In this document: piece by piece, positions 1 through 64,000 of the stretch | Layout of the letters: each line of letters begins with the position of its first letter | How positions within the stretch are numbered: position 1 is the stretch's first letter | Origin: Pirellulales bacterium | GTDB lineage: Bacteria > Planctomycetota > Planctomycetia > Pirellulales > Lacipirellulaceae | Length of the DNA stretch: 64,000 nt | Assembly: GCA_022448265.1 (NCBI GenBank) | Contig: JAKVCC010000003.1 | Location: 1-64,000, forward strand | Reading direction: 5' to 3' | Position numbers and translations under genes: made by a program | Notes under the pieces: generated by a model | What the model was told of the DNA's origin: nothing | Database searches by the model: none | Seen by the model: the letters and a program-made list of their open reading frames with translations, nothing else

Positions 1-2
1 GC

Positions 3-1439
3 TTTATGAAACTGTCCACGGCGTATTACACTTCTGAATGGCTTTGGACGGAAAAGGGCGGAGGAGAATTCGGTAGCGACGGCCAAACCTATGATATCGG
101 CTGGAATGAAGTGATCATCCCCCTGGCCGATTTTATAGAATCTAGCTCGAACACAGAGACCCCGGACTGGTCAAACATCACGCGAATTGAATTGGGCACG
201 AGTAGTGGTGGTGGTTGGAGTACCAACCCTACAGATGTGGTCTTTGACAACTGGATGGTTACTGGAAAACCGGCCAGAGTATTCGGTGGTGGAGTGCCGA
301 CCGGTTATGCTTCACTAAATGGAGGTACCACCGGGGGTGGGAATGGGCCGACCGTCGTCGCCACAACTGGTGCGCAGTTCCAGAGTTTTGCCACACAATC
401 TGGCCCGCTAAATATCCTGGTCCAGGGCACGCTGGACATCGGTGGCGTGGGCGTCGCTTCCAACAAAACGATCCTGGGCGTCGGCTCCACTGGCGAGCTC
501 GTAGGCAGCCTTGGGCTTAGTAATGTCAGTAATATCATCATTCGGAACCTTTCGCTTTCTAACCCGTCTGACGATGGGGAAGGCGACGCCATCACAATGC
601 GCGAGTCGACCAATGTCTGGGTCGATCACAATCGAATCTTTGACTCGCCTGATGGACTGGTCGACATCGTCAGAGAATCCGACTTCGTCACCGTCTCTTG
701 GAACAAGTTTTTCTATACGCAAGACTACGCCACGAATGTCAACCCCAACCATCGCACCGCGATGCTGATTGGCAACGACGACCACGCCACGGCAGACGCT
801 GGCAAGCTGAATGTAACTCTGCATAACAATCATTGGGGCGACAGAGTGAGCCACCGCATGCCCCGCGCACGCTATGGCGATGTGCACGTATTCAACAACT
901 ATGCTAACTCGCCTGGCAACAACTATGTCGTCCGCTCGGACGTTGAGGCGGAAGTGCTGGTAGAAAACAACTACTTTGAGAACGTGGACGATCCCTACAA
1001 ATCTGCCTGCGATTCTTGCAGCGAGCAACGGACTGGCCTTATCGAGGCCAGCGGCAACGTTTTTGTGAACACCTCTGGCGACACGGCTGGCGGCGATAAT
1101 GTGTTTGATCCGCCCTACAACTATTTTCTCCACGATGGGGCAGACGTGAAGAATGTGGTGCTCGATTACGCGGGAGTGGATACCTTGGGTGATTACGATG
1201 GAAATGGGGTGAGAAACGGACTCGATTTTCTGGTGTGGCAGCGAGGGGAATCTCCCACTCCAAACAGCCAATTGGATCTTAACGATTGGGAAGCGTACTT
1301 CGGCGACGTGAGCCCGTTAACAGGCTTAACAACAGTCCCCGAGCCGGGTGCCATGATACTAGTGTTCGGAGGATCATGCCTCGGCCTGTTACTGCGATGG
1401 CGTAACACTTCTACTGAACTGAATGAGCGGCTCCAGTAG
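3..1439 (+). CDS. Pectate lyase, family PL1-like, with dockerin-like and PEP-CTERM tail (5' partial)
   Basis: The frame is open to the left window edge, so the N-terminus and any signal peptide are missing; the first ATG is at position 6. About 90 residues of a beta-sandwich-like, probably carbohydrate-binding region come first. A right-handed beta-helix pectate lyase domain follows: the VWVDHNRI motif, then DGLVDI and VTVSWNKF, which form the calcium site in this family, and RMPRARYG, which holds the expected catalytic arginine. Next comes a half-dockerin-like calcium loop (GDYDGNGVRNGLDFLVWQRG) and a C-terminal PEP-CTERM signal (VPEPGAM, a hydrophobic stretch, then RWR). Known of the families: PL1 enzymes cleave polygalacturonate by beta-elimination, and PEP-CTERM directs exosortase sorting to the cell surface. 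Inferred: an exported, surface-associated polysaccharide lyase. Confidence 0.88.
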   Translation, partial: FMKLSTAYYTSEWLWTEKGGGEFGSDGQTYDIGWNEVIIPLADFIESSSNTETPDWSNITRIELGTSSGGGWSTNPTDVVFDNWMVTGKPARVFGGGVPTGYASLNGGTTGGGNGPTVVATTGAQFQSFATQSGPLNILVQGTLDIGGVGVASNKTILGVGSTGELVGSLGLSNVSNIIIRNLSLSNPSDDGEGDAITMRESTNVWVDHNRIFDSPDGLVDIVRESDFVTVSWNKFFYTQDYATNVNPNHRTAMLIGNDDHATADAGKLNVTLHNNHWGDRVSHRMPRARYGDVHVFNNYANSPGNNYVVRSDVEAEVLVENNYFENVDDPYKSACDSCSEQRTGLIEASGNVFVNTSGDTAGGDNVFDPPYNYFLHDGADVKNVVLDYAGVDTLGDYDGNGVRNGLDFLVWQRGESPTPNSQLDLNDWEAYFGDVSPLTGLTTVPEPGAMILVFGGSCLGLLLRWRNTSTELNERLQ

Positions 1440-1627
1440 CCTTAGGTGGGCGTGATATTAGTCATTTGGTCGGAGCTGTCGACGACAGTCGATGGCCCCA
1501 GACAGTCAATGGCGGATCTGCATCGGCCGCCCCCACCAGAGCGGAATCTCATCCACTCAAATCTGTACAACACCCCTCGCATCGACCCAATTGGAACCTC
1601 TCGCTAGAAAGCCCTACTACGGAGTGA

Positions 1628-2506
1628 ATGGCGGCGTTACGAATGACCACCAATTGGACCGACTATGAACTGGTAGATTTTGGCCACGGCCGCAAGCTCG
1701 AACGCTTTGGACCCTGGCTGCTCGATCGACCCTGCGCTGCAGCAGATGTTGCACCGCAAATGCCGCTGGCGTGGCAAGACGCGACCGCGCGCTACGAAGG
1801 CCAGCGTGCAGCGGACGGAAAATGGGCTCCTGCCGCCGACAGCTGGAATCCGCCGCACTGGCGTGTTTCCCCGGCCAACCTGGAGATCACGTTTGAACTT
1901 TCGGCCCTACCCTCCGGACAGGTGGGAATATTTCCCGAACAGGTTGTCAATTGGCATTGGATCGCCGCTCAAGTAGAACGCGGACCCAAGCCTATCCAAG
2001 TACTCAACCTGTTCGCCTATACCGGAGGCAGCACCTTGGCGGCCGCCCGTGCCGGCGCGGCAGTTACCCATGTGGATGCGTCCCGCAGCATGGTCGCTCG
2101 CGCGCGGACTAATGCTGCTGAATCTGGGCTGGGCACCCATCCCATACGCTGGATCGTCGAAGATGTTACCAAGTTTTGCCAGCGGGAAGTGAGGCGGGGT
2201 AACCAGTATGACGCGGTGATCCTCGACCCGCCCAGCTATGGACACGGGCCCCAAGGCGAAGGATGGTCGATCCGCCGCGATCTGCTGCCGCTGCTGGAAC
2301 TCTGCGGCGCCCTGACGGCCCAACGCCGAAATTTTGTACTTTGCACGTGCCATACACCGGATATCGGACCGCCCGAGCTAAGCGCGTACATGTCGGACGG
2401 CCTTGCTGGCCACTGTGGCCAGCCGCCACACAGCGGCCAGCTGCGTTTACACACCAGCCAGGGACGCAAGCTTGCCAGCGGTGTATTTGCTCGTTGGCCC
2501 GCATAG
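1628..2506 (+). CDS. Class I SAM-dependent methyltransferase, RlmI/RlmK-like
   Basis: A 292-residue protein with the Rossmann methyltransferase signature: motif I as NLFAYTGGSTLAAARAGA, then THVDAS, and the catalytic-type motif ILDPPSYGHGP. This arrangement matches the C-terminal catalytic domain of the RlmI/YccW group of 23S rRNA cytosine-C5 methyltransferases. The N-terminal PUA domain of RlmI is absent, so the RNA target cannot be assigned. The ATG at 1628 has GGAG only three bases upstream; an ATG at 1643 is an alternative start. It precedes another RNA methyltransferase (2646) on the same strand with a 139-base gap, so co-transcription is possible but not shown. Confidence 0.82.
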   Translation: MAALRMTTNWTDYELVDFGHGRKLERFGPWLLDRPCAAADVAPQMPLAWQDATARYEGQRAADGKWAPAADSWNPPHWRVSPANLEITFELSALPSGQVGIFPEQVVNWHWIAAQVERGPKPIQVLNLFAYTGGSTLAAARAGAAVTHVDASRSMVARARTNAAESGLGTHPIRWIVEDVTKFCQREVRRGNQYDAVILDPPSYGHGPQGEGWSIRRDLLPLLELCGALTAQRRNFVLCTCHTPDIGPPELSAYMSDGLAGHCGQPPHSGQLRLHTSQGRKLASGVFARWPA

Positions 2507-2645
2507 GGGACCCGTCGACCCTCCGCAAACCCCATGCTGGGGGAAACGCGACCAGGATAGACTGCTATATTGTTAGATACGCAAGCGGTGGCGTCCGTCT
2601 CGTTGACGACCGTCGGCGCACTAGGCTACTGGGAAACACCAATCC

Positions 2646-3449
2646 ATGTTCGCCGAAAAAATTACAAGCCGGCACAACTCCCGCGTGAAAGGGGCAGCAA
2701 AGCTGCGGCGGCGGCGGCAGCGCGAGAAGCAGGGTCGCATTCTTATCGATGGTGCGCGAGAAGTTCTCCGAGCTCTCGATGCGGGCATTACGTGCGTTGA
2801 TGCCTTCGTTTGTTCAAAGTATTGTACGTCGGAGGACGCCCGCGCGGCGCTAACACGTCTGAGTGAAGCCCAGTCGGAGGTGGCCCCAGTCACGCCCGAG
2901 GTCTGGGAAAAGCTCCGATTTGGAGACCGCGACGACGGCGTGGTCGCCGTGGCACAAACTCCCCAACGGCGCATCGACCAAATGCGCCTGCCGCCCCGGC
3001 CCCTGGTGGCCGTCCTCGAGCGTCTCGAAAAACCAGGCAACGTTGGGGCCATATTGCGCACGGCCGACGGAGCCGGTATCGATGGGGTCATTTTGGCCGA
3101 TCCGCAGACCGACCTATTCAATCCCAATACCATCCGTGCCAGCTTAGGTACGGTGTTCTCTTTGAATGTCTGCACAGCGACGGCAGAGGAAACGGTCGCC
3201 AGGCTCCACCAACTGCAGCTCACCGTCGTTGCCGCGCAGCCCGATGCTACGCAGCTTTATTCGGCCGTTGATTTTCGCGGGGGGGCTGCCATCGTCTTGG
3301 GAAGCGAAGCCAAAGGACTTTCAGCTAGCTGGCAGAGCAAGGAGGTCGTCCGAGCAGGCTTGCCCATGGAGGGCATTGCCGACAGTCTTAACGTGTCGGC
3401 CGCCGCTGCGGTGCTGTTTTACGAAGCTAGGCGACAAAGGAACCTTTGA
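2646..3449 (+). CDS. TrmH/SpoU-family RNA 2'-O-methyltransferase
   Basis: A 267-residue SPOUT methyltransferase. The N-terminal region (about residues 1-100) resembles the SpoU substrate-binding domain, beginning KITSRHNSRVKGAAKL. The catalytic domain shows all three SpoU motifs: EKPGNVGAILRTADGAGID (motif 1, with the conserved Asn and Arg), IVLGSEAKGLS (motif 2) and PMEGIADSLNVSAAAAVLFY (motif 3), which build the trefoil knot that binds SAM. Known of the family: methylation of ribose 2'-OH in tRNA or 23S rRNA. The exact nucleotide cannot be read from the sequence. The start is an ATG at 2646. The stop lies 22 bases from the convergent folD stop. Confidence 0.9.
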   Translation: MFAEKITSRHNSRVKGAAKLRRRRQREKQGRILIDGAREVLRALDAGITCVDAFVCSKYCTSEDARAALTRLSEAQSEVAPVTPEVWEKLRFGDRDDGVVAVAQTPQRRIDQMRLPPRPLVAVLERLEKPGNVGAILRTADGAGIDGVILADPQTDLFNPNTIRASLGTVFSLNVCTATAEETVARLHQLQLTVVAAQPDATQLYSAVDFRGGAAIVLGSEAKGLSASWQSKEVVRAGLPMEGIADSLNVSAAAAVLFYEARRQRNL

Positions 3450-3470
3450 AACGCAGCGCGAGAGGGGCGT

Positions 3471-4328
3471 TTAAGATTCCAGACGCCGCGCCGCGCTTAG
3501 CGTGTTGACCAGCAGCATCACCCGGGTCAGGGGCCCAACGCCGCCTGGGACCGGTGTGATGTGCCCCGCTACTTCGCGCGTACCAGAGAAATCGACGTCG
3601 CCCACCAAACCAGCGTCCGTGCGGTTGATGCCCACATCGATGACCGTCGCACCCGGCTTGACCATATCTGCCGTCACAAAATTGGGCCGCCCGATTGCCA
3701 CCACCAGAATATCGGCCAGCCGCGTAACGGCCGGCAAGTCTTGCGTGCGGCTATGGCAAAGCGTCACCGTAGCGTCCAGGCCACGCTGGGCGAGCATGAC
3801 CGAAAGCGGCTTGCCGACGATGTCGCTGCGGCCGACGATCACCACATGCTGGCCGGAGATCGGCAACTCGTTGCGGACGAGAAGCTGCTGGACTGCGTGA
3901 GGAGTGCAGGGCAAATAGCGTGGCCGGGCCTGTACCAACAGGCCAACATTCTCAGGGTGAAAAGCATCAACGTCCTTGAGCGGGCTGATCGCCTGCAGGA
4001 CGCATTCTGGGTCGATTTGGGCGGGCAGCGGCAACTGTACCAGGATGCCATGCACCTCGGTGTTTTGGTTCAGCTCGTCAATCCGCTCGAGCAACTCCGC
4101 CTGCGAGGTACTCTCGGGCAGATCGAAAAGCTCGCTGCGGATACCAACTTTTTCGCAATCACGACGCTTGTTGCGCACATAGACTTCGCTCGCCGGATCA
4201 CTCCCCACAAGAACTGCGGCTAAGGTGGGAACGGGGCTGCCGCTACCAGTAAACTGAGCAACTTCTTCCGCCAATTCGGTTCGGATGTCTTGGGCCAGTT
4301 TTTTTCCGTCTAGAAGGATTGCAGGCAT
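3471..4328 (-). CDS. folD: Bifunctional methylenetetrahydrofolate dehydrogenase/cyclohydrolase FolD
   Basis: Interconverts 5,10-methylene- and 10-formyl-tetrahydrofolate in one-carbon metabolism, in the cytoplasm. The 285-residue protein is a normal length for FolD. Tyr50 and Lys54 sit in the active-site segment EVYVRNKRRDCEKVGI. ILVQLPLPAQID and DVDAFHPENVG follow, then the NADP-binding segment GRSDIVGKPLSVML, and the C-terminal PGGVGPLTRVML. The reading frame extends 43 codons further upstream, but MPAILLDGKKLA at 4328 is where the family normally begins, so I placed the start there. It is convergent with the SpoU gene and followed at some distance by pgpA on the same strand. Confidence 0.95.
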   Translation of the reverse strand: MPAILLDGKKLAQDIRTELAEEVAQFTGSGSPVPTLAAVLVGSDPASEVYVRNKRRDCEKVGIRSELFDLPESTSQAELLERIDELNQNTEVHGILVQLPLPAQIDPECVLQAISPLKDVDAFHPENVGLLVQARPRYLPCTPHAVQQLLVRNELPISGQHVVIVGRSDIVGKPLSVMLAQRGLDATVTLCHSRTQDLPAVTRLADILVVAIGRPNFVTADMVKPGATVIDVGINRTDAGLVGDVDFSGTREVAGHITPVPGGVGPLTRVMLLVNTLSAARRLES

Positions 4329-4560
4329 GGCAACTGAAATGGAGAATGCGGAAGGAAAGCGGGTGGATACCGAGAGGCTGTAGCCACGGTGCCACAAAAC
4401 TGTTGGCGATCCACGGGGGAGTGGGCCTCGACGTGGCCACAACGATCGGCCAGGCAACCGGGAAGGAGAGGTGCCGCGCGCTCACGCGAGACCCAGCACC
4501 ATCGCAGGAAGCCTAGTGCAATTGTAACTGCTGCCGGGGCATCTGTCACGCGGGCAGCAG

Positions 4561-5052
4561 CTAACCGAGGCTTAGCGCAGAGTTGAGCCATAGCAGAGAG
4601 TGGAGAACCGCACAGGCGTAAGCTGCCGCCAGCCAGTCGTCGGCCATGATGCCCCAGCCGCGAGGCAGGCGTTCGAGGTAACGAATTGGCCAAGGCTTTG
4701 CGATATCGAAGAGCCGAAACAAAAGCCAGCCCACAAGCCAAATTGCCAAAGTTTTGTCGGCAACTCCCAGATACACGATGGGAAGTGCGGCGATCTCATC
4801 CAGGACGATCGCCTGAGGGTCTTTGCTGCCGCCGATCGCCCGTGCGGCGACCGAGCAGACGGCAGTACCGATTAGGCCTGCCAACGCGATGGCCAACGCT
4901 TGTACCGCGGTACCCGGCAAGTAGCCCACAGCCCACGCAAGCGGGAGGCCCCACAGACCCCCCACCGTCCCCGGCGCCCGACTGACCAGCCCCAAACCCA
5001 AGCCCGTGGCAACCCATACCGCCCCGCGAGTACCTAAACCTCGATTGCCCAT
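4561..5052 (-). CDS. pgpA: Phosphatidylglycerophosphatase A
   Basis: Dephosphorylates phosphatidylglycerophosphate to phosphatidylglycerol in the cytoplasmic membrane. PgpA signatures: PGTVGGLWGLPL near the N-terminus, KDPQAIVLDEIA (the acidic metal-binding motif), and FRLFDIAKPWPIRYLERLPR followed by GWGIMADDWLAA near the C-terminus. Several hydrophobic helices lie between them. I chose the ATG at 5052 (163 residues, near the family length). A GTG at 5133 would add 27 residues without family resemblance. No convincing Shine-Dalgarno precedes either start. The adjacent folD start is about 230 bases away, so coupling is uncertain. Confidence 0.88.
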   Translation of the reverse strand: MGNRGLGTRGAVWVATGLGLGLVSRAPGTVGGLWGLPLAWAVGYLPGTAVQALAIALAGLIGTAVCSVAARAIGGSKDPQAIVLDEIAALPIVYLGVADKTLAIWLVGWLLFRLFDIAKPWPIRYLERLPRGWGIMADDWLAAAYACAVLHSLLWLNSALSLG

Positions 5053-5241
5053 GGTCGGGCATGGTAAGGCCTTACCCCCCCTCGGGCAAGATACTACCTG
5101 AGCTTGCCAATTTCTCCGTTTGGGCCGACCCACTCCGCATGGCCCACCCTAGCCCACCGGGCTATGATAGACTTTTGGGCCCCATTCGGCTGAGCCTACA
5201 ATCGATCCCCGGCGAAGTGACCGCCCACGCGGAAAGTACCC

Positions 5242-6951
5242 ATGACGAACAAACCCGACCCCAAGCCAGCCAAGCTCAGTGATGTGGAAGGCTTTAAACA
5301 GCAGAGTCACTTTCTACTCGACCCGATTCCCGCAGAACTTGGCGACGAGAATGAATTTTTTGGTAAAGCGTCTATCCAGGTCCTCAAGAATCACGGCACC
5401 TACCAGCAGGACAACCGTGACACGCGCAAGCAGGGAAAAACCTACAGCTTCATGGTGCGCACAGCCATACCGGGTGGCAAACTGACCAGCGCCCAATTGC
5501 TGGCCGAGCTGGACCTGTGCGACGAGCTGGGCAATACGACGTTGCGCATCACCACCCGCCAGGGGCTGCAGTTACATGGCATTCTAAAGGGCAACCTCCG
5601 CGAAACGATCCGCCGGATCAATGAGTCGCAGCTCACGACGCTGGCCGCTTGTGGCGATGTCGAGCGCAATGTCATGTGCTCGCCGTGCCCCTACAAAGCA
5701 GATCCGACTTACGACCAGATGCAGCAACTGGCAGACAAACTTGCCCAACACTTGCAGCCGCGTACCACCGCCTACCACGAACTATGGCTCACCGACCAGG
5801 AAACGGGAGAAAAACAGCTGGCCGGTGGAGGCTCGGCGGGCCACGAAATCGAGCCCCTCTACGGGCCAACTTATTTGCCGCGCAAGTTCAAGACAGGGAT
5901 TGGCTTGCCTGGCGACAATAGTGCAGACATTTATTCGCAGGACCTGGGTCTGCTGGCCGTATGTGAAGACTGTAGTATTGTCGGATACAACGTGCTGGTC
6001 GGAGGCGGCTTTGGCACCACGCCCAGTGCTGTCAAAACATTTCCCGCAATCGCCCAACCGATGTGCTTCGTGAGTGCGACGCAAGCGGTTGATGTAGCCA
6101 CAGCCATCATCAAAGTGCAGCGCGACTTCGGCAATCGGGCCGATCGCAAGGTTGCCCGCCTTAAATATTTAATCCACAACTGGGGCATCGATCGGTTCAA
6201 AGCCAAGGTCGAGCAATACTATGGCGACCAGCTTCCCCCGCCTCGCGCTATGCATGTCCATGCGTTCAACGACGGCATGGGCTGGCACGCCCAGGGGGAC
6301 GGTCGCTGGTTCTACGGCCTAAATATCGAAAACGGCCGCATCAAGGACGAAGGCTTATACCGGCTGAAATCGGCCCTGCGGGAGATTTGCACAACCTTAG
6401 CTCCTGCACTTCGGCTGACGCCCCACCAGAGTATTATCTTTTGCGATTTAGAGAAAGAAGACCGCAATCGCCTGGCGAAAATTTTTCGCGAGCACTGTGT
6501 TCCGCTTTCGGAGGATTTTTCCAATGTGCGCCGCTGGGCAATTGCGTGTCCTGCGCTGCCCACCTGTGGATTGGCGATTACCGAAAGCGAACGCGTGCTG
6601 CCGGAGTTGATCGACCAGCTGGAGTCTGAACTGGAAGCATTGGGACTCGCCGGAGAGGTCTTTACGACGCGAATGACCGGCTGCCCCAACGGATGCGCCC
6701 GCCCCTACAACTCCGACATCGGTCTGGTTGGCAAAACCCTGAACAAATATACCATACTGCTTGGCGGCCGCCTGCTCGGCGACCGACTCAATGTGATTTA
6801 TAAAGATAAGGTCCCCACATCCGAAGTGGTGCCAACCCTGGTCGCCGTGTTCCGCTATTACAAGGAGGCCCGTCAGGAAGGCGAAAGCTTTGGGGATTTT
6901 TGTCACCGCCAAGGCGTTGAGGAACTCTTGGCGCATTGCGACGGGCCTTAA
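5242..6951 (+). CDS. Assimilatory sulfite (or nitrite) reductase, siroheme/4Fe-4S subunit
   Basis: A 569-residue member of the sulfite/nitrite reductase hemoprotein family. It has the duplicated ferrodoxin-like/siroheme fold: NTTLRITTRQGLQLHGILK and LAACGDVERNVM in the first half, KYLIHNWGID in the middle, and the cofactor cysteines C436-x5-C442 and C481-x3-C485 (GCPNGCARPYNSDIGLVGK), which ligate the 4Fe-4S cluster coupled to siroheme. The C-terminal pattern resembles plant/cyanobacterial sulfite reductase and CysI more than nitrite reductase, so the six-electron reduction of sulfite to sulfide is the likelier reaction. No flavoprotein or ferredoxin gene is adjacent, so the electron donor is unknown. 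The gene stands alone; the start ATG is at 5242. Confidence 0.85.
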   Translation: MTNKPDPKPAKLSDVEGFKQQSHFLLDPIPAELGDENEFFGKASIQVLKNHGTYQQDNRDTRKQGKTYSFMVRTAIPGGKLTSAQLLAELDLCDELGNTTLRITTRQGLQLHGILKGNLRETIRRINESQLTTLAACGDVERNVMCSPCPYKADPTYDQMQQLADKLAQHLQPRTTAYHELWLTDQETGEKQLAGGGSAGHEIEPLYGPTYLPRKFKTGIGLPGDNSADIYSQDLGLLAVCEDCSIVGYNVLVGGGFGTTPSAVKTFPAIAQPMCFVSATQAVDVATAIIKVQRDFGNRADRKVARLKYLIHNWGIDRFKAKVEQYYGDQLPPPRAMHVHAFNDGMGWHAQGDGRWFYGLNIENGRIKDEGLYRLKSALREICTTLAPALRLTPHQSIIFCDLEKEDRNRLAKIFREHCVPLSEDFSNVRRWAIACPALPTCGLAITESERVLPELIDQLESELEALGLAGEVFTTRMTGCPNGCARPYNSDIGLVGKTLNKYTILLGGRLLGDRLNVIYKDKVPTSEVVPTLVAVFRYYKEARQEGESFGDFCHRQGVEELLAHCDGP

Positions 6952-7101
6952 TCTGCACATTCCATCTGCATGCACACAGGCTGCACAGAATCACTCTACT
7001 TGATCGTCACTTAAAATGTCGCCTTTTCCGCTGGCTGTGTCGTCTCCATCCGGCCCTCGGAAAGTCCACGTTAGCCCGAATATCTCATTTCCCCCTTTGC
7101 C

Positions 7102-8019
<918 letters not shown>

Positions 8020-8076
8020 TGACGCTGCCCAGATGGGCCTTCCCCGAAACTCTCTCCCCCTACCCAGAGGCCTCCC

Positions 8077-8709
8077 GTGATTCGACTTTTGCAGCTTACT
8101 ACCATTTGTATCTGCGGTGTTTGTCTCCTGGGTGCGCCCACCTGGGCGGTCGAAGCCTCAAAAGGAAAAGTCACCAAGAAAGTCTTTTTTGATATCGCCA
8201 TTGACGGCCAGCCGGCGGGACGGATTGTGATTGGACTTTTTGGTGACGACGTGCCCAAAACGGTGGATAACTTTCGCGCTTTGTGCACGGGTGAAAAAGG
8301 GACCGGCGACTCCGGGAAACTCCTGCACTACAAAGGCAGCATTTTCCACCGGGTGATTCCCCAATTCATGCTCCAGGGAGGCGATTTCACCAACTTTAAT
8401 GGTACGGGCGGAGAGAGCATTTACGGGCGGACCTTTGCCGACGAGAACTTCAAGTTTCGTCACCACGGACCGGGTGTCTTGAGCATGGCCAACTCGGGCC
8501 CCAACACCAACGGCTCGCAGTTTTTCCTCACCACTGTTTCAACCCCATGGCTCGATGGCAAACATGTGGTGTTTGGCCGTGTCGTCGACGGCATGGAGCT
8601 TGTCAAGACGATCGAGGGCCTGGGGTCGCAAAGCGGCCGGACCCGCAAGAAGATCCTGATCTCTGACTGCGGAGAGCTCAAACCTGCCGCGACGTCGGCC
8701 ACCAATTAA
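8077..8709 (+). CDS. Cyclophilin-type peptidyl-prolyl cis-trans isomerase, exported
   Basis: A 210-residue protein starting at GTG 8077. The first roughly 24 residues form a signal peptide ([21 protein letters not shown]), so it is expected to act in the periplasm. The cyclophilin domain is complete: [23 protein letters not shown] holds the catalytic Arg-Phe-Met-Gln cluster, with [15 protein letters not shown] and [12 protein letters not shown] after it. The family catalyses proline isomerisation during folding of exported proteins. The insertion with CTGEKG resembles eukaryote-like cyclophilin A rather than short bacterial PpiB. It probably shares a transcript with the upstream dehydrogenase. 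Confidence 0.93.
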
Positions 8710-9027
8710 TGCCCCCATCAACTCTGACTGACGGCCTGGCAAAAGCCCAGTCGTCCAGCTCAAGTCCCTAAAGAACCGGCTCGGACGACAGCTGCGTCTC
8801 CGGCCAGCTAACGCAACTCAGAAGCCGGTCAAACACCTCGGGTGGACATGCGTCGTGCCGCTACACCCGGTACAGCTGCTGGGCAAGATCGTAGAGATGG
8901 CCCCCTATCTGCCAGCATTCGTCCCGGCCCCCTCCCGACCAAATCCATGAACCACCCGACTCAAAGATCATCCACGGAAAGGAGCGGGGGAAAGATTCGC
9001 ATGGAAGTGGTGCATCGGACCGGTCGG
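8710..9027. other. Intergenic region, no gene seen
   Basis: This 318-base stretch separates the cyclophilin stop from the convergent ribBA stop. An open frame running into the antisense of ribBA shows no family resemblance. No clear hairpin with a T-run, repeat or RNA element was noticed. Confidence 0.5.
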
Positions 9028-10239
9028 TCAATCCAGTGGCAACCGGTGCCCCAACTTGTCGCGCTTGGTCGCCAGATACTCTGCATTGCCCGGATGAATG
9101 GGCGGCACGATAGACACCTGGTCGACGACTTCTAGGTCAAAACCGCCATAGATAAATGCATCAGTCTTCTTGGGATTGTTGGTCAGAAGCCGCACCTTGG
9201 TTAGTCCCAAATCCTTCAACAGTTGAATGCCAACGCCATAGTCGCGAGGATCGGCCTTATATCCTAGCGCCAGATTTGCCTCCACCGTGTCGAGCCCCTC
9301 ATCCTGCAATTTGTAGGCCTTGATTTTTTCCACCAGTCCAATGCCGCGCCCTTCCTGCGGCAGATAAACCAGCACACCACATCCCTCGCGGCTAATCATA
9401 TCGAGCGCCAGGTGAAGCTGGTCGCCGCAATCACAACGGAGCGATCCCAGTAAGTCACCCGTAAAACAAGACGAATGCAATCGGACCAACGGAGCCACTG
9501 ATTTGGCCAGATCTCCAATGACATAAACAATCGGCTCCTGCGATTCATACTTCACTCCGTACGCGATCAACTGGCCATCGCCATATCGGGTTGGCAGGTT
9601 CGCCTCGACCTGCCGATAAACGAGCTTTTCACGCACCCGTCGATACGCGATCAACTGCTCGATGGAGATGATTGGCAGCTGAAATCTTTTGGCCAAATCA
9701 CGGAGCGCCTCACGACTCGCACGATCGCCCCGTTCATCGAGGACTTCGCACAGCGCACCTGCTGGATTCATACCCGCCATGCGCGCCAGATCGACGGCCG
9801 CCTCGGTGTGGCCGGCACGGCGGAGTACGCCGCCCGCCTTGGCCACCAGTGGAAAAAGGTGGCCCGGACGGTGGAAGTCGGTCGGCACACTGGCCGGATC
9901 ACAGAGGGCCAAAATCGTCTGGGCCCGTTCCGCAGCCGTAATGCCAGTGCGGGTGGTGCGGTGATCCACCGGAACGGTGTAGTTGGTCCCCAACGGCGCC
10001 GTGTTGTCTTCCACCATCGGCTGCAGTCTGAGCCGCTCGCTGACGCTGGGAAGAATGGGCATGCACAGTTGGCCCCGGCCGTGCGTGATCATAAAATTGA
10101 CCGTCTCGGGGGTCACCGTCTCCGCGGCACAAACGAAATCCCCTTCGTTCTCGCGGTCCTCCGCATCGACAACAATGACAACCTTGCCTTGCCTAATTGC
10201 CTCAACGGCTTCTTCAATCGTAGAAAAATTTCCGGACAC
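9028..10239 (-). CDS. ribBA: Bifunctional DHBP synthase/GTP cyclohydrolase II (RibBA)
   Basis: Supplies both precursors of riboflavin synthesis. The N-terminal half is 3,4-dihydroxy-2-butanone-4-phosphate synthase: VVDAEDRENEGD (acidic metal site), THGRGQLCMP, RPGHLFPLVAKAGGVLRRAG and GHTEAAVDLARMAG. The C-terminal half is GTP cyclohydrolase II: LHSSCFTGDLLGSLRCDCG carries the three zinc cysteines, followed by LPQEGRGIGLVEKIKAYKLQ and LLTNNPKK. The usual HSEC at the first zinc cysteine reads HSSC here; the ligand itself is kept. Length is 403 residues, standard for the fusion. The start ATG is at 10239. No FMN riboswitch core was recognised upstream. Confidence 0.95.
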   Translation of the reverse strand: MSGNFSTIEEAVEAIRQGKVVIVVDAEDRENEGDFVCAAETVTPETVNFMITHGRGQLCMPILPSVSERLRLQPMVEDNTAPLGTNYTVPVDHRTTRTGITAAERAQTILALCDPASVPTDFHRPGHLFPLVAKAGGVLRRAGHTEAAVDLARMAGMNPAGALCEVLDERGDRASREALRDLAKRFQLPIISIEQLIAYRRVREKLVYRQVEANLPTRYGDGQLIAYGVKYESQEPIVYVIGDLAKSVAPLVRLHSSCFTGDLLGSLRCDCGDQLHLALDMISREGCGVLVYLPQEGRGIGLVEKIKAYKLQDEGLDTVEANLALGYKADPRDYGVGIQLLKDLGLTKVRLLTNNPKKTDAFIYGGFDLEVVDQVSIVPPIHPGNAEYLATKRDKLGHRLPLD

Positions 10240-10460
10240 TAATCCAGTGGCTCCAAAGGGGGAAACAGAATTGCTGTGTCAGCAGTCGAGAAGTTGCCGT
10301 TCACCGCAACGTTAGCGGATATTATAAGGGGTAGTACCCATAAGGGAAAATGGCCAATTGCCAAGAACCTCTGCACCGGACCCCAACGTCGCAGCGACGG
10401 CTTGGAAGTACCACGAATCCGGTGTTGACGGCCTGCCCCCGCTCTCGGAAAGAATCTCCC

Positions 10461-11327
10461 ATGCCTCATTCACGTACCGCAAGTTTGCTGCTGGCCTTGG
10501 TAATCCTGCTCACCAACTGGGTAGCACTGCAGGCGGAGGACATCGAAACCCGCTATGGGGAGATTTACCTCCAGCGAGAATCAGGCCCGCTCAAGGCCGA
10601 TCTCTATATGCCCTCTGGCAAGGGCCCCTTTCCGGCCGTGCTGGTGGTGCATGGCGGAGCTTGGTGCATGGGCTCGCGCGCGCAGCTTTCTGGCTTTGCG
10701 CAAGCCGCAGCTCGCCATGGCATGGTGGCGGTGGCAATCAGCTACCGACTTGCGCCGCAGCACAAGTTTCCAGCACAGATCGAAGACTGTAAAGCGGCTG
10801 TGCGCTGGATCCGTTCCCAGGCGGTGGAGCTGAAAATTGACCCCCAACGAATAGGCGCTTTCGGCTATTCGGCTGGGGCTCATCTGGCCACCCTGCTGGG
10901 TGCGACCGATAGCAACGATGGACTCGATGGCGTGGCTGACCCCGACAGGCACCTCAGCGCGCGGGTGCAAGTGGTAACCGGCGGTGGATTGCCATGTGAC
11001 TTCCGCGTGCTGGAGCTCGATTCCCAGGACCTTGCATTCTGGCTGGGGGGCACGCGGCGTGAAGTTGCCGAGGTGTACCGGCAAGCGTCGCCACGGGCCT
11101 TTGCCTCCGACGACGATCCGCCCATGTTTTTTTTCCACGGTCAAAATGACGACCTCGTGCCTCTGTCGAGCCCCCGTGCAATGTGCGAGTCGCTACAGGC
11201 GGTTGGCGTGACGGCCGATCTTTACATCGTGCCAAAAATAGGCCACACCTTTGCCGCATTTGATCGGACAGCACGACAAAAAACCCTGGCCTTTCTCGTC
11301 CAACATCTAGCAGCGGACGTCGAATAA
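10461..11327 (+). CDS. Exported alpha/beta hydrolase (esterase/lipase, BD-FAE/HSL-like)
   Basis: A 288-residue protein beginning at ATG 10461 with a signal peptide (LLLALVILLTNWVALQAEDIE). The reading frame extends upstream, but that part has no signal-peptide logic. Catalytic features: oxyanion-hole motif HGGAW at 64-68, nucleophile Ser137 in GYSAG, Asp230 or Asp231 in GQNDDLVP, and His262 in IGHTF. Such proteins hydrolyse carboxyl esters, often acetyl or feruloyl groups on polysaccharides; the actual substrate is not readable. Its stop codon overlaps the next gene's start (TAATG), which suggests translational coupling to the unknown protein that follows. Confidence 0.87.
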   Translation: MPHSRTASLLLALVILLTNWVALQAEDIETRYGEIYLQRESGPLKADLYMPSGKGPFPAVLVVHGGAWCMGSRAQLSGFAQAAARHGMVAVAISYRLAPQHKFPAQIEDCKAAVRWIRSQAVELKIDPQRIGAFGYSAGAHLATLLGATDSNDGLDGVADPDRHLSARVQVVTGGGLPCDFRVLELDSQDLAFWLGGTRREVAEVYRQASPRAFASDDDPPMFFFHGQNDDLVPLSSPRAMCESLQAVGVTADLYIVPKIGHTFAAFDRTARQKTLAFLVQHLAADVE

Positions 11328-12238
11328 TGTGCAACGCTCTGTTTTCACCGCTGCCCCGCGAAGAATACGTTGAGCAGCTCCACTTTTTTACAGTACTCGG
11401 CGAAGGGCTGCGGAAAAATAGCCCCGCGCAGGATGTCCTGGCTTCAGTGCGCGAGGAGGTGCTGGCCACCACCAAACTGCCCATGGCAGTTGATTTTCTG
11501 CTAGCGGAACTCCGGCATCAGGGAATGTTCTCCCTGGGGATGCAGAGGCTAACCCACTACTTCACACCATTTCAATGCTATGTAATGCGCGAGGCGGAGA
11601 GCGACCATGGACGCTTTGATCTCCGCATCGGCCTGCAGATTCTTGGGCGCGAGGCCCAATATAGAATGGACCAGGCCATCAGCCGCACGGGCCTGTTTCT
11701 CTACCAGTTTGAAGCCCTTTGCCGCAACCGGCTCGGCTATGACGATGGGTTGAAGGCGATGGCCGCCGACCCCTCCTACGACCTGCCCTGGCGGGAATGG
11801 ATTCTCACAGTAAGACGCCAGATCGGCATCATCGAATTGGCCGACATGATTTATGTTCGTAGCGACTTCTACCACGAGCGGTCGGGCAAGGCGCGCGCCG
11901 CTGCACCTGGCCCGCCGATTCATCCCAACCAGGATCGTTTAGAAGCAGAATCACAGGTGCTGTTCGACCGGCAAGAAGGCCGAATTGCATGGGCAAACCG
12001 TCAAAAAGACCCGCTGCTGCTGTTCTCTGCGCTCCACCGCCAGCTCGGCTACCCACAAGTTCCCCGCACCCAACAGGCGGCTCCCGAAGAGCGCCTGCTG
12101 CCTGTGCTGGCCCGCCGGGTAGAGCAGTTGGAAGCCCGCCTAAAACTGGTCGAGGAAGAACAGCGTGGCGGCATTCAGTTGGAACAGTTTTACGGGGCCA
12201 ATCGCGAGGACGACGATGCAAGGCGAGGGAAGGCTTAA
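11327..12238 (+). CDS. Conserved-looking protein of unknown function
   Basis: I do not recognise this 303-residue protein. It has no signal peptide or membrane segment. The N-terminal 200 residues look alpha-helical, with segments such as REEYVEQLHFFTVLGEGLRK and FYHERSGKAR. A proline/alanine-rich linker follows. Residues about 255-285 (LLPVLARRVEQLEARLKLVEEE) form a probable coiled coil, suggesting oligomerisation. It starts with an ATG that overlaps the TAA of the exported hydrolase by one base, so the two are probably translated together even though one is exported and the other appears cytoplasmic. Codon use looks like that of the neighbours, and the length of the uninterrupted frame supports a real gene. 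Confidence 0.75.
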   Translation: MCNALFSPLPREEYVEQLHFFTVLGEGLRKNSPAQDVLASVREEVLATTKLPMAVDFLLAELRHQGMFSLGMQRLTHYFTPFQCYVMREAESDHGRFDLRIGLQILGREAQYRMDQAISRTGLFLYQFEALCRNRLGYDDGLKAMAADPSYDLPWREWILTVRRQIGIIELADMIYVRSDFYHERSGKARAAAPGPPIHPNQDRLEAESQVLFDRQEGRIAWANRQKDPLLLFSALHRQLGYPQVPRTQQAAPEERLLPVLARRVEQLEARLKLVEEEQRGGIQLEQFYGANREDDDARRGKA

Positions 12239-12503
12239 AAGCAGGGTGCCAGAACTGACGGGCTGCAACTCACCGAGGACGCAAATCGCGCAGGCATGCC
12301 TCCGCAGGCGAGCAAGTTGTCGACTAACAGCTAAATTTTTGTGTGAAACGGGCTCTAAATATCCAGACCTTCAAAATTGCAAAAATGGCCTTGTTTTGCG
12401 GTTCTACCCTCTGTTGTGGCATGGTAGATTTCAGTCAGGTTAGCTTCTGTTTACTTGATTCCGATTGCGTTGCCCACACTCTATAAAAGAAGGCGCCGGC
12501 ACG

Positions 12504-13067
12504 GTGAGTTTTCAGCTCAGTCTTAATACCGAGTCGGTATCGGCTGCCTATCCCGATCAGCCGCTGTTCGTAGCTCCTGACGCATCGGTGGGCGAAGTGC
12601 TCCAACTCCTCCGCGCCCAGCGGAACGGTAGCGTCCTGGTTTGCGAGACAGGGACGCAAAATACGGAACCCGGCAATGGTCCTCTGCTGGGCATTTTCAC
12701 CGAACGTGATGCGCTCAAGCACATGTCTCTTGCCAAAGGCCCGTGGGCCGAAGGCGGTAGTAGTGAGGACGAGGCAACTGGGGGGCTGAGCGGTGAAGCT
12801 GTTGATAGGGGAATGGCCCAACCCGTATCGGCCGTCATGTCGCCAGACCCGGTTTGCCTGAGGGCCGATACGAGCGTCGGCGAAGCAATTCAGACCATGT
12901 CGAAAGGTGGCTATCGACATCTGCCGATTTTGAACGAGGCCGATCTGCCCACTGGTATCGCCACCGTCTATGGAATCCTACGTTTTCTGGTCGACCATTT
13001 TCCACAAACGATTTACAACCTGCCCCCCGAACCGGGTGCAGCACCGAGCGAGCGCGAAGGTGCCTGA
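12504..13067 (+). CDS. Tandem CBS-domain protein upstream of korAB
   Basis: About 187 residues with two CBS motifs: the first spans residues 15-75 and ends LLGIFTERDALKHM, the second spans 105-165 (VMSPDPVCLRADTSVGEAIQ, then GGYRHLPIL). A Bateman module of this kind usually binds adenosine nucleotides or SAM. A low-complexity acidic linker separates the two. I preferred GTG 12504, preceded by AGAAGG at 12488-12493, over a TTG at 12465. It lies 87 bases upstream of the 2-oxoacid oxidoreductase alpha gene, and a second CBS protein closes the same operon. An energy-sensing regulatory subunit is an inference from this arrangement. Confidence 0.85.
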   Translation: MSFQLSLNTESVSAAYPDQPLFVAPDASVGEVLQLLRAQRNGSVLVCETGTQNTEPGNGPLLGIFTERDALKHMSLAKGPWAEGGSSEDEATGGLSGEAVDRGMAQPVSAVMSPDPVCLRADTSVGEAIQTMSKGGYRHLPILNEADLPTGIATVYGILRFLVDHFPQTIYNLPPEPGAAPSEREGA

Positions 13068-13154
13068 TACCGCAAGCTGAACGACCCACGAAATCCTAAT
13101 CCCTAGGAATCCTCTCTAAACACCCTGCCCAGAGTGAAGGAAGTGTCGGCAACT

Positions 13155-15005
13155 ATGGCCAACTCGACTGTCTCCAAGTCCGTCTCCAATCTGCTCGAAG
13201 CGACAGTGCGCTTTTGCGGCGACTCGGGTGACGGCATGCAATTGGCTGGAACCCAGTTCACCAATACTTCAGCCCTAATAGGCAACGACGTTGCCACATT
13301 CCCTGACTTCCCCGCCGAAATTCGGGCGCCTCGCGGCACCAAGGCAGGCGTCAGTGGTTTTCAGATCCATTTTTCAAGTAACGAGATCTACACGCCGGGC
13401 GACACGGTCGATGCTTTGGTGGCCATGAATCCGGCCGCCTTGGCGACCAATTTGGCCGATCTCCGGGACGGCGGCGTCCTGCTAGTGAACAAAGATTCCT
13501 TCGAGAAAAAAGGCTTGGAGCAGGCTGGCTATCAGTCCAATCCTCTGGAAGACGGCAGTCTCAAAAAATACAAAATTCACTCGGTCGAAATGACTAAGCT
13601 CACCCGCTTGGCCGTCCAGGATTGCAGCTTGAGTCAGAAAGAGGCCGACCGTTGCCGCAATTTCTTCGCCATGGGGCTCGTGTTTTGGCTCTACGATCGG
13701 CCTCTCGAGCCGACGTTGCGATTTATCGAACAAAAGTTTGGCGCCAAGGTTCCGCAAGTCGCTCAGGCGAACTCGCTGGTCCTCAAAAAAGGTTTTCATT
13801 ACGGTGAAACCGTGGAGGCGATCAGCACGCAATACCACGTCGATGCGGCCCAATTGCCTCCCGGCACGTATCGCAACATCATGGGAAATGTGGCTTTGGC
13901 CTGGGGTTTGATTACCGCAGCGCAAAAAAGTGAAAGGCGATTGTTTCTTGGTGCATACCCGATTACTCCGGCCAGTACAATCTTGGAAGAACTCGCAAGG
14001 CACAAAAATTTCGACGTGCTAACGTTTCAGGCAGAGGATGAAATTGCGGCGATGACTGCGACGATCGGCGCTTCATTTGCCGGCGCGATGGGTGTCACCG
14101 CCAGTAGCGGCCCCGGAATTGCGCTCAAGGGCGAAGGTATGGGGCTGGCAGTGATTACCGAACTGCCCATGGTAGTGATCAACGTTCAGCGGGGCGGTCC
14201 GTCCACTGGCCTACCAACAAAGACCGAACAAGCCGACTTGCTGCAGGCCATGTTCGGCCGCAATGGCGAATGCCCGATGCCAATTGTGGCCGCCCGCAGC
14301 CCGGGCGATTGTTTCGATGTTGCACAAGAAGCCTGGCGACTGGCCGTGCGCTATATGACACCTGTTCTGCTGCTAACCGATGGTTATGTCGCCAATGGTT
14401 CCGAGCCTTGGAGGATCCCAGAGGTCGCTGAGATTCCTAAAATACCGGTAGAACACCCTGCGCCGTTGAACGATGGAGATCTGTATCAACCCTACCAGCG
14501 CAATGAGCGCCTGTCGCGACCTTGGGCGGTGCCGGGCACGCCCACGCTTGAACATCGACTGGGTGGGCTCGAAAAGCAAGACATCACAGGCAACGTCAGC
14601 TACGATCCTGTCAATCACGAACACATGTGCAGGCTGCGGGCCAAAAAAGTGGCGAACATTGCCGACGACATCCCACTTCAAGACCTGGATGGCCCGGATA
14701 CGGGCGAAGTACTGGTGCTCAGTTGGGGCGGCCCGTACGGTGCCTGTGCCACCGCCGTCCACCAAGCCCAAGCGGCCGGCAAGAAAGTGAGCCATTGCCA
14801 TCTACGCTACTTGAATCCCTTCCCTAAGAATCTCGGCCAGATTTTGCAGCGTTTTGGCAAAGTGCTAGTCCCCGAACTCAATCTGGGCCAGTTGGACCTG
14901 ATGATCCGATCCCGATTTATGATCGACACGGTGGGCCTGCATAAAATTCAAGGGAAACCATTTGCCGTGGCGGAGATCCTCGCCAAGATCGAGGAGCTTG
15001 CGTAA
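13155..15005 (+). CDS. korA: 2-oxoacid:acceptor oxidoreductase, alpha (fused gamma-alpha) subunit
   Basis: About 616 residues. Residues 15-200 are the gamma domain ([17 protein letters not shown] near the start, [15 protein letters not shown] after it). The rest is the alpha, pyrimidine-binding TPP domain: [34 protein letters not shown] and [20 protein letters not shown]. With the beta subunit 66 bases downstream it should oxidatively decarboxylate a 2-oxoacid with CoA and reduce ferredoxin. The two-subunit gamma-alpha plus beta architecture is typical of 2-oxoglutarate:ferredoxin oxidoreductase, so that substrate is likeliest but not proven. The ATG at 13155 has AAGGAAG upstream; a GTG at 13134 is possible. 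Confidence 0.93.
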
Positions 15006-15071
15006 TCCACATGGCAACAAATTTTTCCCCAACATCGTAACCAACCAACCCCAACAGTTCTTCCAAGCATC

Positions 15072-16097
15072 ATGAGCATCGAAACGACCCTTCCGGTTTT
15101 GAAACCAGCAGATTTTGCCAGCGACCAGGATGTTCGCTGGTGCCCCGGCTGCGGCGATTATTCTATTTTGGCGCAGATGAAGAAGATGCTGCCTACGCTG
15201 GGATTACCGCGGGAGAATATCGTCTTCATTTCGGGAATCGGCTGTTCCAGCCGTTTTCCGTACTACATGAACACCTACGGTATGCACTCGATACACGGGC
15301 GTGCGCCAGCGGTCGCAACTGGATTGAAGTCGTGTCGGCCAGATCTTCAGGTATGGGTCATTACCGGAGATGGTGACGGCTTGTCGATCGGTGGCAATCA
15401 TCTGATGCACTGCATTCGCCGCAACGTGGATTTGAACATCGTGCTTTTCAACAACCGCATCTACGGTTTAACCAAGGGGCAATACTCGCCTACTTCGCCA
15501 CTGGGCAAAAAGACCAAGAGTACACCGATGGGGGCCATCGACAATCCGCTGCATCCCCTTTCGATTGCCATTGGGTGCGAAGCGACATTTGTCGCGCGTA
15601 GCGTTGATACTAACATTCGGCATTTGAGTACGACCCTCAAGCGTGCCGCCGATCATCGCGGTACCGCGTTCGTCGAGGTCTATCAAAACTGCAATGTGTT
15701 TAATGACAAAGCCTGGGAATACGCTACGAATCGCGAGTCGAAAGCCGATACGACACTGGAGTTGGAGCATGGCCGACCGCTCATCTTTGGCAAAGATCGC
15801 AACAAAGGCATCCGCCTCAACGGCCTCGACCCAGAGGTGGTTGAACTGGGCAAAGGCATCACTGAAGACGACTTGCTGTTTCACGACGAGCGCAGCCCGG
15901 AGCCAAGCCTAGCGTATTTATTAAGCCGCATGAGGCACGAAGACGGCTTCCCAGAACCGATCGGCGTATTCCGTTCCGTGGATGCCCCTCGCTACGACTC
16001 ATCGATCAACGAACAGGCGAAAGAGGCTACGCGGGTCAACGGTGTCGGCGATTTGGAGGCCTTGTTCCACTCGGGCGAAACATGGGAGGTGACATGA
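15072..16097 (+). CDS. korB: 2-oxoacid:acceptor oxidoreductase, beta (TPP-binding) subunit
   Basis: A 341-residue partner of the preceding subunit. RWCPGCGDYSILAQ contributes two of the conserved cysteines that bind a 4Fe-4S cluster, with GIGCSSRFPYYMNTYGMHSI after it. The thiamine-diphosphate motif GDGDGLSIGGNHL is intact, followed by LFNNRIYGLTKGQYSPTS. It acts in the cytoplasm as the decarboxylating half of the enzyme. No separate delta or ferredoxin subunit is encoded nearby. Its stop overlaps the ATG of the downstream CBS protein by ATGA, so those two are translationally coupled. Confidence 0.94.
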   Translation: MSIETTLPVLKPADFASDQDVRWCPGCGDYSILAQMKKMLPTLGLPRENIVFISGIGCSSRFPYYMNTYGMHSIHGRAPAVATGLKSCRPDLQVWVITGDGDGLSIGGNHLMHCIRRNVDLNIVLFNNRIYGLTKGQYSPTSPLGKKTKSTPMGAIDNPLHPLSIAIGCEATFVARSVDTNIRHLSTTLKRAADHRGTAFVEVYQNCNVFNDKAWEYATNRESKADTTLELEHGRPLIFGKDRNKGIRLNGLDPEVVELGKGITEDDLLFHDERSPEPSLAYLLSRMRHEDGFPEPIGVFRSVDAPRYDSSINEQAKEATRVNGVGDLEALFHSGETWEVT

Positions 16098-16615
16098 TAG
16101 CTTGTCCATTTTGTGGATCGGAAAATCCTGAAGGCGCCGACAACTGCGAAGATTGCTCGAATTCGTTAACTGACCTGAGCATACCACGCCCTACAACACC
16201 AGTGGTCCACAGCCTGCTCAAAGACCGCATTGCGTCGCTCAAGCCTAAGACACCTTTCGCTGTGGCACCGGAAACGCCCATCGGCGAAGTTCTGGACCAC
16301 ATGATTGACGAGTCATTCGGCTGCGTGATGATCGTCGCCAACGACATGTTGTTAGGCATTTTCAGCGAATTTGATGCGCTGATGAAGCTCAACACGGACG
16401 TTGCCCAGCATGCGAGTCGACCCATCAGTTCGGTAATGACCCCCGATCCGGTCGCATTGGAGATGAAGCACAAGATCGCGTTTGCCCTGCACAAGATGCA
16501 CGTCGGCGGCTATCGGCATTTGCCTATTTTGGAACAGGGCAGACTGGTTGGCGTGATTTCAATTCGTGACATTCTCAAATACCTGACCAGCCACATCATG
16601 GCAGAAGCGACCTGA
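16094..16615 (+). CDS. Zinc-ribbon plus tandem CBS-domain protein coupled to korB
   Basis: About 173 residues. An N-terminal zinc ribbon (CPFCGSENPEGADNCEDC, two CxxC pairs) is followed by two CBS motifs: FAVAPETPIGEVLDHM with LLGIFSEFDALMKL, and VMTPDPVALEMKHKIAFAL with GGYRHLPILEQGRLVGVISI. The start at 16094 was chosen because GGGAGGTGAC, one of the strongest ribosome-binding sites in the window, sits directly before it and because ATGA overlaps the korB stop. The second CBS motif strongly resembles that of the protein at 12504 (both contain GGYRHLPIL). Binding of an adenine nucleotide and control of KorAB are inferred, not shown. Confidence 0.87.
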   Translation: MIACPFCGSENPEGADNCEDCSNSLTDLSIPRPTTPVVHSLLKDRIASLKPKTPFAVAPETPIGEVLDHMIDESFGCVMIVANDMLLGIFSEFDALMKLNTDVAQHASRPISSVMTPDPVALEMKHKIAFALHKMHVGGYRHLPILEQGRLVGVISIRDILKYLTSHIMAEAT

Positions 16616-16820
16616 CCCTCGCGCCAGCGCCCCCTAAACATGGCCAACCGGAAGGCTCCGGTGCACTACAAGTTGGGCCCTACTGGCAAACGAGTTGGTG
16701 ATTTGTCCGCGGCTCGCGCGGTCGGATGATTAGCGAGAACAACCTGTCCACCCAAAATTTGGACCGGACTCCTTCGTCCTATACGCTATATTGTTGTCTG
16801 TATACGAGGAAAGAAATCCC

Positions 16821-17849
16821 ATGCGCCGCATCCGCTCTCAGCCCTCCCTTGATTCAACTCCTTTGGGTTTTACGCTAGTTGAACTATTGGTGGTGATTGC
16901 GATCATAGGCATCCTGGTCGCACTGCTTCTTCCCGCAGTACAAGCGGCTCGCGAAGCGGCCCGACGATCCCAGTGTCAGAACAATCTGAGGCAACTGGGA
17001 GTGGCCTGCATGAACTTTGAGGGTGTGGCAGGGCATTTTCCGCAGAGCATCACTCCGGGGCCATGCTGCAGTACGCCCAGCTACGAGTCCTGGTCGATCG
17101 TCATTCTTCCCCACATGGAACAGCAGGGGCTCTACGATCACTACGAGTTTGACGTGCCTAATGACGATCCGCCTCAGAAGGACGCGGCGGGCAACTTAAT
17201 CGGCAACGCGCTGGTCAGAACAACGTATCTCGAATCCCACGTCTGTCCCTCGGACTTTAAGAAGAACGTTGTAGCGCAACCCGAATCGGGACGGGGAAAA
17301 AACTACGAGTACGCCCGCGGCACGTATCGAGGAAATGCCGGATATTCTCCAGGGCATGGGACGGGTTGGTGGGATAGTTTACAAGGCATCAACAATCTCC
17401 CCAGTGGCTGGAAAGGCCCATTGACCACCAGTTGCGGTGACAGAAATATTTGGGTGACTAACTTCTGTGAAGACAAAGGGGTACTCGATCCGCCTGCCTT
17501 ACGGCAAGTTGTCGACGGAGCCTCCCACACGTTGTTGATTGGCGAACAGACGTCCGAGAGCGACTCCGAATCGTCGGCCAGACGCCGGACGTTCTGGGCC
17601 TATACCTACACCTCGTATAACAAATCCGAGGCGTCACCCTATACAGCAACGCTCCTTTCTGACTACGACCGTTGTCGGAAAATTACCAATGGAAATCACT
17701 GCAAGCGTGCATGGGGTACTGCCCACGTGTCAGGAATCCAGTTCGTCTATATCGATGGGAGCGTCCATTCCGTGTCGATCGACATTGATTTGGAAGTATT
17801 TAAGGCGCTCTCCACGATTGCCGGTGAGGAACTAGATACGACCTTCTAG
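16821..17849 (+). CDS. DUF1559 protein with type IV prepilin-like N-terminus
   Basis: A 342-residue planctomycete-type protein. The N-terminus carries a prepilin peptidase signal: Gly16-Phe17 with Glu21 in GFTLVELLVVIAIIGILVAL, followed by LLPAVQAAREAARRSQCQNN, the hallmark start of the DUF1559 (SBP_bac_10) family. The C-terminal part contains the family pattern VSGIQFVYIDGSVHSVS. The ATG at 16821 has GAGGAAAG seven bases upstream. The protein should be processed and assembled or anchored at the envelope by a pilus/type II secretion-like system; its role is unknown. The next gene, a lipoprotein, starts two bases after its stop. Confidence 0.93.
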   Translation: MRRIRSQPSLDSTPLGFTLVELLVVIAIIGILVALLLPAVQAAREAARRSQCQNNLRQLGVACMNFEGVAGHFPQSITPGPCCSTPSYESWSIVILPHMEQQGLYDHYEFDVPNDDPPQKDAAGNLIGNALVRTTYLESHVCPSDFKKNVVAQPESGRGKNYEYARGTYRGNAGYSPGHGTGWWDSLQGINNLPSGWKGPLTTSCGDRNIWVTNFCEDKGVLDPPALRQVVDGASHTLLIGEQTSESDSESSARRRTFWAYTYTSYNKSEASPYTATLLSDYDRCRKITNGNHCKRAWGTAHVSGIQFVYIDGSVHSVSIDIDLEVFKALSTIAGEELDTTF

Positions 17850-17851
17850 CT

Positions 17852-18301
17852 ATGAGACATCTTCCAAAACAACCTAGTGGATTAAACGGGCGGGCTGCCT
17901 GCTTGGCTCTCGGATGTTGGCTTCTGGTCGGTTGTGGATCCAAGTACGACCTCGTACCCGTGAGTGGGCGTGTCACACTCGGCGGTCAACCTGTCGAGCA
18001 GATCGTGGTCACGACGCAGCCGCGGGGGACAAAGGGTAATTCCCGGCCCGGCCCTGGATCGTTTGGTCATACAGACGCGGACGGCCACTTCACGCTTGAG
18101 TTGCAAACCGAGGAAAGGGCAGGGGCCGTTGTCGGAGAGCACATCATACGGCTTGTTGACAAGCGCTCCGAAAAAGCGTCGAACGACGACACTTACAACC
18201 CGCGCACCGATCAAGATCGCCTGCCCGATCGCGCCCAAGATGGTTCTATTCGGCTTATGGTGCCGAAAGGCGGCACGGATCAAATGAATATTGATCTCTG
18301 A
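17852..18301 (+). CDS. Small lipoprotein downstream of the DUF1559 gene
   Basis: A 149-residue protein with a signal peptide ending in a lipobox (LLVGC, lipidated Cys28). The mature part starts with YDLVPVSGRVTLGGQPV, a carboxypeptidase-regulatory-like beta-sandwich pattern common in planctomycete lipoproteins, and includes SFGHTDADGHFTLEL. Genes of this type regularly follow DUF1559 genes, and here only two bases separate them. It is probably an outer-face partner of the DUF1559 protein. The last 47 bases overlap the 3' end of a small minus-strand reading frame. Confidence 0.88.
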   Translation: MRHLPKQPSGLNGRAACLALGCWLLVGCGSKYDLVPVSGRVTLGGQPVEQIVVTTQPRGTKGNSRPGPGSFGHTDADGHFTLELQTEERAGAVVGEHIIRLVDKRSEKASNDDTYNPRTDQDRLPDRAQDGSIRLMVPKGGTDQMNIDL

Positions 18302-18473
18302 CTCGTTGCCTCCCCTCATTTTTTGACTCGGATATCCAGAAGAACGAAGGATAGTCGTACGCCTCATAAAGGGGCGCCACGTAGTCGCCTACGCGCACAT
18401 CTTCCGGCGCGAGCGTCTTAGCCAGCGACGTCGCCAGACGTGCGTCTGCAGTTTTTGGAACAGAACGGGCCAT
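18255..18473 (-). CDS. Possible small protein of unknown function (GDYVAPLYE motif)
   Basis: A 72-residue frame downstream of dapL on the same strand; ATG 18473 was chosen, with a TTG at 18509 as the alternative. The core DVRVGDYVAPLYEAYDYPSF reminds me of a short planctomycete protein family in which GDYVAxLxE is followed by PSFFW, but I cannot check this. After FFW the sequence becomes polar and irregular and runs into the convergent lipoprotein gene, so the C-terminus may be altered or truncated. It could be a minor gene co-transcribed with dapL or a decaying remnant. Confidence 0.45.
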   Translation of the reverse strand: MARSVPKTADARLATSLAKTLAPEDVRVGDYVAPLYEAYDYPSFFWISESKNEGRQRVRDQYSFDPCRLSAP

Positions 18474-18509
18474 AGGCGAGCGGACACACGCTGGGCCATA
18501 GAGGTTCAA

Positions 18510-19742
18510 TTAGAAAACCGGCTTGATGGTCTGCAGCCGTGCCTCCGCCAGAGCCATCAGTGCATCTTCGGCCGCTTCGTCCGCCGCTTCGTAAGTTACC
18601 GAAAAACGCAAGTAGGCTCCAGCGTCATCCCATGGCACCGTACAGATCGATTGCTCGGTGATTAGATACTGGCTCGCCTCTTCGCCACTGGAAAACGTCG
18701 CCCCACCTTCTAAACCCTTAGGCGATGGCGTGTACAGAAAGTACGTCCCGCCAGGCACCTCACAGCGAAATCCACATCGCGTCAGCATTGCCACTAATTT
18801 TTCCAACCGCCGCTTGTACTTGGCGTGGATTCGGCGCGGGATCGACTCGTCATCCAGCGCCGCAGCGGCCGCCTTTTGAATAGCAATGAATTGGCCGGAG
18901 TCACAGTTATCCTTCACATCAGCAAACGCACTCACCAGCCGCTGGTGCCCACAAACCCAGCCCATTCGCCAGCCAATCATGTCGAAGCCCTTGGACATGG
19001 AGTGCACTTCGACACCCACGTCCTTGGCACCCGGCACACTCAGGAAACTACTGGGCTCGCGATCAAACGAGAGCAGGGCATGGGCCGCGTCCTGCACAAC
19101 GACCAATTGATGCTCGAGGGCGAACTGGACAACTTCCTCGTAAAAGGCGCGCGGAGCCGTCGCCCCCGTGGGACTGTTGGGATAACACAACACGAGTAAC
19201 TTGGCCTTCGCCAAAATATCCGGCGAAATACCGGCCAGATCTGGCAGGAATTGATTCTCAGCCAGGAGGGGCAACTTGTGCACAATACCGCCATAGTAGG
19301 CTGTATGGGTGCCCGCAACCGGGTAGCCCGGCACCGTCATGAGTGTAATATCCCCCGGATTGATCAGCGCCGCAGGCAGCATCGACAATGCAGTTTTGGA
19401 ACCAATGCAATGGTTGACTTCTGTCGTTGGGTCAAGCCGCACGTCGTACTCGCGCAACATAAATCGGGCGACAGCTTCCTTGAATTCGCCCACACCATTG
19501 TCGGCATAGCCGCGATTCTCGGGCTTGGCTATTTCCTGAGCCAGCACTTGGCAAACGGCGGCGTCGGCCACCGAGTCGTTTTCACCGATCCCAAAATCGA
19601 GTAGCGGCCGCTCGGGATAATCGGCGAGCGCCTTACGTTTGGCACGCTTGATTTTCTCAAACTTGTAAATCGCGGTACCCTTGCCGTAATGGGCCCCACC
19701 GATTCGCTCGGAAAATAGTTGCTGAAAGTAGGGGTCGGTCAT
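18510..19742 (-). CDS. dapL: LL-diaminopimelate aminotransferase
   Basis: A 410-residue fold-type I PLP aminotransferase. It has the DapL-like start YGKGTAIYKFEKIKRAKR, then LLDFGIGENDSVAD, NRGYADNGVGEFKEAVARFM, CYPNSPTGATAPRAFYEEVV, and the PLP lysine in SMSKGFDMIGWRMGW. The family converts tetrahydrodipicolinate directly to LL-diaminopimelate for lysine and peptidoglycan precursors. The divergence from the plant/Chlamydia type suggests the DapL2 subgroup; a related aminotransferase with another substrate cannot be fully excluded. MTDPYFQQLF at 19742 was chosen over an upstream start. Confidence 0.85.
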   Translation of the reverse strand: MTDPYFQQLFSERIGGAHYGKGTAIYKFEKIKRAKRKALADYPERPLLDFGIGENDSVADAAVCQVLAQEIAKPENRGYADNGVGEFKEAVARFMLREYDVRLDPTTEVNHCIGSKTALSMLPAALINPGDITLMTVPGYPVAGTHTAYYGGIVHKLPLLAENQFLPDLAGISPDILAKAKLLVLCYPNSPTGATAPRAFYEEVVQFALEHQLVVVQDAAHALLSFDREPSSFLSVPGAKDVGVEVHSMSKGFDMIGWRMGWVCGHQRLVSAFADVKDNCDSGQFIAIQKAAAAALDDESIPRRIHAKYKRRLEKLVAMLTRCGFRCEVPGGTYFLYTPSPKGLEGGATFSSGEEASQYLITEQSICTVPWDDAGAYLRFSVTYEAADEAAEDALMALAEARLQTIKPVF

Positions 19743-20137
19743 TTTATGTAAGAGCGGAAAAAGCAACCACACGGCACGCGCGCGGACGGCGCTAGCCGCA
19801 GGTAGTCAAGGTGGCTTCCCAGGCGGCGCCTCGGGCAAAGAAATACGAATCGCTCAGACTACCGCATCGCACTTAAATGGACAACCGACTGCATTGCCAA
19901 AATTGAAATGTTGCGCACTGCTATTGCAATTGACCTGTTCCCGTTGGCTCCCGCGCCTCGTACGACCTTATACCACGGCCGTAACTCTCTGTCCCCTGGT
20001 GCAAAAAACCACTGGCATGGTGATCTTGGTAGCACGGCGACGGTCCTTTGGTATTGGGCAAGTGTATAGCCAGTGTTGATAAGAAAGGGTTTTTCGTATC
20101 GTTAACTGGTACACTCGTGCCGCAGGCCCAGGTGGCC
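19743..20137. other. Intergenic region upstream of dapL
   Basis: About 395 bases between the divergent dapL start and a nitrilase remnant. It must contain the dapL promoter, but I could not pick a convincing -35/-10 pair. No gene, repeat or RNA was recognised. Confidence 0.4.
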
Positions 20138-20464
20138 ATGACAGGAACAAGGGCCAGCCAGAGGCAAAAGATACTGATTGCCACGGCGCAGTTTGAAAAC
20201 TGCGATGGCAACAAGGTGTTTAACCGCGGTCGCATCGACCAGCTAGCCGGGCAGGCCGTGGCGGGTGGAGTCGAAATCGTCAGTTTTCACGAGGGCTGTA
20301 TTCCGGGTTACAGCTGGATCCAACCTTTGGACAAGGCAGAACTGCCCGCCGTTGTTTGTCTGGCAAGAGCGGACCACAGTGCGATTGGAGAGCATCTTTG
20401 CCAGCTAAGATATGTGCTCGTCGCATTAAGATTCCTGGCGGCAACGCCTGTACCGTGCCGGTGA
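20138..20464 (+). pseudogene. N-terminal remnant of a carbon-nitrogen hydrolase (nitrilase family)
   Basis: Starting at ATG 20138, the frame gives KILIATAQFENCDGNKVFNR, then RIDQLAGQAVAGGVEIVSFH and EGCIPGYSW. This is the first roughly 60 residues of a nitrilase-superfamily amidohydrolase, including the glutamate expected as the catalytic base (FHEGCIPGY). After about position 20340 the similarity fades and the frame stops at 20464; the catalytic Lys and Cys segments are missing. A full enzyme is about 270-300 residues, so this is a 5' relic, probably left by a deletion or frameshift. Confidence 0.55.
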
Positions 20465-20494
20465 CCGTGCGGGTCGGGCAACAGGCCGCTCGCC

Positions 20495-23131
20495 TCACAA
20501 TGCGACTCCCTCGGCATCCTCGGCATCCTCGTCCTCGACCGGCACCCGGACCAGCGCCGCTAGCGTATCCCCTTCGTCAAGCGACATGATCCGTACGCCC
20601 TGCGTGTTGCGACCGATCTCATTGAAGTCGCTGACCTTGACCCTTTGGATCTTGCCGCGGGATGTCATCATCATCAATTCGTCAGTTACGTTGACGCCGA
20701 CAATGCCCATGACCGGGCCGTTGCGATCAGTCGTCTTGATATCGCGCAACCCTTTTCCGCCCCGGTTTTGGGTGCGGTAACGGAAAGCCGAGCTGGTTTC
20801 GTCTTCGCTCGAGTCGTCCACCTGGGCGGCATTCGACCCGAAGGGCGTGCGCTTCCCATAGCCGTTCTCGCAAGCAGTGAGCAACGACGAGTCCGGGTCG
20901 GCGACTACCATTCCGACAAGCTTATCGCCCTTACTTAAATTGATACCCTTCACGCCGCTTGTATTGCGACCCATGGGCCGGGCGTCTGCTTCGGTGAAGC
21001 GAATTGCCATGCCACCCGCCGTAGCGAGGATCAATTCGTCGCCCGGCTTGGCTACCACCACGTCAACCAACTCGTCGTCGTCTTTCAGCTTGATGGCAAT
21101 AATGCCGGTCTTCATGGGACGGCTATATGCTTTCAGCAATGTCTTCTTCACCAGTCCATTGCGGGTTGCCATCACGAGCGAATGATCGGGCAGGGTGAAA
21201 TCTCTGACCGCGCGGCAATCGGCAATCTGCTCGTCCTCCGCTAGGTTCAACAGATTAACGACGGCACGCCCCTTCGCATCGCGAGATAGTTGCGGCAGGT
21301 TATAAACCTTTTGCCAGTAGACTTTGCCTTTATTTGTGAAAAACAGCAGGTAGTCGTGAGTACTGGTCACAAAAAGGTGTTCGACTGGATCGTCATCATC
21401 CGTTTTCGCGCCTTTGATACCCTTGCCGCCCCGCCGCTGGGCCCGATAAACGCTCGCGGGCGTACGCTTGATATAGCCATTGTGCGAGATTGAAACGACC
21501 ATATTCTCTTCTTCGATCAAGTCTTCCAAATCAACGTGTCCGATCTCTTCGGAAGAGATCTCCGTGCGCCGCTTGTCGCTATGCTTAGCAATCAACATCT
21601 CACAATCTTCTCGAATGATGGCGTAGATGTTGGCCTGATCAGAAAGAATCGTATTGTAGTTAGCAATCTCGTCGAGCAGGTTGTTGTGCTCGTTAGCTAA
21701 CTTTTCCTGTTCGAGATTAACCAACTGGCCAAGGGTCATTTTGAGGATTGCGTCAGCCTGCACGGGCGTAAGCGAGTACTCCTCAGCCACGCCGCGCTCT
21801 TCTTGGAATTGCGCGAATCCCTTTGCGCCCAAGGCCCGCTCCAAAAGGGTGCCAGGCGTCTTGATTTGCATCAGGGCATGCTTCGCCGCTGGCTGGGTCT
21901 TCGACGCCCTGATCACCCGGATGACTTCGTCAATATTGGCGTGGGCCAGCAGCAAGCCCTGCAACGTGTGCTTGCGATTGCGCGCTTTGGCGAGCAAGAA
22001 ATTCAATCGACGCCGAATCACGGTCACGCGATGCCGAATAAATTCTTCAAGCATCTCTTTCAAATTCAGCACCCGCGGCTTGCCGTCGACGAGAGCCAGA
22101 AGAATGATGGAGAAGGAATCTTGGAGCGGTGAGAACTTGTAGAGCTGGTTCAAGACGACTTCTGGATCAGCATCTCGCTTGAGTTCCAAAATGAGCCGGA
22201 CCGGCTCCTTGAGGTCACTTTCATTGCGTGTCGCGGCAATTCCCGAAATTTTTCCATCGTTGGCGAGTTGGGCGATGCGTTCCTCAATGCGATCGCGGCT
22301 TTGCTGGTAGGGAATTTCGTGGATGATAATCCGCGTTTTTTTACCCACTTCTTCGATACTGGTGCGCGCACGTACGGTAATCGTACTCCGTCCCGTTTCG
22401 TACCCCCTCCATATTGCTTGACGGCCACAAATAATGCCACCCGTGGGAAAGTCCGGACCTGGCACGCACTCCATCAACTCGCGAATAGAGCTATTCGGGT
22501 TATCGAGCAAGGCGATCACACCGCGACAAACCTCTCCCAGGTTGTGCGGCGGAATACTCGTAGCCATTCCAACCGCAATGCCGTTCGCCCCATTCACCAA
22601 AAGGTTGGGGAACTTCGATGGCAACACGGTGGGCTCGGTATGCCTTCCGTCATAGGTCGGCACGAAGTCGACCGTGTCGAGCTTCAAGTCCTCGAGGATC
22701 AGCGCGGCAAAGGAGGAAGTCCTGGCTTCGGTATACCGCATTGCGGCGGGAGGGAGCCCGGCGATCGAACCGAAGTTCCCCTGCTTGTCCACAAGTACGT
22801 GCCGCATGTTCCACTCTTGGGCCATGCGGACCAATGTCGGATAAATCACACTCTCGCCATGCGGATGGTAATTGCCGCTGGTGTCACCAGAAATCTTCGC
22901 ACACTTAACACGAGAGGCACCCGGCGTAAGATTCAGGTCGTTCATTGCCACTAAAATGCGGCGCTGAGAGGGCTTGAGCCCGTCGCGCACATCCGGGAGG
23001 GCTCGGCTGACGATGACGCTCATCGCGTAATTGAGATAGCTGTCTTTCAGCTCCTCTTCGATCGGCAAGTCAACCAAACGCGCGGCGATCGCTTCTTCGG
23101 GGTCGTTAGGACCAGTCGAGTCAGTCGACAC
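20495..23131 (-). CDS. gyrA: DNA gyrase subunit A
   Basis: Type II topoisomerase breakage-reunion subunit, 878 residues. Catalytic Tyr133 lies in AAMRYTEAR. The winged-helix/QRDR segment reads [19 protein letters not shown]: Ser94 is retained (Ser83 in E. coli), but Pro98 replaces E. coli Asp87. The C-terminal beta-pinwheel contains the GyrA box QRRGGKG, which identifies GyrA rather than ParC. The C-terminus is acidic ([11 protein letters not shown]), a usual GyrA trait. The start is GTG 23131 with AAAGGA eight bases upstream. gyrB is not in the window. Confidence 0.96.
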
Positions 23132-23789
23132 GGTGGAATTCCTTTCACGTGGGGCAGCAGCGAGGACACGACAGGCGAAGCCAGCATGCGGGCAGCGCGC
23201 CTTCGGAAGCAGCCCAACTCTGCAGACCGCCCGAGGCTGTAAAACACTAATTTACCAGGGTTCGGAGGGGCTCACAACGGGCCCGTCCTCGGCAATTCCG
23301 GGAACCAGAGCACCCGCCGGCACCAGAACCCATGGGCATACTCCAACTGACAAGCGAAATGGAAGATTGGGGGCTGAACCTCACCCAGCAATTGCAAAGC
23401 GCCAAAGGCTCCGGTGGAGCGAAGCAGACCAATTGGCAACTCCCCTGGCACGCTAATCGCTATTCTGGCGCTGGCTATGGATCTGTCTCTCCAGTGGCAA
23501 AAACAGCTCCTTCTGGAGCCAAGGGAGACGAACTCCTGAGGCCTACAATCGGCCCGTGGTGGCCCGTCGCACGCACTTGCACGGCAGCTGCCCCTAAGTA
23601 AGGCTCTTCCCCCGGCAACCCAATTTTTGGCATTGCTCTAGCGACGTTGCAAAGAACTCTACGTGGTCTTGGCTTCAATCCCGACTGCCCTGGGTTTTTC
23701 CGGCAGGTGGGCTTAAACTAGAGTCCCCATTGAATCCTACATGGAATTGCCACCCAGAATTGCCACCCAGAATTGCCACCACTATAGCC
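23132..23789. other. Intergenic region between gyrA and a DUF6677-like gene
   Basis: About 658 bases separating two divergent genes. Several short open frames exist on both strands, but none resembles a protein family or has a good ribosome-binding site. Apart from a 13-base tandem repeat at its right end I see no structured element. Confidence 0.45.
23744..23782. repeat. 13-base tandem repeat, three units
   Basis: GAATTGCCACCCA is repeated at 23744, 23757 and 23770, the last unit differing in its final two bases. It lies just upstream of the likely start (23790) of the next gene and could vary in copy number. Confidence 0.85.
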
Positions 23790-24425
23790 ATGGTCACCAC
23801 CACCATCCCCGGGACCGATACCTCGAGCAATCTGCCACCAGTAATTGAAATTGAGTTGCGCGAACCCTGGCTGGCAGCCCTATTGGCCTGGGTGCTCCCC
23901 GGACTCGGCCACATTTATCAGGGCCGAATCGGAAAAGGCGTACTTTTTTTTATATGTGTGCTGGGCACGTTCGTGTATGGCATGTATCTAGGCGGGGGCA
24001 AAGTCGTTTATGCCGCCGTGTCTTGGGAGCAACAGTACCGATGGCAATACTTGTGCCAGCTCGGCGTTGGCTTACCCAGCACACCCATGCTTTGGCAGCG
24101 AGAGAAAGCACTCACGGTGCACCGCCGCCGCATAATTCAGAAGAATAGGGGCATGGATGTCGAGCCCGAGTACAAGGGTTTCATGGCGCCTCCCAGATCG
24201 GAGCCCATGCGGTGGAAGGATGATTCGGGGAATTGGTGCCGGCAGCCCAACGAGCTGGCCATGTGGGTTGTAAAGCACCACCCAAATTTTGAACTAGGCA
24301 CGACGTACACCGTCGTCGCCGGCTTGCTCAACATCCTGGTAATCTGCGACGCGGCGGCAGGACCCTTGATCATTTCGCCGGGCAAGGAGAAGGATGAGGA
24401 AAACGAACAGGGCAAAACGAAATAA
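23790..24425 (+). CDS. Membrane protein, DUF6677-like (TM2-type PGLGHIYQG motif)
   Basis: About 211 residues. A hydrophobic segment with EPWLAALLAWVLPGLGHIYQ followed by GRIGKGVLFFICVLGTFVYG resembles TM2-domain hairpins and a planctomycete family I recall as DUF6677. A second hydrophobic segment (VAGLLNILVICDAAAGPLI) precedes a charged C-terminal tail. The middle contains a conserved-looking cytoplasmic or periplasmic loop (EYKGFMAPPRSEPMRWKDD). Function unknown. The ATG at 23790 was preferred over a TTG at 23730 because the extra residues derive from the tandem repeat. A small membrane protein follows 26 bases downstream, probably in the same operon. Confidence 0.78.
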   Translation: MVTTTIPGTDTSSNLPPVIEIELREPWLAALLAWVLPGLGHIYQGRIGKGVLFFICVLGTFVYGMYLGGGKVVYAAVSWEQQYRWQYLCQLGVGLPSTPMLWQREKALTVHRRRIIQKNRGMDVEPEYKGFMAPPRSEPMRWKDDSGNWCRQPNELAMWVVKHHPNFELGTTYTVVAGLLNILVICDAAAGPLIISPGKEKDEENEQGKTK

Positions 24426-24451
24426 CTGTAGCATGAACGGATCGAACCAAA

Positions 24452-24685
24452 GTGCTTTATGAACCTTTGACCTTGCTGCTAAGCTCCCAATTCGCGCCGC
24501 TGCTCGCGGCCGTGAATCTGTGGTACGCACTGCCTCTGATCGTGAGTGTGAGCTTAGTATGCGCTGCAACTCGCCACGAGGAAATCGGTATTATTCTGGG
24601 ACACGCGGTACGCTTTGGCCTCTGGATTATCGCCTTCATGGGCGGCGTAATGGCCGTCCTGAAACTGCTGGACATACTGTCCTAA
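24452..24685 (+). CDS. Small two-helix membrane protein
   Basis: 77 residues starting at GTG 24452. Two or three hydrophobic segments (LWYALPLIVSVSLVCAATRH and GLWIIAFMGGVMAVLKLL) surround a short polar loop with RHEEIGIILGHAVR. No enzymatic motif is visible. Its position 26 bases after the DUF6677-like gene suggests the two act together in the membrane. I think I have seen this pair in other planctomycetes, but cannot verify that. Confidence 0.68.
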   Translation: MLYEPLTLLLSSQFAPLLAAVNLWYALPLIVSVSLVCAATRHEEIGIILGHAVRFGLWIIAFMGGVMAVLKLLDILS

Positions 24686-24721
24686 CGGGACATTACATTC
24701 CGATTCCATTACGCTCCTTGC

Positions 24722-24750
24722 TTGTCGCAGCACCCACACGAATCTATGCT
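24722..24750 (+). promoter_or_regulatory. Putative promoter of tRNA-Arg
   Basis: TTGTCG (24722-24727) and TATGCT (24745-24750) are separated by exactly 17 bases and end 24 bases before the tRNA. Each hexamer matches the sigma-70 consensus at four of six positions. Confidence 0.4.
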
Positions 24751-24774
24751 GCACTCCAACACACTTTAATAAAT

Positions 24775-24848
24775 GCGTCCGTAGCTCAATTGGATAGAGC
24801 ACTGGTCTTCGGAACCAGGGGTTGGAGGTTCGAGTCCTCCCGGGCGTG
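24775..24848 (+). tRNA. tRNA-Arg, anticodon UCG
   Basis: The cloverleaf folds completely by hand. Acceptor GCGTCCG (24775-24781) pairs with CGGGCGT (24841-24847) with two G-U pairs, D-stem GCTC/GAGC, anticodon stem CTGGT/ACCAG around the loop CTTCGGA, and T-stem GGAGG/CCTCC around TTCGAGT. The anticodon TCG reads CGA (Arg). The discriminator base is G and CCA is not encoded. Its 3' half is duplicated at 27021-27074, marking it as a likely integration target. Confidence 0.95.
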
Positions 24849-24850
24849 CT
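24801..24850 (+). repeat. Left direct repeat (attL-like), tRNA-Arg 3' half
   Basis: The 3' half of the tRNA, from the A preceding the anticodon stem to two bases past the discriminator, recurs in the same orientation at 27021-27074. Apart from a four-base insertion in the second copy only four positions differ. This is the pattern left when an element integrates at a tRNA 3' end. Confidence 0.7.
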
Positions 24851-24882
24851 GAACCTAAACCCTGCCGAACCAAGAGTTCTGT

Positions 24883-25071
24883 CGCCTGCCGGTGGTCGGC
24901 TGTGGTAGTCAGGGAGGGAGCCATATCAATGGCTTTAACTCCCTGGCAAATCAAAACGTCGAGATTGCCTACGTCTGCGATCCGGATGAAAAGCGGCGGA
25001 CCACGGCGGCGGGTAAGGCCGGCGATGCCAAGCCCATCGGCGACCTTCGCAAGATCCTCGACGACAAATCA
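24883..25071 (+). pseudogene. N-terminal fragment of a Gfo/Idh/MocA-family oxidoreductase
   Basis: Immediately after the tRNA the frame reads VVGCGSQGGSHINGF, then NVEIAYVCDPDEKRR and GDAKPIGDLRKILDDKS: the NAD-binding Rossmann start of a Gfo/Idh/MocA dehydrogenase (about 60 of the usual 350-450 residues). It has no start codon or TAT signal in the proper place, and after ILDDKS the coding similarity stops abruptly. It is a broken piece, not a functional gene. Confidence 0.65.
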
Positions 25072-25091
25072 AGATCACGGTCGCCGGAGGC

Positions 25092-25145
25092 ATGAATGGC
25101 TACGTGGAGAGTCTCAACAGTCGCTGCCGAGACGAGCCACTATAG
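25092..25145 (+). mobile_element. Short IS3-type transposase-like remnant
   Basis: The frame MNGYVESLNSRCRDEPL followed by TAG resembles the DDE-region pattern of IS3-family OrfB proteins (ENGYxESFNxxLRDExL), where the glutamate of ESFN is the third catalytic acid. Only about 17 codons survive. It adjoins the oxidoreductase fragment, so an insertion followed by deletion may have truncated both. The match is short and could be chance. Confidence 0.35.
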
Positions 25146-25158
25146 TGGGCAAGACTTT

Positions 25159-26742
25159 TTACTTTACAACCCCAGCTTCCTTCATGTCCCAGGCATTTAT
25201 CACATGCGCCCATCCATCGCCACCCTCACTGAAGAAATAGATCTCTTTTGAATCAGCCCTGGTTGGATAAACCCTTGAGGTTATTAGCTGGCGATTATTT
25301 GCGAATACTTCAATAATGGACTTGTCGATAAAAATGTCCAGCCTTAGCAGATCGTCCTCTTCCAGGTGAAGTGGGGCTGAGTGAACTGGAATATCCCGGT
25401 GGTGGGTTGTTTCAAATATCTTGGTCTCATCCTGATGGCCGCTCGTATAAGGGTTAGGGAAAACTCTCATGCTTTTTTCACTCGCACTTGATCTACTGCT
25501 GTCTATGGATAAAGTGCGTTTCCTTTGATCATACTCAATAACTGTGTACTCCTGCATGTCGGGGGAACACAGCACTTTAATCCCTACCTTGTCCGAATTC
25601 ATCGGTGCGATAACAACTTCAATTTCAATCGAACAGCCTTTGATATCGCCTGGCTTGAAAGGCTTGCCTGACGGAAGGTGCCTGTGTTGATGCGTTCGCT
25701 GATTGGTTCTCAATGATCTCAATTCTTTAACTGGCCTAACAAGCACTTTCCCTTCATCGCTGAGATACATCTCAGCCGGAAGCGAACATACATTAAGCCA
25801 GTCTTTGGCTCGTTCAGAGATGGCTCGCTGTTCCTGCACCCATGCAAAAATAATCCTTCTGCCATTAGGGCCTAATATGCTCTCTGAGGCAAAATAGCCG
25901 CCTCCGATCCAGTTCATTCTCCGGTGCGATTCAGGATAGAACCTCTCTCCCTTGTAGTCGCCGATAAAATACTGCTCGCCGTAGAAATGACTGATAAACT
26001 TCAGAACATATTTATCTCCAAGCTTAAAGAATTCCGGGCACGCCGCGTCTTCCCATGGAAGAACCCACCCCATGTCCATTGGTTTTTGCATATCCATAAA
26101 CCTGCCAATGTATTTCCAGTCCAACAGGTCCTTGGACTTCAACAAAAATGGCACTGGCCCTTCGAGATGACTTCCCGGGAATTGCGCATTCCCCATGATC
26201 ATGTAGAACTCTTCCCCCTCTCGCCAAACATAACAATCGTGGGGGGCATACAGCTCGTATTCAGGTTGCCCTTTTTGCGGCGTTGGTAGAACTGGGTTCT
26301 TTGGATGGATCTTCCATTTGATCAGATCCTTATCCTGCGCCGTTGCTATACTTATCCCCCCGGCGACTGGAGGAGAGCCCGGCCAATCCCAAAACACCGC
26401 TGTTGGCACGCCTTCATTGTTGAGCACAGTACAACCACTAAGTGCCACTTCAATAGGCTTTTCATTTTGGAATGCCGCCGGATGCTGCTGCCAGTGCACA
26501 AGATCTTTGCTTGAGATATGGGCCCATCCCCCGCGCCCCAAATAACCCAGGTGATATTTGTTATTGAAGTAAATGCCGCCGTTTACGTCACCGCCGGTAT
26601 AAACAATGTGATACCGGGGACGGTGCAGATCGGACTCAGGCTTGTTTTCTTCTTTTTCATTGCCTTCTGCCACGGCCAAACCTATTCCCAACACACGAGA
26701 CGTGGCAATCAAAAGAACCATCCAAATCATTCGCGTCATCAT
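25159..26742 (-). CDS. Exported GH32-like glycoside hydrolase (beta-fructosidase family) with divergent active-site motifs
   Basis: A 527-residue protein with a signal peptide (MIWMVLLIATSRVLGIGLAVA) and an overall GH32 pattern: a five-bladed propeller with GGDVNGGIYFNNKYHLGYLG, WAHISSKDLVHWQQHP, LYAPHDCYVW and PWEDAACPEFFKL, then a beta-sandwich with SIIEVFANNRQLITSRVYP. The usual NDPNG nucleophile motif reads GDVNG (Asp52 kept), RDP reads PHDC, and the acid/base EC motif reads WEDAAC. Activity on fructans is therefore plausible but unproven. The start at 26742 follows AGGAG. It sits inside the tRNA-bounded segment, and its A+T-richer codons suggest transfer. Confidence 0.8.
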   Translation of the reverse strand: MMTRMIWMVLLIATSRVLGIGLAVAEGNEKEENKPESDLHRPRYHIVYTGGDVNGGIYFNNKYHLGYLGRGGWAHISSKDLVHWQQHPAAFQNEKPIEVALSGCTVLNNEGVPTAVFWDWPGSPPVAGGISIATAQDKDLIKWKIHPKNPVLPTPQKGQPEYELYAPHDCYVWREGEEFYMIMGNAQFPGSHLEGPVPFLLKSKDLLDWKYIGRFMDMQKPMDMGWVLPWEDAACPEFFKLGDKYVLKFISHFYGEQYFIGDYKGERFYPESHRRMNWIGGGYFASESILGPNGRRIIFAWVQEQRAISERAKDWLNVCSLPAEMYLSDEGKVLVRPVKELRSLRTNQRTHQHRHLPSGKPFKPGDIKGCSIEIEVVIAPMNSDKVGIKVLCSPDMQEYTVIEYDQRKRTLSIDSSRSSASEKSMRVFPNPYTSGHQDETKIFETTHHRDIPVHSAPLHLEEDDLLRLDIFIDKSIIEVFANNRQLITSRVYPTRADSKEIYFFSEGGDGWAHVINAWDMKEAGVVK

Positions 26743-26870
26743 CGAACTCCTAGACTTATCTGCAAACATTCTCTATTTGCACGATTACAAACTAGTGCCT
26801 GATCCTGTTGATACAATAATCTTGTTAGAGCCCTCCTGGCAGGATAAAAGCGGGGACTCCGATGACTTTA

Positions 26871-26890
26871 AAAACGGCATGTGCCGTTTT
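26871..26890. terminator. Bidirectional hairpin terminator
   Basis: AAAACGGCA, two bases, then TGCCGTTTT form a perfect nine-base-pair palindrome with an A-run on one side and a T-run (continuing to 26891) on the other. It lies upstream of the GH32 gene within the island. Confidence 0.65.
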
Positions 26891-27020
26891 TAGTCCACTC
26901 GTGTTTTTCATTTGCTTTTATTTCTCGAAAAACAACGCAGTTGTTTGATGTGGATTACAAGGTCATTTAACCGTTGTAAAATGCGAGTATTTCTCCGAAA
27001 CGCCGTGCTTTGAGAGACTC

Positions 27021-27074
27021 ACTGGTGCAACTTCGGAACCAGGGATTGGGGGTTCGAGTCCTCCCAGGTGTGCT
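27021..27074 (+). repeat. Right direct repeat (attR-like), partial tRNA-Arg copy
   Basis: Matches 24801-24850 with one four-base insertion (GCAA within the anticodon arm) and four substitutions; the T-loop TTCGAGTCCTCCC is identical. No matching 5' half of a tRNA can be folded upstream, so this is a tRNA fragment, not a second gene. Confidence 0.7.
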
Positions 27075-27201
27075 AAGGTTTTTGACAATTTGAAAGTTGG
27101 CCCAGCCCCCTCAAGCACGTCCAAGTTTGGATAGATAATTCTTGGCGCGCAACAAGCTGAGGAAGGTGATAGGATGCCACGGGGTGAGCTTCGGAAGCTC
27201 A

Positions 27202-28011
27202 TCAGGAACTCTCGAAAGTTGATTTTCCGAATTCCTTTCCGGTCGCTCGAAGGACTTGTGTGACTCGCTCGTCTGGCCACCGGTCCAGCGGCAAATAATT
27301 TGGGTGCCGGCCTCCGCGGTGTAGCGGATCATTATGCCGGGTGTTGTAGCAGCAAATGAGTGACCAGCGCGGCTCGTCGCTCGTGTTCTGATCGGAGCAA
27401 TGCAACAAATTAGCGTGAAAAAAGATCGCGTCACCAGGCTCCATTTCGCAATACACCAGCTCATGGCGCTCGGCAGCGGCACTTACCCGCTCCGGGTCGG
27501 CTCCAGTCTGATCCCCAGTTTTCACGTGGTCGATGCGTCCAATCAGGTGAGACCCACGCAACACTTGCAAGCAACCGTTTGCGCGCGTTGCTCGATCAAC
27601 AGCGATCAAACAACTCGCCATATTGGGATAAAGACAACCATTGTTATACCAGTAGCCATAATCTTGGTGCCATTCCCAGGCACCGCCCACTCGCGGCTCT
27701 TTGATCATCATTTTATGGTGATAGTGGTAGATCTCGTCGCCCAGCAGGCGCTCCATCATGGAAACGACTCGCTCGGATCTTACGACCGCAGCATAAATAG
27801 AATCGTCATCTAATTCATTTCGCAACGCCAACCGTGTCGCGCCGCCAGACGCATCCTTGCGGGCATAAGATTCCGCGGCCAGAGCTTCATCTGACTTGGC
27901 GCCATGCAATAAACCTGCCATCTCGTCGCTGTCAAACAACCCTCGCTCGAAGATGTAACCATCTTTCTGAAAATTCGTGATCGGTTCATCACGGTCAGTC
28001 GAGAAATTCAT
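27202..28011 (-). CDS. Phytanoyl-CoA dioxygenase (PhyH)-family protein
   Basis: A 269-residue Fe(II)/2-oxoglutarate-dependent oxygenase-like protein. The facial triad is visible: His115 and Asp117 in WEWHQDYGYWY and distal His204 in FFHANLLHCSDQN, with Arg215 (RWSLICCYN) positioned to bind 2-oxoglutarate. Bacterial members hydroxylate varied small molecules; the substrate is unknown. The start at 28011 has AAAGGA six bases upstream; another ATG at 28026 is possible. It is the last gene of a minus-strand run with DUF1501 and DUF1553 genes (78-base gap), which suggests a catabolic or surface-degradation role. Confidence 0.87.
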   Translation of the reverse strand: MNFSTDRDEPITNFQKDGYIFERGLFDSDEMAGLLHGAKSDEALAAESYARKDASGGATRLALRNELDDDSIYAAVVRSERVVSMMERLLGDEIYHYHHKMMIKEPRVGGAWEWHQDYGYWYNNGCLYPNMASCLIAVDRATRANGCLQVLRGSHLIGRIDHVKTGDQTGADPERVSAAAERHELVYCEMEPGDAIFFHANLLHCSDQNTSDEPRWSLICCYNTRHNDPLHRGGRHPNYLPLDRWPDERVTQVLRATGKEFGKSTFESS

Positions 28012-28089
28012 GGCAGTTCCTTTCATCTCGATCCAGGAGGCGGGTGGCTTCTCTCAGCCCATCAGGGCACTTCACACTTTGATGGGTGC

Positions 28090-29532
28090 TTATGCGATAA
28101 TGTCGTGGACCACGTTGCCGTGCACGTCGGTCAGCCGGAAGTCGCGGCCCTGATAGCGGAACGTCATTTTTTCATGGTCGATTCCCAACAAATGCAGCAT
28201 GGTAGCGTGCAGATCGTGCACATGAAAAATATTCTCGATGGCGTTGTACCCGAGTTCGTCGGTCGCGCCGTAACGAATGCCCGGTTTTACGCCACCACCA
28301 CAAAGAAACATCGAGAACCCACGAATGTGGTGGTCGCGTCCATCGCCTTGCGCCATCGGAGTGCGACCAAACTCGCCCGTAAAAATGACGAGCGTTTCAT
28401 CCAGCATGCCGCGCTGGTGGAGGTCTGTGATGAGTGCCGCTGTACCTTGATCGACGTGCTTGGCGGTTAAAGTGCTCCCAATTTCAATCTGGCCGTGGTG
28501 GTCCCAGCCACGGTGATATAGCTGAATAAAACGTACCCCACGTTCTGCCAGCCGGCGTGCCAACAGGCAGTTCGCGGCGTAGCTGCCGTCCGCGCCTTCG
28601 GTGCCATACATATCGAGCGTGGCGCGCGTTTCGCCCGATAGATCCATCAATTGTGGCACGCTCGTTTGCATCTTGAACGCCAATTCGTATTGTGCAATGC
28701 GCGTGGCAATTTCCGGATCATCCACGGTGGAATCGTGAAGTCGATTGAGCGCTGAGACCGTATCGATGACCTGTCGCTGCCCGTGCCGGGCGACACCAGG
28801 CGGATCGTTCAGGTAGAGCACAGGATCACCGGCCGATCTGAATTCGACGCCCTGGTGCCGACCCGGAAGAAATCCACTATGCCACTGCCGCGTTGCAATG
28901 GGCTGGTTTTGTCCCCCGCCGACCGAAGTCATCACCACAAACCCAGGCAGATCCTGCGATTCGCTGCCGAGTCCATAGGTCAACCACGAACCCATAGACG
29001 GCCGCCCAGAAATCTGTGTGCCCGTATTCATAAATGTATGGGCCGGGTCATGGTTGATTTGCTCCGTCCGGGACGAATTGACGATGCACAATTGGTCAGC
29101 CACGTTCGCGAGATAGGGAAACAGGGTGGAAATCCGCTGCCCCGAAGCGCCGCAGTCGCGAAATGCGTGCCGTGGCCCCATGCATTTGAGTTGCGCAACT
29201 CCCTGCAACTGGGCGATCGGCTGGCCGGCAGTGAAGGATTCAGGCATGCCTTGGCCATCCATTTCACGCAGTTTGGGCTTTTCGTCGAAGGTCTCCAGAT
29301 GCGACATGCCACCCGCCTGACACAAAAAAATGACCCGCTTTGCCCTGGGGGCAAAGTCCAGCGGACAAATCCGTCCGCGTTCGGGCGCCACCCGCGCCAG
29401 TATATTGCTCTGGTCGAGCAGCGTTCCCAGCGCCATCCCGCCAATACCGTTAGCTGCACGCCCCAGCCATGCGCGTCGCGTCAGCCGACGACTGATTTCG
29501 ATACGCCCAGGGTCCATGCGTTTCGTGTCCAT
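28090..29532 (-). CDS. DUF1501 protein with twin-arginine signal
   Basis: A 480-residue protein of the sulfatase/alkaline-phosphatase-like DUF1501 family. The N-terminus has a Tat signal (LTRRAWLGRAANGIGGMALG). Family landmarks follow: RVIFLCQAGGMSHLETFDEK, INHDPAHTFMNTGTQISGRP, LARRLAERGVRFIQLYHRG with WDHHG, and FTGEFGRTPMAQGDGRDHH. Function is unknown; in planctomycetes these genes nearly always pair with PSCyt1/DUF1549/DUF1553 genes, as here, and are presumed to act in the periplasm. I chose ATG 29532 (AAAGG upstream, 25 bases after the neighbour's stop). ATG 29580 would overlap that stop and add 16 residues. Confidence 0.92.
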   Translation of the reverse strand: MDTKRMDPGRIEISRRLTRRAWLGRAANGIGGMALGTLLDQSNILARVAPERGRICPLDFAPRAKRVIFLCQAGGMSHLETFDEKPKLREMDGQGMPESFTAGQPIAQLQGVAQLKCMGPRHAFRDCGASGQRISTLFPYLANVADQLCIVNSSRTEQINHDPAHTFMNTGTQISGRPSMGSWLTYGLGSESQDLPGFVVMTSVGGGQNQPIATRQWHSGFLPGRHQGVEFRSAGDPVLYLNDPPGVARHGQRQVIDTVSALNRLHDSTVDDPEIATRIAQYELAFKMQTSVPQLMDLSGETRATLDMYGTEGADGSYAANCLLARRLAERGVRFIQLYHRGWDHHGQIEIGSTLTAKHVDQGTAALITDLHQRGMLDETLVIFTGEFGRTPMAQGDGRDHHIRGFSMFLCGGGVKPGIRYGATDELGYNAIENIFHVHDLHATMLHLLGIDHEKMTFRYQGRDFRLTDVHGNVVHDIIA

Positions 29533-29557
29533 TGCCGTTGCCTTTGCCCCTAGAGGG

Positions 29558-32500
29558 CTAGTTCCTGGTGATCGTTTCATGCAAATTGAGAATGGTCCGC
29601 GCCACTGCTACCCAAGCTGCTTTCTCTGGACTCGATTCCCCTCGACTGGGCGACAAACCAACAGCCTGTGCTTTTTCCGCGTCTTTGGTACGCAAGGAGT
29701 AGTCGTGAAGCTGGCGATCAAATAACTCTAGCAGCAGTTCAATCTCTTCCAATCGCGGCGCGCGCTGCAGCGCCAACCGATACGCCAGCTCAATGCGGCC
29801 AGTTGGCGTATGTTCTACCCCGGCCATCATCCGACCTGCCAGGGCTCGCGCCGCTTCGACATAGGTTGGATCGTTCAACAGGGCCAGTGCGGCCAAGGGG
29901 GTATTACTACGAGGCCGTTCGACGGTACACTCTTCCCGCGAAGGCGCGTCAAACGCCGCCAATGACGGATGAAGAAACGTGCGGCACCAGTACGTGTACA
30001 ACCCGCGTCGATACTGATTGCCATCGGTGTCGTGCTCGTAGGTGCGCACCGGAAAATTGAGGTGTGCCCAGTAGCCGGCAGGTTGATACGGCTTGACACT
30101 GATGCCGCCGAGGTTTGGGTTGAGCAATCCGCTGATCGCCAAAGCATTGTCCCGCACCATCTCCGCATCGAGTCGAAAACGATTCTGCCTAGCGTAAAAG
30201 TCGTTCTCGGGATCGCGTTGCCGCACAATTGCCGCACCCAGCGACGACCTTTGATACGCAGCTGAAGTGACCAGGAGTTTCAGTAGCTTCTTGGTATCCC
30301 AACCGCTTTGGACAAACTGTGTTGCCAACCAATCAAGCAATTCAGGATGCAAAGGCACGTTCCCCTGAGCACCAAAATCGTCGGGCGGATGGACGAGGGC
30401 CCGGCCGAAAACAATTTTCCAAAGTCGGTTTACGTGTACCCGCGCCGTCAACGGGTTTTCCGCGTCAGCAAGCCAACGTGCTAGGTCAAGGCGAGTCGCC
30501 CGGCGACCTTCTACATCAAGTGCTCCAAAGATTGCCGGAATCGCTGGCTGCACCACCTCGCCCGTTTCATCCAACCAGTTGCCGCGCGGAAGAATTCGCA
30601 CCTCGCGCGGCGTTTCGAGGCGGCGACTGACGAGAATTGCCCGCTGCGGGCCCCCGATTTTTTTTTGCCGCTCGAGTAGCGCCGAAAGCTCCTTATGAGT
30701 GCTGGCAAGGGCTGGCGCAACGGTGCGAAAGTAGGCGGAGAGCTCCGCGTTCTGGGCGGAGGTCCGCTCCGCCGCGGATTTGGATAGTGTACGCGCCACC
30801 GACTGGACGAGTACCGTCTTATTCGCATCGAGGGGTCGCGGGGAGTCGGTTGCCCACAGGCGAAACCGTCCCGCTACGTGGGCGTCTCCATAGGTCTGCT
30901 TCATCACAACTTGAATTACCCGAGGTCCCGGGCGGTCTGGCAACGACGCCAATTCAAACACCGCATGATGTGCCTGATTCACCCTGGGCAGGATCGCCCA
31001 CCCGGAACCGATGTCACCGTCGATCGCGGCCTCTACGCTATAATGGGTTTGAGAAAACGTGGCGGTTGCGCCCTGCAATTGCGTTGGCTGGCCGTCCACA
31101 ACCACTTCAAATTCGTTGAGTACAAAGTTGCCGTTCGAGCTCCGTCCAGGGCCACCACCGGGTGACAGTGCGTCGGGCAGCACCTCAAGATAGAGGGCAG
31201 TAATTGACGACAAATCCGACTTGAACTGGATCGTGTACTGGTCGCGCTTGGGCGATTCACCCTCGGCAAGATGAATCGAATTGTCGTCCTCGGCAACCAA
31301 CCGGAACCCCGCCTGGCTTGCCTGCGATACAGGCTTGAGCAAAGTCCAGTCATCAAGTGTTTTCTCAGGGTTCTTCTCCCAGGCGAGTTGTGCTGCAGCC
31401 AACTCGGGTGTCTGAGTTGCTAGCACTTGCTGCAACTCCGCAATCCGATTGTCCATCCAGGATTGCTCCGGGTGGTGCCGAACTTGCCGCATCATTGTTG
31501 ACTGTTGCGCGCCAACGGCTACTTCCTCGATATCAGAAAAAAATGCTCCCCATGAGTAAAAATCTCGCATCGTGAGCGGGTCAAATTTGTGATCGTGGCA
31601 CTGTGCGCAGCCCATGGTGAGGCCAAGAAAGATTGCCGAACTGTTACGCACGCGGTCGGCCTGATAAATGGCCCGATACTCCTTCGGCTGCGCTCCGCCT
31701 TCTTGGGTCGTCATGTTTAGCCGATTGAACCCCGATGCAATCTGCTGTTCGAATCCGGAGTCCGGCAGCAAGTCGCCGGCCAGTTGCTCGAGCACAAACT
31801 GGTCGTAGGGAAGGTTGTCATTAAACGCCTTGATTACCCAATCGCGGTACGACGAGTGGGGACGAAACTGGTCGCCGTGCAGGCCATTCGAATCTGCGTA
31901 GCGCACCACGTCTAACCAGTACATCGCCATGCGCTCACCATAATGGGGTGAGCCCAAAAACCGGTCCGCCAGATTGCTGTAGGCACCCGCCGATGGGTCG
32001 GCGACGAACTGCTCCACCTGATCCGGCGTTGGCGGCAAGCCCACCAGGTCAAATGATAGGCGGCGTATTAGCGTGCGCGGATCAGCGGCCGGAGAGGGCG
32101 CGTAGCCCTCCTCTCGCAGCCGGGCAAGAAGAAAGCGATCGATTGGGTTGCGGACATCAGCCCCCTCCACCTGCGGCGGCTCGCCATGGCCCGGCAGCCG
32201 TAAAGACCAGTGCCGATCGAACTGGGCTCCTTCCTCGATCCAGGCCCGCACCAGGGCAATCTGCTTTGCGTCAAGTCGAGGCCGCTGCGATTCGACAGGC
32301 GGCATCTGATCTTCGGGGTCGCTCGTAATAATCCGGCGAAAAAATTCACTCGCTTCGGCATCACCCGGAATGATAGCCGACTGAACTGCCGTCTCGCGCA
32401 CGTCCAAACGCAACTCGCCCTCGCGCGCCGCATCGTCCGGACCATGGCACTTGAAGCAGCGGTCCGACAAGATTGGCCGGATTTCGCGAGAGAAGTCAAC

Positions 32501-32620
32501 CGCGGAAACCGGCGCACAGGCAGCACTCAAGTAAGCCGGCGCAATGACCAACACGCCCAACGACGTGCGATAGAGTTGCCTCACCCCAAAAAATCCCGAG
32601 AACAACTTGTTGCATGACAT
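29558..32620 (-). CDS. PSCyt1/DUF1549/DUF1553 planctomycete cytochrome-type protein
   Basis: About 1020 residues. A signal sequence (YRTSLGVLVIAPAYLSAACA) precedes the PSCyt1 domain with a single haem-binding motif C55-F-K-C58-H59 in ILSDRCFKCHGPD. DUF1549 follows (PIDRFLLARLREEGYAPSP, RRLSFDLVGLPPTPDQVEQF, HYGERMAMYWLDVVRYADSN). A discoidin-like beta-sandwich insert covers roughly residues 460-620, and DUF1553 ends the protein (PLTARVHVNRLWKIVFGRAL, HPELLDWLATQF, LNDPTYVEAARALAGRMM). It is presumably a periplasmic c-type cytochrome acting with the DUF1501 partner; the substrate is unknown. ATG 32620 has GGTGG upstream; a TTG at 32650 is the alternative. Confidence 0.93.
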   Translation of the reverse strand: MSCNKLFSGFFGVRQLYRTSLGVLVIAPAYLSAACAPVSAVDFSREIRPILSDRCFKCHGPDDAAREGELRLDVRETAVQSAIIPGDAEASEFFRRIITSDPEDQMPPVESQRPRLDAKQIALVRAWIEEGAQFDRHWSLRLPGHGEPPQVEGADVRNPIDRFLLARLREEGYAPSPAADPRTLIRRLSFDLVGLPPTPDQVEQFVADPSAGAYSNLADRFLGSPHYGERMAMYWLDVVRYADSNGLHGDQFRPHSSYRDWVIKAFNDNLPYDQFVLEQLAGDLLPDSGFEQQIASGFNRLNMTTQEGGAQPKEYRAIYQADRVRNSSAIFLGLTMGCAQCHDHKFDPLTMRDFYSWGAFFSDIEEVAVGAQQSTMMRQVRHHPEQSWMDNRIAELQQVLATQTPELAAAQLAWEKNPEKTLDDWTLLKPVSQASQAGFRLVAEDDNSIHLAEGESPKRDQYTIQFKSDLSSITALYLEVLPDALSPGGGPGRSSNGNFVLNEFEVVVDGQPTQLQGATATFSQTHYSVEAAIDGDIGSGWAILPRVNQAHHAVFELASLPDRPGPRVIQVVMKQTYGDAHVAGRFRLWATDSPRPLDANKTVLVQSVARTLSKSAAERTSAQNAELSAYFRTVAPALASTHKELSALLERQKKIGGPQRAILVSRRLETPREVRILPRGNWLDETGEVVQPAIPAIFGALDVEGRRATRLDLARWLADAENPLTARVHVNRLWKIVFGRALVHPPDDFGAQGNVPLHPELLDWLATQFVQSGWDTKKLLKLLVTSAAYQRSSLGAAIVRQRDPENDFYARQNRFRLDAEMVRDNALAISGLLNPNLGGISVKPYQPAGYWAHLNFPVRTYEHDTDGNQYRRGLYTYWCRTFLHPSLAAFDAPSREECTVERPRSNTPLAALALLNDPTYVEAARALAGRMMAGVEHTPTGRIELAYRLALQRAPRLEEIELLLELFDRQLHDYSLRTKDAEKAQAVGLSPSRGESSPEKAAWVAVARTILNLHETITRN

Positions 32621-33134
32621 TCCTAGAACCACCGGTACATTTCGAAGCAACGTCTCGTCAGAACCCTAGAATCCTCGATTGCCACCGATTATAGCACCGA
32701 TTCGAGCAAAATACTGGACAATCAACCAATTGAAAAATTGAACACCACAAATACACAGGATCACGGAGGCACACAGAATGTCTACAAAACAGACCGAAAA
32801 ACCGAAGGGTTTCGCAGGGCACTCTCCTGGCCAAACTCCACCAGCTCGAAAATTGGCATTCACTCCTCAGACGGCCCCGAGTAGCGCCTGATCGAGCAAG
32901 TGATACTTGCGCCCCAATAGTTGCGTACCGGCAATCAAATTTCAGGCAAAGCCGTCTTTACAGAAGTGCCAAAAATCCGGCCTGGCGCGGAAATATCGAT
33001 CTGGAATGGGACAAATCGCCGGCAATCTCCGAGGCGGATTGCCGATACTCTGTCCGTGTTTTTGCGCATGGGCTATCCTAGAATACGGGAAAGGGAAATG
33101 GTTCCCGCCTTTGGCTTTAGGGGCGACGACGCAT
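32621..33134. other. Intergenic region between divergent genes
   Basis: About 510 bases. A stretch near 32745-32785 (CACCACAAATACACAGGATC and onward) resembles the CAC/ACAGAGG-rich dispersed sequences common in intergenic DNA of many planctomycetes and cyanobacteria. The reading frame of the downstream gene extends leftward here but without any signal or family features. No RNA or promoter was assigned. Confidence 0.4.
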
Positions 33135-33845
33135 ATGCCATTAAGAACCGATATCAATCCAGCTTATCTCATTCGACTCGGCGTCGTCGGATTGCTTTGC
33201 ACGGGCATGTGCCTGTACTGCGTTTACGATGGGACGATAACCTATCCAAATCAACAGCTGCATTTTGACCAGTATGAAGAGTTTGCAAAGGGAAATGCGG
33301 ATCTGGATGAATTGGATCGCGAAACGAAATGGAATGAAGTGGCTGTAACCACTCATGGTTGGTTGGTAAAACACTTCAAAGATAAGAAGGGGCACCTCCA
33401 GCGGAGGACCACCTATCACATCCGACAGCAGTTCGCGATGGCCACACTAACAGGGCTGCTCGGATTTATCTTTCTCTTAAAGCTAATAGGCCATTGGCGA
33501 TGCTGGATCGAAGCCACTGAAGACGAGTTGAGCAGTAGTGAGGGCCGGAAAATTGCGTTTGATCAAATTGGAGCACTCGACAAAAAACTTTGGCGGAACA
33601 AAGGCATTGCCAAAGTTCTCTACGAGCAGGATGGCCGTAAAAAAAAGATCGTGCTGGATGACTGCAACTACGTGCGCAACACCACTCACGCCATTCTCCG
33701 GCATCTCGAGGGGAATATTGACCACGCTAAAATCATTAATGGCAAACCCGAGCCGCCTTCGGCACCAAAAGCGTCTCTGGCCAGTGACGCCGCGGACAAC
33801 CAAGAGACCACATCTGCGCAAGCTACCGGCGAAACGACATCTTGA
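33135..33845 (+). CDS. Two-helix membrane protein of unknown function
   Basis: 236 residues from ATG 33135. A transmembrane helix near the N-terminus (LIRLGVVGLLCTGMCLYCVYD), a soluble segment of about 70 residues (QYEEFAKGNADLDELDRETK), a second helix (MATLTGLLGFIFLLKLIGHW), then a C-terminal cytoplasmic-like domain with EDELSSSEGRKIAFDQIGAL and KKKIVLDDCNYVRNTTHAIL, and a low-complexity tail. I do not recognise a function. It lies 85 bases upstream of the pseudokinase on the same strand. The frame could begin earlier, but this start places the first helix properly. Confidence 0.72.
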   Translation: MPLRTDINPAYLIRLGVVGLLCTGMCLYCVYDGTITYPNQQLHFDQYEEFAKGNADLDELDRETKWNEVAVTTHGWLVKHFKDKKGHLQRRTTYHIRQQFAMATLTGLLGFIFLLKLIGHWRCWIEATEDELSSSEGRKIAFDQIGALDKKLWRNKGIAKVLYEQDGRKKKIVLDDCNYVRNTTHAILRHLEGNIDHAKIINGKPEPPSAPKASLASDAADNQETTSAQATGETTS

Positions 33846-33930
33846 TTCCGCTCTGCTTAGTGAGTCCGCGTGCCGAACGGGCAAGGCTCGAATTGCCATG
33901 TTTTCGCCCGACTGATTAGAATGGACGATT

Positions 33931-35544
33931 ATGCTGCTCTCGCGTATCGGCCCCTTCGCTCTCGAAGAGCCCCTGGACGGCTCTGCTGAAAGCAACGTCT
34001 TGCGCGGAGTGCACGTCGAACGAAAAATAACTATGGCGATCAAGCTATTGCCGCGCAGTGTCGTTCGGCAGGCCATGGGCAGAGGCAACTTTGCAAGTGA
34101 TGTCAAACGCCTCCAAAAACTCATACACCCGGGCATTGCCAGGGTGTTTGGTGGGGCGGTCGAGCAAGGGCAGCCCTACCTGGCACTCGAGATGGTGGGT
34201 GGCGAATCTTTGCGTGACCAACTCGACCGGCGCGGCCGCCTACCCTGGGAAATGGCTGTCGACATCGTAGATGCGGTATGTCTTGCCCTCGATCACGCGC
34301 ATCGCGAAGGCTTCGTGCATCAACGACTCACGCCAACACGCATCCTGTTGCCGGAAAGCGGCGGTGTCAAACTAGTAGGGTTTGATTGCGTTTGGGCCGA
34401 CCGGGACGAAGTCCTTGGCTTGCGTTCGGAGATGCAAGTAGCCCACTATCTGGCGCCCGAACAGTTTCGCGGAAAACAATCGGCGTCCGTGCCACAATGC
34501 GATCTATTCAGCCTGGGCGTGTTGCTATTTGAATGTCTGTCGGGCGAACTGCCGTGGCCAGCTGATTCAGCGAGCGAATTAGTGCAGGCGCGACGCACCG
34601 CGGCTGCGCCGCGAGTTTCGACAAAAGTTTTCGACTTCCCCGTATGGCTCGACGCATTGGTGTCGCATCTGCTTGCGGTAAAACGATCAGACCGATTCGC
34701 GTCGGCGGACGAGGCGCATCGGGCGATTGTCAACGCCAAGCGCAAGGCCGACTCGGGAACTGGCGCGGCACAGCACGCATGGTCGGGAAAAAAGGGGGCA
34801 CTTGGAGCCGGTCAGGACCGAGGAGAACTACGACGCCTCCGTCGGCAGCGCACGGAACTTGGAGGCGACGTGCCCTTCTACGAGCGAGCCTGGTTTTTGG
34901 CATCTTGTTTGGCGGGCGTCGTGGGTGTGGGAATCTGGTCCTTGTGGCCACTTAGCGAGGAAGCTCTCTTCGCGAAGGCCAAGCCATTGATGGCATCAGA
35001 AAGTGCGGTCGATTGGAAACGGGCAATTGACCAATACCTGGTTCCTCTTCGTGAACGATTCCCCGAATCGCAATACGCGGAAGAAATTCAAGCATTTGAA
35101 GATCGCTATGCCATGCAACGCGCCGAAGCACGGATTGAAAAGCACCAGAAGGGCGGGGTCAAAGCACGAAGTGAGGCGGAAAGACGTTTTGCGGAAGCCT
35201 GGAAATACGAGCAGTTCGGCGACCGCTATACCGCATGGGAAAAATATGAAGCCATGATCAACGTATTCGGCGATACCGAAGACCCCGAAGATCGTGCCCT
35301 TGTAAATCTGGCGCGCCTAAAAATACGGCAGATCAAGGCGGGCGACGATCGCGAGGACGGCCTGGCATCATTTTTCCGTAGTAAAATCGATCATGCCAAT
35401 GACCTGGCAGAGGAAGGCGACTCCCTCAAAGCACGAGACTTGCTGGATAGTCTGGTGACTCTTTACGCCAGCAACCAGGAAGTACGTTCCCTTGTCGACG
35501 AAGTCCGCGACTTAATCCGCCAGCTGGATGACGACGACAAATAA
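33931..35544 (+). CDS. Membrane-anchored Ser/Thr kinase-like protein, predicted pseudokinase
   Basis: A 537-residue protein: an N-terminal protein-kinase fold (about 1-270), a transmembrane helix at 321-340 and a charged helical C-terminal region. The VAIK lysine is kept (Lys38, MAIKLL), as are APE (175-177) and the DLFSLG aspartate. The catalytic loop reads VHQRLTPTR instead of HRDLKPxN (Asp to Arg132, Lys to Thr134, Asn to Arg137), DFG reads GFD (150-152), and the glycine loop is absent. Known of kinases: those residues are needed for catalysis and magnesium binding. Inferred: a catalytically dead signalling scaffold in the cytoplasmic membrane. Start ATG 33931. Confidence 0.88.
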   Translation: MLLSRIGPFALEEPLDGSAESNVLRGVHVERKITMAIKLLPRSVVRQAMGRGNFASDVKRLQKLIHPGIARVFGGAVEQGQPYLALEMVGGESLRDQLDRRGRLPWEMAVDIVDAVCLALDHAHREGFVHQRLTPTRILLPESGGVKLVGFDCVWADRDEVLGLRSEMQVAHYLAPEQFRGKQSASVPQCDLFSLGVLLFECLSGELPWPADSASELVQARRTAAAPRVSTKVFDFPVWLDALVSHLLAVKRSDRFASADEAHRAIVNAKRKADSGTGAAQHAWSGKKGALGAGQDRGELRRLRRQRTELGGDVPFYERAWFLASCLAGVVGVGIWSLWPLSEEALFAKAKPLMASESAVDWKRAIDQYLVPLRERFPESQYAEEIQAFEDRYAMQRAEARIEKHQKGGVKARSEAERRFAEAWKYEQFGDRYTAWEKYEAMINVFGDTEDPEDRALVNLARLKIRQIKAGDDREDGLASFFRSKIDHANDLAEEGDSLKARDLLDSLVTLYASNQEVRSLVDEVRDLIRQLDDDDK

Positions 35545-36089
35545 TCGCCCGGCAGCCAACTGGAAGATCGCACTGACGTTTTTTCCTTCTGGAATCTAGC
35601 TCTAGAGGCCCACCTGCATGGCAAGCCACGGGCGCTCAATACTGCGTACCGCCTAGTCAGCATCTCGCGCCACGCCCAGCGCCAATGGCCACCCTTAAGG
35701 GAATGAGGAAATTTGCTCCTGCGCATCCAATGATCGATCACTCCAATTGTCTTTTGCACCCGGTGGTAGCGAGTTGCAGCGATGGCACGAAGTCATTGGA
35801 ATCACAGGGGCCAATGGGAGCGAGTCTCGTGCATCGAGGAGGCGAATTGCGCAGTCACGCTGCACCGGTGAGCGAGCAAGGTGCACACTTGTAGCACAAT
35901 AGGGGGCAGAAATGAGGGCGAAATACGGAGTCCCAATCCTTTCAGCCCGCAAACTCGCCGTGTCGATGATTCGACAGCCTCTGAAAACAAGCTGTCGCAC
36001 CGTTGTGGAGCCATTGTGTGGGGGCTATAATCCCTGTTTAACTATTTTGCCTGTTCGGCCTCAAACAACTGCTGCCTGGACTTCCGCCC
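35545..36089. other. Intergenic region with a likely promoter at its right end
   Basis: 545 bases. Open frames on either strand are short and resemble nothing known. A good sigma-70-type promoter (36003-36031) lies 58 bases before the first gene of the FabZ-ACP-FabZ-KS cluster. Confidence 0.5.
36003..36031 (+). promoter_or_regulatory. Putative sigma-70 promoter of the acyl-synthesis cluster
   Basis: TTGTGG at 36003-36008 and a perfect TATAAT at 36026-36031 with a 17-base spacer. Transcription would begin around 36038, about 50 bases before the first start codon. Confidence 0.6.
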
Positions 36090-36566
36090 ATGCGATTTTG
36101 GCTTCTGGATAGGATTTGCTCCTACGAGCCCAACAAAGAACTTACGGCAGTCAAAAATGTCTCGCTGGCAGAGGATTATCTAGGGGACCACTTTCCTGGG
36201 TTTCCTGTGCTGCCCGGGGTGTTCATGCTGGAAGCGGCTACCCAGGCTGGTGCCTGGCTGGTGCGACTCAGCGAAGACTACGCGCATAGTGTCGTCGTAC
36301 TCCACGAGGCGCGTGCCGTGAAGTATGCAGATTTTGTTACAGCCGGACGCACACTCACCATGCGAGTTGAGCAAACTAAGATCGACGAGCGGTTCGTCAA
36401 CCTAAAGTTTCAGGGAGATGTCGAAGGCCGTGTCTCCGTGACCGGTCGATTGGTACTGGAACGATACAATCTTGCCGATTCCGACCCGACACAACAAGGC
36501 CTCGACGATCGAATGATCGCGCGGCTGCGCGATAGCGAATCATTATTGACTCGCGGAGTGGGGTAG
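36090..36566 (+). CDS. FabZ-like 3-hydroxyacyl-ACP dehydratase, copy 1
   Basis: A 158-residue hot-dog fold protein. The FabZ catalytic pair is present: His34 in DHFPGFPVLPGVFMLEAATQ and Glu48 in the same helix-capping motif. Strands with HEARAVKYADFVTAGRTL follow. Dehydration of a 3-hydroxyacyl-ACP to a trans-2-enoyl-ACP is expected. The C-terminal tail (about 25 residues) is longer than in E. coli FabZ. It opens a four-gene run with an ACP, a second FabZ-like protein and a ketosynthase, behind a good promoter. Its His and Glu lie at exactly the same residue numbers as in the second copy. Confidence 0.88.
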   Translation: MRFWLLDRICSYEPNKELTAVKNVSLAEDYLGDHFPGFPVLPGVFMLEAATQAGAWLVRLSEDYAHSVVVLHEARAVKYADFVTAGRTLTMRVEQTKIDERFVNLKFQGDVEGRVSVTGRLVLERYNLADSDPTQQGLDDRMIARLRDSESLLTRGVG

Positions 36567-36664
36567 CGGCAGCCTAACGAAACAGCAGCGAGATCCGTAA
36601 GCTGGCGGAGCCGCCACGACGGAACGGCTGATACCTATTGACATGTAGTGGAGGTTCACAAGCG

Positions 36665-37051
36665 ATGCCATCCAAAGAAGAAATCTTTGATAAGGTGCGT
36701 GAAGCACTCGTAGATGCCCTTGGAGTCGATGACGACGAAGTTATACCTACTGCCACACTCCAAGGTGATCTTGACGCTGAGTCGATCGACTTCCTTGACA
36801 TTGTATTCCGCTTAGAGAAAGCGTTTGACATCAAGATTGAGCGCGGCGAGCTATTTCCCGAAGATATCTTGACAGATGCCGCATTTGTCCAAGACGGCAA
36901 AGTCAATGAGGCTGGAATCGCGAAACTCCGCGAGCGGATGCCGTTTGCCGACCTGACTAATTTCGAAGCCGAGCCAGTCATACAAAATTTGGGCCAACAG
37001 CTTACTGTGAAGGACATGTGTAACTTCGTAGCGCATAAATTGGCTGCCTAG
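36665..37051 (+). CDS. Acyl carrier protein, atypical long form
   Basis: 128 residues from ATG 36665, with GGAGG ten bases upstream. The phosphopantetheine site is Ser40 in GDLDAESIDFLDIVFRLEKA; the usual DSL triplet is ESI here. Helix I is KEEIFDKVREALVDALGV. After helix II there is an insertion (about residues 55-100, with DILTDAAFVQDGKVNEAG) before the terminal TVKDMCNFVAHKLA helix, making it about 50 residues longer than housekeeping ACPs. Inferred: a dedicated carrier for the two dehydratases and the ketosynthase around it. Confidence 0.88.
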   Translation: MPSKEEIFDKVREALVDALGVDDDEVIPTATLQGDLDAESIDFLDIVFRLEKAFDIKIERGELFPEDILTDAAFVQDGKVNEAGIAKLRERMPFADLTNFEAEPVIQNLGQQLTVKDMCNFVAHKLAA

Positions 37052-37110
37052 TAATGGCTACTAGCCGGTAACTAGTAGCTGGCAAATTTTTTCAGGGAAG
37101 CCCCTCCATC

Positions 37111-37644
37111 ATGCGTTGGTTCTGGATAGATCGTTTTACGGAATTTGTGTGTGGGTCGCACGCAGTAGCGACCAAAGGCGTTTCGTTGTCTGAAGGCCAC
37201 TTGCACGACCACTTTGTTGGGTATCCGATCATGCCCAACTCGCTGATCACCGAGGGCATGGCTCAGGCGGGCGGACTGCTGGTTAGCGAGCAATACGGAT
37301 TTGGTGAGCTCGTGGTGCTAGGCAAACTGGCGAAAGCCAAATTTTACTCCTGCGTACGCCCGGGTGATACCTTGACCTACCGCGTAAAAATTGACTCGGT
37401 ACGTGACTCCGGTGCCGCGGTCACCGCCACGGCACATGTGGGCGATCGGCTCCATGCCGAGACGCTTCTGTTTTACGCGCGACTGGGCGAGGATAGCGAA
37501 GAGTTGATGGGGGCGCGGCTGTTCCGGCCAAGCGATCTCCAACATTGGCTTTCCCTGGTCCAAGTGTTTGAAGTTGGAATCCATGCCGACGGCACTCGAA
37601 TGCAGGAGCATGAATATCCGCTTTCGGAAGGCTTGGGCACTTGA
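37111..37644 (+). CDS. FabZ-like 3-hydroxyacyl-ACP dehydratase, copy 2
   Basis: 177 residues. Hot-dog fold with His34 and Glu48 in LHDHFVGYPIMPNSLITEGM. The normal Pro-Gly of HFPG and MPGV reads HFVG and MPNS, so the active-site tunnel may differ from copy 1. KAKFYSCVRPGDTLTYRV follows. The C-terminal roughly 45 residues (from about residue 130) are extra and lack FabZ similarity. The gene lies 59 bases after the ACP and 78 before the ketosynthase. It may act as a second dehydratase or form a heterodimer with copy 1, as some paired hot-dog proteins do; this is inference. Confidence 0.83.
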   Translation: MRWFWIDRFTEFVCGSHAVATKGVSLSEGHLHDHFVGYPIMPNSLITEGMAQAGGLLVSEQYGFGELVVLGKLAKAKFYSCVRPGDTLTYRVKIDSVRDSGAAVTATAHVGDRLHAETLLFYARLGEDSEELMGARLFRPSDLQHWLSLVQVFEVGIHADGTRMQEHEYPLSEGLGT

Positions 37645-37722
37645 GCCGCGGCTTGTCCTGGTAAGTGATCAGGGCAATTGACTATTCGTTGCTTAGATTT
37701 GCCGAAGAACAGGAACTCACTC

Positions 37723-38997
37723 ATGCGACGTCGCACCGTTATTACCGGGATTGGCTGCGTAACTCCGCTGGGAACCAACAGCGACGAGCTATGGAACAAC
37801 TTAGTTGCCGGCAAGAGTGGTGTAGGCAAAACCACCTTGTTCGACGCTTCAAATTTCCCCACGCGTATCGCTGCAGAAGTGCGCGATTGGTCCATAGCCG
37901 ACGAAGGTGAAGACGCGAACGTTTGGAAAGACCGCAGCCGGCACTCCTGTTTCGCCGCAGGTGCTGCCAAGCAAGCCATGGCCGACTCGGGTGTTCTCGA
38001 CTCGGTGGATCCGACTCGTTTTGGCGTTTACCTGGGCGCTGGAGAAGGGCAGCAAGATTTTCTCCATTTTTCTGAAATGATGGCCGCCGGGCTAAAAGGG
38101 GACGAATTCGAACTAAAGGGTTTCGTTGAAAAAGGCATCGAAGTACTCGATCCAACAGCAGAGCTTGAGCAAGAACCCAACATGCCAGTTGGCTATCTGG
38201 CAGGCATGTTTAATGCCCAGGGGCCCAACGTCAACTGCCTTACCGCTTGTGCTGCGAGCAGTCAGGCGGTGGGCGAGGCCACCGAGATTATTCGACGCGG
38301 AGAGGCCGATGTCATGCTCTCGGGCGGCGCCCACAGCATGATCCACCCCTTTGGCGTCACGGGATTCAATTTGCTCACGGCGCTGAGCGAACGCACGGGC
38401 GCACCGGAAAAAGTCTCGAGACCATTTGACTTGAATCGTGACGGTTTCGTGCTGGGGGAAGGGGCGGCCATCGTTGTGCTGGAAGAATACGAACACGCCC
38501 GAGCCCGAGGAGCGCAAATGTATGGCGAGATCCTCGGCTACGGCACGACCGCTGATGCGTTCCGAATCACCGACACGCATCCCGAGGGGCGAGGGGCAAT
38601 TAGTTGCATCAACATGGCCCTCGCTGATGCGGGCAAGAACAAAGATGACATCCATTACATCAATGCCCACGGTACGAGTACCGTGGTCAATGACAAAGTA
38701 GAAAGCTTGGCCATCCGCAAGACGTTTGGCGACCAGGCCGACAATATTCCTGTTTCGAGCACAAAGAGCATGACCGGCCACTTGATCGCCGCCGCAGGTG
38801 CGACCGAACTGATCGTTTGCCTTATGGCGATGCGGCACAACGTAGTACCACCAACAATCAATTACGAAACACCCGACCCTAACTGCGACCTGGATTACGT
38901 GCCCAATACGGCCCGTGACCACACTTGTAAGACCGTGCTGTCGAATAGCTTTGGTTTCGGTGGGCAGAATATCACACTGGTTGCCACAGCTGTATAA
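37723..38997 (+). CDS. Beta-ketoacyl-ACP synthase, FabF-like
   Basis: A 424-residue thiolase-fold condensing enzyme starting at ATG 37723 with AGGA nine bases upstream. The catalytic triad is complete: Cys176 in LTACAASSQAVGEA, His316 in INAHGTSTVVND and His353 in KSMTGHLIAAAGATE. The FGFGGQN segment is near the C-terminus. A stretch at about 122-155 (KGDEFELKGFVEKGIEVLD) looks longer than in E. coli FabF. It elongates an acyl chain with malonyl-ACP. It ends the four-gene cluster, and a long hairpin lies just downstream. No ketoreductase, enoyl reductase or malonyl transferase is adjacent, so those steps would be shared with the main fatty acid synthase. Confidence 0.93.
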   Translation: MRRRTVITGIGCVTPLGTNSDELWNNLVAGKSGVGKTTLFDASNFPTRIAAEVRDWSIADEGEDANVWKDRSRHSCFAAGAAKQAMADSGVLDSVDPTRFGVYLGAGEGQQDFLHFSEMMAAGLKGDEFELKGFVEKGIEVLDPTAELEQEPNMPVGYLAGMFNAQGPNVNCLTACAASSQAVGEATEIIRRGEADVMLSGGAHSMIHPFGVTGFNLLTALSERTGAPEKVSRPFDLNRDGFVLGEGAAIVVLEEYEHARARGAQMYGEILGYGTTADAFRITDTHPEGRGAISCINMALADAGKNKDDIHYINAHGTSTVVNDKVESLAIRKTFGDQADNIPVSSTKSMTGHLIAAAGATELIVCLMAMRHNVVPPTINYETPDPNCDLDYVPNTARDHTCKTVLSNSFGFGGQNITLVATAV

Positions 38998-39033
38998 GCG
39001 GCGGGACTTCTGGTCGGGCGGGCGCCATGCAAA

Positions 39034-39083
39034 AAAGCCAGCCGCCTGTATTGTGCTTCTTTACACAAACAGTGACTGGCTTT
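39034..39083. terminator. Long two-part hairpin, likely bidirectional terminator
   Basis: AAAGCCAG (39034-39041) pairs with CTGGCTTT (39076-39083), and inside it CTGTATTGTG pairs with CACAAACAG around a pyrimidine-rich loop. It sits between two convergent genes, with an A-run on the left and a T-run on the right of the outer stem. Confidence 0.6.
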
Positions 39084-39130
39084 AGCGTGCATCCCTTCAC
39101 GCAATTCTTTTTTGCGAGAAACGGCGAGCG

Positions 39131-39625
39131 TCAGTACGGCCCTATGGATGGTGGATCGTCTGAGAAAAAGTCTCGCGGACCCCTCACGGTGTAATACGGA
39201 TAGGCGACCTGGCCCCCGGGCGAACTTGGCGCAAAATTATACGATTCCGGATATCCACCGCCGTGAGGACAAAATCCGCTGGCTACGCGTCCGGCAAACC
39301 GTTGACACAATCCACAGCCGCTGCCGCCACACGCGTTGTTACATCCGCAGTCCGCAAAGCCGCAACCTCCATCACTCGGTCCACAACAGGCGTCATCACA
39401 GCAACACCCGGCGTCACAACAATCGTCAGCACATCCACTCAGTAGCCCCTTCGAGCAGCCGCTCGGGCGGCAAGCTGTGCGACAAATACCCGGGCCCGGA
39501 GCCGACTGGAAGCGGGTGATATGACACGGTTGTTTGCCGCAATTTAGGCGGCCCAACAATCGGTTTCCTGCGCAACCGCTGGTTGCCAGGATGGCCAGGG
39601 TAATTACGGGTAAGAGTTGTCTCAT
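39131..39625 (-). CDS. Cysteine-rich lipoprotein of unknown function
   Basis: 164 residues. The signal peptide ends in a lipobox (ILATSGC, lipidated Cys18). The middle is extraordinarily cysteine- and glycine-rich (for example CADDCCDAGCCCDDACCG and CGFADCGCNNACGGSGCG), with Cys at roughly every third residue between about 28 and 110. The C-terminus ends VAYPYYTVRGPRDFFSDDPP, a motif I associate with planctomycete surface proteins. Metal binding or disulfide cross-linking at the outer surface is possible. No enzymatic motif is seen. It is convergent with the ketosynthase gene across the long hairpin. Confidence 0.78.
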   Translation of the reverse strand: MRQLLPVITLAILATSGCAGNRLLGRLNCGKQPCHITRFQSAPGPGICRTACRPSGCSKGLLSGCADDCCDAGCCCDDACCGPSDGGCGFADCGCNNACGGSGCGLCQRFAGRVASGFCPHGGGYPESYNFAPSSPGGQVAYPYYTVRGPRDFFSDDPPSIGPY

Positions 39626-40225
39626 CGATACTTCCCCCTCATTGAGAAATCTGGGCTGCTCGCGGGGCGCAAGAATTGCCCAACCAAGAAGGGGTCGTTC
39701 TTGCGGTTTGCGGGTTGTCGCGTCTCGCGGCGCGGGTGCACGAGCAAGGCAGTAAAACTGGTATCGGCGCCTAAATCGTCAGAATCCAACAAATCGGACA
39801 GGTCGGAGCTCAGAAACTTAAGAGAGCTAGCACCGGAAGTAACGGCGAAATAACCAAGCGACACTCGTGTCAACTAAAGGCCGTATTCCATCTGTAACCT
39901 AATGGCCTTGCCACCTACTTTCTGTTGACCTTGGCGCACCTCGAACCAGGCTCTGTGGCGAAGTACGCACCCCGATACTGCAAGCGGCGCCACCGGCTTG
40001 CATTGGTCATTTGTAACAAAAGCATAGAACCCATTCCCAAACCATCCGTCGGCGGCAAGATCCCCGAAGATTGTAGCCCCAAACTGGGCTTGAAGCCGGT
40101 TTAAGTCGTTTGCGCCGGGTGCTCTTGGTTCGCCGCATGCTATTTGCTACAACCGCAGCCGATTTGACCGGCATTCTGCTGGCACCGCTATCGGGCGGAT
40201 GCCCGCTTTTGATCATGGATGATCA
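39626..40225. other. Intergenic region, no gene seen
   Basis: 600 bases between the divergent cysteine-rich lipoprotein and ABC exporter genes. Open frames are short, without a start signal or recognisable sequence. No convincing hairpin or repeat was found; promoters for both genes must lie here but were not pinpointed. Confidence 0.45.
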
Positions 40226-42223
40226 GTGAGCAATTTCTTTCGCGCTATCCGCCTGGCACTCCGACATCGGCTGACTGTAATCGGGTCGATCGTGTGCTCC
40301 TTAATGGTTGCTATTCTTTGGGCGGCCAATATCGCAACAGTCTTGCCGGTTGTGGACGGCGTCATGCAAGACAAGTCGATCCCACGGCTACTCGACGAAA
40401 CGATCGTCGCGGCGCAGCGCCAGGCCACGGATCTCGAGGAAAAAATTGCCGGCCTCGAAAACCAACGAGTGTCGGCTCCACCGAGGACGCAGAGCCGCCT
40501 ACGGGCTCAGCGCGACGGATTGGAGTATTGTCTTGAAAAGGCCCGGACAAAAAAAGAATTCTGGCAATGGTTTCAGCCGGCCGCTCATCGCCTGTTGCCG
40601 GCAACGGCATTCGGCACGCTGGTAGCTGTTTGCCTGGCCTTGTTTGCCGGCACGCTTCTGAAGAGCTTGTTTCGTATTGCGGGCAGCTTCTTCATGGCTC
40701 GACTGGGACAATTAACGGACTTTGAGCTGCGCAAGCAGTTTTTCAAGCGCACGCTGCAACTTGACCTGGCAACCTTTCACCAAACGACCTCGGGAGACTT
40801 GATAAACCGGTTCACTGGCGAAATCGGATCCATCGCCGCCGGGACACAAACGGCATTTGGCATGGGCATACGCGAACCACTAAAAATGTTGACGTGCCTG
40901 TCCCTGGCAGCTTGGGTGAGTTGGCAGTTGCTACTGCTGACAATCCTGTCCGCGCCGCTCGCTGGCTACGCGATCCACTGGCTTTCCAAGGCGCTCAAAC
41001 GGGCGAACCGTCGGGCACAGGAGGAATTTTCTAGTGTATTCGATCTATTGGAAGAAACATTTGGCGGAATGAAGGTGATTAAGGCCTTTACGATGGAGTC
41101 GCGCGAGCGCGGTCGGTTTCACCAGGCTTCGAAACTCTATTATCGAAAGTCGATGAAAATCGCTATGTACAATTCCCTGGTCAGCCCGACAACGGAATTG
41201 ATGGGGATTGGCATGATCGTTGCCGCCATGCTTGCCGGCGGGTATTTAGTCCTCAATGGCGAAACCCATTTGTTCGGCATTCGCATCAGCGACAACACCT
41301 TGTCTCATGGCATGATGGGACTTTTCTTTGCAAGCTTGGCCGGTGCCAGCGATCCTGTCCGGCGGCTGTCAGGGGTCTTCAATAGTCTCCAGCGGGCCGC
41401 AGCCGCCAGCGATCGGGTGTATCAGCTACTCGACCGTGAATCCCAAGTCGTCGATCCTCCCGTACCGGCCAAACTGCCCAATTGCTTAGACCGTATTCAG
41501 TTTCGCGATGTTACGTTTGCTTACAATCCGTCGGAAGTGATTCTTGATAGAGTCGATCTGCAGGTCAAAAGGGGTGAAACCATTGCCATCATGGGCCCCA
41601 ACGGCTGCGGCAAGTCAACGCTGATGAATATGCTCGCTCGTTTCTATGATCCGTTAAGCGGCGCGATCACAATTGACGGCATTGATGTGCGCGATGTGCG
41701 GCTACACGATCTGCGCAGTCGGATCGGACTGGTTGCGCAAGAAACAATGCTATTTGACGATACAGTCGCCAACAATATACGGTACGGCTCACCCACAGCC
41801 ACTCAGGACATGGTTGAACAAGCTGCCCGGCAGGCACACGCGCATCCGTTCATCACCAGGCACCTCGGCGAGGGCTATGAAACCCGTTGCGGTCAGGGCG
41901 GCAATCTGCTTTCGGGCGGTCAGCGCCAGCGAATTGCCTTGGCCCGCGCCATACTGCGAGATCCGGAAATCCTCATCCTGGACGAAGCCACCAGCCAAAT
42001 CGATGTCGAAAGTGAACAATTGATCCATACGGTATTGGAGGAGTTTGTTTTGGGCCGGACCGTGTTTATGATCACCCATCGCCCCAGCACGCTGGCCCTG
42101 GCCGACCGGATCGTCGTGATGGAGCAAGGCAGAATCGTCGATACAGGTAGCAGCGAAGAATTGACGAGCCGCTGCGAACTCTTCCGCCGACTAGCGCATC
42201 TGGAATACCGAGAAATCGCTTGA
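40226..42223 (+). CDS. ABC exporter, fused permease-ATPase (MsbA-like)
   Basis: 665 residues from GTG 40226. The N-terminal transmembrane domain has its first helix at about 15-40, then an unusual charged coiled-coil insert (about 55-115: ATDLEEKIAGLENQRVS, RLRAQRDGLEYCLEKARTKK) before helix 2. The rest of the permease has the exporter coupling region (LLEETFGGMKVIKAFTMESR). The nucleotide-binding domain is intact: Walker A GPNGCGKST, signature LLSGGQRQRIALARAIL, Walker B ILILDEATS and H-loop ITHRPST. By family it would flip lipids or export hydrophobic compounds across the cytoplasmic membrane. It stands alone on its strand. Confidence 0.92.
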   Translation: MSNFFRAIRLALRHRLTVIGSIVCSLMVAILWAANIATVLPVVDGVMQDKSIPRLLDETIVAAQRQATDLEEKIAGLENQRVSAPPRTQSRLRAQRDGLEYCLEKARTKKEFWQWFQPAAHRLLPATAFGTLVAVCLALFAGTLLKSLFRIAGSFFMARLGQLTDFELRKQFFKRTLQLDLATFHQTTSGDLINRFTGEIGSIAAGTQTAFGMGIREPLKMLTCLSLAAWVSWQLLLLTILSAPLAGYAIHWLSKALKRANRRAQEEFSSVFDLLEETFGGMKVIKAFTMESRERGRFHQASKLYYRKSMKIAMYNSLVSPTTELMGIGMIVAAMLAGGYLVLNGETHLFGIRISDNTLSHGMMGLFFASLAGASDPVRRLSGVFNSLQRAAAASDRVYQLLDRESQVVDPPVPAKLPNCLDRIQFRDVTFAYNPSEVILDRVDLQVKRGETIAIMGPNGCGKSTLMNMLARFYDPLSGAITIDGIDVRDVRLHDLRSRIGLVAQETMLFDDTVANNIRYGSPTATQDMVEQAARQAHAHPFITRHLGEGYETRCGQGGNLLSGGQRQRIALARAILRDPEILILDEATSQIDVESEQLIHTVLEEFVLGRTVFMITHRPSTLALADRIVVMEQGRIVDTGSSEELTSRCELFRRLAHLEYREIA

Positions 42224-42419
42224 AGAAGTGTGTGGGCAGCCAGCCGGCGTTTCACTTCACCCTCAGACACTGCTGTCGCACTCTATGCCCTCATCTCGCG
42301 GTACCCTAAGATGAAGCAGACGAAGGATCCGCCTGTCGCCGCGTATTCGTCTAATTGGTCCGTGGTACACCTTGGGCCAATCTGGACTCACCGACTGTTC
42401 TTCCGCTTACCACTTCGCG

Positions 42420-43286
42420 ATGTCCGTCCATCAACTCCACACGCTGCATCATCGCTCCTTTGATGCAATGAAGTTTGTCTACCCGGTGCTGAGCCGGCGG
42501 TCGGGGGGCATTTCAGTCGGGATCAATCTGAACCCCGACAAAGTGTGCAACTTCGATTGCATCTATTGCCAAGTTAATCGGCGCAGGCAAAGCCAAACAC
42601 GGTTCGTCGACATGGAGGAACTCACTCAAGAGCTGCGTGAAATGTTGAAGCTTGTCGCTACCGGAAAGCTTTACGAAATGGAGCCTTTCCATAACACGCC
42701 TCCCGGACTGCGGCACTTGAAGGACATTTCTTTTTCAGGTGACGGGGAACCGACCACGTACAGAAACTTTGACTCCATCATCGACACGTGTGCGGACGTG
42801 AAAAGAAAAGCTGGTCTGGACAACGTGAAGATGGTATTGATCACCAACGCCAGCATGTTTCACCGCAGCCATGTCGAACGTGGCTTGAGAATACTTGATG
42901 CCAACCAGGGAGAAATTTGGGCCAAGCTGGATGCAGGGACCGAAGGCTATTATCATCTGATCGAACGTACGCCAATTCCATTCCGACAAATCTTAGAAAA
43001 CATCACGGCCGCTGCGAAATGCCGGCCACTGGTGATTCAGTCACTGTGGATGCGCGTCAACGGCGCGCCGCCATCCGCTACTGAACTAGCCGCGTATTGC
43101 GAGCGTCTACAAGAGATTCTCGGTGCTGGAGGCAAACTTAGGCTCGTGCAGATCTACACCGTAGCGCGCCCGCCCGCCGAAAGGAGCGTCGCTCCGCTGG
43201 AGGATTCGGAAGTCGATTCCATCGCCCATATGGTCCGCAAGCAAGTGGGAGTCGCCACCAAGTCCTTCTATGGCAAGTCCTTCTAG
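42420..43286 (+). CDS. Radical SAM protein, COG0731-like
   Basis: 288 residues from ATG 42420, preferred over a TTG at 42372. The 4Fe-4S/SAM motif is C43-x3-C47-x2-C50 (VCNFDCIYCQV), preceded by GGISVGINLNPDK. SFSGDGEPTT is the SAM-binding GGE-like motif. MVLITNAS and WAKLDAGTEGYY follow. The pattern recalls the COG0731 group related to wyosine-synthesis TYW1, whose bacterial members have no assigned function. No auxiliary cluster motif is seen at the C-terminus. No neighbour suggests the substrate, so I leave the reaction open. Confidence 0.85.
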   Translation: MSVHQLHTLHHRSFDAMKFVYPVLSRRSGGISVGINLNPDKVCNFDCIYCQVNRRRQSQTRFVDMEELTQELREMLKLVATGKLYEMEPFHNTPPGLRHLKDISFSGDGEPTTYRNFDSIIDTCADVKRKAGLDNVKMVLITNASMFHRSHVERGLRILDANQGEIWAKLDAGTEGYYHLIERTPIPFRQILENITAAAKCRPLVIQSLWMRVNGAPPSATELAAYCERLQEILGAGGKLRLVQIYTVARPPAERSVAPLEDSEVDSIAHMVRKQVGVATKSFYGKSF

Positions 43287-43753
43287 GGCACGTCCGACTG
43301 GTGGCCCATCAGGATCGCCAGGCCCGGTCGAATTCCTCGTAGCGCAAGCTTGGCAGCGGCCTCGCTTGACCTCAAGGACGGCACGCAATTTTTTCTGCAA
43401 GCGTCATGGAAGCAATAGAAGACTTTACGTTCTTTGTGCCCTCCATGCTCTTTCGGGTTTGTCTGGATGTCTTCTTCAATCGCCTAGTAACTTGTCCATT
43501 CTCCTGGCTTTCTCGCTGAAACTGTTGGACCGTGAAAGCCCAGGACACTATACTAGCGCCAGTTTCAAAATCCCTGCTGGGCATTGAGAGACATTGGGAA
43601 TCGGGCATTGCCTGGTAGTTTTGAAACGGATTCTCACTTTCCTGCAAGCAGCCAACGGATTCTCACCTTCCTGCGGTTAGCCAACTGGTGGCAAGGTTTC
43701 TCTTAGCGGAACACATTGATACCCTTTTGCGGGCCCACAGCGAGAACGATTTC
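43287..43753. other. Intergenic region with a 29-base tandem repeat
   Basis: 467 bases between the radical SAM and UDP-glucose dehydrogenase genes. The ugd reading frame extends 22 codons into it without family similarity. Apart from the 29-base repeat I see no gene or RNA. Confidence 0.45.
43626..43683. repeat. 29-base tandem repeat, two units
   Basis: Units start at 43626 and 43655, each beginning ACGGATTCTCAC and ending AGCCA. They match at 24 of 29 positions. It lies about 70 bases before the likely ugd start. Confidence 0.8.
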
Positions 43754-45061
43754 ATGAAGATTGCGGTTGTCGGTACGGGCTATGTCGGATTAGTTAGTGG
43801 GACTTGCTTCGCCGATAGCGGCAATGAAGTGGTGTGCGTTGATGTTGATACAGATAAAGTCGCCGCCTTGAGCGAAGGCAAAGTGCCCATTTATGAGCCC
43901 GGCCTGGAAAAAATGGTAGCGTATAATCTCGCGTCCGGACGATTGGCATTCACCACAGATCTGGCTGCGGCGGTCACCCCGGCTGAAATCATCTATGTGG
44001 CTGTCGGCACTGCCCAGGGAGGTGATGGGTCTGCCGACTTGACGGCGCTTTGGTCCGTAGTGGCAGCCATCGCGCCCCATTTGCAGGCAACTGCTGTTGT
44101 CGTCATCAAGAGCACCGTCCCTGTCGGCACCAATGCGCAGATCTACGCTCGGCTGAAGGAACTGACAGATCGCGAGTGCTACGTCGCCAACAATCCCGAA
44201 TTCTTGAAGCAAGGCGCTGCGATCGACGACTTCGAAAAACCAGACCGGGTCGTGGTCGGTGTCCGTGAGCGACATAGCGAACAAGTCCTTAGACAGCTCT
44301 ACGAACCCTTCTTGCGCACTGAGCGTCCATTTTTGGTGATGACCCCTGAAAGCGCAGAAATGACCAAATACGTTGCCAACGCTCTCTTGGCGACAAAAAT
44401 CAGCTTTATCAACGAGATGGCAAACCTTTGCGAGCAGATGGGCGGCGACATCAATGACGTGCGCCGCGGCATCGGACACGACAGCCGTATCGGATTTGCC
44501 TTTCTCTTTCCGGGAGCAGGCTACGGTGGCAGCTGTTTTCCCAAAGACGTACGTGCATTGGCAGCCATGGCGGCGGATCATGATGTCGCTTCGGAAATGC
44601 TTTCAGCCGTGGACTTGGTCAATCAGCGCCAAAAGAAAGTAATCGCCAAAAAAGTCGACGCACACTTCGGGGGACGCCTGGCTGGAAAAATGATTGCTGT
44701 TTGGGGATTGGCTTTCAAACCCAAGACAGACGACATCCGCGAAGCGCCTTCGTTGGTGCTTATCGATCATCTACTGGCAAGCGGCGCGGTCGTCCGGGTC
44801 CATGATCCAGAGGCAATGCGAAACGTAGAGGCGATCTACAAAGACAAAATCACCTGTTGCGCACAGCAGGACGACGCGCTTCAAGATGCCGACGCACTGG
44901 TAATCATGACGGAGTGGAACTTTTACCGGCGTCCCAACTGGGAAAAAATGCGAGTTTTGATGGCGTCGCCAACGATCATTGACGGCCGCAACTTATACGA
45001 TCCGATGCGGATGGCTGAGCGGGGTTTCCGCTACTACAGCGTGGGGCGTCCAGCAGTTTAA
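43754..45061 (+). CDS. ugd: UDP-glucose 6-dehydrogenase
   Basis: 435 residues. NAD-binding [19 protein letters not shown] at the N-terminus, central helix with VKST-like [13 protein letters not shown], substrate region [14 protein letters not shown] and the catalytic Cys261 in [32 protein letters not shown] marks the C-terminal UDP-binding domain. It oxidises UDP-glucose twice to UDP-glucuronate for extracellular polysaccharide or lipopolysaccharide synthesis. ATG 43754 places the Rossmann motif at the very N-terminus. UDP-N-acetyl-mannosamine dehydrogenases share the fold, but the motifs here fit UDP-glucose best. Confidence 0.94.
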
Positions 45062-45228
45062 GCCGCATCGGCCGCCGCATACTCCGCACCTGCCGGTTAG
45101 CGCAAGCACCCCTTTAAACAGATTTTGGTCATTAATTCTCGTCGAACCTGAGTCAGTCGCCCCCCTGACATCGTGCACCATGACGGACAGGCGTTGAGTC
45201 TTCATAACTTCAACTAGGAACTTCGACC

Positions 45229-47412
45229 ATGCTTCGTGCAACGGCTATTCTCGCTCTTGTGGCTCACATGACCCTCACTGGTACGATCCGCGCCGACGTA
45301 CCTCTGGGTGGCTTTATTCCGCTGGTGGGCATCGGCATGACCAATGAATTCAAGACCATCGAGGAAATTGACTTGGGCGGAATACCGTTTATTGCGGATC
45401 CCAGTGTCGCGCCAGGGGGACCTCTACTTGGGGTAGGTGGAACTCCCTACTTTGATCTAGCGCTGCTGGATACAGGGGCGGCTACGCACATTCTCACGCA
45501 AGATGCCTTTAACGGTTTTGACCTACTTGGTAACGGCATGCGGGGAACCAACATCCAGCCAGTGGGAGGCGCAACAGGGATCATTGATCTGGAGATCAAC
45601 GATGCAGGAGGCATCTACGCATCTGGGCTAGGCGACCGCACTGCTGCGGGGACCCAATTGGGACTCGCAAGCTCGAAGCTCCGCGGGCAAACAAGTGTTG
45701 CCACACTTACGGCCCCCGCCGAATGGACGCTCCCCAATATCCTCGGCCTGCCGATGGCCGCCCAACACGCGATTGCCATTCAAAATAGCGATCCGCAAAT
45801 CTTTCATCATCAGGGACGCACGGTCCGCACACCGCAAGTAAATTTTCATGATCTGGGTTCGGGCGGTGGCGGAATTGTGCGCCGCGCACCGCTGAAACTC
45901 CATCCAGGCATCGGTTTTATACAAGGCCCGCAATACGTGTTCAACCTCGCTTTTGATTCTATTTTGAGCGGTGGCGGAATCGCGATCCACGATGATCCTG
46001 CGTCACCGTCGGTTATCATAGACACCAACGGAAATGGGGGTGGATTGTACATCGAAATTGATCTGACTCATGGCGCGAACGCGCTCCAAGACAAAGAAGT
46101 CCTATTCGATACCGGAGCCGACCTGACGGTGGTGAGTCAGATCACCGCAGCTCGGCTGGGATACGATCCGGTTCTCGACACGCCCGATTTTGTTCTGGAA
46201 GTGGAGGGCTCAGGCGGCGTTGTCAGTGGCATTCCTGGCTTCTACTTAGATGAGCTGAATATCGATACCGTGGGTGGCTCCTTCACTGTGCACAATGTTC
46301 CAATCGCAGTCTTGGATGTCACCAATCCCAATGAACCCGGCAATACGATCGACGGCATTTTGGGCATGCACTTGTTTACCGGTCGTGATTTGGTGATCGA
46401 TGCCGACGCGTCGGTCGGACAGGGTGGAGCAGGGCCCAGTCTGTACATTAGTGACCCGGTGACGGATTCTCGCTCTTGGGCATCTCCTGCCGCGACCGAA
46501 AACTGGTCGACCTCCGGCAATTGGTCGACCGCGGGTGTACCAACCACAATGTGGGACGTGAACGTTTCCAACGTCTCTGGAGACCCCCAAGTTGCTAGCC
46601 TGACGGAAAATTCGACTGTGTTTCAGCTAGCCGTGTCCGGCGACACGACGGACGCGATGACCGTAGACATCTTGGCAGGCACCACGCTCACAACCTTTGG
46701 AGAAACCAAAATCGCAGACGGAGGGCGCGTGCAACTCCACGGCAGCGGCGCGAAAGTCGACGCTCAGTTCATCAACATCGAAGGAGGCACGTTAACTGGA
46801 GAAGGCGACATTTTTGTTGGTTCCGGGCCCTTGACCGGCGCAGTTCGCAATTTCTCGGGCAGGATCGAACCAGGGCAACAAATTGGAACTCTCAATGTCT
46901 TCGGCGACCTGACCAATCTGGCAGCGGCAGCGATCGCCTTTGATCTAGCGGGCACAGTGCCAGAAACTGACTACGACCAAATTAATGTGGACCGATTTGC
47001 TTTTCTTGCCGGCACACTCGAGGTTGTACTGTCGCCCGGCTTCAGTCCGGTAGTCGGCGATAGTTTTGAGCTGCTGACGGCAGTTGACGGCGTGGTGGGA
47101 GAGTTCGACACACTGCAATTGCCCGCCGGTTTTACCTGGAATGTTGGGTATTCTGCAAATAGTCTTGTATTGGAGGTCCTTCACTTAGGATCTCCAGGCG
47201 ACTTTAACGACGACGGAAATGTTAATAGCGCCGACCTGGCGATCTGGCAAAACGACTTTGGCAACCCCTACCATGGTGTCAAATTTTTGAACTGGCAAAG
47301 GAACTACCAAGGCAGCGCAGCGGCCGAAACGCAAGCAGTCCCTGAGCCAGGGCCTTTGCCGCTGATACTGCTGGGACTAATCTTCAGGCCACGCCTACGA
47401 AGGTGGCGGTAA
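45229..47412 (+). CDS. Exported two-DTG aspartic protease-like protein with dockerin-like and PEP-CTERM tail
   Basis: 727 residues with a signal peptide (TAILALVAHMTLTGTIRAD). Two aspartic-protease active-site triads are visible: Asp81 in LALLDTGAATHILT and Asp294 in VLFDTGADLTVVS, 213 residues apart, each followed by a hydrophobic-Gly strand (LPNILGLP and IDGILGMHLF). This bilobed layout recalls pepsin rather than the single-DTG retropepsin dimer. From about 410 to 640 a beta-rich repeat region follows (GNWSTAGVPTTMWDVNVSNV, LTGEGDIFVGSG). A half-dockerin-like loop (GDFNDDGNVNSADLAIWQND) and PEP-CTERM (VPEPGPLPLI to RLRRWR) end it. Inferred: a surface-anchored protease; activity untested. 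Confidence 0.83.
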   Translation: MLRATAILALVAHMTLTGTIRADVPLGGFIPLVGIGMTNEFKTIEEIDLGGIPFIADPSVAPGGPLLGVGGTPYFDLALLDTGAATHILTQDAFNGFDLLGNGMRGTNIQPVGGATGIIDLEINDAGGIYASGLGDRTAAGTQLGLASSKLRGQTSVATLTAPAEWTLPNILGLPMAAQHAIAIQNSDPQIFHHQGRTVRTPQVNFHDLGSGGGGIVRRAPLKLHPGIGFIQGPQYVFNLAFDSILSGGGIAIHDDPASPSVIIDTNGNGGGLYIEIDLTHGANALQDKEVLFDTGADLTVVSQITAARLGYDPVLDTPDFVLEVEGSGGVVSGIPGFYLDELNIDTVGGSFTVHNVPIAVLDVTNPNEPGNTIDGILGMHLFTGRDLVIDADASVGQGGAGPSLYISDPVTDSRSWASPAATENWSTSGNWSTAGVPTTMWDVNVSNVSGDPQVASLTENSTVFQLAVSGDTTDAMTVDILAGTTLTTFGETKIADGGRVQLHGSGAKVDAQFINIEGGTLTGEGDIFVGSGPLTGAVRNFSGRIEPGQQIGTLNVFGDLTNLAAAAIAFDLAGTVPETDYDQINVDRFAFLAGTLEVVLSPGFSPVVGDSFELLTAVDGVVGEFDTLQLPAGFTWNVGYSANSLVLEVLHLGSPGDFNDDGNVNSADLAIWQNDFGNPYHGVKFLNWQRNYQGSAAAETQAVPEPGPLPLILLGLIFRPRLRRWR

Positions 47413-47655
47413 GCGGATTTTACGCCAAGTGTGTTAGGCTTCCTGCTTTCGGAAAGATCCGGACTCTCGGACAGCAGCGCAACCGGAGACTTGCTATCTT
47501 GATCCGGGCGAGGATGAATTGCCATGTTCCATCCAAGCAAAACGGGCACCGATAAGTTATGATACAAAGAGACGTTATCCAATCGGCTGTGCCAATATGC
47601 CTTGCTGTCGGCCGTGCCGGCATCGTCAATGTGTTGCTTTAAAGAAAGACCTTGA

Positions 47656-48555
47656 TTGTCCGAGCCACCTGCTAAGCCTGAGGTGTCTTCAATCGCGCGA
47701 AGGGAGTTTCTGCAGCGCGTACTTAAAGGCACGTTACTGGGCGCTTCAGCTGGCCTGGGCTACGCCTACGGCTTCGAGCCGCATTGGATTGAAGTCGTGG
47801 AACGATCGCTGCCGATCGACCGTTTGCCAGAGCCGCTTGTCGGACGCCGGTTGGTGCAGTTGAGCGACCTTCATGTCGGCGATGCAGTGAATCGCGACTA
47901 TATTACCAGCGCAGTGACAAGCGTCGCCGATCTGGAGCCGGACCTGATTGTCATTACAGGTGACTTCATGACCTGCGATGAAAATGAGCAGCTGAACCAG
48001 GTGGAAGAGGTCCTGTCTAGGTTGCCTGCCGCTCCATTGGGCCGTTTTGGCATTCTGGGAAATCACGACTACGGCCGCACTCACAACCGACCAGTTCCTG
48101 CTAGGGAACTGACCCAAGCCATGGAAAACCTTGGCATTCGCATGCTGCGTAACGAAGTGGCCGACACCAATGGCCTGCAGATTGCTGGTGTCGATGATCT
48201 ATTGGCCGGGTACTGCCTGCCCAGCCCGACGCTAGCCGAACTGGACTTGTCGCGCGCGGCGCTGATGCTCTGCCATAATCCGGATGCTATGGACCATCCC
48301 ATTTGGCTGGAATATCGTGGCTGGATTCTTTCGGGGCATACCCATGGCGGGCAATGTCGTTTGCCATGGCTAGGGCCTCCGGTGATTCCAGTCCGCAACA
48401 GACGTTATACGTCGGGCGAGATCCGCCTCACAGGCGATCGGCACCTCTACATCAATCGGGGCCTGGGACATACGCACCGCATCCGGTTCAATTGTCGTCC
48501 GGAAATCACGGTATTCACATTGCAGCGCAACGGAACAGCAGCGCCACACGTGTAA
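47656..48555 (+). CDS. Metallophosphoesterase with Tat-like N-terminus
   Basis: 299 residues from TTG 47656. A twin-arginine-like start (IARREFLQRVLKGTLLGASA) precedes the calcineurin-type phosphoesterase domain with all metal motifs: LSDLHVG, ITGDFM, GNHDYG, LCHNPD and SGHTHGGQ. This resembles the YkuE/LpxG-type branch, whose members hydrolyse phosphodiesters of lipid precursors such as UDP-2,3-diacylglucosamine. The substrate here is not certain. The protein probably acts at the membrane or in the periplasm. The neighbouring Lnt gene, 122 bases downstream, also works in envelope biogenesis. Confidence 0.87.
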   Translation: MSEPPAKPEVSSIARREFLQRVLKGTLLGASAGLGYAYGFEPHWIEVVERSLPIDRLPEPLVGRRLVQLSDLHVGDAVNRDYITSAVTSVADLEPDLIVITGDFMTCDENEQLNQVEEVLSRLPAAPLGRFGILGNHDYGRTHNRPVPARELTQAMENLGIRMLRNEVADTNGLQIAGVDDLLAGYCLPSPTLAELDLSRAALMLCHNPDAMDHPIWLEYRGWILSGHTHGGQCRLPWLGPPVIPVRNRRYTSGEIRLTGDRHLYINRGLGHTHRIRFNCRPEITVFTLQRNGTAAPHV

Positions 48556-48677
48556 GGGTTTACCCTTATTCCAAATCTTCGTTGCGATTTCTGCTCGCCC
48601 GTGCAGGCACCTTTGCGAAATGCGGCCCGTGACTACTGCTCTGGCCAAACTTTTGACACCAACGTAACTTGGGCTGC

Positions 48678-50393
48678 ATGTCTGCCCCTTCCGAAGCGCT
48701 CAACGATTCTCGATCAGGTTTGCTCCGCTGGGCAGTGGCCGGAAGCGTACTGGTTTGGCTAGCATTTCCCCCAGTGGGGTGGAGCTACCTGGCCTGGCTT
48801 GGGCCAGTGCTGTGGTTGCGTTGGATCGGCGCAGCGGATCTGCCTGGTTCGCGTCCCTATGGAGTATTGTGGCTAGCAGGTCTGGTCTTCTGGCTGCTTG
48901 CCGTGCATTGGATCCGTTTGCCCCACCCGCTGAATTACATAGCTTGGATTTCTCTTGCCGCATATTTGGGCGCTTACCTTCCAGTTTTCGTGGCGCTGTC
49001 CCGTGTGGGCGTGAAGAACTGTGGCCTACCTCTGTGGTTGGTTGCCCCGGTCGTGTGGACCGGACTCGATTGGCTCCGCGGGCATCTTATGACAGGTTTC
49101 TTGATGGGGTCGCTGGCGCACACGCAAGTTGGCCTTCCCGTGATGATTCAGATTGCTGATCTGGGGGGCGAGTACGTCGTCACTTTTTTGATCGTGCTGG
49201 TTGCAGCGGGTATCACGCAAGTCATGGTAGATCACGCCTTGGTGCTGCGAGGGCAATGGCGCCCCCTGCTGGCCTTGCTGCCCGGGTTCGTCGCAATAGT
49301 CGCAGCGATTGTGTACGGACACATGCAGAGCGTGGATATCGGCCTCCGTCAAAAAGGTGCGTCCGGCCCGCGTGTCGCTCTTATCCAAGGCCATACCCGG
49401 GCCGACTGGAAGTACAACCCGGACCGTAAGCGCACGATCATGGAAGAACACCGGCGGCTGTCGCTCGAAGCTGTGCGCGATGCGCAGGATCACCCTGTCG
49501 ATCTGATCATCTGGCCAGAAACGGCCTTTCGCGAGGCCCTCGCGACGGTTGAAGAAGGCTACCAGGTGCCGCCACATATCGATCCAGACAATCTAATAGT
49601 CGCAACGAACAAACTAGCCGAACTTGCTCGTCAGTTGAATGCAGGGCTCCTGGTCGGCATTGAACACTACCACCTCTCTGGCGCTGCCAATGGCCGCCCC
49701 CAAGTGGCTGTGTTCAATTCCTCTGCACTAGTAGATCGGCAGGGAATGGTTCGCGGCACCTACGACAAAATGCATCGGGTACTCTTGGGCGAGTACGTGC
49801 CATTTTCGGATTGGTTGCCGTTTTTAGACCAGCTAACGCCGATCACTGGCGCCATCGACCCTGGGAAGCGCCCCGTAGCCATGCAGCTCGACAACGTGGT
49901 GTACGCAACCAACATTTGCTACGAAACAGTCGTTCCTCACTTGATTCGACGTCATGTTGTTGAGCTTACCAATGCCGGAAAAACGCCCGACGTGTTGGTC
50001 AACTTGACCAACGACGCCTGGTTCTGGGGATCCAGCGAACTGGACATGCATCTGGCCTGCGGCGTGTTTCGGGCGGTGGAGATGCGCAGGCCGATGGTGA
50101 TTGCCGCCAATGGGGGGCTGTCGGCGCACATCAATCCTTATGGCACGGTAGTACAAAAAACTCCCCGCCAGCAAACCGCTACGCTACTAGTCGACCTCAA
50201 GATTCCCGCGCGCGCGGGCAGCCGCCAGCACAACAATCCGTACCCAAGCGCTTACGCCGCCTATGGTGACTGGTTTGCAATCGCTTGTGTGGTATGCTGT
50301 GTGGCTCTAGCCGCACAGCCGTTTTGCCGCGCGAAACGTGGCGCGCCACCAGCAGCACTCTACGGCAGCCCGGCTAAGGAACCCTCGGCGTGA
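48678..50393 (+). CDS. lnt: Apolipoprotein N-acyltransferase
   Basis: 571 residues with about seven membrane helices in the N-terminal 220, then a carbon-nitrogen-hydrolase domain with the complete catalytic triad: Glu in IIWPETAFREAL, Lys in GTYDKMHRVLLGEYVPF, and Cys in NICYETVVPHLI. It transfers the third acyl chain to the N-terminal cysteine of lipoproteins on the periplasmic face of the inner membrane, fitting the lipoproteins encoded elsewhere in the window. ATG 48678 was preferred to a TTG nine bases earlier. The C-terminus has an extra membrane helix (WFAIACVVCCVALAAQPF), which is typical. Confidence 0.93.
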   Translation: MSAPSEALNDSRSGLLRWAVAGSVLVWLAFPPVGWSYLAWLGPVLWLRWIGAADLPGSRPYGVLWLAGLVFWLLAVHWIRLPHPLNYIAWISLAAYLGAYLPVFVALSRVGVKNCGLPLWLVAPVVWTGLDWLRGHLMTGFLMGSLAHTQVGLPVMIQIADLGGEYVVTFLIVLVAAGITQVMVDHALVLRGQWRPLLALLPGFVAIVAAIVYGHMQSVDIGLRQKGASGPRVALIQGHTRADWKYNPDRKRTIMEEHRRLSLEAVRDAQDHPVDLIIWPETAFREALATVEEGYQVPPHIDPDNLIVATNKLAELARQLNAGLLVGIEHYHLSGAANGRPQVAVFNSSALVDRQGMVRGTYDKMHRVLLGEYVPFSDWLPFLDQLTPITGAIDPGKRPVAMQLDNVVYATNICYETVVPHLIRRHVVELTNAGKTPDVLVNLTNDAWFWGSSELDMHLACGVFRAVEMRRPMVIAANGGLSAHINPYGTVVQKTPRQQTATLLVDLKIPARAGSRQHNNPYPSAYAAYGDWFAIACVVCCVALAAQPFCRAKRGAPPAALYGSPAKEPSA

Positions 50394-50605
50394 CCGGTTT
50401 TCCACGGGAGATCGCTACTTGCGGCGAGGACTCGGATACGTCGCTTACGCCACAGTCAATAGAAACCAACCTTTACAACACCTTGCGAACAGCGTGCGGC
50501 ACCGGCAGCAGAGCGTGACGTGACTTGCCTTGGACCCCTGTGGCAATGCGGCTCAGAACCTTTGCTCGCAAAGGCGTTTCTGTTGGCCAGGGCGCTGATT
50601 TTCTG

Positions 50606-50639
50606 AAATCTGCAATCCCCAGTCCGCAATCCTAATTCC
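50606..50639. repeat. Short dispersed repeat of the CGCAATCC type
   Basis: AAATCTGCAATCCCCAGTCC followed by GCAATCCTAATTCC belongs to a repeat style (AATCCGCAATCC units) that I have seen scattered through planctomycete intergenic DNA. The core CGCAATCC (50625-50632) also occurs inside rsmD in this window. Confidence 0.4.
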
Positions 50640-50649
50640 AACCTGACCC

Positions 50650-52428
50650 ATGTCTGTCGTTTTACAATTGCAGAACGCTTTCAAGCGATACGGCGAGCAA
50701 GAACTTCTCGATGGGGCCAGTTGTGCCCTGGCCGACGATCAAAAAGTCGGACTAATCGGCCGCAACGGCGCCGGAAAAAGCACCCTCTGCCAAGTCCTCC
50801 TGGGCGACGAAGGGCTTGATGCGGGTGAGGTGGTTCGCAGCCGCAAATTGCGCCTCGGGTACTTGCGCCAACATGATCCCTTTCACGACGGCGAAACGGT
50901 CCTCGGATTCCTCAAGCGCGACAGCGGCCAGGCCGAATGGCGGTGCGGTGAGATCGCCTGGCAGTTTCAGCTGCCTGACGCGATGCTCGACCGCGAGGCC
51001 CATGAACTCTCTGGGGGCTGGCAAACTCGCGTGAAGCTGGCTGCTTTACTGCTGCACGACCCCAATCTTCTCATCCTGGACGAACCGACCAACTTTCTTG
51101 ATCTGCGCACGCAGATGCTGCTCGAAGAGTTTTTGTATAACTTTCGCGGTGGATGCCTAATCGTTTCCCATGACCGCGCTTTTCTTAAACGGACCTGCAA
51201 CCATACGCTGCAGATTTCTCGCGGCAAGTTGACGATGTTTCCCGGCGACGTCGACTCCTACCTGGAGAACCTCGCCGAGCGCCGCGAACACGATCTGCGC
51301 GTCAATGCCGCAACGCTCACCAAGCGTAAACAACTCGAAACCTTTATCAACAAGAATCGGGCGAACGCCAACACGGCCAGTCAAGCCCGTAACAAGGCGA
51401 AACAGCTCGAGAGGTTGAACCTAGTTGCCGTGCAAGGCGAAGAAGCCACCGTCAGATTTGGTTTTCCGGTAGTCGACGCCCGCCAAGGCTGCGCCGTGCG
51501 GACCGAGCAATTAGAAATTGGCTATCCGGACAATTCCGTGGCTTCCCAAATCCAGCTTGAAGTTGATCATGGCTCGCGAGTCGGCATTGTCGGTGACAAC
51601 GGCCAAGGCAAGACAACATTTTTGCGCACTATTTGCGATTCGCTCCCCCCTTTAGGCGGCGACCTCAAGTGGGGCTTTGGCTGTCAGGTCGGGATTTACG
51701 CCCAGCACGTTTACTCGACGCTCCCCGATAGACAAACGGTGGAGGATTATCTCGATCGGCAAGCGGCTCCAGGCACCACCATTCAGCAACTCAAAGACGT
51801 CGCTGGCAGTTTTTTGTTTAGCGGCGATTTAGTCGAAAAACGCATCCAGGTGCTCAGCGGCGGCGAACGGGCCCGACTGGTACTGGCCGGGTTGCTCTTG
51901 CAGCGCCACAACGTACTGATTCTCGATGAGCCGGGTAATCACCTCGACGTCGAAACTGTCGAGGCGCTGGCCGACGCCTTGTGTCGCTATCAGGGCACCG
52001 TCCTGTTTACCAGCCATGATCGGCATTTTATGCACCGCGTGGCCACAGCCGTGATCGAAGTGCGAGATGGCTGCGTGATGAGCTATCCAGCCAGTTACGA
52101 CGACTATGTTTATCGAGTGCGCAAAGAGCTCGAAGCAGGCCTGCGGGCTGAGCACACCATCCGCGGTGCGCCCGCACCGGCAGCTGGTACCAGCGCGCGA
52201 AAAAAGGGCGGCCGCGAGGAGCGTGATTTGCAAAAACAACTCAAAGCCGTGGAGCGCAAGATTGCCCGGCTCGACGACGAAAAAAAGTCGCTCCACGACG
52301 GCCTCCTCACCGCAACCGGAATTAAGGATGCCCAGCAATTACACGAACAGACGACTGCACTCTCCGAGGAAGTACAGCAGCTAGAAGAGCAATGGCTGGA
52401 GATCTACCAAGCCCTCGAAGGGGAGTGA
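50650..52428 (+). CDS. ABC-F family ATPase
   Basis: 592 residues, two ABC domains and no membrane segment. Domain 1: GRNGAGKST, LSGGWQTRVKLAALL, LILDEPTNFLD. Domain 2: GDNGQGKTT, LSGGERARLVLAGLL and LILDEPGNHLD, where Gly replaces the usual Thr of DEPTNHLD. The interdomain linker (ERREHDLRVNAATLTKRKQL to NKAKQLERLN) is the P-site tRNA-interaction region of ABC-F proteins, and the C-terminus is a coiled coil (KQLKAVERKIARLDDEKKSL) as in Uup. Known of the family: they bind the ribosomal E site and relieve translation stalls. The exact subfamily is not certain. Confidence 0.92.
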   Translation: MSVVLQLQNAFKRYGEQELLDGASCALADDQKVGLIGRNGAGKSTLCQVLLGDEGLDAGEVVRSRKLRLGYLRQHDPFHDGETVLGFLKRDSGQAEWRCGEIAWQFQLPDAMLDREAHELSGGWQTRVKLAALLLHDPNLLILDEPTNFLDLRTQMLLEEFLYNFRGGCLIVSHDRAFLKRTCNHTLQISRGKLTMFPGDVDSYLENLAERREHDLRVNAATLTKRKQLETFINKNRANANTASQARNKAKQLERLNLVAVQGEEATVRFGFPVVDARQGCAVRTEQLEIGYPDNSVASQIQLEVDHGSRVGIVGDNGQGKTTFLRTICDSLPPLGGDLKWGFGCQVGIYAQHVYSTLPDRQTVEDYLDRQAAPGTTIQQLKDVAGSFLFSGDLVEKRIQVLSGGERARLVLAGLLLQRHNVLILDEPGNHLDVETVEALADALCRYQGTVLFTSHDRHFMHRVATAVIEVRDGCVMSYPASYDDYVYRVRKELEAGLRAEHTIRGAPAPAAGTSARKKGGREERDLQKQLKAVERKIARLDDEKKSLHDGLLTATGIKDAQQLHEQTTALSEEVQQLEEQWLEIYQALEGE

Positions 52429-52865
52429 AAAGAGAGGCGCATCACCAATCTTGCGAATCGGTAATTGGCACACTTTCCTGTTGTCCCGCCAGCTACAGCA
52501 ACCTTGATTAATGGGTGCCCGATTTATGGGTATCCGCATTGTTGTGTTTTATCCAGTCAGCAGGCCGCCACAAAGGACATCCACCAACGCGCCCGCAAAG
52601 GCCAATGCCTGTGGATATCCAGCGCCCTTCACTGACACTCCGCGCGTTTGTTATAGAAATGCTGGGAACTACCTGGCACACGAACGAGCGACAATATACG
52701 ACCTGCACTTCACCGACTTCGAAATCAAGGAAATTAAAGCACGCGTTGACCGCGAGGGCCAACTATGTATAGAACTCCTGAGCGAGTGTCTGCCGTGACC
52801 ATCTATTGCAAAGTTTCGGCAATTCTTCTCGGCTCGCCCCCAGAAGGGCCTAACGCACGTGCAAG
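52429..52865. other. Intergenic region with a possible dispersed repeat
   Basis: 437 bases. The segment near 52620-52665 (TTCACTGACACTCCGCGCGT and onward), read on the minus strand, encodes NARSVSEG, a signature I associate with a short repeat found between genes in many planctomycetes. Open frames on both strands here are probably by-products of this repeat. No RNA seen. Confidence 0.4.
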
Positions 52866-53567
52866 TCAGATTTGCTTGCCCCGCCAAACACCCACCACCG
52901 CGGGTGGGTAAGTGCGCACATCCCATCCAGGCCCGTGCTTTTCTTTTTGCACCCCGCCTGGCAAAAAATCAAAATCAAAACGGTCGTCTGCTTCGGCAAT
53001 AACGATACTACCCGGCGGCGCGTGTTGCATAATACTGGCTACCAGCTCGCACATCGCATCGCGGCGATCGACGTAAAAAGTGTAGGGAGGACTGCAGAAC
53101 ACCAGCCAGGGAATTGCCAATTGAGGATCGCGGATTGCGAAATCGTCTTTCTCTTCCACTTCCGGAATCCGCAATCCCACTGCCTTCGTTGGCAAGTCTC
53201 GTTTCGACCACAAAAACGCGCTCGTTGTTAAAAGGGTCGTCCGCTCCTTAAGCCCCAGCGCTGCAATGTTGTCTGCCACCACGCGGGCTGAGGGTACATG
53301 CTTTTCGATGAACGTTGCGCTGACGGCTCCGCGGCTGATGGCTTCCAAGCCAAGCGCTCCTGTGCCAGCGAACAAATCGATCGCGTGACATCCCTCGGCA
53401 TCAGTGGTTACAAGGTTGAAAATCGCCTCCCGTACCCGATCCTTCATGGGCCGCGTTTGGGGGTCTCCGTGATAACGAAGCTTGCTACCGCGAAAGTGAC
53501 CACCGATAATCCGCAGTTCGGTTGCGGCCTGCGGCGTCTCGGTCATTGACTTAGTGGGGCGTTTCAT
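52866..53567 (-). CDS. rsmD: 16S rRNA (guanine966-N2)-methyltransferase RsmD, with an in-frame insert
   Basis: 233 residues from ATG 53567 (ATG 53546 is an alternative). RsmD signatures: LRIIGGHFRGSKL, TRPMKDRVREAIFNLV, motif I AIDLFAGTGALGLEAISRG, then ATFIEKHVPSARVVADNIAA. The catalytic motif is CSPPYTFY (159-162) where most homologues have DPPY. Between SAFLWSKRDLP and the catalytic strand lie about 25 unusual residues (KAVGLRIPEVEEKDDFAIRD then PQLAIPW) that appear to derive from a dispersed nucleotide repeat. Known of the family: methylates G966 of 16S rRNA. Activity may survive the insertion, since the fold motifs on both sides are intact. Confidence 0.88.
   Translation of the reverse strand: MKRPTKSMTETPQAATELRIIGGHFRGSKLRYHGDPQTRPMKDRVREAIFNLVTTDAEGCHAIDLFAGTGALGLEAISRGAVSATFIEKHVPSARVVADNIAALGLKERTTLLTTSAFLWSKRDLPTKAVGLRIPEVEEKDDFAIRDPQLAIPWLVFCSPPYTFYVDRRDAMCELVASIMQHAPPGSIVIAEADDRFDFDFLPGGVQKEKHGPGWDVRTYPPAVVGVWRGKQI
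53120..53180. repeat. Inverted-repeat element inside rsmD
   Basis: GGATTGCG (53132-53139) and CGCAATCC (53170-53177) form a perfect eight-base inverted repeat within the coding region. CGCAATCC also occurs in the intergenic element at 50606-50639. The region encodes residues that appear absent from other RsmD proteins as I remember them. Confidence 0.5.
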
Positions 53568-54186
53568 ATCATTGCTCGTTATTCTTGCCGGATCGCTGGG
53601 TTTACCCGATGGGTCTCGCGCCATACCTTATCACCGGTATTCTGCCACGGCCGGGGGGTTGGTGGGGAGTGGCCTCCAGGATTGGGCGAGCACCCGCCTC
53701 CAAAACTACGCACCCTGGCGCTCACGGGGCTTGCCTAGTAGGCCGGCCCTCGGCGATATGCGGCCACAGCTAAGCGCTTACATCTCTAAGCTCCGGAAAA
53801 CCGTAGGCATCTGCTGCGTTTTTCGAGTCCAAACTGTGGCACTGCCCCGTCGAGAGGGCCGAAGACTCGCTTGACAGCATGCGGGCCACGAAGCTAGTCT
53901 GATAGGCTAGTATTCTTTTTCTCGATGTAGCCTTGGCGGCATATTCTGGATTCCGATACTGGATGGCTCCTGCTGGGCAGGTGTTGCTCCGCGTGTCGTA
54001 ACGCCCTCAACTCCGACAAATCGCTCCTAATTCATTGGGCCCTCGTGCCTGGTAATCAAAATTGTTTCAGCTGCGCTGCGACACGGCTGCTTCGTTCTAA
54101 AAATCTGATCTCAAACCGGCGGACACCCTTCCCACAACGGGAAGCAGGGAGTCTTGCCACCGCGACGTAAAATTGGCAGCAATACT
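53568..54186. other. Intergenic region, no gene seen
   Basis: About 620 bases between divergent rsmD and the LysR-type gene. Short open frames only, with no recognisable product. A promoter for the LysR gene must lie here, but no good -35/-10 pair was found. Confidence 0.4.
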
Positions 54187-55131
54187 ATGCAACTCAAGTC
54201 TCTGAAAATATTCTGCGACATCGTCCGTTGCCGTAGTTTTTCGCGCGCGGCAGACGAAAATGGAATCTCGCAGTCGAGTGCCAGCCAGGTAGTCCATCAA
54301 TTGGAAGACCACCTGAACGCCCAACTGCTCGATCGCTCGAAGCGCCCCTTCGTGCTAACTCCTGCCGGCGAGCGTTACTACAAAGGCTGCCGCCAAGTTG
54401 TCAGACAATTGGCCAGCCTAGAGGCTGAAGTGCGAACCATCCGCGACGAGTGCGCCGGACAACTGACGGTGGCTTCGATCTATTCGGCCGGCCTGGCGCA
54501 TATGAGCGTTTTCATTCGACGTTTCTCGGCGAAGTACCCCGCCGCCCAAATCCGCTTGGACTACTTGCATCCGGAACGAGTGTGTCTGGCAGTCGAAGAA
54601 GGTGATGTCGATCTGGGTATCGTTAGTTATCCAGAAGAAACTCGCACACTGAAAACACTGCCTTGGCGACAAGAGGCGATGGTCATTGTCTGCCATCCAC
54701 AACATCGCCTGGCTCAGGAACAAACAGTGCCGTGGGCAGCTCTCGCCGGCGAATCCTTTGTCGCATTTGAGGCGAATCTGCGCATTCGAGCAGAAATCGA
54801 TCGTGCCTTGATTGTGCATAAGATCGATGTGAACGTGGCGCTCGAATTTGATAATATTGAAACGATAAAACGGGCCATCGAAATCGACGAAGGCATTAGT
54901 ATCTTGCCTGAGCCGACCGTGGCGGGAGAAGTGGCATCCGGGCGGCTTGCAACCGTGGGATTTGCGATCGACCCGCTCGAGCGGCCCTTGGGTATCCTCA
55001 GCCGTCGCGAACGCCAACAGGGAACGATTGGTCATCAATTCGTCAAAATGCTGCAAGAGGATGCTGGATTTTGTGCGACCCCAAGCAATCTCCCCAGACT
55101 AGCACTATCGGTGCCGGCCAAGTCCTTTTGA
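54187..55131 (+). CDS. LysR-type transcriptional regulator
   Basis: 314 residues from ATG 54187. The N-terminal winged helix-turn-helix reads MQLKSLKIFCDIVRCRSFSR, then AADENGISQSSASQVVHQLE and LLDRSKRPFVLTPAGERYY, the LysR DNA-binding signature. The effector domain covers residues about 90-300 (GQLTVASIYSAGLAHMSVF; EEGDVDLGIVSYPEE). It lies only 60 bases upstream of gltB on the same strand, so it is probably the first gene of a gltBD operon and a candidate regulator of nitrogen assimilation. Autoregulation and the co-inducer are inference. GltC of Bacillus is a LysR regulator of gltAB, but divergently encoded. Confidence 0.9.
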   Translation: MQLKSLKIFCDIVRCRSFSRAADENGISQSSASQVVHQLEDHLNAQLLDRSKRPFVLTPAGERYYKGCRQVVRQLASLEAEVRTIRDECAGQLTVASIYSAGLAHMSVFIRRFSAKYPAAQIRLDYLHPERVCLAVEEGDVDLGIVSYPEETRTLKTLPWRQEAMVIVCHPQHRLAQEQTVPWAALAGESFVAFEANLRIRAEIDRALIVHKIDVNVALEFDNIETIKRAIEIDEGISILPEPTVAGEVASGRLATVGFAIDPLERPLGILSRRERQQGTIGHQFVKMLQEDAGFCATPSNLPRLALSVPAKSF

Positions 55132-55191
55132 ACTGCCTACCGGGCGTAACGACAACGAAACCAAGCCAGTTAAATTTTTGGGAAACTTAAG

Positions 55192-58100
55192 ATGGAAAAC
55201 CGTAAATATCCGCCATCGCTGCCACCCAAGCAGGGCCTGTACGACCCGGCCAACGAACACGATTCGTGTGGCGTAGGCTTCGTGGCTCACATCAAGGGTG
55301 AACGCAGCCATCAAATTCTGATCGATGCGGAAGAAATATTGCGCAATATGGATCATCGGGGTGCTTGTGGTTGCGAGCCCAACACGGGAGATGGGGCAGG
55401 AATACTAACCGCGCTCCCACATGCGTTTTTACAAAAGGTTGTAAAAGCCGACTTGGGTCTCGACTTGCCTCCGGCCGGTAGCTTCGCTGCGGGCAATGTG
55501 TTTCTTCCCCAGGTGGCCACCGAACGGGAAAAATGCAAGGCCGTCTTTGCCGATCTCGTCGCGGCTGAGGGGCAAGAGCTGCTAGGTTGGCGCAGCGTGC
55601 CAACGGCGAAGGAAGATGCCAATATTGGCCCCACTGCGGCCGCCGGTGAACCGGTCGTTGAGCAGCCTATTATTGCCGCGGCCAATGGCCTTTCGAGCGA
55701 CCAGTTTGAGCGTCAGCTCTACCAGATTCGCAAACAGGTGAGCCGCCAGCTGCGGACGGACGATTCGCTCAGCCAAGCAAAAATGTTCTATGTCTGCTCC
55801 CTATCGACGAAGGTGATTATTTACAAGGGAATGCTCAGCACGGAGCAGCTGCTCGCCTATTTCCCGGATCTCTCAGATCCTGACTATACAAGCCATCTGG
55901 CGATGGTGCATTCACGGTTCTCTACCAACACATTCCCTTCCTGGGACCGCGCCCAACCCCTGAGATTCATGAGCCACAACGGGGAAATCAACACTTTACG
56001 CGGAAACATGAATTGGATGCGTGCGCGCGAAGGCGTTGCCGAAAGCCCAATATTCGGCAGTGATCTGCAAAAGCAATTTCCTGTCGTTGAACCCGACTGC
56101 AGCGACTCTGGAACCTTTGACAACGTGCTAGAGTTCCTGCTGATGAACGGCCGGACGCTTCAAGAAGCCGTAATGATGATGGTTCCCGAGGCGTGGCAAA
56201 ACCATGAGACCATGTCGGAAGAGAAGCGTGCTTTCTACGAATATAATTCCTGCTTGATGGAGCCTTGGGATGGCCCAGCTTCGGTGGCATTTACCGACGG
56301 AAAATACATTGGTGCCGTACTCGATCGCAACGGGCTGCGACCGTCTCGTTACTATATCACGCACGACGACCGGGTCATCATGGCTAGCGAAGCCGGCGTG
56401 CTGCCCACCGTAGCGCCTGAAAACGTCAAGGCCAAAGGGCGCCTGCAGCCAGGACGCATGTTCCTGGTCGATTTTGAGCAGGGACGCATGATTCCAGACG
56501 ACGAGCTCAAAAATGAGTTTGCTTCACGGCAGCCCTATGGCAAATGGCTACAGGACGAGCGGATCGAGCTGAATGAGTTGGCGCTCCAGAAGGAACCCCA
56601 TGGATTCGATAGCGACACATTGCTCAGTCGTATGCAAGCCTTTGGCTTCACAGTTGAGACCATGCAATTCATGCTGCTGCCGCTCATAAAGGTTGAGAAG
56701 GATCCGATTGGTTCCATGGGTAACGACTCCTGCCTGGCATGCTTGAGTGACAAGCCGCGCATGCTTTACGATTATTTTCGCCAGCTCTTTGCCCAGGTGA
56801 CCAATCCGGCAATCGACTCGATCCGTGAAGAAGTGATCATGTCGGTGGAGTGCTACATCGGTCCCGAACAAAACCTGCTGGAAACCACTGATAAACACGC
56901 CCATCGATTACGGCTGCCCCATCCGATCCTGTCCAACGAGCAGCTCGCCGCCCTCAAGCATATTGCCGACGATCAAGAAAAAGGGCGCGGCTGGAAGACC
57001 AAAACAATCGACATTACCTGGCCGCGCAGTGCCGGCAAGGGGGGGATGTCCAAGGCACTTGACCGCATTTGCGCGGAATCCGAAGCCGCCGTTGATGCGG
57101 GCTATTCGCTTGTGGTGCTGTCCGATCGAGCTGTTTCGGCCGACAACGTCCCCCTAAGCGCTCTCTTGGCGACCGGTGCGGTACACCACCACCTAGTACA
57201 GACAACCAAGCGAACACGAGTCGGCATTATTATTGAAACGGGGGAAGCTCGCGAGGTACACCACCATTGTTTATTAGTCGGCTACGGTGCCGACGGCATC
57301 AATCCTTATTTGGCATTTGAAGCGCTCTGGCAAGCCCGTCGCGACGGCTTGCTCAACTCGGGCGAAACCGACTCTGCAGCTGAAGAATCTGGCAAAGGGC
57401 ATTCGCACCAATCCATTGATTCGGGGGGCAACAGCGAAGTCGTCAATTCTGTTACCGCCGCTGATCATGCGCTAGTGGCACGCTACCGCAAAGGAGTCGC
57501 GAAGGGCATGCTCAAGGTGATGGCAAAAATTGGCATCTCCACATTGCAGAGTTACAAAGGTGCCCAGATTTTTGAGGCGATTGGCCTGCAAGACGAAATC
57601 GTCGATCGCGCGTTTGTTGGCACCGCCAGCCGTATCCAGGGTGTCGATTTCGACATCTTGGAGGAAGAGGCTTTGCGCCGGCACGCCCTGGGTTATCCCG
57701 AAAGCAAAACGGGCATGCTACCCTTGCTCCCCAACCCGGGCGAATTCCACTGGCGAGCCGAGGGAGAACGGCACATGTGGGATCCGCAGTCGATTGCCGA
57801 CATTCAAACGGCCGCGCGCAACGGAGACCAAGACGCCTACCGCCGATTTGCCGATCATATCAACCACGATGCACAAACGCGGTGCCAGCTTCGCGGCTTG
57901 CTTAAATTCAAGGACAGCGATGCCGGTCCGATTCCACTCGAAGAGGTCCAAGAGGCCAAAGAGATCGTCAAAAGATTTTGCACAGGAGCCATGTCGTTCG
58001 GCTCAATTTCCGCTGAATCGCATGAGTCACTTGCGATTGCGATGAACCGCCTGGGCGGCAAAAGCAACACGGGTGAAGGAGGCGAAGATCCAGCACGCTT

Positions 58101-59871
58101 CGATCCGCTTGCCAACGGCGATTCCAAGCGATCGGCGATCAAACAAGTTGCTTCTGGCCGATTCGGGGTAACGATCAATTATCTCACCAATGCCGACGAA
58201 CTGCAGATCAAGATTTCCCAAGGCGCAAAACCGGGCGAGGGGGGCGAGCTACCTGGTCGCAAAGTCGACGAAACCATCGCCCGCATTCGCTACTCGACAC
58301 CCGGCGTTGGTCTGATCAGCCCGCCGCCCCATCATGACATTTATTCGATCGAAGATCTCAAACAATTGATCCACGATCTGAAAAACGCAAACCGCGCGGC
58401 TCGTGTCAGCGTCAAGCTGGTGGCAGAAGTTGGGGTTGGCACGATTGCCGCTGGCGTGGCCAAGGGCTTTGCCGACCACATTCTTATTTCTGGCGATGGT
58501 GGTGGCACAGGCGCGTCGCCGCTTACCAGCATCAAGCACGCGGGATTGCCGTGGGAGCTGGGCATCGCTGAAACACACCAAACGCTTGTGCTGAACGACC
58601 TGCGCAGCCGCGTCGTGCTGCAAACCGACGGAGGCCTTAAGACCGGTCGCGACGTCGCGATTGCCGCCATGCTCGGGGCGGAAGAATTCGGATTTTCGAC
58701 GGCTCCCCTTATCACGATGGGCTGCATCATGATGCGCAAGTGCCATCTCAACACGTGCCCGGTGGGGATCGCGACGCAAGATCCCGAACTCCGCAAGAAA
58801 TTTTCAGGAAAACCTGAGTATGTGGTGAATTATTTGTTTATGGTCGCTGAAGAATTGCGGGAAATCATGGCCCAACTGGGATTCCAATCGATCGACGAAA
58901 TGGTAGGGCGGGTCGACTGCTTGGAAACCAACGAAGCAATTTCGCACTGGAAGGCCGATGGTCTAGATCTTACCGACTTGCTGTCGCCCATCGAAACACC
59001 GTACCCTAACGCAGGCCGCTATTGCACGCAGGGACAAGACCATGGACTGGACCTGTCGCTCGACACCACCAAGCTGCTGGACCTTGCCAAACCGGCTTTG
59101 GAAAAAGGAACAAAAGTGCGGGCCGAATTGCCGATCATCAATACCAATCGCACGGTCGGCACGATTCTTTCCAACGAAATTTGCAAGGCCCATGGGGCCG
59201 ATTGCCTGCCAGACGACACAGTCCACTTCAAGTTTTACGGCTCGGCAGGGCAGAGCATGGGTGCGTTTCTAGCCCGAGGCGTGACGCTGGAACTCGAAGG
59301 AGACGGCAACGATTACATCGGCAAAGGTCTTTCCGGTGGCCGGATCGTCATCTATCCGCCCAAAGATTCAACATTTGTTGCAGCAGAAAACATCATTGTC
59401 GGCAACGTTTGCCTGTACGGCGCCACCGGCGGGCAAGCCTTTTTTCGCGGCCAGGCGGCCGAACGCTTTGCCGTGCGCAACAGTGGCGCACTCACGGTAA
59501 TTGAAGGCGTCGGCGACCATGCCTGCGAGTACATGACCGGCGGCCGCGTCGTTGTGCTGGGGCCCACCGGCCGCAATTTTGCGGCAGGCATGAGCGGTGG
59601 CATCGCCTACGTGTGGGACCCGGATAGAACATTTCTGCTAAACTGCAACCTGGGCATGGTGGAGTTAGAAAACGTTGTTGAAAACGACGACGTCGCTCAG
59701 TTGAGGGAATTGATTGAACTGCACCACAACTACACAGAATCGTCCGCTGCGGCTGACATCCTCGACCGCTGGGAAGAGACCTTGCCCCAGTTCGTAAAGG
59801 TAATGCCGACGGACTACAAGCGCGTGTTAGAGGAGCAAAAAATGAAGGTGGAAATTCCGGACACGGTTTAG
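55192..59871 (+). CDS. gltB: Glutamate synthase, large (alpha) subunit
   Basis: 1559 residues. A roughly 25-residue propeptide precedes Cys26 (HDSCGVGFVAH), the N-terminal nucleophile of the Ntn-type glutaminase domain. It is followed by HSRFSTNTFPSWDRAQPLR and HNGEINTLRGNMNWMRAREG. The central and FMN-binding synthase domains contain SGDGGGTGASPLTSIKHAGL and the 3Fe-4S cysteines in CIMMRKCHLNTCPVGIATQ. A beta-helix domain with repeated G-rich turns (GLSGGRIVIYPP, GATGGQAFFRGQAAERFAVR) ends it. A low-complexity insert (ETDSAAEESGKGHSHQS) lies around residue 730. Together with GltD it makes two glutamates from glutamine and 2-oxoglutarate. ATG 55192. Confidence 0.97.
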   Translation: MENRKYPPSLPPKQGLYDPANEHDSCGVGFVAHIKGERSHQILIDAEEILRNMDHRGACGCEPNTGDGAGILTALPHAFLQKVVKADLGLDLPPAGSFAAGNVFLPQVATEREKCKAVFADLVAAEGQELLGWRSVPTAKEDANIGPTAAAGEPVVEQPIIAAANGLSSDQFERQLYQIRKQVSRQLRTDDSLSQAKMFYVCSLSTKVIIYKGMLSTEQLLAYFPDLSDPDYTSHLAMVHSRFSTNTFPSWDRAQPLRFMSHNGEINTLRGNMNWMRAREGVAESPIFGSDLQKQFPVVEPDCSDSGTFDNVLEFLLMNGRTLQEAVMMMVPEAWQNHETMSEEKRAFYEYNSCLMEPWDGPASVAFTDGKYIGAVLDRNGLRPSRYYITHDDRVIMASEAGVLPTVAPENVKAKGRLQPGRMFLVDFEQGRMIPDDELKNEFASRQPYGKWLQDERIELNELALQKEPHGFDSDTLLSRMQAFGFTVETMQFMLLPLIKVEKDPIGSMGNDSCLACLSDKPRMLYDYFRQLFAQVTNPAIDSIREEVIMSVECYIGPEQNLLETTDKHAHRLRLPHPILSNEQLAALKHIADDQEKGRGWKTKTIDITWPRSAGKGGMSKALDRICAESEAAVDAGYSLVVLSDRAVSADNVPLSALLATGAVHHHLVQTTKRTRVGIIIETGEAREVHHHCLLVGYGADGINPYLAFEALWQARRDGLLNSGETDSAAEESGKGHSHQSIDSGGNSEVVNSVTAADHALVARYRKGVAKGMLKVMAKIGISTLQSYKGAQIFEAIGLQDEIVDRAFVGTASRIQGVDFDILEEEALRRHALGYPESKTGMLPLLPNPGEFHWRAEGERHMWDPQSIADIQTAARNGDQDAYRRFADHINHDAQTRCQLRGLLKFKDSDAGPIPLEEVQEAKEIVKRFCTGAMSFGSISAESHESLAIAMNRLGGKSNTGEGGEDPARFDPLANGDSKRSAIKQVASGRFGVTINYLTNADELQIKISQGAKPGEGGELPGRKVDETIARIRYSTPGVGLISPPPHHDIYSIEDLKQLIHDLKNANRAARVSVKLVAEVGVGTIAAGVAKGFADHILISGDGGGTGASPLTSIKHAGLPWELGIAETHQTLVLNDLRSRVVLQTDGGLKTGRDVAIAAMLGAEEFGFSTAPLITMGCIMMRKCHLNTCPVGIATQDPELRKKFSGKPEYVVNYLFMVAEELREIMAQLGFQSIDEMVGRVDCLETNEAISHWKADGLDLTDLLSPIETPYPNAGRYCTQGQDHGLDLSLDTTKLLDLAKPALEKGTKVRAELPIINTNRTVGTILSNEICKAHGADCLPDDTVHFKFYGSAGQSMGAFLARGVTLELEGDGNDYIGKGLSGGRIVIYPPKDSTFVAAENIIVGNVCLYGATGGQAFFRGQAAERFAVRNSGALTVIEGVGDHACEYMTGGRVVVLGPTGRNFAAGMSGGIAYVWDPDRTFLLNCNLGMVELENVVENDDVAQLRELIELHHNYTESSAAADILDRWEETLPQFVKVMPTDYKRVLEEQKMKVEIPDTV

Positions 59872-59919
59872 AAAAACGAACACAAACAACTAGCAATTCA
59901 GACCTTTCGACAAAACATT

Positions 59920-61509
<1,590 letters not shown>

Positions 61510-61685
61510 GCGAGGAGTGTTCGGGCGGGGAGGATAATCTGGCGCGTCCACCATAGCGAAACTATGATGCGCGGGCTTACCGCACGGAGAGGCGTCTTGC
61601 GCATCACCTTTCTCCGCCACGGTCTAGCTGCTATCCTACACACCATGGTCATTCGATTTTCATCATTCGGACTTTCGAGCTGCGC

Positions 61686-61910
61686 ATGAAAGCACGTAAT
61701 CGTCGGATCGGCTTAATTTTGTTCTTGCTGTACCTGGCGCTCTACGGCGGCTTTGTGCTACTCAATGCTTTCTCGCCAAAAACCATGGAGACAACTCCGC
61801 TGGCGGGTATCAACTTTGCCATTCTCTATGGCTTCGCGCTCATTGTCGCGGCTTTTGTGCTGGCATTGATCTACGGCAGGCTCTGCGGCCGCGGCAAGGA
61901 CCAGCCGTGA
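61686..61910 (+). CDS. DUF485 membrane protein, partner of an acetate-type symporter
   Basis: 74 residues with two transmembrane helices ([20 protein letters not shown] and [20 protein letters not shown]), the typical DUF485 layout. YjcH-type DUF485 proteins precede ActP in acetate uptake operons, and here its stop overlaps the symporter start by four bases (GTGA). Function is otherwise unknown; it probably stabilises or modulates the transporter. The ATG at 61686 gives the usual family length. Confidence 0.87.
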
Positions 61911-63628
61911 TCTACTCGCCCTCGCCTATTGCCGTAGCCCTTTTCTTGATGTTCGTTGGCATCACTTTGGGCTTGAGTTTTTACCTGGGCAAACGGGCGA
62001 AATCATCCGAGGGATACTTTGCCGCCCACGGCCAAATCCCCTGGTTCGTCAATGGCGTCGCTTTCGCGGGTGACTATCTGTCGGCAGCGTCGTTTCTAGG
62101 TATCTGCGGCATGATTGCCTTTCACGGTTACGACGGATTTCTCTACTCAATCGGCTTTCTAGCGGGCTGGGTGGTCGCACTGTTTGTCGTGGCCGAGCCG
62201 ATGAAGCGGCTGGGAAAGTTCACGTTTGCTGATGCGCTCAACGCAAGGTTTGACTCCCGCGGCATCAAGCTGGCGGCGGGCATCAGCACACTGGCCGTGA
62301 GCATATTTTACCTGATCCCGCAAATGGTAGGCGCCGGGGTGCTCGTGCAACCTCTGCTGGGCCTGCCTCACTGGGCCGGCGTGGTTATAGTCGGAGCTGT
62401 GGTTATCACCATCGTCGTAACCGCCGGCATGGTCTCCACTACCTGGGTGCAGTTCCTCAAAGGTTCGCTCCTAGTCATTTTTAGCGCCGTGCTCACCGTG
62501 ATGATTCTGCAGCGCGGTTTTGAAGTACAGACCAACCCCGCTGAACAGCAAACGGTTACCACTACCGCTGATGGAACATTAGTAAACGGCATGCCACTTG
62601 GCGACGGGCCGGGACAAAACTCGTTAGCACCCGTAGGGCACATCAGTAAGTTGCCGGGGGGTATCACCAAAACAGGCCCCGTCGGTCCCTTGGAGTTTTT
62701 TAGCACCCTGCAAGATAGCGAAATTGTTCTCTGGGTATCAAAAACAACCGCGTCTGCAGACGGCAGCCAAACCACCACCTACCACCCCCGGCCAACGCCG
62801 GGCAGCCAGGTGCTCCGCCCAGGTCAACACCCTAAATTCCGAGGCATTCGCGGCGACGCATTTGGTGACAAGCTAAACTTTCTGTCGCTTATGCTGGCGC
62901 TCTTTTGTGGCACCGCCTCGCTGCCTCACATTTTGATTCGCTACTACACCGTGAAAGACGAAGCCGCCGCTCGCAAAAGTACGATTGTTGGAATCGGTTG
63001 CATCGGTTTTTTTTACGTGCTGACTCTTTATATGGGATTGGGGGCAATGACAAGCGGTGCAATGGATGTTACCGATAGCAACATGGCAGCTCCCTTGTTG
63101 GCCCGCAGCATGAGTGAATTATTGTTTGCGATTATTTCTGCCATTGCTTTCACGACCGTACTAGGCACTGTAAGCGGGCTGATCCTGGCTTCGGCTGGGG
63201 CTGTCGCCCACGACTTGATCGGAAGTTTTTCCGCAACTCCGCTCACCGGCCAGGAGCAAGTGCGTATCGCCAAAATCGCTTCAGTAGTCGTGGGAATGAT
63301 TGCTATCGTGCTGGGAATCTTATTTCAGGAGCTCAACGTTGGCTATCTGGTTGGATGGGCTTTTAGTATTGCGGCTTCCGCCAACCTGCCAGCGCTAGTA
63401 ATGCTGCTGTTTTGGAAGGGCACGACAAAACAAGGCATTGTTGCCGCTATCATCGTGGGGATGACCAGTTCGCTCGCCTGGATTCTGTTGAGTGCCGACA
63501 CCTATGCCAAAGTCTATGGCCTACCGGCCGAAGACGCGCTAACGCCCTTTAGCCAGCCGGGCATTATTACTATCCCACTCGGGTTTGTTACGCTGATTCT
63601 TGTGTCGCTGTTAACCCGCAGGACATAG
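61907..63628 (+). CDS. actP: Sodium:solute symporter (ActP-like)
   Basis: 573 residues from GTG 61907, about 13 membrane helices. SSF-family features: FYLGKRAKSSEGYFAAHGQI, GDYLSAASFLGICGMIAFHG (the sodium-binding helix 1 region) and SLPHILIRYYTVKDEAAARK in the middle. A hydrophilic stretch of about 100 residues (205-300, with TTTADGTLVNGMPLGDG) sits between two helices, a known feature of some ActP relatives. Family knowledge and the DUF485 partner point to cation/acetate or other short-chain monocarboxylate uptake. The substrate cannot be settled from motifs. Confidence 0.87.
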   Translation: MIYSPSPIAVALFLMFVGITLGLSFYLGKRAKSSEGYFAAHGQIPWFVNGVAFAGDYLSAASFLGICGMIAFHGYDGFLYSIGFLAGWVVALFVVAEPMKRLGKFTFADALNARFDSRGIKLAAGISTLAVSIFYLIPQMVGAGVLVQPLLGLPHWAGVVIVGAVVITIVVTAGMVSTTWVQFLKGSLLVIFSAVLTVMILQRGFEVQTNPAEQQTVTTTADGTLVNGMPLGDGPGQNSLAPVGHISKLPGGITKTGPVGPLEFFSTLQDSEIVLWVSKTTASADGSQTTTYHPRPTPGSQVLRPGQHPKFRGIRGDAFGDKLNFLSLMLALFCGTASLPHILIRYYTVKDEAAARKSTIVGIGCIGFFYVLTLYMGLGAMTSGAMDVTDSNMAAPLLARSMSELLFAIISAIAFTTVLGTVSGLILASAGAVAHDLIGSFSATPLTGQEQVRIAKIASVVVGMIAIVLGILFQELNVGYLVGWAFSIAASANLPALVMLLFWKGTTKQGIVAAIIVGMTSSLAWILLSADTYAKVYGLPAEDALTPFSQPGIITIPLGFVTLILVSLLTRRT

Positions 63629-63708
63629 GCGCAGAGAGGGTGCGAAACTCCCTTGGGCGCGTGCTTCTGTGCGATCTTTGCGCTCAAACCCCCGTCAAGG
63701 ACTTCGTC

Positions 63709-64000
63709 ATGCAATCTCAAGCCGTGATCTTCGACGTCGACGGGGTACTGGTCGATTCCTACCAGGCCCACATGAGGAGCTGGCAGCAGATGCTTGCCGA
63801 ACACCAAATCGAGTTAACCGAAGACCAGTTTCGTACGACGTTTGGCCGCACATCGGCAGATATCCTGAGGGAATTGTGTGGCAATAAGTTTACCGAAACA
63901 GAGCGTTTGGCGATGGACGATCGCAAAGAAGCCCTCTATCGAGATTTAATCCGGGCGGCGTTTCCCGCCGTGGATGGGGCAAGGGAACTCATCGATGATC
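63709..64000 (+). CDS. HAD-superfamily hydrolase, beta-phosphoglucomutase-like (3' partial)
   Basis: The gene starts at ATG 63709 with AAGGA seven bases upstream and runs off the right edge with 97 codons visible. AVIFDVDGVLVDSYQAHMRS is the HAD nucleophile motif I (DxD), followed by a cap-domain-like helical region (FRTTFGRTSADILRELCG). It fits the PGM/phosphoglycolate-phosphatase subgroup; the remaining motifs lie outside the window, so the substrate is unknown. Confidence 0.85.
   Translation, partial: MQSQAVIFDVDGVLVDSYQAHMRSWQQMLAEHQIELTEDQFRTTFGRTSADILRELCGNKFTETERLAMDDRKEALYRDLIRAAFPAVDGARELIDD

Follow-up and report, generated by a model that had tools for sequence, protein, structure and literature searches.

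2-Oxoacid:ferredoxin oxidoreductases yield low-potential electrons and operate in a reversible direction, and we know of no earlier allosteric protein regulator for any member of this class. With regard to the KOR enzyme of Mycobacterium tuberculosis, its authors stated in 2009 that regulation 'has yet to be identified' (PMC2773412). As cited there, GarA/OdhI is an FHA protein, controlled by phosphorylation, that inhibits the E1 component of 2-oxoglutarate dehydrogenase (E1o). CBS-domain proteins are known to control other enzymes. AMP loading of AcuB, an energy sensor encoded in an operon, is needed for it to bind and inhibit AcuC, as established with the Geobacillus proteins (PMC13121692, PMC13039410), and the cyanobacterial CBS-CP12 protein, in the account of Hackenberg 2018 given in PMC9406205, binds AMP while its CP12 tail acts on PRK activation. 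In the literature we searched, we met neither a report of CBS control over a 2-oxoacid:ferredoxin oxidoreductase nor any protein regulator of these enzymes.

The window analysed here, a stretch of 64,000 nucleotides from a Pirellulales bacterium (GCA_022448265.1, contig JAKVCC010000003.1), carries an operon whose four genes all lie on the + strand in the order U (CBS1), korA, korB and D (CBS2), with gaps of 87 bp between CBS1 and korA and 66 bp between korA and korB:

12504..13067, + strand: CBS1, encoding the U protein (187 residues, GTG start; two PF00571 domains, E 1.5e-19)
12990..13064, + strand: C-terminal tail of U, VDHFPQTIYNLPPEPGAAPSEREGA, with a consensus across 42 tail-bearing CBS proteins
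13155..15005, + strand: korA, fused gamma-alpha subunit of a 2-oxoacid:ferredoxin oxidoreductase (616 residues; TIGR03710)
15072..16097, + strand: korB, beta (TPP) subunit (341 residues; TPP_enzyme_C)
16084..16093, + strand: ribosome-binding site of CBS2, GGGAGGTGAC, within the end of korB
16094..16615, + strand: CBS2, encoding the D protein (173 residues; two PF00571 domains, E 1.2e-20), its start overlapping the korB stop (ATGA)
16103..16156, + strand: zinc-ribbon-like segment at the CBS2 N-terminus, CPFCGSENPEGADNCEDC (two CxxC pairs; DZR match below the cut-off)

The initial annotation of this DNA had described the same co-oriented arrangement, with the zinc ribbon on the second CBS protein, an ATGA coupling of CBS2 to korB and a motif of the GGYRHLPIL type common to both CBS proteins. 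The order and coordinates were confirmed, the ribosome-binding site lies at 16084-16093, and GGYRHLPIL occurs exactly in both U and D.

KorA comprises the POR gamma (88.3 bits), POR_N (170.9 bits) and PFOR_II domains, hence fused gamma and alpha parts, and scores 643.9 bits against NCBIfam TIGR03710 (cut-off 482.75). KorB harbours a TPP_enzyme_C domain (112 bits), reaches 249 bits against TIGR02177, slightly below the cut-off of 261.9, and has four cluster cysteines (C24, C27, C58 and C207) that are invariant in a 16-row alignment. The closest solved structures are 6n2n/6n2o for KorA and 6n2n_B for KorB. By family membership, the enzyme is a putative 2-oxoglutarate:ferredoxin oxidoreductase. 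In the genome of the window, KorA is the sole POR_N protein, and a search for E1o found none.

Both proteins flanking the enzyme carry two CBS domains that clear the Pfam cut-off of 24 bits, scoring 70.5 and 74 bits, and the U model shows a predicted CBS fold (pLDDT 86). They differ outside the CBS region, beyond which U extends by 25 residues and D by nine. In the 42 tail-bearing CBS proteins, the U extension follows the consensus F-P-x-x-V-x-N-L-P-P...(E/D)-G-(G/A)-COOH, with a GG or GA terminus in 40 of them. It is probably a free extension, since its pLDDT in the model is low (62-69). In U, Pfam matched the CBS domains alone, and neither ACT nor CP12; the tail was therefore rejected as either domain, the FPxxVxNLPP segment also lacking the CP12 cysteines. 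This tail, absent from the initial annotation, is the main conserved and KorAB-specific feature of the locus. One tail-bearing CBS protein is found in every CBS-containing korAB locus with readable flanks, and where a locus has a single CBS protein, the tail sits on that one.

The N-terminal ribbon of D reads C4-x2-C7-x10-C18-x2-C21 and matches Pfam DZR weakly, at 20.8 bits under a cut-off of 27.3. Of 20 tail-less D proteins that stand free downstream, 19 have it; the tail-bearing CBS proteins and the D proteins fused to KorB lack it. The tail-less partner in each operon is usually either equipped with the ribbon or tethered to KorB, a pattern that fits the earlier suggestion that the ribbon may dock one of the sensors.

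The initial annotation would have counted a lack of conserved CBS genes beside korAB in relatives as a refutation; the neighbourhood survey did not refute it, since the linkage recurs. Among Planctomycetota, 46 korAB loci have complete flanks, and 19 of them carry co-oriented CBS genes; when truncated loci are included, linkage extends to about 18 families of this phylum. The same cluster occurs in six other phyla, namely, Chloroflexota, Acidobacteriota, Omnitrophota, Elusimicrobiota, KSB1 and Poribacteria. U orthologues precede korA in many lineages, and D orthologues lie 3' of korB or are fused to it. Chance adjacency was rejected, as about nine CBS ORFs in the 3.64 Mb genome of the window lead to an expectation of about 0.01 CBS gene within 2 kb, against the 19 of 46 loci observed. 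No CBS neighbour was found at the other 27 full-flank Planctomycetota loci, nor at any sampled locus of Actinomycetota or Bacteroidota; CBS control would thus be dispensable in many lineages, since most sampled korAB loci have no such neighbour.

A single open frame encodes KorB with D attached C-terminally at five loci, and on the KorAB tree such fusions arose at least three times. An assembly or frameshift artefact was rejected, as these loci belong to different genomes and have stop-free frames and differing linkers. In the predicted fusion protein, the KorB and CBS parts each retain their complete fold, and a flexible linker connects them (pLDDT mostly <50 over residues 332-361). The pTM of 0.68 leaves the relative placement of KorB and CBS unfixed, and some D rows were misplaced in the input alignment.

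U and D form separate clusters on the CBS tree and are distinct, diverged paralogues; neither this paralogy nor the fusions had been noted in the initial annotation. Where both CBS genes lie upstream in tandem, one product is tailed, the other being tail-less and mostly D-like. Given this separation on the tree and the persistence of a tailed and a tail-less member in tandem loci, the pair has been retained despite changed gene order. The initial idea of adenylate-sensing CBS proteins acting on KorAB is supported in part, with regard to the conserved linkage and, plausibly, the ligand, but not in its picture of two similar sensors.

The tail also follows KorAB at the genome level. KorAB is encoded in 26 of the 27 Planctomycetota genomes that have the tail, compared with 62 among all 149 (p 5e-11 by Fisher's test, relatedness uncorrected). 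In the sole tail genome without KorAB, the contig ends at a distance of about 120 bp from the tail-bearing CBS gene, and no korA start is readable there. Among 121 Chloroflexota genomes, two have the tail; both are among the five with KorAB, and both tails are korAB-linked. Four genomes (G111, G077, G006 and G166) encode KorAB but have their CBS genes unlinked to it; near the unlinked tail-bearing genes of G111, G077, G001 and G006, no KorA or KorB was found within the fetched flanks. One genome has an extra tail-bearing CBS gene, divergently oriented, that adjoins a second, distant 2-oxoacid:ferredoxin oxidoreductase. E1o is missing in 23 of 27 KorAB genomes with a tail-bearing CBS protein and present in 22 of 35 without (Fisher p 2e-4); this association is a trend only, since tree-aware pairs are not significant (8 pairs, median p 0.25). 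A search for KorA/KorB columns tracking CBS presence gave no clear docking signature, with three weakly differing columns.

Adenylate sensing by U and D is plausible, as the ribose motif TERD/SxRD is retained and the nearest folds are CBS structures bound to AMP, ADP or ATP. The first CBS domain keeps [ST]xx[DN] in all 28 tail-less proteins and in 38 of the 42 with a tail (66 of 70 together), while in the second domain of U the motif Asp is lost in about half of the proteins, including that of the window (GIATVYG). The best structural matches of the U model include AcuB with AMP/ADP/ATP, CBSX2-AMP and CBS-CP12, with Z values of 15-16.5.

A dedicated partnership between the CBS proteins and KorAB is well supported, and we consider it somewhat probable that the operon encodes its own two-protein CBS allosteric sensor, gating the enzyme through the U tail in an adenine-nucleotide-dependent manner. 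U and D probably assemble as a heterodimeric U:D CBS (Bateman) disc that would bind adenine nucleotides. In this operon the zinc ribbon would hold D at KorB, a task that falls in other lineages to covalent fusion with the KorB C-terminus, and the U C-terminal peptide (FPxxVxNLPP...EGA-COOH) would enter KorAB and modulate its activity depending on which nucleotide is bound, the docking site and the sign of control being putative as well. As an outcome, the only 2-oxoglutarate-oxidising step of the cell would track energy charge. In its widest form, the proposal is more tentative: an undescribed two-protein CBS sensor might be a dedicated regulatory part of KorAB in several phyla, with D anchored by ribbon or fusion and the NLPP...GG/GA peptide of U inserted, acting as an energy-charge switch of the only 2-oxoglutarate oxidation step.

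U and D could also bind KorAB while sensing NAD(H), CoA/succinyl-CoA, SAM, Ap4A or c-di-AMP, which would place the enzyme under redox, product or stress control. The [ST]xx[DN] motif reports just an adenosyl or ribosyl moiety, and near structures bind SAM/MTA (MJ0100) or Ap4A (AcuB, IMPDH), DarB, a c-di-AMP sensor, being another near match; the closest matches, however, are mostly AMP/ADP/ATP complexes with no pointer to a specific alternative, and we regard another ligand as unlikely. We give still less credit to a role as structural or assembly subunits that have lost ligand sensing and serve stability, oxygen protection, iron-sulfur maturation or as a ferredoxin docking platform. The zinc ribbon, the KorB fusion and the often degenerate second site of U would suit such a scaffold, for which the retention of the first-domain ribose motif would be needless.

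Least probable is that the CBS proteins are co-expressed with korAB and act elsewhere, with no direct contact. The korAB loci without CBS genes in some genomes, and the unlinked CBS pairs in others, would be compatible with it, but covalent KorB-CBS fusions of several origins, a tail nearly exclusive to KorAB genomes and a U/D pairing that outlasts rearrangement speak against it. Should the widest form of the proposal above be correct, we know of no 2-oxoacid:ferredoxin oxidoreductase with an earlier allosteric protein regulator, and this would be the first such case. The sensor pair and its short, conserved, free peptide leave the mechanism open to direct test, and the tail offers a simple way of finding, by sequence, further enzymes that are controlled in this manner.

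The proposed system can be set against those already described. The M. tuberculosis KorAB (PMC2773412) and the Magnetococcus OGOR (6n2n/6n2o) belong to the same family, with a fused gamma-alpha KorA and a KorB. In our survey, actinobacterial KorB is about 60% identical, and none of the actinobacterial korAB loci covered has a CBS partner alongside. GarA/OdhI is likewise a small dedicated protein gating 2-oxoglutarate oxidation, as U/D would be, but its target is E1o and not KorAB. TA0289 (1pvm, 2qh1) combines a CBS pair with a metal-binding Cys4 ribbon in one small protein and is rubredoxin-like according to its PDB title; the putative ribbon of D is N-terminal and belongs to a gene beside korB. 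In CBS-CP12, whose structures 5npl/5nmu match the U model with a Z of 15, a partly disordered C-terminal tail follows the CBS pair, as in U, and regulates an enzyme of central metabolism; that tail is cysteine-based, while the U tail has another sequence and no CP12 match. AcuB of Bacillus and Geobacillus, the closest structural match (Z 16.5), resembles U/D in being a separate Bateman protein whose gene accompanies that of its target, and its partner-binding element follows the CBS pair, as the U tail would. It has a C-terminal ACT domain and a lysine deacetylase target (PMC13121692, PMC13039410), whereas U/D have no ACT domain, a 25-residue C-terminal peptide, two paralogues and a redox enzyme as neighbour. 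The closest precedents, AcuB and CBS-CP12, thus have other target enzymes and a different architecture, and the conserved CBS partners of KorAB across phyla, sometimes fused to it, suggest that central metabolism is here under a kind of energy-sensing control not described before.

Four co-oriented genes, namely two CBS-pair genes on either side of korAB, make up the cluster:

12504-13067, + strand: U (CBS1), two CBS domains (Pfam)
13155-15005, + strand: korA, OAFO/KorAB-type 2-oxoacid:ferredoxin oxidoreductase subunit
15072-16097, + strand: korB, OAFO/KorAB-type 2-oxoacid:ferredoxin oxidoreductase subunit
16094-16615, + strand: D (CBS2), two CBS domains (Pfam)

The start of D overlaps the korB stop as ATGA, with GGGAGGTGAC present, and re-reading of the sequence gave the same arrangement as the initial annotation. 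The closest PDB entry to KorA and KorB is 6n2n, the Magnetococcus 2-oxoglutarate enzyme. With regard to the flanks, a 303-residue protein lacking Pfam or NCBIfam matches is encoded 5' of U (11327-12238, +) and has homologues near korAB in five Pirellulales-like loci, and an LL-diaminopimelate aminotransferase (NF004937 over cut-off) lies 3' on the opposite strand (18510-19772, -).

KorB was searched in 149 Planctomycetota genomes, and a CBS profile built on the window genome's own PF00571 matches was run against the regions around the best full-length hits. Co-oriented CBS-pair genes directly adjoin korAB in 19 of the 46 loci that had enough sequence on either flank (upstream in 11, downstream or fused in 16, on both sides in 8), whereas a density of about nine CBS ORFs per 3.64 Mb predicts less than one locus by chance. 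Scanning the GTDB genome collection with a KorB alignment added 80 further loci, where the cluster recurs in Chloroflexota, Acidobacteriota, Omnitrophota, Elusimicrobiota, KSB1 and Poribacteria records, although individual phylum labels may be wrong because several are MAG contigs; it was found in none of their Actinomycetota or Bacteroidota loci. The proposal that CBS sensors flanking korAB place 2-oxoacid oxidation under adenylate control requires the CBS genes to be conserved there in relatives, and this conservation is borne out; the observation holds, on firmer ground than first stated.

In five loci, a single open frame encodes a complete KorB, a linker and a CBS pair. Four of the hosts are Planctomycetota from different families (L105, L106, L129, L136), the fifth belongs to Anaerolineae (L192), and the KorA+KorB tree requires at least three origins. 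This recurrence is strong evidence that KorB and the CBS pair work together. The L192 model (pTM 0.68) shows confident KorB and CBS parts joined by a flexible linker (332-361), their relative placement not being fixed by the model.

The tree of CBS pairs splits upstream from downstream proteins far better than shuffled labels do, single branches being weakly supported because of the few columns. The last residues of U proteins follow the consensus FPxxVxNLPPxP...(E/D)G(G/A), which runs to the C-terminal end (VDHFPQTIYNLPPEPGAAPSEREGA in the window), and a GG or GA ending occurs in 40 of 42 tail-bearing CBS proteins versus none of 28 tail-less ones. When two CBS genes lie upstream (L090, L098, L167, L196), only one of them carries the tail, and its neighbour lacks it and is in most cases D-like, so the pair survives gene-order change; in single-CBS loci the tail sits on that one gene, and each operon readable from end to end thus has one tail. 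The AlphaFold model of U combines a confident CBS pair with a tail forming a short helix and then falling to low confidence, a pattern typical of peptides that become ordered when bound to a partner.

A search with aligned tail-bearing proteins gave a tail-covering match in 27 of the 149 Planctomycetota genomes, 26 of which have KorAB (Fisher p 5e-11, relatedness ignored). Among 121 Chloroflexota genomes, five have KorAB and two the tail, both being among these five and both linked. Across 18 named genomes the tail tracks CBS-bearing KorAB lineages, and it was not found in the Streptomyces, Actinomadura, Microbispora and Chitinophaga among them. Four genomes (G111, G077, G006, G166) possess KorAB with unlinked CBS genes; tandem tail-bearing and tail-less genes stand apart from korAB in three KorAB genomes (L250, G111:C20; L251, G077:C35; G166:C345). 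In G061, a second tail-bearing CBS gene lies next to, and is divergently oriented from, a split, distant korA/korB/korC-like 2-oxoacid:ferredoxin oxidoreductase (L254, G061:C46, 6158-10166), which suggests that the tail module serves further members of the superfamily.

D carries a putative zinc ribbon. Of 20 tail-less CBS proteins encoded downstream as separate genes, 19 have it, whereas among the surveyed CBS proteins it occurs in no tail-bearing protein, fusion or upstream tail-less protein. This distribution fits a ribbon that may anchor D near KorB, covalent fusion making it needless.

The window genome (3.64 Mb, 97% complete) contains no further POR_N protein besides KorA and no 2-oxoglutarate dehydrogenase E1 (E1o) N-terminal domain; on established pathway knowledge this probably leaves KorAB alone to oxidise 2-oxoglutarate, its putative substrate as judged from the enzyme family. 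E1o is absent from 23 of 27 KorAB genomes with a tail-bearing CBS protein but present in 22 of 35 without one (Fisher p 2e-4), which suggests that the sensor is retained in genomes with no route other than KorAB, although tree-aware pairs were too few to confirm it. G121, which also encodes E1o, has two korAB copies on C4 (L079/L080), only one of which is accompanied by U and D while the other has no CBS genes, offering a natural comparison of regulated and unregulated copies.

We regard adenine nucleotides as the most probable ligand. Structure comparison places U nearest to AcuB with AMP, ADP, ATP or Ap4A (Z 16-16.5), CBSX2-AMP, MJ0100-SAM/MTA and CBS-CP12. The first CBS domain retains the ribose-contact motif [ST]xx[DN] in 38/42 tail-bearing and 28/28 tail-less proteins, the second domain in 20/28 tail-less but only 13/42 tail-bearing proteins.

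There is good support for the CBS proteins being dedicated partners of KorAB, and we propose as its most likely mechanism nucleotide gating of KorAB, in which the nucleotide-bound CBS pair would act by way of the U tail. Our literature search found no CBS control of any 2-oxoacid:ferredoxin oxidoreductase, and the regulation of Mycobacterium tuberculosis KorAB has been called unidentified (PMC2773412). Pfam matched neither an ACT nor a CP12 domain in U or D. Among known systems, the operon-encoded Bateman protein AcuB binds and inhibits AcuC in its AMP-loaded form (PMC13121692), an effect of Ap4A being reported separately (PMC13039410), and CBS-CP12 is an AMP binder acting on PRK via its C-terminal CP12 domain (PMC9406205). 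Both resemble the proposed working mode of U and D, but belong to different families.
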